Shown here piece after piece: positions 1 through 33,084 of a stretch of DNA of 33,084 bases (the first letter of the stretch is position 1; the number at the start of each line of letters is the position of its first letter). The stretch spans positions 1-33,084 of the forward strand of contig JAIVJP010000285.1 of NCBI GenBank assembly GCA_020199975.1, given 5' to 3'. The translations under genes and the position numbers were made by a program. Origin of the DNA: Acidobacteriota bacterium (GTDB lineage Bacteria; Acidobacteriota; Blastocatellia; Pyrinomonadales; Pyrinomonadaceae). Under the pieces are notes generated by a model. The model had not been told where the DNA came from. It searched no databases and was given only the letters and a program-made list of their open reading frames with translations.

Positions 1-981
1 GTTCGGAAGCTGCGTAGGGGTGTACGCCGGCGAATTCCCGCCATTCGACGGTGGAGGCGTTGACCCTCCTGAGGAACCTGGATATGCAGTCACTGTCCGT
101 CCGCCATAACCCGAATAGCCATAGCCGTAAAAAGCGTTAGAGTAGGAGCCGCCATATGGTGACCCCCATGACCCCCAGCCAAAGTAATAGGGCAGGAACG
201 TGTAGCATTGAAATCTTGGATTGAATACCCAGACCCCGGAAGAACCGCTTGAAAAACCCCGAGACCAATGATCGCTAAAGCTGGCAAGCGCCATATTCAG
301 GTCGCGTGCTGATATTCGGCGGTTTGCCTTCGCCACTGTTTCCGCGCGCTCTTTGCTCCAGTTTTCTATGGCGTCTTTCTCTTTATCAGCCTTTTCCAGC
401 TTTGCCATTGAGAACGTATGCCCGCTGAAAATCAGCTTTCGCCCGCCTTTAACCTTGGTTTGCGAATCAGAGAGCAACACCCGACCCTTCCTAACGATTA
501 GTTCGGTGGCGTCGCCGGGAACGACGTTGACGCGGTAAAGGCCTCGCCGGACAATCGCCATTTTCGTATGGGGCGTCGTGATATTGATCATCAATTCGGT
601 GTTCTCCGTGCCGGTGGCCTCCACGATAGCCGTCCCTTTGATCAAGCGCACTTCCAGATTTTCTAAAGAGTTATTGGTGAGCTCGAACTCTGAATTCTCG
701 CCCACACGGAGGTACGCGCCGGGGTTTAGCAGCATCTCCACTCTGCCATCTATCCCGGTCTTAACCATATCTCCGGCTTCAAGATTGTCCTTGATGGTGA
801 GCTGTTCCCATCCAGTGCTCCCCTGCGGTTGAACCCCAGTTCGTCCACTTACGGCATTGATGCCCCCAGCCTTCGCGGAAATGATAAACCGCTCCCTATT
901 CTGCGCCTCAGCCGTGACGAAGCCCGCGCACACCAATAGCGTCGCAACTAGGAGGTGTAACGAAGTGGAGGCTTTTCTCAT
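1..981 (-). CDS. FecR-domain exported protein (partial, C-terminus beyond window)
   Basis: I translated this frame by hand. It is open from an ATG at 981 to base 1 (327 codons) and is absent from the ORF track because no stop lies in the window. Residues 1-27 form a signal peptide (MRKASTSLHLLVATLLVCAG, then AEAQ). About residues 55-180 resemble a FecR domain: a hydrophilic beta-rich stretch with DNLEAGDMVKTGIDGRVEML, YLRVGENSEFEL, then VRLIKGTAIVEA and TPHTKMAIVRRGLYRVNV. A short basic/acidic helical stretch follows, then a Gly/Tyr/Ser-rich, low-complexity tail. A good ribosome site (AAAGGAG) lies 9-10 nt before the ATG. Outside iron signalling, FecR domains occur in many envelope proteins, so iron regulation should not be assumed. 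It follows the two VWFA genes after an 88-nt gap on the same strand and may be co-transcribed with them. Confidence 0.85.
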   Translation of the reverse strand, partial: MRKASTSLHLLVATLLVCAGFVTAEAQNRERFIISAKAGGINAVSGRTGVQPQGSTGWEQLTIKDNLEAGDMVKTGIDGRVEMLLNPGAYLRVGENSEFELTNNSLENLEVRLIKGTAIVEATGTENTELMINITTPHTKMAIVRRGLYRVNVVPGDATELIVRKGRVLLSDSQTKVKGGRKLIFSGHTFSMAKLEKADKEKDAIENWSKERAETVAKANRRISARDLNMALASFSDHWSRGFSSGSSGVWVFNPRFQCYTFLPYYFGWGSWGSPYGGSYSNAFYGYGYSGYGGRTVTAYPGSSGGSTPPPSNGGNSPAYTPTQLPN

Positions 982-1069
982 GGAAGGTTCTCCTTTTACC
1001 GCAGCTAGACTGTGTATCGTGGCGAGTGACCGCGTTCGCATTATAGTCCTCCTGGCGCTATTTACAAGC

Positions 1070-2095
1070 TCACTCTCGGTCGTAGGGTTCTGCCCTGGCA
1101 AAATACCCGCGTTTCGTGGTTGCGATAAGGTCCTGTCGGCCTATCAGCTGGACGCCAACTGAGCGCCATTTCCCGTCGCGCAGCATATTGGTGGGCTTGT
1201 ATCCAACGCTGTAAACCATCGACAGATCTTTAATGACCTGATCATAAACTAGATTGAGATCCTTCAGCTTGTTTGCACGGTACATCTTCGTACCCGAGGC
1301 TACGGCTAGCTGTGCAAGCTGACTGCGAGCCAGAGTATAGGCCTCTCTGGGCACCCGACTCCGTTTTACCGCTTCGGCTTCCGTGTCCAGATAGATAGGG
1401 AAAACAATCGTATCTGAGCGGCCTACCCTGTCCAGCAACTCGGCGAATGTCCCGCGCGACCCTTCACCATAAACATCCGGCAACGCATTATCGACCCCGT
1501 CCGTCATAACCACGATCGCGCTTCGGCGCGGGGACTTCTGAGAGGAAATGACGGTGGTCATTGTGTACAGCAACGCATCCCAAAAGTTCGTGCCTCCCAG
1601 CGGTTTTTGGATGTCCTCAATTGCATCTTTGAGGCGTCCTCGATCCCAGGTTAAGGGAGAAACGATTTCAGGAATGTCAGTGAATGTGACGATCGCAACG
1701 CGGTCCATGGGACGCGTAGATTCGACAAATCGCTTGGCCGAGCTGCGGATCAACTTAATCTTGTCTGAACTTGAACCTGACAGGTCCAGCAGTAAGACGA
1801 GATCAAAGGGTGCATCTTCGCCAGCAAAAAACACGATCTCCTGCGGCTTTCCGTCCTCGAGCACCAGGAAATCCTTCTGCTGCAAAGCTGAAACGGGATT
1901 GTCGGAGTTCAGTCTAATCACGCTGACTCGAAGGTCGACAAGATCCGAATCGACCCGGATCGTTTCTGTGGGTTCCCCGGTTTGAGCAATGCAGGTCTTG
2001 GGGTATGAGAGAAAAGTGGCGAGCAGCACGCTGGCGAGCAGCACGCTAAGCAGTTTCCCGCCGGTGAGACGGCTTTCAGTTTGCATAGTAGCCAT
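1070..2095 (-). CDS. VWFA-related domain exported protein (second of tandem pair)
   Basis: This 341-residue protein has an N-terminal hydrophobic signal segment (LLSVLLASVLLATFLSYP) and then a short beta region typical of acidobacterial VWFA-related proteins (RVDSDLVDLRVSVI, DFLVLEDGKPQEI). A von Willebrand A domain spans about residues 95-300. The MIDAS metal site is visible as DLSGSSS, with a later MTDGVD motif. The ATG lies 20 nt inside the end of the upstream VWFA gene, so translation is probably coupled; an ATG three codons in is an alternative start. It is a clear paralogue of its neighbour: both end in a conserved YSVGYKPTN / YSLAYRPTN plus DGKWR block. The family is widespread in Acidobacteriota and its substrates are unknown. 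Secretion and metal-dependent protein binding are inferred from the domain. Confidence 0.88.
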   Translation of the reverse strand: MATMQTESRLTGGKLLSVLLASVLLATFLSYPKTCIAQTGEPTETIRVDSDLVDLRVSVIRLNSDNPVSALQQKDFLVLEDGKPQEIVFFAGEDAPFDLVLLLDLSGSSSDKIKLIRSSAKRFVESTRPMDRVAIVTFTDIPEIVSPLTWDRGRLKDAIEDIQKPLGGTNFWDALLYTMTTVISSQKSPRRSAIVVMTDGVDNALPDVYGEGSRGTFAELLDRVGRSDTIVFPIYLDTEAEAVKRSRVPREAYTLARSQLAQLAVASGTKMYRANKLKDLNLVYDQVIKDLSMVYSVGYKPTNMLRDGKWRSVGVQLIGRQDLIATTKRGYFARAEPYDRE

Positions 2096-3593
2096 GTTTT
2101 CCGCGCGCGACCGCCGAGGGTCGGTTCAGCGTTACTCGGACTGCGCGCCACTTGCCGTCCCGAGTCCTGTTGGTGGGCCGATATGCCAGACTGTAAACCG
2201 TACCCAGGTCGGCCACCACGCGTTCGTAAGCCCCTGCGAGATCCTGTAGGCGCTCCACCTGGTAGAACACTCCGCCGCCGGCTTCAGCCATTTCTTTCAT
2301 CCGTTCATATCCCAGGTCGAACGCTTCAGGCTGCGTATCAAGAGGATTCAGCGCTTCATATTCTGTATTGAGCCACAAGGTGTATAGCACGCCATCAAAC
2401 TCGCGAACCCGACTAAGCATCTCGCCGTAGGGAAGCTTTGAACCATCGCCCTGCACTCCCGGGACACGCCCGTCAAGTCCATCACTCATCATGACAATTG
2501 CTGTTCGACGCGTGTTTTTCGTGCTCTTTAGGAGATGGGTAAGTGAGAAGTCTATGGCATCGTAGGCCTTTGTATCTCCTGTTGCTGTGTCAAGTGCAGT
2601 TACCCTTTGCCGCAAGACTTCACGGTCTAACGTGACTGGTGAAATGACCGTCGGACGACCGGCAAACGAAATGATTCCGATGCGATCTGACGGTCGCGCT
2701 GCGTCCACGAAACGCAGCGCCGCCGCGCGAATCAATTTCACAACATCACGGGTCGAACCCGAAACATCAATTAGCAGAATCAGATCAAAAGGAGCAGACG
2801 CCGACTCAAACTGGATTAAGCGCTGTTCGATTCCGTCCTCAAATAGCCGGAAGTCTGACTGCGTCAAGCCCAAAACCCCGCGATTGGTATTTCGATCTAT
2901 GACACTGAGATTTAGAGTGGCAAGTTGCGAGTCAACGCGAATAACGTCCCCCTCGCTTATTTCTTCAGAGTCGCTCAGGTTCGCAGGTGTTCCAGCCCCT
3001 TTCGAAATGTTTTCAGAACCCAGCAGCCTCGGTGGTCCGGAGACCTCGGTCGTACCATGATTCAACGTGCTGTCTAAAGCGAGTGTGATCTCTCCCCGCT
3101 CCGTCGCGATCCTGAGAACATAATCGCCAGCACCTGAGCGTGTTTGTAAGACGTGACCACCACCACTTAAGGGTGGCCCTAGCTCTGACCTGATAGTTCC
3201 ATTTGTTGTCCTGGCGCTGATATCCACGTTGAGAGAATGTGAAAGCTCTGCGCGTATGTCACCCGAAACCGACTTTAGAGAAGCCGACGCCAGTACCCCT
3301 CGCAGCGAAATTGAACCAACCCCGGTGATAATCTCGGTGTGGGAACCCTCAGGAAGTTTTACTGTGAGCGTAATGGCCGCCCGAGGGTCAACCGGTGTGC
3401 GAATGACAGAGATTACGAGCAGCTTCGCTCTGTTCTCTATCTGATTCTCAATTCGAACTCGGGCAGCAGCGGGCACGTCAATGCGCACTCCGTCATCTGC
3501 GGCTCTACTCGACCTGGCTCCCAAAAACGGCAGGCACGAAACGAGGCCCAGCAAGAAAACTCTGAATAGCAAGGCGCGTTGAGCTAAAAACAT
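2076..3593 (-). CDS. VWFA-related domain exported protein with N-terminal adhesin-like beta domain
   Basis: This 505-residue protein has a signal peptide (LLFRVFLLGLVSCLPFLGA). About residues 35-175 form a beta-repeat region with SVSGDIRAELS, TTNGTIRSEL and TERGEITLAL, resembling DUF4097-type putative adhesin repeats. A VWFA-related module follows (RVDSQLATLNLSVI, DFRLFEDGIEQRL), then a VWA domain with the MIDAS motif DVSGST and a later MMSDGLDG motif. It ends in YSLAYRPTN-DGKWR like its downstream paralogue, which overlaps it by 20 nt. Its ATG is 11 nt from the stop of the truncated pilT-like frame, and no convincing ribosome site precedes it. That fits loss of its native upstream region in a deletion. 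The exact ligand is unknown. Confidence 0.87.
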   Translation of the reverse strand: MFLAQRALLFRVFLLGLVSCLPFLGARSSRAADDGVRIDVPAAARVRIENQIENRAKLLVISVIRTPVDPRAAITLTVKLPEGSHTEIITGVGSISLRGVLASASLKSVSGDIRAELSHSLNVDISARTTNGTIRSELGPPLSGGGHVLQTRSGAGDYVLRIATERGEITLALDSTLNHGTTEVSGPPRLLGSENISKGAGTPANLSDSEEISEGDVIRVDSQLATLNLSVIDRNTNRGVLGLTQSDFRLFEDGIEQRLIQFESASAPFDLILLIDVSGSTRDVVKLIRAAALRFVDAARPSDRIGIISFAGRPTVISPVTLDREVLRQRVTALDTATGDTKAYDAIDFSLTHLLKSTKNTRRTAIVMMSDGLDGRVPGVQGDGSKLPYGEMLSRVREFDGVLYTLWLNTEYEALNPLDTQPEAFDLGYERMKEMAEAGGGVFYQVERLQDLAGAYERVVADLGTVYSLAYRPTNRTRDGKWRAVRVTLNRPSAVARGKHGYYAN

Positions 3594-3604
3594 AGACCCA
3601 GGCT

Positions 3605-3808
3605 TTACGGAACGAAAGGTTTTTCCAATCCGGGAATTCGCACCGGCCGAAGTTTCCCAGTCAATTCAATCTGAGGTGGGCGGCCTGGCGAGAAGATCAG
3701 ATCGCTTACTTTGTCTGAAACGCGCCGCATTAGCCGCAGCACGTCGATGAAGTTGGGTGGTGCGGGACCACTCGTCTGAGGACTTGGAATGTCGGGTAGA
3801 GTGCTCAT
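3605..3808 (-). pseudogene. Truncated PilT/PilU-like type IV pilus ATPase (N-terminal 67 codons only)
   Basis: The 67-residue frame has NFIDVLRLMRRVSDKVSDLIF followed by SPGRPPQIELTGKLRPV. This matches the start of PilT-family retraction ATPases (a short helix, then S-D-L-x-x-x-x-G-x-P-P and G-K-L). A normal family member continues for about 300 more residues with Walker A/B, Asp-box and His-box motifs, all missing here. After IPGLEK the frame ends with PFVP and a stop, and the VWFA gene begins 11 nt later. This is a remnant or an assembly deletion joining pilT to the VWFA upstream region. The peptide cannot hydrolyse ATP. Because the similarity is short, the assignment to PilT rather than another secretion ATPase is likely but not certain. 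Confidence 0.65.
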
Positions 3809-3979
3809 TTTCTAAGGAACTTTTCAACTATTCGCGACGTCAAAAGTTATAAGCGTCCGTGACCGAAAAGAAAAGTCTGGCGCGAACAAACGCGAAGGTG
3901 GTCGCGTACATCAAAGTGGTTGTTGGGGGACTGACGGTTCGCGGAGGGTCATCCCAAACAAAGAGGGAGGCGCTGAAAC

Positions 3980-4237
3980 ATGGCAACTCACAGAGATCCT
4001 GTTCGATGCTTTGCACCACTTGAAGTGATCGAGCGCCTGCTGGAAATTCGTGCTGAAGCGGGTTTCGCTCCCGCCATTTATCTCCTTTCGCCCAATGATT
4101 TGGCGGACTATCTCGATGCTTTCGGCTTTGATGTATATGCTTTTTCTGAAGCCGAATCTGAATTTCATTTTGGGGATTACCGAGCTCCCCTGGCACCAGG
4201 TGGCGATCATGCCCACTGCTCGCTAAGAACGCACTAG
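3980..4237 (+). CDS. Small hypothetical protein (85 aa)
   Basis: I do not recognise this protein. It is the only plus-strand ORF in the first 8.8 kb that looks translated. A purine-rich AGAGGGAGG sequence lies about 10 nt before the ATG. The composition is protein-like: an amphipathic helix with PLEVIERLLEIRAEAG, then hydrophobic/acidic stretches with NDLADYLDAFGFDVYAF. There is no signal peptide or transmembrane segment, and no motif I can name. It diverges from the truncated pilT frame across a 171-nt spacer and converges with the SpoIIE-type phosphatase gene, whose stop is 61 nt away. The minus-strand ORFs over it (3840-4196, 3911-4216) look like shadows. Confidence that it is coding is moderate. 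Confidence 0.5.
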   Translation: MATHRDPVRCFAPLEVIERLLEIRAEAGFAPAIYLLSPNDLADYLDAFGFDVYAFSEAESEFHFGDYRAPLAPGGDHAHCSLRTH

Positions 4238-4298
4238 ATTACAACGGGCTGTTCGAATCGTGAGACAAGATGCGCTTTTCTGGTCTCCCCTTTTCGAT

Positions 4299-4988
4299 TT
4301 AGGTTAACGCCTTGACTACGAAGAAAGTGATGTCATCGGTCGCGCCCCGGCCGGCCGTCCAGTCGAGTACGTCCTTCTGAACGGCCATGATCAAATCTTT
4401 CGCGCGCAAGCGCCTGGCTGCCTTGACTGAGTTAGCAAGTCGCTCGCGCCCAAATTCCTCGCCGCTCGGACTCATGGCTTCAGTCACTCCATCGGTGTAC
4501 AGCACGAGCAATTCATCCGGCTCGATCGTCAAGTAGTACTCGTGATAACGGGTGTCCCTGAACATTCCGAGAGGCACTCCGCCGCGCTCCATGAACTGTG
4601 CATTACCCTTCGCGTCGAGCAACAGCGGAGGATTATGGCCTGCGTTCGTGTAGGACAGCGTGCGATTCGAAGCGTCGAGAATTCCATAGAAGGCCGTCAC
4701 GTACTGGTTCCGTTCGATTGACTCCCACAGCAGATAGTTCACTTTGGCCATGGAGATATGAGGAGCGTAGCCTATATGTGTGGCTGCACGCAGGCTGGCG
4801 CGCAGGAAGGCCATCAACAGAGCTGCCGGCACTCCTTTTCCTGAAACGTCAGCGACCACCAGAGAAATCTGGTCGTCGTAGATTGGCACCCAGTCGTAAT
4901 AGTCCCCGGAAACTTCCTCGGTCGGGAAGTTATAGGCGCTGATGTCAAACCCTTCCAACTGCGGATCATTTGGCGGCAACAACTCCAA
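4299..4988 (-). CDS. SpoIIE/RsbU-type PP2C serine phosphatase domain (C-terminal part of a broken GAF-phosphatase gene)
   Basis: This is a PPM-type serine/threonine phosphatase domain of the RsbU/SpoIIE group, which dephosphorylates anti-sigma-factor antagonists. Visible motifs are ELLPPNDPQLEGFDIS, SGDYYDW (metal-binding Asp), VVADVSGKGVPAALLMA, SYTNAGHNPPLLL, VLYTDGVTEA and GATDDITFFVVK. All main metal-binding acidic motifs are present and the C-terminus is complete. The true frame begins earlier than the listed Met: about 50 nt upstream it reads EKKRLEGQLEVARQVQ, the usual linker helix before this domain. Upstream of about 5037 the linker frame is lost and the GAF domain continues in another frame. 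The pair was therefore one gene, now missing about 200 nt. Restart at an internal codon could still yield an unregulated phosphatase. Confidence 0.85.
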   Translation of the reverse strand: MELLPPNDPQLEGFDISAYNFPTEEVSGDYYDWVPIYDDQISLVVADVSGKGVPAALLMAFLRASLRAATHIGYAPHISMAKVNYLLWESIERNQYVTAFYGILDASNRTLSYTNAGHNPPLLLDAKGNAQFMERGGVPLGMFRDTRYHEYYLTIEPDELLVLYTDGVTEAMSPSGEEFGRERLANSVKAARRLRAKDLIMAVQKDVLDWTAGRGATDDITFFVVKALT

Positions 4989-5389
4989 CTGAACTTGCCT
5001 GGCAACTTCAAGCTGCCCTTCGAGTCGCTTCTTTTCAATACGTCGGGAGAGATGATTGGCTCAGTCGTCAGCGCCACATGGCCGATAATCCCCTCGCCAA
5101 GTTTCAGGTGGAGTTTCGAAAGTTCGTCTATGTCATATCCCCTAACTGCTTCGGCCTCGAACACGCAGGGTTCCTCACCGCGAGCCAGAGCCGCCTGATC
5201 CGCGCACCTCAGGACAAAAATACCTGCCGCATCGTAGGGAATCAGAGAATCGAGCGTCCCCATAACAAGATTGAGAACTTCTTGCAGATCGAGCGAGCGG
5301 CTGATCTTTTTGGTGATGTCGAGCAGCATGCGCAGTTTATCGGTCGTGGTCAGACCTTGCGCAGGCGCCTGTTTTAACTGTTCATGCAT
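4814..5389 (-). CDS. GAF sensor domain (N-terminal part of broken GAF-SpoIIE phosphatase gene)
   Basis: Residues 1-117 are the start of a GAF-domain protein: a helix with TDKLRMLLDITKKISRSLDL, then QEVLNLVMGTLDSLIPYDAA and GEGIIGHVALTTEPIISPDV. In GAF-SpoIIE proteins this last motif is followed by about 65 residues finishing the GAF domain and then the EKKRLEGQLE helix. Here, just after PDV (about 5037-5041), the sequence jumps to that helix in a different frame. Everything after residue 117 in this ORF (LKRSDSKGS onward, to 191) is out-of-frame translation of the phosphatase gene. I estimate a net loss of about 200 nt from the family architecture. As written, the sensor is incomplete and cannot be joined to its phosphatase. 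The ATG is at 5389, with only a weak ribosome site. Confidence 0.78.
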   Translation of the reverse strand: MHEQLKQAPAQGLTTTDKLRMLLDITKKISRSLDLQEVLNLVMGTLDSLIPYDAAGIFVLRCADQAALARGEEPCVFEAEAVRGYDIDELSKLHLKLGEGIIGHVALTTEPIISPDVLKRSDSKGSLKLPGKFSWSCCRQMIRSWKGLTSAPITSRPRKFPGTITTGCQSTTTRFLWWSLTFQEKECRQLC

Positions 5390-5534
5390 ACTCGAATAGG
5401 TTTCTCGGTTGAGAAAAGGACACTAAAACGTCAAGAGGTGATTATAAGGGGTTGAGCCTCCGGCATGAAGCCGGGAACGTAGCTACTTTACGCACGGGGA
5501 GCGCTTTGTTCAAGTTGAGCCGATTTGTCATAGC

Positions 5535-5549
5535 GCTCCGTTACGGAGC
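5535..5549 (-). terminator. Small hairpin spanning the ImmA-like gene stop codon
   Basis: The sequence GCTCCG-TTA-CGGAGC is a perfect 6-bp stem whose 3-nt loop is the TAA stop (minus strand) of the ImmA-like gene. It has no T-run after it, so Rho-independent termination is doubtful. It may instead stabilise the 3' end. Confidence 0.3.
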
Positions 5550-6143
5550 ACTACCCGCTTTGTGGGTCCTCCAGAGACGAGTAACTTTCAGGCGATATTC
5601 AATCAGATCACGGCTGACTCGGAAATGCCGGGCTACGTCCGCTGCTGATTTGCCTTCCAGAACCGCTCGTCGCAGAGCTGCAAAAGGTACGAGAGCAGCT
5701 GCGCCAATCGCATAAGCAGCTTCTTCGTCCAGCTTCCGGTAGTCTCGGGCCAGGGTCTGACCGCGCTCCTCATCAGCAATTACGGCCAGCCGGTTAGGTT
5801 TGTGTCCTAGAAAGACGTGGCAAATCTCCTCCATCAAGGTTGCGTTAGTTCGGGCAGGCCCGTGATTCGGGTTGAGTACTACGATTCTTCGGCCATCGGG
5901 CAGAGGTCTCGAGCAGGCTCCGCCAGACCAAGCCTCCGATGCCGGACCAAGCAGGAGTTCCCGGCTCTGGCTGCTGAGACCCTTGATTCGCTCAATATTA
6001 ACAACGAAGAGATTAGCAAAGCGTGCGAGGTCGAAGGGATTTAGAGGGGCATCGCGACGAAGACGAGCAAAATCACGCAAGCCCATAGCTTTCAACTCAA
6101 ACTGTCGCCACTTTTCGCCTGGAGGTAAATCGGAGTGGTCCAC
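5541..6143 (-). CDS. ImmA/IrrE-like protein (COG2856 family) with altered zinc motif
   Basis: This 200-residue protein resembles the ImmA/IrrE peptidase family. The central region TNATLMEEICHVFLGHKPNR aligns with the family zinc helix, normally TLxHExxHxxLGH. The first zinc His is replaced by Glu (E105-E106-I-C-H109). Upstream, GRRIVVLNPNH matches the strand that precedes the metal helix. Downstream, DEERGQTLARDYRKLDEEAA is the acidic segment that usually carries the third ligand, followed by AYAIGAAALVPFAALRRAV. The C-terminal region includes a helix-turn-helix-like stretch (SAADVARHFRVSRDLIEYRL). It starts with GTG at 6143, 46 nt after the XRE gene, a pairing typical of ImmR/ImmA or DdrO/IrrE modules in which the peptidase cleaves the repressor. 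With the altered motif, catalysis is uncertain. Confidence 0.78.
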   Translation of the reverse strand: MDHSDLPPGEKWRQFELKAMGLRDFARLRRDAPLNPFDLARFANLFVVNIERIKGLSSQSRELLLGPASEAWSGGACSRPLPDGRRIVVLNPNHGPARTNATLMEEICHVFLGHKPNRLAVIADEERGQTLARDYRKLDEEAAYAIGAAALVPFAALRRAVLEGKSAADVARHFRVSRDLIEYRLKVTRLWRTHKAGSAP

Positions 6144-6189
6144 GCGAGCAGTATAGCCTGATTTTGATGTTATTACTGAGAAGCTGAAT

Positions 6190-6612
6190 TCAGCGACGCT
6201 TACCTACAGTTCTTTCCGGCTTCGTTCGGCTGAACTGGGCGTAGGCTACGCGAAAGAGCTCAGATAGTGCGGAAGCAGTTTCCGAAGTAAGGTTGCGATC
6301 CGCTCTAAGATGGGCTTCGACGATTTCCGGCGTTGATTCGCGTGGGAAGTAAACCACTGCCTGGGCCTCTTCTCCTTCAGACCGACTGCCGAGAATTCGC
6401 TCCATGGGCACGTCCAGCCAGGTGGTAAGTCGTGCGATGTTGTCAGCGTCAGGTTTGCCTGTGCCGTTCTCAATACGAGACAGGGTCGAAGCCGAGACGC
6501 CCGTGGCGTTAGCGACGTCTCGCAAACTTGCGCTTAATTGCTCGCGCTTGCGACGAACAGCCCGACCGAGCTCTTCCGTGTTCACAAGCGTCCTATTGGT
6601 AGGTCGTTTCAT
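6190..6612 (-). CDS. XRE-family transcriptional regulator
   Basis: The N-terminal half is a classic helix-turn-helix_3 domain: ELGRAVRRKREQLSASLRDV, then ANATGVSASTLSRIENGTGK and PDADNIARLTTWLDVPMERI. About residues 80-140 form a helical tail (TPEIVEAHLRADRNLTSETA, SALSELFRVAYAQFSR) likely used for dimerisation or sensing. I chose the ATG at 6612 (MKRPTNRTL) over the track start at 6630. A possible promoter lies only 10 nt upstream, which would give a nearly leaderless message. The ImmA-like gene follows 46 nt later on the same strand, so the two likely form a repressor/derepression module. No phage genes surround them. Targets are unknown, and self-regulation is inferred from similar pairs. 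Confidence 0.82.
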   Translation of the reverse strand: MKRPTNRTLVNTEELGRAVRRKREQLSASLRDVANATGVSASTLSRIENGTGKPDADNIARLTTWLDVPMERILGSRSEGEEAQAVVYFPRESTPEIVEAHLRADRNLTSETASALSELFRVAYAQFSRTKPERTVGKRR

Positions 6613-6621
6613 GGGCCTCAA

Positions 6622-6649
6622 ACATAACACACGTTAGTTTTAGACACAA
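6622..6649 (-). promoter_or_regulatory. Candidate sigma70-type promoter for the XRE-ImmA pair
   Basis: On the minus strand TTGTGT (6649-6644), a 16-nt spacer and TTATGT (6627-6622) resemble -35/-10 boxes. The -10 box ends only 9 nt before the ATG at 6612, implying a very short leader or a leaderless transcript. This is a weak match judged by eye. Confidence 0.3.
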
Positions 6650-6690
6650 GACCTCGTGCTATGGCTGAAACGCTTTTTATGAAGTACCCG

Positions 6691-6730
6691 TTAAAAAGTG
6701 AACCAGGACGTTCCGCCAGGTTCAGCTTTT
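6691..6730 (-). terminator. Hairpin with T-run after the S41 protease gene (possibly bidirectional)
   Basis: The arms TGAACC and GGTTCA form a stem with two further GG/CC pairs inside. On the minus strand the hairpin is followed by CTTTTTAAC, and on the plus strand by GCTTTTTCGC. It sits about 40-70 nt past the stop of the S41 protease gene (6765) and before the XRE promoter, so it should insulate the two minus-strand units. Confidence 0.6.
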
Positions 6731-6764
6731 TCGCAAGTGAAGTTGAATTCTTCGGTTATTGGGT

Positions 6765-8501
6765 TTATGGCTGAGCGCGCTGGCGCATCGCCGACATAGC
6801 TAAATCACGAGCCCGCGGCAAGACGTCTATGGCTCGGGCGACTTGCAGGTCGTCGCTGGTTACGAAGACGCGATCAGCTACCACTCGCCCATAGGCGGCA
6901 GTCACGATGTTGAATCGCAGCTGCAACTCGATGAAGGACCGATTTGAGTCCAACAGAGGTGCCGAAGCCATCAGTGACGGATCGTTGGCCACGAACTCTT
7001 TAAAGGCCCTGAAGAGCGGGTCGGTCATCGGAAAATCCGAGGGCTGTAGGTCGTGACTGAAATCGATTGCCTGCTGAACTTTGTAGGCTTCGAAATCACG
7101 GACCCGGCCGTTAACTAACTCCCTGGTAAAAGCAAAGACCGGATTCACCAGACGACGTTGCACCGGGGTGATTGTTCTTGGACTTACACTCTCGTCAGGC
7201 GAAATGCCGCCTCCCCCATAGACCGCCCGACCAGTGTCCGTCTTCGTCTCCGGACCAGCCGGCTTCTCAGGCGCGTCCTGACGATCCAGGCGAATTGAAC
7301 CGCCGTGCGTGTAATAATCGTAGAACCCACCGTTAGAGTAATCCCGCTGAATCAATCGACCCGAAGGAGTAAAGTACTTAGCGGAGGTAAGAGTTAAACC
7401 CGCGCCATATTCCAGGGGAATGATGCTTTGAACCAAACCTTTCCCAAAGCTGGTTTTTCCCACTATCAGTGCCCGATCGTGATCTTGCATTGCGCCGGCC
7501 ACGATCTCCGAAGCCGATGCTGTATTCTCATTAATCAGGATGACTAACGGCGTCAGATCCGGTGAGCTATTTCTGGATTCGTAGGTGTTGTCTCTGAGAC
7601 CGTTTCGTCCCTTTTGCGTCAGTATCAACTGACCGCTGGGCAAAAACACTTCCGCGACGTGGATTGCCTGATCCAGAAACCCGCCCGGGTTGTTTCGCAG
7701 ATCGAGCACCAGCGAGTTCATACCTCTTGACCGAAGGCCTTCAATAGCTTCTTGAAGCTCATCGGTTGTCGTGTAATTAAATCCCCGAGTCATATCAACG
7801 TAGCCGACACCGGGTTTGATCATGTAAGCATCGGGAATGGAGGGTTGAGGTACCGCATCGCGTGTAATCTCGACCGTTTGCACGCGCTTATCGGCAGCAC
7901 GCTCGACAGTAATCTTCACGACCGAACCGCGGGAACCACGAATCTTATCGCGCACGTCGATGGAACGCTTGCCGGCCATCTTGAGGCCATTAACTTCGAG
8001 AATTCGATCGCCAAATCGCAGGCCGGCCCGGTTTGCCGGCGCCTTGTCGAAAGTGGCGGCGATAAAGGTGTCGATATCGTTGCCGATGGTATAGTTTTGA
8101 ATCGATGCGCCGATCCCGAAATATTCAGAGCGCTGATCGGTTTTTAGGTCATCAAACTCTTCCCTATCGTAAAAATTCGAGTGCGGATCCAGCGAGCGCA
8201 GCATCCCGATAATTGATGACTTAAAAACCGAGTTGTAATCGAGCTTCTTCCCCTCGATGTAGTTTTCCCGGATGAGCTCCAGCGCTTCGTCGAAATCTCT
8301 TTCGATCAGTGGAACGGCACTATTAGCATCTACGCGCGTGCCGCGTCTGCCCGGCGCTGGGGCCCCCGTAGGCGGCTTTCCAGTTGCGCGACCCACCGGA
8401 GGCTGCGTTTGCGGCTTCTGTTGCGAAAAAACAAAACCGGGAATTATGAGTGTGAAGAGGGAGAGGGCAATTGCGGCCCGTGAGAGAATCGTTTTCAACA
8501 C
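6765..8501 (-). CDS. S41 family C-terminal processing peptidase (CtpA/Tsp-like), exported
   Basis: This 578-residue serine protease cleaves or degrades envelope proteins from their C-termini. A signal segment (AAIALSLFTLIIPGFVFS) is followed by a Pro-rich linker. A PDZ domain spans about 125-215 (YFGIGASIQ, KAPANRAGLRFGDRILEVNG). The S41 core covers about 230-410 with VLDLRNNPGGFLDQAI. The catalytic dyad is visible as Ser329 in NENTASASEIVAG and Lys354 in VGKTSFGKG, the usual 25-residue spacing. A C-terminal extension of about 170 residues follows the core. Start is GTG with AGAGGT just upstream; a TATACT -10-like box lies at 8527-8532 on the minus strand. The gene stands alone, divergent from the 143-aa protein gene across 344 nt and closed by a hairpin terminator. 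Confidence 0.92.
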   Translation of the reverse strand: MLKTILSRAAIALSLFTLIIPGFVFSQQKPQTQPPVGRATGKPPTGAPAPGRRGTRVDANSAVPLIERDFDEALELIRENYIEGKKLDYNSVFKSSIIGMLRSLDPHSNFYDREEFDDLKTDQRSEYFGIGASIQNYTIGNDIDTFIAATFDKAPANRAGLRFGDRILEVNGLKMAGKRSIDVRDKIRGSRGSVVKITVERAADKRVQTVEITRDAVPQPSIPDAYMIKPGVGYVDMTRGFNYTTTDELQEAIEGLRSRGMNSLVLDLRNNPGGFLDQAIHVAEVFLPSGQLILTQKGRNGLRDNTYESRNSSPDLTPLVILINENTASASEIVAGAMQDHDRALIVGKTSFGKGLVQSIIPLEYGAGLTLTSAKYFTPSGRLIQRDYSNGGFYDYYTHGGSIRLDRQDAPEKPAGPETKTDTGRAVYGGGGISPDESVSPRTITPVQRRLVNPVFAFTRELVNGRVRDFEAYKVQQAIDFSHDLQPSDFPMTDPLFRAFKEFVANDPSLMASAPLLDSNRSFIELQLRFNIVTAAYGRVVADRVFVTSDDLQVARAIDVLPRARDLAMSAMRQRAQP

Positions 8502-8595
8502 TAGTACCTCTGAATCAATGCTAGCTAGTATAATCTACCAAACTTACTCCACCAGTCGGTCTGCATACTAAAGGATGCCATCCAAGTGGGCAAGG

Positions 8596-8627
8596 GTTGT
8601 GCATGCCGCTGTCGTTGTGCATGCCGC
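8596..8627 (+). repeat. Tandem pair of a 14-bp direct repeat in the protease/RHH-like divergent spacer
   Basis: GTTGTGCATGCCGC occurs at 8596-8609 and again at 8614-8627, an 18-bp period. It lies in the 344-nt spacer 8502-8845, which otherwise holds the protease promoter region on the left and the plus-strand promoter and dyad on the right. Two same-face sites could bind a regulator, but no function is shown. Confidence 0.5.
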
Positions 8628-8741
8628 AGTGGGTTCTTCCAGGGCAGGCTTCCGCCATCGCCCGGGAATAGAAGCGTGCTAAACGGGGTGATGTCCATTC
8701 CCACGAATTTGGAATTATATCTGCCTTTGTATGACCGTACC

Positions 8742-8771
8742 TTGACGGGCCTTCGGATGCGTCCGTAGAAT
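8742..8771 (+). promoter_or_regulatory. Sigma70-type promoter upstream of the 143-aa protein gene
   Basis: TTGACG (8742-8747), an 18-nt spacer and TAGAAT (8766-8771) closely fit -35/-10 consensus. The predicted start near 8778 leaves a leader of about 65 nt before the ATG at 8846, which is preceded by AAGGAG at 8-9 nt. Confidence 0.65.
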
Positions 8772-8773
8772 GA

Positions 8774-8799
8774 ACTTACTAACGATAGTTAACGTAAGT
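8774..8799 (+). promoter_or_regulatory. Imperfect dyad over the predicted transcription start (candidate operator)
   Basis: ACTTAC (8774-8779) and GTAAGT (8794-8799) are inverted copies flanking a further TAAC/GTTA inversion. The dyad begins 2 nt after the -10 box, a classic repressor position. The downstream gene encodes an RHH-like protein, so autoregulation is a reasonable guess. Confidence 0.4.
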
Positions 8800-8845
8800 A
8801 TCAAATCAAGTCGATCTGCTGGATCATTCTTAAGGAGCTTCAGAT

Positions 8846-9277
8846 ATGAGCAGCCCATACCAGAGAGAAGAGCACAGTGAGTCCGAAAAGGTTGATGATT
8901 TAATGCTTCGCGGAGACGAGCCGCATGGTGATTCCGAGGACCCGGCACGCACTGCTTCATCCGTACGCGACATTGCCTCCCGTATCCCTGAATCGCTGAG
9001 TGCAATCGGGCGCGACATCAGCCGAACGATTGAGCGAGCTATGTCCGCAAAGGACGATTACGTAGTTGCCGTTAAGATCTCCCCCGAAGCCCAGGACAAA
9101 CTCGAGCAATTAGTTCAGGCTGGGGTTTTTCGCAACCGCGCCGAAGCCGCTGGTTTCCTGATCGACGAAGGTATCCGGACCCAAGCTGCACTATTTGGCC
9201 GCGTGGAACAGAAGCTTGCTGAGATTGAACGCCTGCGTGCAGAATTGCGCAGCATGATTAACGAAAAGCCGGCCTAA
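8846..9277 (+). CDS. Small RHH-like/coiled-coil protein of unknown function (143 aa)
   Basis: I cannot assign a family name. Residues 1-50 are charged and probably disordered (EREEHSESEK-like composition with DEPHGDSEDP). About residues 70-108 look like a ribbon-helix-helix fold: a strand with YVVAVKISPEAQDKL, then helices EQLVQAGVFRNRAEAAGFLI and DEGIRTQ. Residues 115-140 are a coiled coil (VEQKLAEIERLRAELRSMI). It starts at an ATG with a strong AAGGAG site, behind a good promoter and a dyad. The M16 peptidase pair follows 102 nt later on the same strand; an imperfect GC-rich inverted repeat (GGGCG-CTCCCC with GGGGGAG-CGCCC, 9291-9348) lies between them and could attenuate read-through. DNA binding and autoregulation are inferred only from shape and context. 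Confidence 0.72.
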   Translation: MSSPYQREEHSESEKVDDLMLRGDEPHGDSEDPARTASSVRDIASRIPESLSAIGRDISRTIERAMSAKDDYVVAVKISPEAQDKLEQLVQAGVFRNRAEAAGFLIDEGIRTQAALFGRVEQKLAEIERLRAELRSMINEKPA

Positions 9278-9379
9278 TCCGGACCTTTACGGGCGCTCCC
9301 CTTAGTTCAATACAGACCTGTTTCCCCACCCAGGGGGAGAGCACGCCCAAATAAAAAATTAGGCGAATCGAGACAAAAC

Positions 9380-10873
9380 GTGGCAGAAACTTTCCAGCTC
9401 CCACCAACAACGATCCAACAATTCACGCTACCAAATGGTCTTCGCGTCATACTGAGCAAGGATCAGTCTGTTCCTGTAGTCTCCGTCGCCGTTTATTACG
9501 ATGTAGGCTCGCGCAACGAGAAAGAGGGCCGTACCGGGTTCGCCCATCTTTTTGAACACATGATGTTTCAAGGATCGGAGAATGTTCCCAAGGCTGCCCA
9601 CTTTCAGCACATCTTTAATGCAGGCGGAACAATGAATGGCACAACGTCCACCGAGCGCACAAACTACTTTGAAACGCTCCCTGCCAATTATCTTCCCCTG
9701 GCGCTGTGGCTCGAGAGCGATCGCATGCGCTCCTTGAAGGTGACACAGGAGAACCTGGACAACCAGCGCAATGCAGTTCAGGAAGAGAAAAGATTACGTT
9801 ACGATAATCAGCCTTACATCAATGCCTTTCTGCGCATCAATGAGCTGATCTTCAAGAATCCGGCCAATGCACATTCGACCATCGGCTCGATGGAGGATCT
9901 GGACGCTGCTACAATCGACGACGTCCGAGAGTTTTTCCGAGTTTTCTACGCCCCAAATAATGCGGTGCTGAGCATTGTCGGTGATTTCGATGAACAAGAA
10001 GCTCGCGCTTTGGTGGAGAAGTACTTCGAGGAGATTCCCAGCCAGCGCGATCCGCCTCCAGTTGATGTGAACGAATCTGGTGAAGTCGCACGAACTCAGG
10101 AAACCTACTACGACAAGCTTGCACCGGCCCCTGCGTTCGTCCTGGGTTGGAAGATTCCCGCTCGCAGGACTCCAGACTACTACGCGCTTACACTTGCTGC
10201 CGAACTGCTTTTCGAAGGAGATAGCTCGAGGCTCTACCAGAAGCTGGTTAAGGGTGATGAGTCGGTAGTTTCAATTCAGGGGGGCGTAGATGAGCGGCGC
10301 GGGCCATCGGCCTGGTACATTTTCGCGCTGCCAAAACCTGGCGAAGAGGTAGTCGTCATCCGCCAGGAAATCTTTGATGAGATAAAGCGCCTGGGAACGT
10401 TGGGCCCATCCGAGGCGGAGATGGAAAAGCTGCTAAACTCATTGTGCAATGACGCGGTTCGTGGCAGGCAATCAACGATGTATCGCGCGCAACGCATCGC
10501 TGAGTATGCGCTCTATGACGGTGATCCCCATCTAATCGATTCTGAGCTCGATCAGTATTTACGAATCACTGCTGGGGACATCAAGGGTGCAGTCAGTCGC
10601 TTTCTCGATGTCGAGAATCGAGTGGTGCTCGACATCATTCCTGCCGCACTCGTGGGTGAGGAAGCAGAGATGACCGCGGCCGCATCGCCTCTGCCCTCAG
10701 GAGACGCGAAACAGCCCACGGCGCCCGCACCGCAAATACCTCCTCCACAACCGGCTCCCGGTGCAGCGCCGGGGGCGGCCCTGGGGAAAAACGCCCAGGT
10801 TCCTGTTCCGGCACAGCAACCCGCAGACACCACTGAACAGACCGACATCTGCTCAGGACCCTTGCATCCGTAA
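9380..10873 (+). CDS. M16 family zinc metallopeptidase (catalytic subunit)
   Basis: This 497-residue protein has the inverted zinc motif HLFEH at residues 56-60 (TGFAHLFEHMMFQG) and a distal glutamate in NAVQEEKRLRY about 76 residues later, as in active M16B peptidases. An N-terminal M16 domain (residues 10-180) and a C-terminal M16 domain (about 185-430, with SSRLYQKLVKG) are present. A Pro/Ala-rich low-complexity tail follows (PQIPPPQPAPGAAPGAA). Start is GTG at 9380; I see no clear signal peptide in this frame. Its stop is 2 nt before the ATG of the second M16 gene, so the two are translated together and likely form a heterodimer like other active/inactive M16 pairs. Confidence 0.9.
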   Translation: MAETFQLPPTTIQQFTLPNGLRVILSKDQSVPVVSVAVYYDVGSRNEKEGRTGFAHLFEHMMFQGSENVPKAAHFQHIFNAGGTMNGTTSTERTNYFETLPANYLPLALWLESDRMRSLKVTQENLDNQRNAVQEEKRLRYDNQPYINAFLRINELIFKNPANAHSTIGSMEDLDAATIDDVREFFRVFYAPNNAVLSIVGDFDEQEARALVEKYFEEIPSQRDPPPVDVNESGEVARTQETYYDKLAPAPAFVLGWKIPARRTPDYYALTLAAELLFEGDSSRLYQKLVKGDESVVSIQGGVDERRGPSAWYIFALPKPGEEVVVIRQEIFDEIKRLGTLGPSEAEMEKLLNSLCNDAVRGRQSTMYRAQRIAEYALYDGDPHLIDSELDQYLRITAGDIKGAVSRFLDVENRVVLDIIPAALVGEEAEMTAAASPLPSGDAKQPTAPAPQIPPPQPAPGAAPGAALGKNAQVPVPAQQPADTTEQTDICSGPLHP

Positions 10874-10875
10874 AA

Positions 10876-12594
10876 ATGACTCCACAGGAATCCTTTCGCC
10901 ACCAGGCGCCCGCGCCCCTGCCTCCCCGACCGATGCACATTCCGCGAGCGTCAGAGACTACGCTGTCGAATGGCCTGACCGTCGTCATAGTTGAGGACTC
11001 CCGGTTGCCGCTGGTCAGTTACCGTCTGGCGTTCCGAGCAGGTGACGCACATGATCCTCCCGAACTGCCCGGGTTGACTGACCTCTTGACGGGACTCTTA
11101 ACGGAGGGCACGGAATCCTTGACGAGCCGGCAAGTTGCCGACGAAGTCGGAAGGATGGGAGCCACGTTGAGTTCCGGAGCAAACTCCGACTACACCACTG
11201 TTGGCGCCTCATCGCTGGCAACTTTTAGTGACAACATCCTCGACCTGATTGCGGATGTAACTTGCAATCCTTCTTTTCCTGAGAACGAGGTCGAACTGAT
11301 CAAGCAAAACACGAAGGAGAGTCTCAGACAGCAGAGAGCCCAGCCATCCTTTCTGGCGACTGAGATGGTCTCGCGGGTAGTTTTTGGCGAACATCCCTAC
11401 TCTGTAATTGCCCCTACCCTGGAATCGCTCCACGCAACCACGCGAGAAAGAATTGTCAAGTTTCACCGGTCAAAGTTCTTGCCTAACAATGCTGTGTTTG
11501 TCATAGCAGGTGACGTTCGATCTGATGTCCTCCTCAAAAGGATCGAGGGTTTGTTAGGGGATTGGCAGCCTGGGGAACTGCCAAGGGATGATTTCCCTGC
11601 CCCTCCCTCCCGTGCGTCTCGCTCGGCGTATCTCGTGGACCGGCCAGGTTCCGCTCAGTCAAATATCGTGATTGCCAATACTGGAATAACGCGCACTAGT
11701 CCGGATTATTTTCCGATGTTGGTCATGCACACGGTTTTGGGAGCTAATGCTTCCTCGCGGCTCTTCATGAACCTGCGCGAGGAGAAGGGTTACACCTACG
11801 GCGCTTATTCAAGTCTCGATGCGCGCCGCACAGCGGGAACTTTTCGCGCCAGCGCGGAGGTTCGAACACCTGTTACCGGCGATTCGCTGAAGGAGTTTTT
11901 CTACGAGTTGGATAGAATTCGCACCGAACCCGTGTCGGAGAAAGAGGTTATAGACGCTAAGTCGTATCTAACCGGAGTCTTTCCTCTTCGCCTGGAAACT
12001 CAGGAAGGTCTGATCGACCAGTTGGTACAGATAAAAATGTTCGGGTTGCCTGACGATTATCTGGAGACTTACCGGCAACAAATTCAGGCGGTGACTATTG
12101 AAGAAATTCAAGCAGTGGCGGCGACGTATGTGAGGCCTGACGAGGCTGCGATTGTCATTGTTGGGGATGGTGCTGAAGTTCTAGAGCAAGTAAAGCCCTA
12201 TACCGACGCGATTGAACTCTACAATACTGCTGGCAAGCGCAAGGAAAAACCTTCTGCGCCCTTAGACCCCACGGGCGAAAGCGATGTGGCACTCATCGTA
12301 GGCGACTGGACGATAGACATTCAAACGCCGTTTGGACAAAATATTCCCGCCACTCTCAAAGTCTGGCAAACAGAAGCCGGACTGGGCGGGAGCATTTCAT
12401 CCGAGATGGGTGATGCGAATATAGTTTCGGCGGCACTCGCCGGCAATTCATTCGCGGCTACATTATCGTTCGAAATGGGCGGTCAGGCGTTGGAAGCTAA
12501 GATTGCTGGTGAAGTTGACGCAACGCAGATGGACGGAAGCCTCAGCCTGCAAGATTCACCTGAGTTGCCATTCACTGGCACCAAAACATCCTAG
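10876..12594 (+). CDS. M16 family peptidase-like protein (non-catalytic partner) with C-terminal beta domain
   Basis: This 572-residue M16 homologue lacks the zinc motif: where HxxEH should be it reads GLTDLLTGLLTEGTESLT. It keeps the partner-type substrate motif (SSRLFMNLREEKGYTYGAYS), which supplies Arg and Tyr to the partner's active site in M16B heterodimers. About residues 460-572 form a separate beta-rich domain with an internal pattern of G-D-W, G-x-I-S, M-G-D and G-x-L-S-L (VGDWTIDIQTPFGQ, LSFEMGGQALEAKI, ELPFTGTKTS). Similar lipocalin-like tails occur on other acidobacterial hydrolases. The ATG lies 2 nt after the catalytic gene's stop. Its role is presumably substrate binding and dimer formation. 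Confidence 0.9.
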   Translation: MTPQESFRHQAPAPLPPRPMHIPRASETTLSNGLTVVIVEDSRLPLVSYRLAFRAGDAHDPPELPGLTDLLTGLLTEGTESLTSRQVADEVGRMGATLSSGANSDYTTVGASSLATFSDNILDLIADVTCNPSFPENEVELIKQNTKESLRQQRAQPSFLATEMVSRVVFGEHPYSVIAPTLESLHATTRERIVKFHRSKFLPNNAVFVIAGDVRSDVLLKRIEGLLGDWQPGELPRDDFPAPPSRASRSAYLVDRPGSAQSNIVIANTGITRTSPDYFPMLVMHTVLGANASSRLFMNLREEKGYTYGAYSSLDARRTAGTFRASAEVRTPVTGDSLKEFFYELDRIRTEPVSEKEVIDAKSYLTGVFPLRLETQEGLIDQLVQIKMFGLPDDYLETYRQQIQAVTIEEIQAVAATYVRPDEAAIVIVGDGAEVLEQVKPYTDAIELYNTAGKRKEKPSAPLDPTGESDVALIVGDWTIDIQTPFGQNIPATLKVWQTEAGLGGSISSEMGDANIVSAALAGNSFAATLSFEMGGQALEAKIAGEVDATQMDGSLSLQDSPELPFTGTKTS

Positions 12595-12656
12595 CCAACG
12601 GCTGCCGCGCGATCGCAGGCGGGCTTTCACCAACACTTTTTTCGGAGATCAAGACC

Positions 12657-12690
12657 AAAAAGCCGCCCGGCACATTGCGCATGCCGGGCG
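12657..12690 (-). terminator. Rho-independent-type terminator (minus strand)
   Basis: CGCCCGGC (12664-12671) and GCCGGGCG (12683-12690) form a perfect 8-bp GC-rich stem with an 11-nt loop. On the minus strand the stem is followed by GGCTTTTTGG. It lies between the convergent M16 and YCF48-like genes, about 140 nt past the latter's stop. The remainder of this 233-nt spacer shows no other feature. Confidence 0.6.
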
Positions 12691-12827
12691 AAATGACAGG
12701 AGGAACCGAGTGTTAGTCGTTGGATCCGGTCGCTACCGCGGTTCTGTAGTGAGCGGCGACGACGTTGCAGGCGTTAAAGGCGTATCGTTAAGGGGGCTGA
12801 GTTTTGACACTTGTTTAGCTCCTGCAC

Positions 12828-13814
12828 TCACCTTTCATACCGCAGAATCATCCCATCACCGCCCACAGCCCAGCCGATCTTCTTACTAAAGTGGAGTGCA
12901 AACAGGTTCTTCTTAATAGTGGATTCCTGCTGGATCCAGGACACTCCGGCGTCGTCGCTGCGCAGAATTGTGCCGGCACGTCCCACAGCCCACCCTTCAT
13001 CGTCACTCAAAAACTCGACGCTGAGCAACGTGGAACGTATTCCCGCGGTCACCGGCGTCCAGGTGATGCCACCGTCGGTTGTCCTCAAAATAGTGCCCCG
13101 CTCGCCCACAGCCCAGCCTCTCTTATCGTTGCGAAATTCCGTGTGGAAGAGCGTCGCAGTGGTTCCTGACGTCTGCCGGTTCCAGGTGTGGCCACCATCG
13201 ACCGTGTTGATGATCGTTCCCTCAGCCCCTACAATCCAGCCGCGGCGGTCGTTGTCGAAATCAATGTGGATTAACTCCGAACCGGTGGGCGCGCGCTGCC
13301 GTTGCCACGTTTCCCCTTCGTTATTGGTATAAACAAGAATGCTGTCGATTACTCGATCTAGCTTGCTTACTGAACCCACTACCCAGCCCTTCTTCTTGCT
13401 GGAAAAGCGAACGCTGTAGAGTTCTACAGTAGCCCCATCGAACTCGCTCGGAAGAAAACGACGCGACTCGCTCCACCGCGTTCCATTGTCACGAGTTACG
13501 AATATCGTGTTGCCGGCGATCAGAAATCCGTCCTCCTTATCGCGGAAATAGATATCGTTAATTGCGTCAGTAGTTCCCACGCTCTGCTGGACCCACGTGC
13601 GCCCGCCATCATCAGTACGACCAAGAAAACCGTTGTCGCCACCTACCCAGCCTCGTTTGCTATCCAGAAAAAACACCGTATTCAGATCCTCGGTCGCAGA
13701 TGAGATTTTGGTTGCGATCCAACCCTGCTGTGCGAGTGTAGCAAACGCTGTAGCCAGCAGAACGAGGAATGCTAGCGAGCATTGTGTCACGCCATGCTTA
13801 TTTTGAGATGTCAT
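12828..13814 (-). CDS. Exported YCF48/BNR-repeat beta-propeller protein
   Basis: This protein of about 328 residues starts with a signal peptide (CSLAFLVLLATAFATLAQQG). Six or seven repeats of about 42 residues follow, each with the form GW-x-V-G-x-x-G-x-I-x-x-T-x-D-G-G-x-T-W: KRGWVGGDNGFLGRTDDGG, RRGWIVGAEGTIINTVDGG, KRGWAVGERGTILRTTDGG, DEGWAVGRAGTILRSDDAG, then KIGWAVGGDGMILR. This is the YCF48/HCF136-like (PSII_BNR) propeller. In photosynthetic organisms it helps assemble photosystem II, but in non-photosynthetic bacteria the function is unknown and probably scaffolding outside the cytoplasm. I prefer the ATG at 13814 to the GTG at 13820. It follows the VIT-VWA gene after about 200 nt on the same strand. 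Confidence 0.87.
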   Translation of the reverse strand: MTSQNKHGVTQCSLAFLVLLATAFATLAQQGWIATKISSATEDLNTVFFLDSKRGWVGGDNGFLGRTDDGGRTWVQQSVGTTDAINDIYFRDKEDGFLIAGNTIFVTRDNGTRWSESRRFLPSEFDGATVELYSVRFSSKKKGWVVGSVSKLDRVIDSILVYTNNEGETWQRQRAPTGSELIHIDFDNDRRGWIVGAEGTIINTVDGGHTWNRQTSGTTATLFHTEFRNDKRGWAVGERGTILRTTDGGITWTPVTAGIRSTLLSVEFLSDDEGWAVGRAGTILRSDDAGVSWIQQESTIKKNLFALHFSKKIGWAVGGDGMILRYER

Positions 13815-14015
13815 TCTCACTCACCCAGGTGCAACTAAGAGCCCGCTGCCAGACAGCCGCGCCCGGAACTAGTCAATGCGTCGGAATCCGGTCGGTGGCT
13901 CGATGGTTTGATATTCTGACTTTGTACATTATTTCCGGCTTGCAATACAAATTGGGCCACGCATTCGAGTCTTATGAATGCATGGCAAAGTGGTTGGCCG
14001 TACGGCACGAGCGTT

Positions 14016-16229
14016 CTATTGACCTGCCGCCGTGATGCGGTAAACCATTCCTTCGAAGACCACGACCATGCGCTCGCCCAGGGCGAAAAAGTCTGCGAGG
14101 CGAGGCTTCTGTTTCAGCAACGCAAAGTAGTCGTCGCTGCCGAATCTCATCGTATTCTCCGGCAAACGGGCTTCGGGCTTAAACTCCGCGTCAGTCCAAA
14201 CGCCTTCACGCAGATAGAAAGTCTTACCCCCCACAGTCCTAACCGCGGACGAGAGAGAGTCTCGATCGAAACGGTCGGCCTCCTGCTGTTGACGCGAGCG
14301 CTTGCTTTGCTGCACGCCTGCAATGCCGGTCGTGGCCCGCGCGTCAGCGGCCCTCATGGGCGACGGGGGCGGTGGAGCATTCGCAGCTATCCGTCCTCCC
14401 CCGAGGGTGATGCCGGTGGTTGAAGTCCGCGTAACGTCCTGAACCTGGGCATTGGGTTCAAGTGCAAGATATGAAGTGTACGGCGTAACGATGCCGTAGC
14501 GGGTTCCCAGATCCACAATCTCGTCACGGAGCTCCCTTTGCTCACCGTTCGTGCGAATCTGCTCCATTAACCAGCCAACTCGGCGCGTGGCCCAGAGACG
14601 CGGCAAAAAGTCGTTCGAGTCTGCTCGCAGGGGAAAACGAAGATTGTTGTAGAGGTAGTTTCTGTTCGCACCGCCCGCTTTGCCGCTCAACTGCAACCGC
14701 ACGAAATCCATGTCGATGGCATTGCTGTAACGGCCGATAAGCGTAATCTGCGAACCTCGAAAAAGATCGGGAAGCTCTCGAGGGTAAACAAGATCCGTTT
14801 GAACTCCGGACATGTCGAGCCGCAGATCAGTAAGCACCGGATAGTTTACCTTGGCGAAGAAGTTTGAGACTCTGACTTCGAGATCTTCTTGCGGCTCGAC
14901 GTAATCGGCAACACCGCCGGTTTCAGCCGCAAGTTTGTCGAGTAAAGCCGTGTTGACGTCGTACCCAACACCGAAAGTGAAAAGACGCAGGCCCGGTATC
15001 CGCGCTGTACGCGCGTTGTCCAGGATCCGGGTGGGGTTCGTCTCCCCAACAGTCGGCAACCCATCAGTCATGAAGATTAAAGTTCTGGGACGATTATTTG
15101 CTTCAAACTGCCGCATTCCGACGAGTATTGCTTGATTGATATTCGTACCGCCAACAGGCCGTAGCGATTGCACAAAACTCTCGCCCCGCTTGCGTCCCTG
15201 TTCATCGGCTGGAATCATCTTCATTTCCATCAGCCGTTCTTCCCCGGCGAACGAGACTACGTTGAAACGGTCCTGAGGACGGAGAATTCTGATTCCGTAA
15301 AGCAAAGCCGCCCGGGCTTTTTCCATCTTCCCTGCTTCAGCCATCGAGCCGGACGTGTCCAGCACAAAGACAATGTCCTTGGCTGCGTATTCCTGTTCCG
15401 ACCAGTCGTCTTTCGGCGAAATCATTAACAGGAAGTAACCATCTTTGCTTACGTCGCGATGCGTCAGGAGCGTTACGCCAAAGTCCTCGTCCGAGCGCGT
15501 ATAGAAGAGTTGAAAATCCTGCGGCTCTTTGCCGGCCTGGGCTTCGAACGAGACAACTGAACGGCGCTCCCCATCGCGCTTAACCTCGACTGCATGGGTG
15601 GGCGAATAGATGTTGCGCAGCGGTTCTTTGCTTTCCAGCTCGATGCGTCCAGAGACAGAGCCGATCTGAGTCGTCTGGCGACCGCTGCCAAGGGGATAGC
15701 GATAGGCGACTGTTCCCGATTCAGCTTTCAGGGCCTGAGTGTAGGTAAGTTCAAGTTTCTTGTCTGAACGCGGCGAGATCGGAAAGATGCTGGCTTGAAA
15801 AAGGTCTTTGCCCGCGTATTCCAGCAGTCCCGGATCCCGCTGTCGTCTGACAATCTCATCATAGATACGCCGAGCTTCTTCGCGTGACCGAACCTCGCCC
15901 ACAAGGCGCCGGTCGCCGTCCCAAATAGCAAACTCAACGATGGAAGCCGACTCGGGAATCGGGAACAAGTACGTGCCTTCGAGCGTCGCATCCGTGTCGT
16001 TGCGGAAGACCTGTTCGAGATGGGTGGTGGCCACTTGCGAGAGAATTTTGGTATCAATCTTGATGGATTTAATCGGCAGCGTGCGGGGCATAGTAACTGG
16101 TGGGACAGGACGGGGTGGTGGAGGGCAGCGCTCGCAAGGTCCCGGCACAATTACGCCCTGACCGTTGGCCGTCGAGGCGGTCAGACAAAGTAATAGCAGG
16201 CTGAAAGGCACAAATGTTCTAGTTCGCAT
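14016..16229 (-). CDS. VIT and VWA domain-containing exported protein
   Basis: This 737-residue protein has a signal peptide (FVPFSLLLLCLTASTANGQG) and a Cys/Pro-rich linker. A vault/inter-alpha-trypsin (VIT) domain spans about residues 45-175 (TTHLEQVFRNDTDATLEGTY, then FPIPESASIVEFAI). A von Willebrand A domain covers about 285-460 with a full MIDAS site (VFVLDTSGSM, GGTNINQAI, FMTDGLPTVGE). A beta-rich C-terminal region follows, with RYGIVTPYTSYLALEP, the conserved end block of VIT-VWA proteins. The last 140 residues are lower complexity, including GGGRIAANAPPPPSP. These proteins are thought to bind partners or matrix through the metal site, but the ligand is unknown. The next gene downstream on the strand is the YCF48-like gene. 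Confidence 0.9.
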   Translation of the reverse strand: MRTRTFVPFSLLLLCLTASTANGQGVIVPGPCERCPPPPRPVPPVTMPRTLPIKSIKIDTKILSQVATTHLEQVFRNDTDATLEGTYLFPIPESASIVEFAIWDGDRRLVGEVRSREEARRIYDEIVRRQRDPGLLEYAGKDLFQASIFPISPRSDKKLELTYTQALKAESGTVAYRYPLGSGRQTTQIGSVSGRIELESKEPLRNIYSPTHAVEVKRDGERRSVVSFEAQAGKEPQDFQLFYTRSDEDFGVTLLTHRDVSKDGYFLLMISPKDDWSEQEYAAKDIVFVLDTSGSMAEAGKMEKARAALLYGIRILRPQDRFNVVSFAGEERLMEMKMIPADEQGRKRGESFVQSLRPVGGTNINQAILVGMRQFEANNRPRTLIFMTDGLPTVGETNPTRILDNARTARIPGLRLFTFGVGYDVNTALLDKLAAETGGVADYVEPQEDLEVRVSNFFAKVNYPVLTDLRLDMSGVQTDLVYPRELPDLFRGSQITLIGRYSNAIDMDFVRLQLSGKAGGANRNYLYNNLRFPLRADSNDFLPRLWATRRVGWLMEQIRTNGEQRELRDEIVDLGTRYGIVTPYTSYLALEPNAQVQDVTRTSTTGITLGGGRIAANAPPPPSPMRAADARATTGIAGVQQSKRSRQQQEADRFDRDSLSSAVRTVGGKTFYLREGVWTDAEFKPEARLPENTMRFGSDDYFALLKQKPRLADFFALGERMVVVFEGMVYRITAAGQ

Positions 16230-16308
16230 GTTGTCCTCAACTCAAAGAAATATCGCAGTGAACCGCTGCCTTACGTGAGGTAGAACGTACTAGACGTGCT
16301 TTCTTGCG

Positions 16309-17580
16309 TCAGTATAGTTCCCGCAGGCGCTCGTTAGAGATGGCCACTATCGTTACATACACAATGATTGCCAGTCCGCCCGCCGCCAAAGCGACTGGCG
16401 CGCCAAATCGATGGGAAACGACTCCGGCGATCAGATTGCCTATTGGCATCGTACCGACGAATGAGAGAATGAACATGCTCATAACCCGACCGCGCATCTG
16501 ATCGGTCACAAGTTTTTGCAGCAGCGTGTTAGCGACGGCCACGGAGGTTACGATCGAAAATCCCACCCCGAAGAGAAAGATTAGCGATATTGCGAGATTG
16601 GTCGAGAGTGCAAAACAGATCAAACAAACCCCGAAAGAGAATGCACCACCTAACACATACCAGCCTTTCCGCTGAAAGTCACCCAGGTAAGCCAGCAGTA
16701 ACGCGGCGAAAAAAGCCCCCGCTCCTGCGATACCCATCATCCAGGCGAGCCCGGACTCTTCAAGTTCGAAAATGTCGCGAGCGAAGATTGGCACCAGAGT
16801 TAGGTAAGGAGCACCGAACAGGCTGGTTACTGCTGAGATCGAGAGCAGCGAAAACACTCGCGGACGATTGCGCACATAGCGGAAGCCCTCGATCAAATCG
16901 CGCCAAAGCGCGCGGCGGTCCTTGACGGAATGAGTAGGGCCCTTGCTTTTGTCGAAGTGGACCAGGTTGAGAGCGATCACTACTGCGATGAACGAGAGTC
17001 CATTAGCATAGAAACATCCCGCCAAGCCGAAGAACTTGAATCCCAAACCTGCAAACACTGGCCCGATGACCCGCGAAAGCTGAAACTGCGAAGAGTTGAG
17101 CGCCACCGCATTGGCCAGATCTTCGCGACCGACCAGGTCGTAGGTCATTGCCTGGTAGGAAGGGCCGGCGAGAGCCATGCAACATCCGGTTATGAAGGAG
17201 AACCCGAGAATCATCCAGACGTTTACCGAGTTTGTCCCAACTAGTATCGCTAGAGCGAAAGCGGCCACGCCGGCAACAACCTGCGTATAAAGGAGCAGCC
17301 GGCGGCGATCGACAATATCCGCGAATACCCCGCCGGCAAGAGTAAGGAAGAACCCGGGCGCTGTGGCCATGAAGCCGTCAAGGCCCAGCCAAAATGCTGA
17401 ATTCGTGAGTTGTAGCACGAGCCATCCCTGAGCGACGGCTTGCATCCACGTGCCCACATTGGAAAGAAAGGCCCCAACCCAGAACCGGCGATAGTTGCGA
17501 TGCGAGAGCGCTCGGAACATACCGCTGCGCGGGCGAACTGGTGGTGAAACGATCTCTGCCTGCACGGCGTTTTCAGACAT
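16309..17580 (-). CDS. MFS transporter of the EntS-like (MFS_3) family
   Basis: This 423-residue integral membrane protein has about 12 hydrophobic segments. The N-terminus carries the family signature: MFRALSHRNYRRFWVGAFLS then NVGTWMQAVAQGWLVLQLT, with cytoplasmic-loop motif GGVFADIVDRRRLLLYTQ. The second half has a matching loop (DQMRGRVMSMFILSFVGTMP). This group exports siderophores or small drugs by proton antiport, but the substrate cannot be read from sequence. It is flanked by the VIT-VWA gene and by a palindromic intergenic element (17665-17813), so it is probably transcribed on its own or with the genes downstream. The ATG is at 17580 (MSENAVQAE). Confidence 0.88.
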   Translation of the reverse strand: MSENAVQAEIVSPPVRPRSGMFRALSHRNYRRFWVGAFLSNVGTWMQAVAQGWLVLQLTNSAFWLGLDGFMATAPGFFLTLAGGVFADIVDRRRLLLYTQVVAGVAAFALAILVGTNSVNVWMILGFSFITGCCMALAGPSYQAMTYDLVGREDLANAVALNSSQFQLSRVIGPVFAGLGFKFFGLAGCFYANGLSFIAVVIALNLVHFDKSKGPTHSVKDRRALWRDLIEGFRYVRNRPRVFSLLSISAVTSLFGAPYLTLVPIFARDIFELEESGLAWMMGIAGAGAFFAALLLAYLGDFQRKGWYVLGGAFSFGVCLICFALSTNLAISLIFLFGVGFSIVTSVAVANTLLQKLVTDQMRGRVMSMFILSFVGTMPIGNLIAGVVSHRFGAPVALAAGGLAIIVYVTIVAISNERLRELY

Positions 17581-17664
17581 GCCACATTGTTCTTACCATG
17601 CGAATCGAGAAGCTTCAAAGAGATGGATAAATGAGAAGCCAGAACGGGGGACGTGGTCCTTTCC

Positions 17665-17813
17665 GCTTACAGGTTGCTGAAAATATGGTGAGCCCAATAG
17701 AAGCGGCAACGCGATCCACGAAATCACATGAAATAACTCGAATTAAGGCATCCATTTCGTGAGGTTTCGTGTAGTCTTATGGATCGTATTAGTTTTTCAG
17801 CAGCCCGCTAAGC
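17665..17813. mobile_element. MITE-like palindromic element (about 149 bp)
   Basis: The terminal arms GCTTACAGGTTGCTGAAAA (17665-17683) and TTTTCAGCAGCCCGCTAAGC (17794-17813) are inverted copies with two mismatches and one gap. Inside, CACGAAATCACATGAAAT and ATTTCGTGAGGTTTCGTG form a second imperfect inverted pair, and CGATCC/GGATCG a third. There is no ORF inside. The right arm contains the TAG stop of the xdhC gene. It looks like a non-autonomous transposable element or REP-type repeat. Copy number elsewhere in the genome is unknown from this window. Confidence 0.55.
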
Positions 17814-18647
17814 GTTCCCCTGCTCGCGTTTTGATTCTCGGCGCCATGAGGAGAGCGAACCACCTGTGCCGCCGCGCCTTTCAGCCACTATCTCGGCCAG
17901 AATCGCCAGCGCCACTTCTTCAGGCGTGACCGCGCCGATGTCAAGACCGACCGGAGCGTGCACCTTTCGCAACTTCTCTGACTCAGCACCCACTTCGCGC
18001 AACCGATTGAGAACTATATTCGTTCGCCGCTTACTCCCGATTAGTCCCACGTAATCCGCGTCAGTAGTGATCACGGCCCGCAGGCACTCCTCGTCCTCAT
18101 TGTGGCCGCGGGTCACTACTGCCACTGAGATACCACGGCCGTTCCCAACCGCCTGACGCACTGCATCATTCCAATTTTCGGCGGCTATCAACTCGATACG
18201 GTCTTCTGGAAAACGATCGCGAACGACAAAGTCGGCACGGTCATCAATCAACGTGGCTTTGTAACCGGTAAGACTTGCCATGCGAGCGAGTGCGGCGCCA
18301 ACGTGGCCGGCGCCGCAAATCACCAAGCGCGGTTCTGGCTGTAGGCGCTCGAACAAAATACTCGCCTCGGCCCACTCGGTCAGCTCGGGAGCAAGGTCCC
18401 GGACTTGAAATAGATTGGCTTCGTCTCGGGCTGCCAGGAACTTAGTCGCCCATTGCGCTACAGCTTTATCGAGGGCTACATCGCCGAAGCTGCCAACTGC
18501 CGGGCCCGATTCTGGAACAAGTATCTTGGTGCCGACGTTTTTGGGAGCACTGGTTAGCGTAGCGAGCGCTGCGATCGAGCCTTCGTTCATTACGTGCTCA
18601 ATCGCGTCGAGGAGAAGCGCGATTGGCGGTTCGTTTGGCTCCGGCAT
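17808..18647 (-). CDS. XdhC/CoxI family protein (large form with NAD-binding-like C-domain)
   Basis: This 279-residue protein of the XdhC/CoxI family is an accessory for maturation of molybdenum hydroxylases such as xanthine or CO dehydrogenase (cofactor sulfuration or insertion). The N-terminal XdhC_CoxI part (residues 1-110) is recognisable but divergent (SIAALATLTSAPKNVGTKIL). The C-terminal XdhC_C domain has a Rossmann-type start (RLVICGAGHVGAALARMASL), then YKATLIDDRADFV, VVTRGHNEDEECL, DADYVGLIGSKRRTNIVLNR and HAPVGLDIGAVTPEEVALAI. All are well conserved. No molybdenum enzyme gene lies in this window. The stop codon lies in the arm of a palindromic repeat, so the last residues may derive from the element. 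The DUF962 gene ends 20 nt upstream. Confidence 0.9.
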   Translation of the reverse strand: MPEPNEPPIALLLDAIEHVMNEGSIAALATLTSAPKNVGTKILVPESGPAVGSFGDVALDKAVAQWATKFLAARDEANLFQVRDLAPELTEWAEASILFERLQPEPRLVICGAGHVGAALARMASLTGYKATLIDDRADFVVRDRFPEDRIELIAAENWNDAVRQAVGNGRGISVAVVTRGHNEDEECLRAVITTDADYVGLIGSKRRTNIVLNRLREVGAESEKLRKVHAPVGLDIGAVTPEEVALAILAEIVAERRGGTGGSLSSWRRESKREQGNA

Positions 18648-18667
18648 TCGGATGGTTAGAACGGAGG

Positions 18668-18988
18668 TTACTTAGAGCGTGTCGCAGGGGGCGTAGGGGT
18701 CCCAAGAGTCTTGGCGAGGCCAACTGCTACCGCAGCACGGCGGAGAAGCCACAATGGCCCAACCAATAGGTAGACAGGGTTCTTGAAAAACGCCGGTTGA
18801 TTACCTTCGATCCCATGGCCAAGAAATTGGAGAATCCAGCCTACGACGAATAGTGTCGATGCCCAGCGCCAATTGAAGAAGAATAGCGGCAGCGAAATCA
18901 CAATCATTGGAATCCCGATGCTGTGACAGAGTTTATTCATCGGGTGCTGATGCTTGGCTCGGTAATTTTGGAGAAAGGATTCGGACAT
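18668..18988 (-). CDS. Mpo1/DUF962-like small membrane protein
   Basis: This 106-residue protein carries the DUF962/Mpo1 signature: YRAKHQHPMNKLCHSIGIPM near the N-terminus, with conserved His and Asn. Two or three hydrophobic segments follow (IVISLPLFFFNW, STLFVVGWILQFLGHGIEG, NPVYLLVGPLWLLRRAAVAV). The yeast homologue Mpo1 is an iron-dependent dioxygenase of 2-hydroxy fatty acids in the ER membrane. In bacteria the activity is untested. The HGIEGNQPA block matches the second histidine-containing motif of the family. It sits between two XdhC/CoxI genes on the same strand, 20 nt from the larger one. AAAGG lies 6 nt before the ATG. Confidence 0.85.
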   Translation of the reverse strand: MSESFLQNYRAKHQHPMNKLCHSIGIPMIVISLPLFFFNWRWASTLFVVGWILQFLGHGIEGNQPAFFKNPVYLLVGPLWLLRRAAVAVGLAKTLGTPTPPATRSK

Positions 18989-19031
18989 TTTCAGCCTTTG
19001 AAGACGTTGACTGACTCAGTAGGTTCGGAAA

Positions 19032-19164
<133 letters not shown>

Positions 19165-19171
19165 TCCGTCC

Positions 19172-19507
19172 TCACCTCAGATCCCCGATCACATCGATAA
19201 AGATATCCATCGTTCCCCCGCAGACCATTCCTTCTTCGCTTGCCTCTTCGGCGGTAAGCGAAAAATGGCGCAGCGCTGACTTGCCCGAGCGCATGGCCTC
19301 GCGCGCTTCCGACCAGACCTCTGCCTCGATGCAGCCGCCACCAACCGTGCCGGCAACGTCGCCACTTTCGAGGAATAGCATCTTGGCGCCGCGCTGCTGC
19401 GGAGTTGAACCCCGAGTGTTGGCCACGGTCGCAACTACCACGCGCTCGCCACGCTCCTTCGCGTCACTGATCATTCGGTAAAGGTCGCCTTGCGCAATCG
19501 TTCCCAT
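19172..19507 (-). CDS. XdhC/CoxI family protein (small, single-domain form)
   Basis: This 111-residue single XdhC_CoxI domain shows VATVANTRGSTPQQRGAKML, then GDVAGTVGGGCIEAEVWSEA and EEGMVCGGTMDIFIDVIGD. These are the conserved glycine-rich and Cys-containing motifs of the family's N-terminal domain. It lacks the Rossmann-type C-domain, which is supplied by the larger XdhC-type gene two genes downstream. In many bacteria the two halves are separate proteins, so the pair probably acts together in molybdoenzyme maturation. It starts at ATG 19507, 22 nt after the stop of the coiled-coil protein gene. Confidence 0.88.
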   Translation of the reverse strand: MGTIAQGDLYRMISDAKERGERVVVATVANTRGSTPQQRGAKMLFLESGDVAGTVGGGCIEAEVWSEAREAMRSGKSALRHFSLTAEEASEEGMVCGGTMDIFIDVIGDLR

Positions 19508-19529
19508 GTTCAGCAGTGTTCGTAAGAAA

Positions 19530-20162
19530 CTACTCCGGCTTCCGCCGAGTGTTCGCGGGTCGCGATTCGGTTGGCTCGGACGACGCGCTGTTCTGCGATC
19601 GTCGCACCTCTAAACGACGCCGAAGGAGGTCTACTTCTGCATCCGCCGTTGCCACTGCGGATTCCAGCCGAACCCGGCTGGTTTCCAGAATTTTCATTTG
19701 TGCCAGGAGTCGAGATCTGTCGCTCTCAAGTTTCCGCCGCCGCGCCTCTCGCGCTTCTTCGGGACGCGTGGAGCCAAAGGCCGTTTCCTGCATCTGACCC
19801 AGTTTGTCGTTTAGCCTGTTAACTTGATTGGAGAGGCTGTTGATAGTCTGCTGCATATCCTCGGCATCGGCTGACGGTTTCGCCGCGGTCTTGCCTTTCT
19901 TTGGCTTGGTCTCTGAGGTTTGAGTCGTTTCGTCCGCCTCCGCGTCAGGGGTTTCGTCCGCGGTACTGATGATTTTGTCGCGGCTCTCAGGCGCTTTTTG
20001 CTCTTCGGCGGCAGTTATTACCGGATTGGTGATAACCGGTCGGACAACGCGACGCGGGCGCCGCCTTTTGCGCGTCTGGGCATCGGCATCTATCAAACAA
20101 AAGCTGATAGCCACTAAAACAGCAACGAAAAACGTGGTCTTTCGAATAAATTGACTTTGCAT
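19530..20162 (-). CDS. Exported coiled-coil protein of unknown function
   Basis: This 210-residue protein has a signal peptide (TTFFVAVLVAISFCLIDADA). A very basic patch (TRKRRRPRRVVRPV) and an acidic, Thr/Glu/Lys-rich low-complexity linker (ETPDAEADETTQTSETKPKK) follow. From about residue 103 to 190 it is a long coiled coil (MQQTINSLSNQVNRLNDKLG; SRLLAQMKILETSRVRLESA). I do not recognise a named family. It starts at ATG 20162 with a good GAGGAG site. It is the first gene of a minus-strand run with the small CoxI-like gene 22 nt on. The 174 nt upstream, to the valS-nadC stop, show no hairpin or repeat that I can support. Confidence 0.7.
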   Translation of the reverse strand: MQSQFIRKTTFFVAVLVAISFCLIDADAQTRKRRRPRRVVRPVITNPVITAAEEQKAPESRDKIISTADETPDAEADETTQTSETKPKKGKTAAKPSADAEDMQQTINSLSNQVNRLNDKLGQMQETAFGSTRPEEAREARRRKLESDRSRLLAQMKILETSRVRLESAVATADAEVDLLRRRLEVRRSQNSASSEPTESRPANTRRKPE

Positions 20163-20336
20163 CAGAAACTCCTCAGTGTCCCTATCACGTCCTAAGATAC
20201 GCCCTCTGAGGCGATGGGTTCAAGCTCGATAAGATGCGCAGTTTACACGTCAGGGCAGCCTTCCAGTTCCTTAGACTATGCTCCCGGCCGCCTCGCCTAC
20301 CCTCCACCCATCACAAATTCCCAGCAATCCGGAACA

Positions 20337-23327
20337 TCAAAATGGCTGGATCTGAAAAGTCACCTTCATCGCCCGCGCTGAGTTCGTGAGCGCGCTGATG
20401 CTGATCGTGTTTGCGCCAGCCTCAGCATACGCACGCACATTTTGCAGCGTGATGTTGCCGGAACACTCAACGCTAACTACTGATGAGAGGTTCCTTGCCA
20501 CAGCCCCCAGGCGCGCTACTTCTTCGGCGGGCAGGCCTTCAAGCAAGAGAATGTCGGCCCCATTGCTAATTGCCTCTTGCAGATCGATCTCGCTCGAAAT
20601 TTGAACTTTGATCTTGTGGAGATGACCAAGTTTCTGTTTGGCGTTTCTAACAGCATCCGCCACGCCGCCCGCAATCGCGAGGTGGTTAGACGTGATTAGC
20701 ACTCCGTCATCCAGGCCGAGGTGGCTGCAACGCCCGCCACCGAGAAGCACGGCATACCTCTCCAGCATTCGCATCCCCGGCGTGGTGTCAAGGGAATCGA
20801 CAATGGCGGCGCCAGTGCCCTCAACTGCGTGGACAAACTGATTAGTCAGAGTGGCCACGGCGGAGAGTCGCTGCAGCAGGTTCAAAGCAACGTGCTCACC
20901 CGCAAGCAGCACGTCGGCGAACCCGACCATGCGCGCAATCACCTTGCCGGCTTCGATTTCCTCGCCATCGGCGACGAATGCTTCGAGCTGAGGCTGGGAG
21001 TCCAGGGAAATGAAAACTTCTTCGGCTGCCTCGAGTCCCGCGACAATCATTTTTTCCCCGGCGACGAAGCGACCGCGGGCGCGCGTGTTGCGCGCCACGA
21101 TCGCCTGGCTCGTCTCTTCCGGCGCTCGTTCGACGAAGTTTGCATTACCCAGCTGTGCCTCAAGCTTGCTTGCCTCCGCCTGGAATTTGTCCTGCTCCTT
21201 CCGCAGTCTTTGGCGCTCTTGTTCAAAATCAATAAGACCTTCGAGTGGAATAGCCACTTCCGCACCGCCCGACAGTACAGCCCGGGCAGAGGCTCGCGGT
21301 GCATTCAGTCGATCGCTGATCGAAACGTCGGACGCCCGCGCCAATCTGGAGATCTGGTCGACGCTCGCGGAAAACACTCTCCTTAACTTCTCATCGGGAG
21401 CGCTAATCAGGATCGGGACGCGTTCGCCCGGCTTGATATTCATTTCCGAACGGATATTACGTACTCTCGACATCAGGTCGATTACCGCTTGCATCTGCCA
21501 TTCGGCCTCCTCGTCGATCAACTCGGTCGCGCTCAGCGGATAAGCGGTAAGCATGATTGTCGGCGAAGCGCCTGCGTAAGACTTGTTAAGCAGCTTTGCA
21601 TTGGCACCCGGCAAACGCTGCCACAACTCCTCGGTAATGTACGGCATGAAGGGATGCAGTAGCCGCAACGCCTGCTCAAGTACGGTCAAGAGGCGCGTCC
21701 GAGCTTCAGTCCGTCGCGTTGTTGCCTCCTCAGCCGTGACCTCCGTTTTAGTCAGTTCAATGTACCAGTCGCAGAAGTCGTTCCAGAAAAAGTGATACAG
21801 GGTTTGCACCGCCTCGTGGAACTGATAACCGGAAAGCGCCTCATGCATATCGGCGGTGGTCTTGTTCAAGCGAGACAGTATCCAACGATCGTGCAGAGCC
21901 TGCTCTTGTACTCCGACCCGCAGACTCTCTGGATCAACAGCTGCTCCCTCTGAATTCATCAGGCAGAATCGTGCTGCATTCCAGATCTTGTTGGCAAAGT
22001 TGCGATAGGACTCGACCTGCTTCTCGTTCCAGCGAATGTCAGTGCTGCCCACGGAAGCCAGCATGATGCGGGTGGCGTCTACTCCGTAATTATCGAAAAC
22101 CTCGAGCGGGTCAACACCATTCATCTTCGTCTTTGACATGCGCTGGCCCTCTTTGTCGAGAATGGTCCCCGTGACGAACACCTCGTCGAACGGACGCTGG
22201 CCCATGAACTTCATTCCCATCATCACCATCCGCGAGACCCACAGAAATATGATGTCGCGGGCTGTAACCAGCACCGAGGTGGGATAGAACGTTTTCAGGT
22301 CCTCAGTTTCTTCCGGCCAGCCCAGTGTCGAGAAAGGCCAGAGCGCGGAAGAAAACCACGTGTCCAGCACATCCTGGTCCTGGGTTAACTCATCGGTTCC
22401 GGCTTTAGCACAGGCTTCTTCATATGAACAAGCGACCACGACCTTACCGTCTTTCGTGTACCACGCGGGAATTTGGTGTCCCCACCACAATTGACGCGAG
22501 ATAGTCCAGTCGCGCAGGTTCTCCAGCCAGTTGGTATAAACTTTCTCGTAAGGCACTTCGGGAACAAATTGAGGCCTCTTCTCCTTGACCATCAGGTCGA
22601 GCGCCAGGTCGCGCAGCTTATCCATCCGACAAAACCACTGCAGCGATATCAAAGGCTCAATCACGGTTTTACATCGTTCGCACTTGGAGATCGAGAACTC
22701 GTAATCATCCACCTTCTCGAGCAGTCCCAACTCCTCAAATTCCGCAACCACCTTCTGCCGAGCCTTGTATCGATCCAGTCCTGCGAAGTCTGAGCCGGCG
22801 GCTTCTGTCATCTTTGCGTGCGGGTCGATCACCACGACTTGCGTGAGACTGTGGCGCAGGCCAATCTCGTAGTCGTTGGGATCGTGAGCAGGCGTAACCT
22901 TAACCGCGCCTGTTCCAAATTGAGGATCGACAAACTCGTCCGCGACTACCGGAATTTCGCGGCCAGTGAGCGGGAGCAACAGTGTCGCCCCAATGAGGTT
23001 GCGATAGCGTTGGTCATTCGGGTTTACGGCCACAGCCGTATCCCCAAGCATTGTTTCCGGCCGAGTGGTCGCTACGGTGACGCCGCCTTGGCCGTTTTTT
23101 GCAGGGTAACGGAGGTAATAGAGCTTTCCCGGTTGTGGATCCTTTTGCACTTCGAGATCGGAAAGCACGGTCTGGTCGTTGGGACACCAGTTAACAATGC
23201 GATTCCCTCGATAAATCAATCCTTCTTCGTAAAGACTCACAAACACTTCCCGAACAGCGCGCGACAAGTCCTCATCCATCGTAAACTTCTCGCGCGACCA
23301 ATCGACCGACGCGCCTTCGCGCCGCAT
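20337..23327 (-). CDS. valS: Valyl-tRNA synthetase (most of it) fused in frame to a degenerate NadC-like domain
   Basis: Residues 1 to about 738 are the body of class I valyl-tRNA synthetase, which charges tRNA-Val. It includes the editing domain ([35 protein letters not shown]), the signature loop [18 protein letters not shown] (KMSKS equivalent), the anticodon-binding domain and the start of the C-terminal coiled coil ([20 protein letters not shown]). Right after the coiled-coil NFVERAPEE the frame continues without a stop into 258 residues of NadC (quinolinate phosphoribosyltransferase) fold, from [13 protein letters not shown] to the C-terminus. The NadC part lacks about 30 N-terminal residues and most active-site residues: ERT is EHV, DTRKT is DSLDT, NHR is CSH/SHL, LIKDNH is LITSNH. 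The true valS start is upstream in another frame; ATG 23327 is internal. Confidence 0.85.
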
Positions 23328-23719
23328 TTGCTTCGTGATTTGTCCCCCCGACTCGCTCTTCCATTTCCAGACGCGCTAACAAATTTTTCGCGTCCGAGAT
23401 CGTGACGCGACACACCTTCCTTTTTCAATTCGCGGGAGACCATCAACTGGGTCGAGATGCCGGCATGATCCATTCCGGGAAGCCACAACGTGCGGAACCC
23501 ACACATTCGCTTGTAGCGGGTGAGCACGTCCATCATCGTGTGTTGGAGTGCGTGGCCCATATGCAGCGAACCGGTGACATTGGGCGGAGGAATCACAATA
23601 GAGAAGACTGTCGCCTGGGGGTCGCGATTGATCTCGGGAGCAAAGTAGCCTTCCTGCTCCCATCGCGCATAGTGATGTTCCTCAGCTTCCCTGGGGTCGT
23701 ACTGTTTAGGAATATCCAT
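23237..23719 (-). CDS. valS: Valyl-tRNA synthetase N-terminal fragment (frameshifted)
   Basis: Residues 1-114 are the start of Val[21 protein letters not shown], then the HIGH-motif region [20 protein letters not shown] and [20 protein letters not shown]. After GREKFV (23378) the frame is wrong. Adding one base between 23377 and 23378 restores [17 protein letters not shown] and joins the long downstream ORF, so the remaining residues to 160 are out-of-frame. This is a one-base deletion, real or in the assembly. The repaired enzyme would have about 870 ValS residues, within the normal family range except for a shortened C-terminal coiled coil. Start ATG is at 23719. The 199-nt spacer upstream contains a small GGGTGA-TT-TCACCC palindrome but no T-box that I can see. 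Confidence 0.88.
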
Positions 23720-23864
23720 TGTCAGTTGAAGTAGTCCGTCGAGTAGTCAGAAATCCACTAGATCGTTACCAGTTCTTTGTCTGATAAGTCATTGTAAGGG
23801 AATCACAGGGTGATTTCACCCGGCGACGAATACATCGGCCACTGACGACAGCCAGAAACAAATC

Positions 23865-23893
23865 GAGCAGGCCGTTGCCGCCGACGCCTGCTC
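23865..23893 (-). terminator. Hairpin terminator after the response regulator gene
   Basis: GAGCAGGC (23865-23872) and GCCTGCTC (23886-23893) are perfect inverted 8-mers around a 13-nt loop. On the minus strand they are followed by GATTTGTTTC. The hairpin lies about 26 nt past the response regulator stop and so separates it from valS. Confidence 0.6.
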
Positions 23894-23918
23894 AATCGTC
23901 TAGTCGTTCTTCGGTCAG

Positions 23919-25211
23919 CTACTTGGGCTGCGACTGGTTTTCAGCCAGCTTACGCTTGATCAGGAGTTCCGCCAGCTGCGGGACAACTTCCCACGCAATC
24001 TCCTGGACGACCCGGGCCGAAAGTTGTTCTACTGCCCGGCGTGCTATTGCGTCGATCACTTCCGGCGATACCTGCTCAAGGCTCACCGGGCCGAGCGGTC
24101 TGGCGCTGGGTGCAACTTCGTCCGGTTCATCCGTCACTCGTTCGCGTCTGCCAGCCTTTACTTTCGACTGCAAATGATCCGACGTTGAAAGCGGGCTTTC
24201 GCGCTTCCATTCCTGAGTGTCCACAAACTTCTGATCCGTCGCCGGAGCGGATTCCTCACTAGTCGACGGTAGTCCGTGCTGACGATATGCAAGCTCCGAC
24301 GTGTCCATCCCTGCAGTTGAAAGCGCCGACTCGGTCTGGGCGACTTCCATAGCTGGATCACTCGGCCGTGACAGCTGAGGCTCAACGAAGGAATGATTTC
24401 CGGATACAGCCGCGGCCTCGAGAGCCGGGGCGGACTGGGGCTCATCAAAATCTAGATCCAAAACAAAGTCGTCGGAAGCGGCCGTAGGATTCCGGCCGAT
24501 GTCACCCAGGTCTAACAACACATCGCTCGCATCCTGTGTGCTCTCATTTCGCAATTCATTACTGGAACTATCCCTAATTTGACTCTCTCGCAAGTTCTCT
24601 TGTTTCACATCCTTTGGAAGCTGCGTTTCCATAACCGGCTCATATGAGCGGTGGTCTAACTGCTGGACCGCCGCCGCTGGCTGATACGCGGGGTAGTCTG
24701 GATGCTGCTCCGCTACCGGCAACGGCTGGGTGTCGGCGGTGGTAATCTCCAGGTCCCCGGTGCTCAGCTTCTCAGGCTCGGTATCTTTTTCCTGAACGGG
24801 AGGTAATTCCGCAGTTGTCGCTTCGTCTGCGGGCTTACTTCCTATCAGTCCGCCAACCTTGTCTATCAACTTTCGAATGGATTGAAAGGGCTTGGTCAAG
24901 GTATCGTCCGCGCCAACTCTGCGCGCCTCCGCTTCGTCGAACGGCTCAAAAGAGCCTACCAGAAGCATAACAGGAATATGTTTTAGCTTCGCATTTTGTT
25001 TGATGTACCTACAAACTTCATAACCGTTGACTTCCGGCATGAACACGTCCGCAAGCACAATGTCGGGCGGAATTCCTTGGAGTTTTTCAATCGCTTCATG
25101 GCCGTCACTCACAGTCACAACCTCGACGCCTTCGTCGGCAAACGTGAGTGCTACAACTTTCTGGATTGTGATTGAATCGTCGGCAAGTAGTAGTTTGCGC
25201 CCAGCTAACAA
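23919..25211 (-). CDS. Response regulator with long linker and conserved C-terminal helix
   Basis: Residues 1-125 are a CheY-like receiver domain: KLLLADDSITIQKVVALTFA (acidic pair), PDIVLADVFMPEVNGYEVCR with the phosphoacceptor Asp, PVMLLVGSFEPFDE with Leu in the usual Ser/Thr neighbourhood, and TKPFQSIRKL with the conserved Lys. About 250 residues of acidic, Gln/Ser/Glu-rich low-complexity linker follow. The last 50 residues form a conserved helix (VSPEVIDAIARRAVEQLSAR then VVQEIAWEVVPQLAELLIKR) shared by receiver proteins of Acidobacteriota and deltaproteobacteria. I know of no biochemical function for that tail. The TTG at 25211 is preferred because AAGGA lies 8-9 nt upstream; the track starts two codons earlier. 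No partner kinase gene is in the window. Confidence 0.85.
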   Translation of the reverse strand: MLAGRKLLLADDSITIQKVVALTFADEGVEVVTVSDGHEAIEKLQGIPPDIVLADVFMPEVNGYEVCRYIKQNAKLKHIPVMLLVGSFEPFDEAEARRVGADDTLTKPFQSIRKLIDKVGGLIGSKPADEATTAELPPVQEKDTEPEKLSTGDLEITTADTQPLPVAEQHPDYPAYQPAAAVQQLDHRSYEPVMETQLPKDVKQENLRESQIRDSSSNELRNESTQDASDVLLDLGDIGRNPTAASDDFVLDLDFDEPQSAPALEAAAVSGNHSFVEPQLSRPSDPAMEVAQTESALSTAGMDTSELAYRQHGLPSTSEESAPATDQKFVDTQEWKRESPLSTSDHLQSKVKAGRRERVTDEPDEVAPSARPLGPVSLEQVSPEVIDAIARRAVEQLSARVVQEIAWEVVPQLAELLIKRKLAENQSQPK

Positions 25212-25398
25212 AGCCAAATTCCTTAGCTAGAGTCCGCGCCTACTGGTGGCGTCGGGAGCGATTTCACAGTTGGCGCAAGGCATGTTGCCATGTAGCGTAG
25301 CGGCCCCGGAAGCGGGCCCACTTTGAAACCTAACATCCGCGGCAAGACCAGTCAAGAGTTTTAGTTTGGAGGCCAGGGTGAGGTGCCTCTCAACTGCG

Positions 25399-25818
25399 CT
25401 ATTCCATTTCAGAGGTGTCAGTCTTGGAGATAAACTCCTCGACTGGCTGTCGCTTTTCACCGAGCGCTGTCGACAATGCGGTCTTCGTCTCCAGCCGGCC
25501 AGCTTTGAAGGATCCCTCCATTTGGATTCCGAATCCCCGGGATCCCGAAACGGACCGGATCGAAAAGTCGGCCCGATCTCCCTCTGTTTGGGCCCTGCCG
25601 CCAAATGCGATGCCTCCCTCAAGACGATAAACCAGAATGTCGACCCCACTCGCCTGCCTGGAAGGAGACATTAGAATTACGAACGAAGCGGCATACAAGC
25701 CGTTTGACCGGTTTCTTCTTGCAACAACGCCCAGACATGTCTTCCGCACTGTTAGCAAGAGCTACTCGGTTACAAGGATTTATAAAAACATCAGGTGGTA
25801 TACCGTTAGACATTGGAG
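25399..25818 (-). pseudogene. Probable frameshifted small hypothetical gene in the 25.2-25.9 kb gap
   Basis: The 714-nt stretch 25218-25931 holds no clean gene. A strong ribosome site (ACGGAGGAG) precedes an ATG at 25818 that opens MSNGIPPDVFINPCNRVALA, but that frame stops after 64 codons in poor-looking sequence. The most protein-like run is in another minus-strand frame (25399 to about 25700): VDILVYRLEGGIAFGGRAQT, DFSIRSVSGSRGFGIQMEGS, ALGEKRQPVEEFI. A third frame continues past its stop with ASKLKLLTGLAADVRFQSG and an MPCANCE motif up to 25227. The simplest reading is one gene broken by one or two frameshifts. I do not recognise the family, and the alternative is that no gene is here. 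Confidence 0.35.
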
Positions 25819-25931
25819 GCTCCTCCGTGATGATGAAGTGGTTTTTTGGTGACTCATTGTGTTCTTCAACGCCGCAAAAGTCTATTCGAGACTCAAACCC
25901 CTTTTATTGAACCGTCAGGAAGTTTTTCGGG

Positions 25932-26831
25932 TTACTGAGAGGGACTGGAGACTACGATATCGTCGGCCGTGTCTTCCTTGCGATCGGATCCCACCGAACG
26001 CAAAGTGTAGCGGTCTCGATCTCCCCGGTATCGGTAGGGCTCGTGCCACGGGTCAAGGCGGATCACACGAGAAAGGAAACGGGGGCTGAGATGATCGATG
26101 AGAACTGCGTGTGAGTCTGAAGCAACATAGGATTGGCGCTCGGTCCGAAACTTGGCCAGCGCCTGGGCCATCGCGTCCATTTCCTCGCGAGCCTGCTTCC
26201 TTTTGGTCTCATTTGCGGCCGCGACCAGGGTCTCAGGACTAATCCAGTCGCGATTGCCGGTGCGCAGAGCTGCGACCACCCAGCCGCCCTTGTCCCGCGC
26301 AAAACGGAGCTCTGCGGTAATTAAGGACTCAACAACTGCTGAAGGTCGTGAGGCTAACGGCAATTCGAGCGGAGATACGTTCTTGATTCGAACGGCATCG
26401 GACGGAAGTTGCACACCTAAAACAGCGGCAATCAGACAACGCGCGCGTTTCGTGCTGGGTTCAGTCGCAGGACCTCTACCGCGCAGGTCTGGACCATCAC
26501 ACGCGCTGAATGACGTCTCAGTCTGGCTGGTCGCCACAGGTGCAAGCTCTTCCCACCTGTCCTGGCCAAGGCGCAGCTCTGCTACTCGCCAGAGCCCCTG
26601 CGTATCTGTTGCGAGTCGGAAGATAGCATGGATCTCTGCTGTGGCTTCAGCAGAAAAGTTGCCGGTTAAAGAGATTCTTTTCACCCTAACGGCACTAATC
26701 GGAAGCTCCACGCCTGCCATGCGGGTGATGAGTTTTCGGGCTTGCTTGGCGCTCAGGTCCGCTCTCACCTCAACGGTGAGTGTGGCCAGGATTAATAGCA
26801 GACCCAGGCGTAGGAAAATAACAAAGCGCAT
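25932..26831 (-). CDS. Exported protein with C-terminal pseudopilin-like (GspG-type) segment
   Basis: I use the ATG at 26831 (MRFVIFLRLGLLLILATLTV), which gives a signal peptide and has GGAAG a few nt upstream; the track start at 26972 overlaps the end region of pdxA context. The protein has about 299 residues. Two similar repeats each carry an AR-K/C-LI-x-x-(M/V)-x-GV-x-LP-x-x-A-V-R-(V/I)-K pattern (residues about 30-120 and 150-230: GVELPISAVRVKRI and GVQLPSDAVRIKNV). The C-terminal 90 residues contain ETKRKQAREEMDAMAQALAK, LDPWHEPYRYRG and YTLRSVGSDRKEDTADDIVV, the form of the major pseudopilin (type II secretion G protein) C-terminal half with its calcium-loop-like end. No N-methylation site is visible. 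pdxA ends 70 nt upstream. Function is unknown. Confidence 0.75.
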   Translation of the reverse strand: MRFVIFLRLGLLLILATLTVEVRADLSAKQARKLITRMAGVELPISAVRVKRISLTGNFSAEATAEIHAIFRLATDTQGLWRVAELRLGQDRWEELAPVATSQTETSFSACDGPDLRGRGPATEPSTKRARCLIAAVLGVQLPSDAVRIKNVSPLELPLASRPSAVVESLITAELRFARDKGGWVVAALRTGNRDWISPETLVAAANETKRKQAREEMDAMAQALAKFRTERQSYVASDSHAVLIDHLSPRFLSRVIRLDPWHEPYRYRGDRDRYTLRSVGSDRKEDTADDIVVSSPSQ

Positions 26832-26901
26832 TTGAACTTCCGCGATTGCCGAAAAGTCAGTGGCCGCTTTTGCCGATAAGCGTTTGCAGCATGATCTGGG
26901 T

Positions 26902-27969
26902 TTAGACTTCCACAGCGCGGCTATTCTCGCCCGCGCGAGTTGATAATTCTGCCGCCAGCTTGATTGCAGCAATCATACTTGAATGTTCAGCCAGACCCTT
27001 GCCGGCTATGTCGAATGCCGTGCCATGATCGACGGAGGTGCGAATGAATGGCAAGCCCAGAGTAACGTTCACAGCCTCTCCAAAAGAAAGACATTTTACT
27101 GGAATCATGGCTTGATCGTGATAGCAGGCAATAACCGCGTCGAATTCGCCCCGCGAAGCGCGTAAGAAAACCGTGTCCGCAGGAAAGGGTCCGCGCACAT
27201 TGACGTCATCAACTCCGTGGCATGCCTCGATAGCGGGAACAATCTCCGAAGCCTCCTCCAGGCCAAACAGGCCTCCTTCCGCGGCGTGCGGGTTCAATGC
27301 CGCTACCGCCAATCGCGGACGTTCAATGCCCCATCGTCGGAGTTCACGATGTGCAAGATTGATGGTTCGGATAATGCGGCCACGCTCCACCAGTCCGATT
27401 GCTTCCGCCAGCGGAACATGAGTGGACAACAACACGATTCGGAGATTCGCAGCCACGAAGGCCATCGCCGAATCTTCGCTCCCCGTGAGATGGGCAAGAA
27501 ACTCAGTGTGACCAGGAAAGCTATACCCTCCCAGGAACAACGCCCGCTTGTTGATTGGGGCCGTCGCGATCGCATCCACGCTACCCGCCGCACAAGGCGC
27601 GACGGCGGCTTCTATGTAACCCGCGGCAGCTTTCCCAGCCGCTCCGGATTCGATGCCCGGTTCTACGAATCCGCCGATGTTATCGAGATGAAAAATGACG
27701 GGCTCTGTGAGGTTTTCAGGCAGTGGCTCTCCCTGACGAATGATGTCGTAGCCACACTGCAAGTCGAGGGTCCGGGCTGTATGGGCCAGCAACTGTGCGT
27801 CACCAATAATTACAGGAGCACAAACGCGGCTGATCTCTTCCTCGGCAACGGCCTTCAGAACAACCTCTGGACCAATCCCGGCAGGATCACCCATCGTGAT
27901 GCCGATGCGTGGCAATGATCGCCTCGGTCGATAGCCGAGGTGGGATGAGCTATTGGCGAACTGTCTCAT
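26902..27969 (-). CDS. pdxA: 4-hydroxythreonine-4-phosphate dehydrogenase
   Basis: This 355-residue PdxA carries out an NAD-dependent step of the DXP-dependent pyridoxal phosphate pathway: oxidation and decarboxylation of 4-phosphohydroxy-L-threonine. Family motifs are RIGITMGDPAGIGPEVVLKA at the N-terminus, the metal-binding His in GGYSFPGHTEFLAHLTG, NPHAAEGGLFGLEE, DVNVRGPFPADTVFLRA and IACYHDQAMIPVKCL. The C-terminal GLPFIRTSVDHGTAFDIAGK is complete. The ATG gives a 19-20 residue N-terminal extension and has no ribosome site; it sits inside a GTCTCA-TTTGT-TGAGAC hairpin (27963-27979). The Hfq-like gene lies 72 nt upstream on the same strand. Some PdxA paralogues (PdxA2) act on other substrates, but this one looks like the standard form. 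Confidence 0.92.
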   Translation of the reverse strand: MRQFANSSSHLGYRPRRSLPRIGITMGDPAGIGPEVVLKAVAEEEISRVCAPVIIGDAQLLAHTARTLDLQCGYDIIRQGEPLPENLTEPVIFHLDNIGGFVEPGIESGAAGKAAAGYIEAAVAPCAAGSVDAIATAPINKRALFLGGYSFPGHTEFLAHLTGSEDSAMAFVAANLRIVLLSTHVPLAEAIGLVERGRIIRTINLAHRELRRWGIERPRLAVAALNPHAAEGGLFGLEEASEIVPAIEACHGVDDVNVRGPFPADTVFLRASRGEFDAVIACYHDQAMIPVKCLSFGEAVNVTLGLPFIRTSVDHGTAFDIAGKGLAEHSSMIAAIKLAAELSTRAGENSRAVEV

Positions 27970-28040
27970 TTGTTGAGACGACGCGCGGAGAGGCTAAGGA
28001 CGAAAGATGAGTAGGGGTCAAACCGGTAAGTTCAACTTAC

Positions 28041-28451
28041 TTATTCCGCCGCTGGCTCTTCGCGTTCATCGGCCTTGTACATGTATTTGATGTTCCGCTT
28101 TAGGACCAGAAGGTTGGGCGCCGACTGGCGGTTAACCTTTAACGCACCTCGATCATACCACTCGATTGTGCCTTCAATCTCTTCACCATCGAGTAGGACG
28201 ATGACCATGAGAGTATGCGCATCGATTTGCTTTTTGTAGTAGAAGATTTCCGCGTTGGTCTCGAGCGGCGGAGGGACCCGCTTACGTACTTGAACCGCAG
28301 CTTGCTGGGCGGCACGCTGCGACGCTTCCCTTCCACCATCGCCACTGGGGCTGCGGTGGGGGCTGCCATTCGTCCGCTCTCTAGGCTGCGGCGTCTCGCG
28401 TGCTTTTCCTTTTACCTCCGCGAGTGTGGTTCTGATAAGTTTACGGTTCAC
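28041..28451 (-). CDS. hfq: Hfq-like Sm-fold RNA chaperone with extended N-terminus
   Basis: The C-terminal 65 residues form an Sm-like domain: NAEIFYYKKQIDAHTLMVIV, LLDGEEIEGTIEWYDRGALK and PNLLVLKRNIKYMYKADE. They match Hfq Sm1 (hydrophobic strand plus G-x-x-x-x-G) and Sm2 (the K-x-x-I-x-x-x-x position carries KRNIKYMYK rather than YKHAI). An extension of about 65 residues rich in Arg/Pro/Gln precedes it. I chose the GTG at 28451, giving MNRKLIRTTLAEVKGKARET, because GGAGGAG lies 7-8 nt upstream; the track start at TTG 28466 overlaps that site. The group is often annotated Hfq in Acidobacteriota. RNA binding is inferred. It follows the ftsZ hairpin and precedes pdxA. Confidence 0.8.
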   Translation of the reverse strand: MNRKLIRTTLAEVKGKARETPQPRERTNGSPHRSPSGDGGREASQRAAQQAAVQVRKRVPPPLETNAEIFYYKKQIDAHTLMVIVLLDGEEIEGTIEWYDRGALKVNRQSAPNLLVLKRNIKYMYKADEREEPAAE

Positions 28452-28689
28452 CTGATTCTCCTCCAAAGATCTAAGACGGTGTTTTAACCGATCGCGCCAG
28501 GCACATTAGTGGAAGGGATGAGCTGACTCGGATCGACAATCAATACTCTCGCAGGCTGCGGCCACTCTAAGGAGAGGGAAACTTACCCGAAATCGAAAGT
28601 CCTGCAAGGAATGCCGCCATGCTACACAACCATAAAAGAAAAAGCAAAGCAGAAAACCAAAACTTTCGCGAGGAAACGCTGGACAGAGT

Positions 28690-28720
28690 GAAAGGAAGGC
28701 CACCTGCTGGCCTTCCTTTC
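28690..28720 (-). terminator. Strong hairpin after ftsZ
   Basis: GAAAGGAAGGCCA (28690-28702) and TGGCCTTCCTTTC (28708-28720) form a perfect 13-bp stem with a 5-nt loop. It lies 24 nt past the ftsZ stop. There is no long T-run beyond the stem on either side, so it may terminate weakly or protect the 3' end of the division operon mRNA. Between it and the Hfq-like start (28452-28689) I see only AT/GC-mixed spacer. Confidence 0.65.
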
Positions 28721-28743
28721 GTGGAAATTGGTCACACCTTTAT

Positions 28744-29070
28744 CTAGTCGGCTTTTTTTCGTATGAAGGTCGGGACGTCGAGATCGTCTGCGCGTGCATG
28801 ACTCATCATCGGACGGGGCAAATCATCGGTGGGTCGCTGAGTGTAGCGGGGCGCGTTGGCCGGCAGCATCGCGGCAGACCCGGCAGACGCAACCGCAACT
28901 GATTCTCTGTCAAAGCCAGTAGCAATCACCGTGATCTTCATCTCATCGCGCATGTTCTCATCGATCACAGCGCCGAAGATGATGTTGGCGTCTTCGTCCG
29001 CAGCCTCTCGAATGATGGAAGATGCCGCGTTAACCTCGTAGAGCGTGAGATCCAATCGATGCTTCCTCAA
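28744..29070 (-). CDS. ftsZ: FtsZ C-terminal part (out of frame with the N-terminal part)
   Basis: From about 29052 this frame is the C-terminal part of Fts[48 protein letters not shown], then a disordered linker. It ends with the conserved FtsA/ZipA-binding tail ([14 protein letters not shown]). The first six residues in the track (MRKHRL) are out-of-frame translation of the upstream part. Relative to family members, the strand and loop normally reading roughly D-G-A-R-G-V-L-I-N-I-T-G-G-P between EEASI and DLTLYEVN are missing. This fits a 41-nt net loss that shifts the frame. The tail itself is intact. As written FtsZ could not be made as one polypeptide. Confidence 0.85.
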
Positions 29071-29857
29071 GCAGCGGCGACGAGATGGCTTGCTGAGTCG
29101 CTTCGATAGCGCGGTTTTCGCCCGTGGCGCGGCCTGCGCCCATCAAAGCCATGCCCATGCCCGACATGATAGATTTGACGTCTGCAAAATCGAGATTGAT
29201 TAAGCCTGGAACCGTAATCAGATCGCTGATTCCTTGCACTGCCTGGCGCAAGACATCGTCAGCAATTCTGAACGAGTCCGGTAGAGAAGCTCCCTTCTCG
29301 ACCGTGTGCAGCAGCCGTTCATTGGGGATGGTGATAACCGTGTCAACGCATTCGCGCAACTCGCGCAGCCCGTGTTCAGCCTGCTGCATCCTGCGGCGAC
29401 CTTCAAAATGAAATGGCTTGGTTACGACGGCAACAGTAAGGCAATTCAACTCGGTCGCGAGCGAAGCAATAATGGGAGCGCCTCCAGTTCCCGTACCGCC
29501 GCCCAGACCCGTGGTCACAAAAACCATATCGGCGCCTTCGAGCACCTCAATGATCTTATCTGTGTCTTCCAGGGCAGCTTCGCGGCCAACACCCGGGTCG
29601 GCTCCCGCTCCCAGACCCTTGGTAAGGCGGCTGCCCAGCTGGATTTTGATCGGAGCGCGCGAGCGCTTGAGCGCCTGCAGATCGGTATTGGCAACGAGAA
29701 ACTCGATTCCTTCGATGCCGGCCTCGATCATGCGGTTAACGGCATTACCTCCGCCGCCACCGATACCGATGACCTTTATCCGCGCACCGGTGATGGGGGG
29801 ATCGTCGTCGATGAAAATATTAATGCCTGCTCCGGGTTTACGAGCGTCAGGTGCCAT
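29030..29857 (-). CDS. ftsZ: Cell division GTPase FtsZ, N-terminal part (broken by internal deletion)
   Basis: FtsZ is the tubulin homologue that polymerises into the cytokinetic ring. I use ATG 29857 ([11 protein letters not shown]), with GAGAGGAAA upstream, rather than the track start at 29935. The GTPase domain shows [31 protein letters not shown], the tubulin signature [20 protein letters not shown], and the synergy-loop motif [16 protein letters not shown]. After [10 protein letters not shown] (29054) the frame is wrong and ends 8 residues later. The family's next segment is missing and the C-terminal part continues in another frame (28744-29070). FtsZ is normally essential, so a correct copy must exist elsewhere or this is an assembly error. 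It follows ftsA after 133 nt. Confidence 0.9.
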
Positions 29858-29990
29858 AGTCGTTTCCTCTCTCCCAAAACGGGAGGGCTTCCAAGGCCCT
29901 TTTCTTCTATATTGGGTAGCTCGCGCCATTGGCATCTATATGTTGCGGACCACATCTTGTGCAGCTGGGGCGAGAGCATACAACAACTTG

Positions 29991-31253
29991 TCAAAAAATA
30001 CTACTAAAACGATTTCGAAATCTTGAGACGAAATGTGTCAACCTGCCAGTGGACCCTCTGCGGCTGATGCCCGCGCGCAACTCTGTAGCTTGTGCTCGGA
30101 ACGCTACCAACGACAATCCCGCGGCAGCAGCCCACGCGGGACTCTGTACATCTTCAACCAAACCGCCGAAGCGATCTCTTTCCGGGAAACCCAAACGAAC
30201 GGGAGCATCAAAAACCTGTTCGGCGATCTCTGTCATGCCGCTCAACAATGCTCCGCCACCGGTCAACACTACACCACTTGAGAGCTGACGTTCCCACCCG
30301 GAATCCTTAATCTCATCGGCAACATGCATCAGAACTTCTTCCGCACGGGGTTGGAGAATATCGCAAAGAATCTGACGTGAAAGCTGACGCGGAGCGCGTC
30401 CGCCGACCGAGGGCACCTCGACCAGCTCGCTCCGCTCCATCTCACTCAGCGACGTGCTGCAAGCACACCCCACGGTGCGTTTGATCTTCTCCGCCTCGGG
30501 AATCGGAGTGCGCAGTCCGAATGCGATGTCGTTCGTGAAATGGGAACCGCCCAACGGGAACACTGCGGTGTGTTGGACTGCCCCACGCTGATAGATCACC
30601 AACCCGGTCGTTTCCGCACCAACGTCCACAAGTGCCGCTCCAAACTCCTTGTCGTCTTCAGTAAGAGAAGCTTCGGCGGCCGCGAGCTGCTCCAACACCA
30701 TATCAGCGACCACCAAACCTGCTCGGTTAACAGCATTGATGGCATTTTGGCGCGCGGTCACTGGACTGGTCACAATGTGGGCCTTGACAGCCAGCCTGGC
30801 CCCAATCATTCCCACGGGGTCGTTAATTCCATCCTGATCGTCCACAATGAACTCTTGGGGCAAGCGGTCAACTATCTCGCGGCCGGCCGGAAGTTGAATG
30901 GCACAGGCGGAGTCGATCGCGCGCCGCACATCTTCATGGGTGATTTCCCGGTCGCGCCCGGAAACAGCCACAATCGCCTGACCATTGAAACCGAGAATGT
31001 GGGAGCCGGCGAGATTTATGGTTACCTCTTCGGCTTCGATACCACTCATTCTTTCGGCTTCTTCGACAGCCTTCTTGATCGCGTCCACTGCCGCATCAGG
31101 GTTCACAATCACACCTTTGCGAAGTCCGCGCGCCTCGGCCTCTCCGATGCCCACGATATCCAGCAGCCCGCCCTCACCAGGTTCACCGGCGATACACGTG
31201 ACCCTGCTCGTTCCGATGTCCAGGCCGATCGTGTGTTGGGTGCGCTTAGCCAT
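29991..31253 (-). CDS. ftsA: Cell division protein FtsA
   Basis: This 420-residue actin-like protein anchors FtsZ to the membrane and recruits the divisome. ATP-binding motifs are [17 protein letters not shown] (phosphate 1), [18 protein letters not shown] (phosphate 2) and [20 protein letters not shown] (adenosine). The extra SHS2/1C region (residues about 85-165) has [20 protein letters not shown]. The C-terminus ends in an amphipathic helix ([16 protein letters not shown]), the usual membrane anchor. ATG is at 31253, with TAAGGTAG just upstream and AAGGAG further up. It follows ftsQ after 36 nt and precedes ftsZ, the classical division-cluster order. No damage was seen. Confidence 0.95.
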
Positions 31254-31289
31254 CTACCTTAGGCTCCTTGAATGAAACCCGTTCAGCAA

Positions 31290-32396
31290 TCATTGGGTAG
31301 GTCGGGCTCGCCTTGGTCGCTCTCCGCCCTTCGTTTCATTGCGACTGGGCTTAGCTTCGCGTTTCTTTTGCCGGTTGATCTGACTGGCCGGATCAGCCTT
31401 AGCCCTCTGGTTGTTACGTTCGGGACTGGCGGACGCACCGCCGGTTCCGGTCTCGCTATTCGAAGGGCTGCTTGCAGAGTCAGCGCTATCGCTGATGGCG
31501 TGGGCGCCAGACATGAACCCAACTATCGCTCGCCTGCCTTGAGTTAGATCTACGTAACTTATGAAGTGGCCTCGAGGTGTTTGGCGGTGTGCGTCCAAGA
31601 CACTGAGGGCATCCTTCAACCGTTTACCAAAATCCTGGTTACCAAGGCGCACCTCAATCCGTGAGTCGTCGCCACCGAGCTGTGCTCTCACATCGCGAAT
31701 GTCGATGACGTTCACTTCACTCACACGCTCAGACAGGCCAGCCGCGCTCCATTCACGTTGCAGCTCCAGAAATCTCTTCACACGCTCCATGTTCTCTTTG
31801 CGTACCGTGTCTCCTGGCTCTTCGTCCCAACCCCGCAGGAAAAATGCCGGCATCTGATCGGCTGGCAGCATCTCCCCTAGCAGCGCTGCATCATCATCAA
31901 CCCAGAGAAACCGGCCCGCGGCTGTGCGCACTACCGCGCGTGGTTGGCGCTCTTCAAGGCGAACACGAATGCCGTCGGGCAACACACGAGAAACCATCGC
32001 CACGCGAATCCACGGAAGGCGTTCGAGGCGGGTGCTTAATTCCTCGAGGTCGGCCCGCCAAACTCCCGTTTTGGCAACCTCTCTCATCACCAGCGTCTGA
32101 ACATCTGTAGCCGACGCTCGGGAATCACCCTGTATCACTACTTTGCGAATCTGAAAGAAACTGGCTGCAGAGGCAACGCGATACCCGGCAAATATGAGTC
32201 CGCCAATGACTATCGCGAGGGTCACCTTTAGAATGAACGAAACGTGACTAAGCATTGCGCGCATGCGGTGGCCCAGGGATTGACCCAATCCGTCGCGGCC
32301 ACGTCGCAGCGGTCGCTGCGCAAGTCCGCCCGCGCGCCGCTTCGCCGCCATTCCGCTGCGATTGCCAACCTTCTGGGGGATCACTTGTTCTCTCAC
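31290..32396 (-). CDS. ftsQ: Cell division protein FtsQ
   Basis: This 368-residue protein is the bitopic FtsQ/DivIB scaffold that links early and late division proteins. A basic cytoplasmic N-terminus precedes one membrane segment (FILKVTLAIVIGGLIFAGYR, about 54-73). The POTRA domain follows (FFQIRKVVIQGDSRASATDV), then the FtsQ domain with LERLPWIRVAMVSRVLPDGI and RVRLEERQPRAVVRT. The last 60 residues are a low-complexity Ser/Arg/Lys-rich tail (SASSPSNSETGTGG), longer than in well-studied FtsQ. Start is GTG at 32396, immediately after the murB stop (2 nt between), with AAGGAG inside the end of murB. It is therefore translationally linked to murB. No damage was seen. Confidence 0.93.
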   Translation of the reverse strand: MREQVIPQKVGNRSGMAAKRRAGGLAQRPLRRGRDGLGQSLGHRMRAMLSHVSFILKVTLAIVIGGLIFAGYRVASAASFFQIRKVVIQGDSRASATDVQTLVMREVAKTGVWRADLEELSTRLERLPWIRVAMVSRVLPDGIRVRLEERQPRAVVRTAAGRFLWVDDDAALLGEMLPADQMPAFFLRGWDEEPGDTVRKENMERVKRFLELQREWSAAGLSERVSEVNVIDIRDVRAQLGGDDSRIEVRLGNQDFGKRLKDALSVLDAHRQTPRGHFISYVDLTQGRRAIVGFMSGAHAISDSADSASSPSNSETGTGGASASPERNNQRAKADPASQINRQKKREAKPSRNETKGGERPRRARPTQ

Positions 32397-32398
32397 AA

Positions 32399-33084
32399 TT
32401 ACTGCTCCTTACTCTCAGCCTCGGGGGCCGGTTTCTGCGGTTCATTTGCCCGCCACAGTTCCACTTCATATTCCAGCTCGATTCCCTGTTCGCGCTTAAC
32501 GCGTTCTCGGATTTCCTCCGCAAGCGCCAACGCATCTTCGGCCCGCGCGTTCTCGCCCTCGGTGACAATAAAATTTGCATGAACCGGAGAGACCCCTGCC
32601 GTTCCGCGTCGGGCGCCCTTCATTCCCATCTCATCGATGATCTTGCCGGTGCCCACAGTGCCCTCAGGCGGATTCTTAAAGAAGCAACCAGCCGATCGGC
32701 CGCCATGCGGCTGGGTTGCCATCCTCCGGCTCTTGGCTTCTTCCATGCGTGTCAGGATTTTCTCCGGATCGTCGGGCTGCAGCCGCAACGTTGCACCCAA
32801 CAGCAATTCTCCCTCTGCAAATGAGGTGTGACGATAGTTCCATTGGACCGCGCTTCCCGGGATTTCAACTACCCGACCCTCCCGAGCCACTCTCACAGTC
32901 TCAGTTACTTTTCCGATCTCGTGTTCGTAAGCTCCGGCATTCATCCAAAGAGCGCCGCCAACGGTTCCGGGAATTCCCCCCAGACCCTCAATGCCTGAAA
33001 GGCCTTGCCGGGCAACGTCGACGCATAGACGCGGTAAGGAATAGCCGGCGCTGACCTGGACCAGCTCTCCGTCAAACTGCACTT
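32399..33084 (-). CDS. murB: UDP-N-acetylenolpyruvoylglucosamine reductase (partial, N-terminus beyond window)
   Basis: This is the FAD-dependent reductase making UDP-MurNAc in peptidoglycan synthesis. The visible 228 codons start mid-domain (QFDGELVQVSAGYSLPRLCV) because the gene runs off the right edge; the track Met at 33082 is an internal Val codon. Motifs are GLGGIPGTVGGALWMNAGAY, VQWNYRHTSFAEG, RRMATQPHGGRSAGCFFKNP and a C-terminal GIELEYEVELWRANE. The position usually occupied by catalytic Ser in the S-x-F-K-N-P motif is Cys (AGCFFKNP), as in many bacterial type II MurB. An extra short charged tail follows. It sits immediately before ftsQ as the first visible gene of the division cluster. 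Confidence 0.93.
   Translation of the reverse strand, partial: VQFDGELVQVSAGYSLPRLCVDVARQGLSGIEGLGGIPGTVGGALWMNAGAYEHEIGKVTETVRVAREGRVVEIPGSAVQWNYRHTSFAEGELLLGATLRLQPDDPEKILTRMEEAKSRRMATQPHGGRSAGCFFKNPPEGTVGTGKIIDEMGMKGARRGTAGVSPVHANFIVTEGENARAEDALALAEEIRERVKREQGIELEYEVELWRANEPQKPAPEAESKEQ

Follow-up and report, generated by a model that had tools for sequence, protein, structure and literature searches.

A putative quinolinate phosphoribosyltransferase-fold pseudoenzyme encoded beside valS in Pyrinomonadaceae, and its probably artefactual fusion to ValS

The window analysed here, a stretch of 33,084 nucleotides from an Acidobacteriota bacterium of the family Pyrinomonadaceae, carries on its minus strand an open reading frame of 996 aa (20337-23327), in which ValS is followed in frame, from about residue 739, by a quinolinate phosphoribosyltransferase (QAPRTase) domain of the NadC type. 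In hmmscan searches against NCBIfam, valS was matched at residues 1-744 with 968 bits and nadC (TIGR00078) at residues 738-993 with 225 bits, against a cut-off of 198. Both QRPTase_N (PF02749) and QRPTase_C (PF01729) of Pfam were matched in the C-terminal domain, which places it in the NadC family with its N and C domains and type II PRT fold. The original prediction, made from the letters of the sequence, had described the same frame and domain order, and all the motifs it quoted (EHVALN, DSLDT, CSH, LITSNH, VQIS and LLEG) are found in the frame; it omitted the strand, however, and valS does not begin at the ATG at 23327.

The real start lies at 23719. Alignment with the relatives G009, G008 and G012 shows that one base of valS is absent near 23377, because of which the first 115 codons or so sit in another frame. 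On the minus strand, valS thus consists of a 5' part at 23377-23719 and a main part at 21114-23376, from which the frame is called at the internal ATG. The NadC-type domain, termed NadC1 here, occupies 20337-21113 on the same strand, matches QAPRTase folds in the PDB, and corresponds to residues 27-284 of the gene that relatives carry, of which the window lacks the first 26 codons. Alignments with G009, G008, G012 and G006 place the point of absence, 158 bp in all, between 21113 and 21114. Sequence present in G009 is also absent elsewhere in the window: 99 bp with abrupt ends at 3440-3441, in a VWA gene; 208 bp at 5039-5040, where a GAF-SpoIIE phosphatase gene is split into two frames; and 165 bp with abrupt ends at 19780-19781, in the coiled-coil gene adjoining the valS/nadC1 frame.

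The valS-linked copy occurs, within a group of Acidobacteria from soil, in nine genomes of one Pyrinomonadaceae genus (g1), the window included, with 63-97% identity. The genus also has a second, intact NadC (NadC2), which is encoded in a nadC-nadA-nadB cluster. In all nine NadC1 copies the equivalents of K140, H161, K172, D173, E199, D222 and H274 (M. tuberculosis NadC numbering, transferred by motif and not by superposition) are lost, as is that of N223 in eight; the position of K172 is T and that of D222 is E throughout. The roles of E199, E201, D222, N223, G270 and H274 are those generally assigned to these residues in the active enzyme. In the window copy the equivalents of R105, R139, K140, H161, R162, K172, E201 and D222 are replaced: the basic quinolinate site (R105, R139, R162, K172) reads H, L, H and T, and the acidic residues of VEVE and LDN have given way to VQIS and LEG, so that neither set expected of an active NadC is present. 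In M. tuberculosis NadC, exchange of R105, R139, R162 or K172 singly for Ala renders activity undetectable (PMC4065032). Four of the five residues essential by mutation in that enzyme are replaced in the window copy, the fifth, H175, being kept.

The damage is concentrated on the ligand site. Canonical NadC1 and NadC2 share 64 invariant columns, of which 14, chosen by the present authors, are ligand columns. The genus fully keeps 32 of the 50 others but only 1 of the 14 (p = 0.0002), and the former ligand positions differ freely between species. An AF2 model of NadC1 (pLDDT 85) matches 1x1o with a TM score of 0.90 in Foldseek, at 42% identity in the fold alignment. A pLDDT below 50 is confined to the N-terminal end and to loops 110-114 and 132-134, which directly follow two former active-site motifs. 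The QAPRTase fold is thus kept in the predicted structure, as had been anticipated. NadC1 shares with NadC (TIGR00078; PDB 1x1o, 1qpr) the full fold, the structural motifs and a score above the family cut-off, but differs in that eight active-site equivalents are replaced in the window copy and the gene is not linked to nadA or nadB. ModD (TIGR01334) is a NadC homologue of mod operons which functions outside NAD synthesis. It resembles NadC1 in being a NadC-like protein outside that pathway, although it is encoded beside mod genes and NadC1 beside valS, and identity with ModD was rejected at 71.3 bits against a cut-off of 178.85. Loss of catalytic motifs with conservation of the fold is what NadC1 has in common with pseudoenzymes generally (PMC10211241). 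Neither that review nor literature searches yielded a QAPRTase pseudoenzyme, and no link between valS and nadC was found in the searches.

A pocket rebuilt for a new catalytic or ligand-binding activity is rather unlikely, yet part of the evidence points in this direction. Besides the fixed T and E at the positions of K172 and D222, N143, H144 and E216 (window domain numbering) are invariant in g1 over deep divergence, and the copies of the neighbouring genus g3 have lost acidic ligands but retain the basic quinolinate site for the most part. Judged by sequence, residues fixed in a new state in the g1 pocket (T141 and E192 in the same numbering) could leave room for a new ligand. The remaining pocket positions, on the other hand, vary widely, and no candidate substrate is known.

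Under a codon model, omega is 0.075 in the nine g1 copies of NadC1 and 0.128 in the five closest (clade A). The NadC2 copies in those two sets of genomes give 0.105 and 0.161, and canonical NadC1 in the rest of the family gives 0.068; pairwise dN/dS estimates agree. None of the nine frames contains a stop, while pairwise dS among them ranges from 0.1 to saturation and about four stops per gene would be expected from a neutral drift of 0.3 per site. These values indicate strong purifying selection on NadC1. A functionless relic held in place only by its overlap with valS could account for the freedom of the former ligand positions and for the missing gene in four genomes of the genus, but such a relic should not have an omega no higher than that of its active paralogue, stop-free frames at this divergence, or structural columns retained so much better than ligand columns, and this reading is quite improbable. 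With catalytic residues lost and the protein maintained by selection, the C-terminal 258 residues are, on sequence grounds, a QAPRTase-fold pseudoenzyme. The original prediction had come to the same view from one copy, leaving it to be seen whether homologues share the substitutions and whether a second canonical nadC exists; the active-site losses turn out to be common to the nine g1 genomes, and the second nadC is present in the genus.

The fusion to ValS, by contrast, is not supported. In every relative checked, valS and nadC1 (about 284 aa) are separate open reading frames, and the nadC ATG overlaps the valS TGA as ATGA in eight of eight relatives from the genus, with similar overlaps at most other family loci examined. 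Compared with its closest relative G009 (95% identity in ValS, 97% in the NadC domain, there a separate gene), the window lacks exactly 158 bp, comprising 27 ValS codons and the stop, the ATGA overlap and 26 NadC1 codons, all of which are present in G009, G008, G012 and G006. A real 158-bp deletion in this species or strain, by which the NadC fold would replace the coiled-coil end of ValS, is very unlikely: the frame does stay open across the join, which only a third of deletion lengths permit, but the fused frame is unique among 106 family genomes with a match, the join shows no microhomology, the same valS carries a one-base frameshift even though no other valS was found in the source MAG, and three comparable abrupt-ended deletions (165, 208 and 99 bp against G009), one of them breaking the GAF-SpoIIE gene, lie elsewhere in these 33 kb of the contig, which seems to contain several faulty joins. 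The MAG comprises 561 contigs and is 79% complete; that its sole valS should bear two lesions points to assembly faults. The fusion is therefore very probably not biological, and the 158-bp deletion is most probably a fault of assembly. The alternative offered originally, in which a deletion joined valS to an independent pseudoenzyme gene, describes the anatomy correctly, with the deletion itself most probably being artefactual. The case illustrates that faulty assembly can yield a convincing false gene fusion. Taken together, the locus is best read, with a probability of roughly 0.78, as a QAPRTase-fold pseudoenzyme normally encoded by a separate gene overlapping the valS stop and joined to valS here by a 158-bp deletion, probably an assembly fault.

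The phylogeny places NadC1 of g1 and of the neighbouring genera g3 and g46 in one clade (support 100/98) and NadC2 in a separate group (100/100). In g3 the D173 and H274 equivalents and other residues on the PRPP side are gone, while in g1 the damage extends to both the quinolinate and the PRPP sides and is complete in the window copy. NadC2 and NadA are present in all nine g1 genomes that carry NadC1 and also in G137 and G138, NadB adjoins them in most g1 genomes, and in a sample of 297 genomes of the phylum nothing from outside the genus exceeds 55% identity to NadC2. A partnership of NadC1 with NadC2 was rejected as a general reason for retention, since most g3 genomes and G088 have NadC1 without NadC2.

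In g3, five of the seven genomes lack NadA, a NadB scoring above the cut-off and a second NadC, as does G088 of g46; NadA and NadB are thus absent in six of the eight genomes of the two neighbouring genera. The same three absences apply to G029, a genome outside the main clade whose NadC1 (contig L076, 4026-4877) is partly eroded, with NHR changed to VSR and LDN to FDS, and in which the same erosion has probably begun independently. NadA was found in none of seven genomes with a degenerate NadC1 and no NadC2, against 21 of 23 inspected genomes with an intact NadC1 (p = 2e-5, only a guide as the genomes are not independent); G025 and G082 have an intact NadC1, but NadA was not found in them. 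In four g1 genomes (G003, G005, G011 and G014) NadC1 is missing from an otherwise syntenic valS locus and is therefore dispensable. At this place in G003 (contig L048, 4092-4717) two short genes lie downstream of valS that look toxin-antitoxin-like by eye. G005, which is 97% complete, has neither kind of NadC, lacks NadA as well as any NadB above the cut-off, and presumably obtains NAD from salvage. As a source of quinolinate, the kynurenine route fails to explain the pattern, because 3-HAO exceeds its cut-off in only 4 of 42 genomes, of which G004 alone belongs to the genus and none to g3 or g46. NAPRTase_N gave only weak matches, below the cut-off, which suggest NAD salvage.

The simplest reading of these data, and a likely one, is that de novo NAD synthesis disappeared in an ancestor, that the orphaned NadC1 would then have eroded yet been retained, and that the genus may later have acquired a foreign nadC-nadA-nadB cluster which restored the pathway. 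NadC1 would now most likely serve as a non-catalytic scaffold, ligand binder or regulator produced together with ValS, perhaps in a second role which it already held as an enzyme, though the data constrain this step weakly. A non-catalytic binding or regulatory role is favoured overall, and the retained fold, the low dN/dS and a ligand site that is both erased and variable favour a protein-protein or structural one. The coupling to valS is weak evidence for ValS as the partner because this constant coupling is ancestral.

The family offers a graded natural series, from active enzyme through loss of the PRPP side and loss of the whole active site to loss of the gene. In this series one metabolic enzyme becomes a pseudoenzyme once its pathway has gone, and the active paralogue that the same cells contain serves as a control. 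More speculatively, and with considerable doubt, the loss of its pathway could have turned an orphaned NAD enzyme, within one family, into a non-catalytic protein that is conserved, has a rebuilt pocket and is translated together with ValS; this protein would persist alongside the active NadC that was regained, and may link NAD or pyridine levels to the supply of valyl-tRNA.
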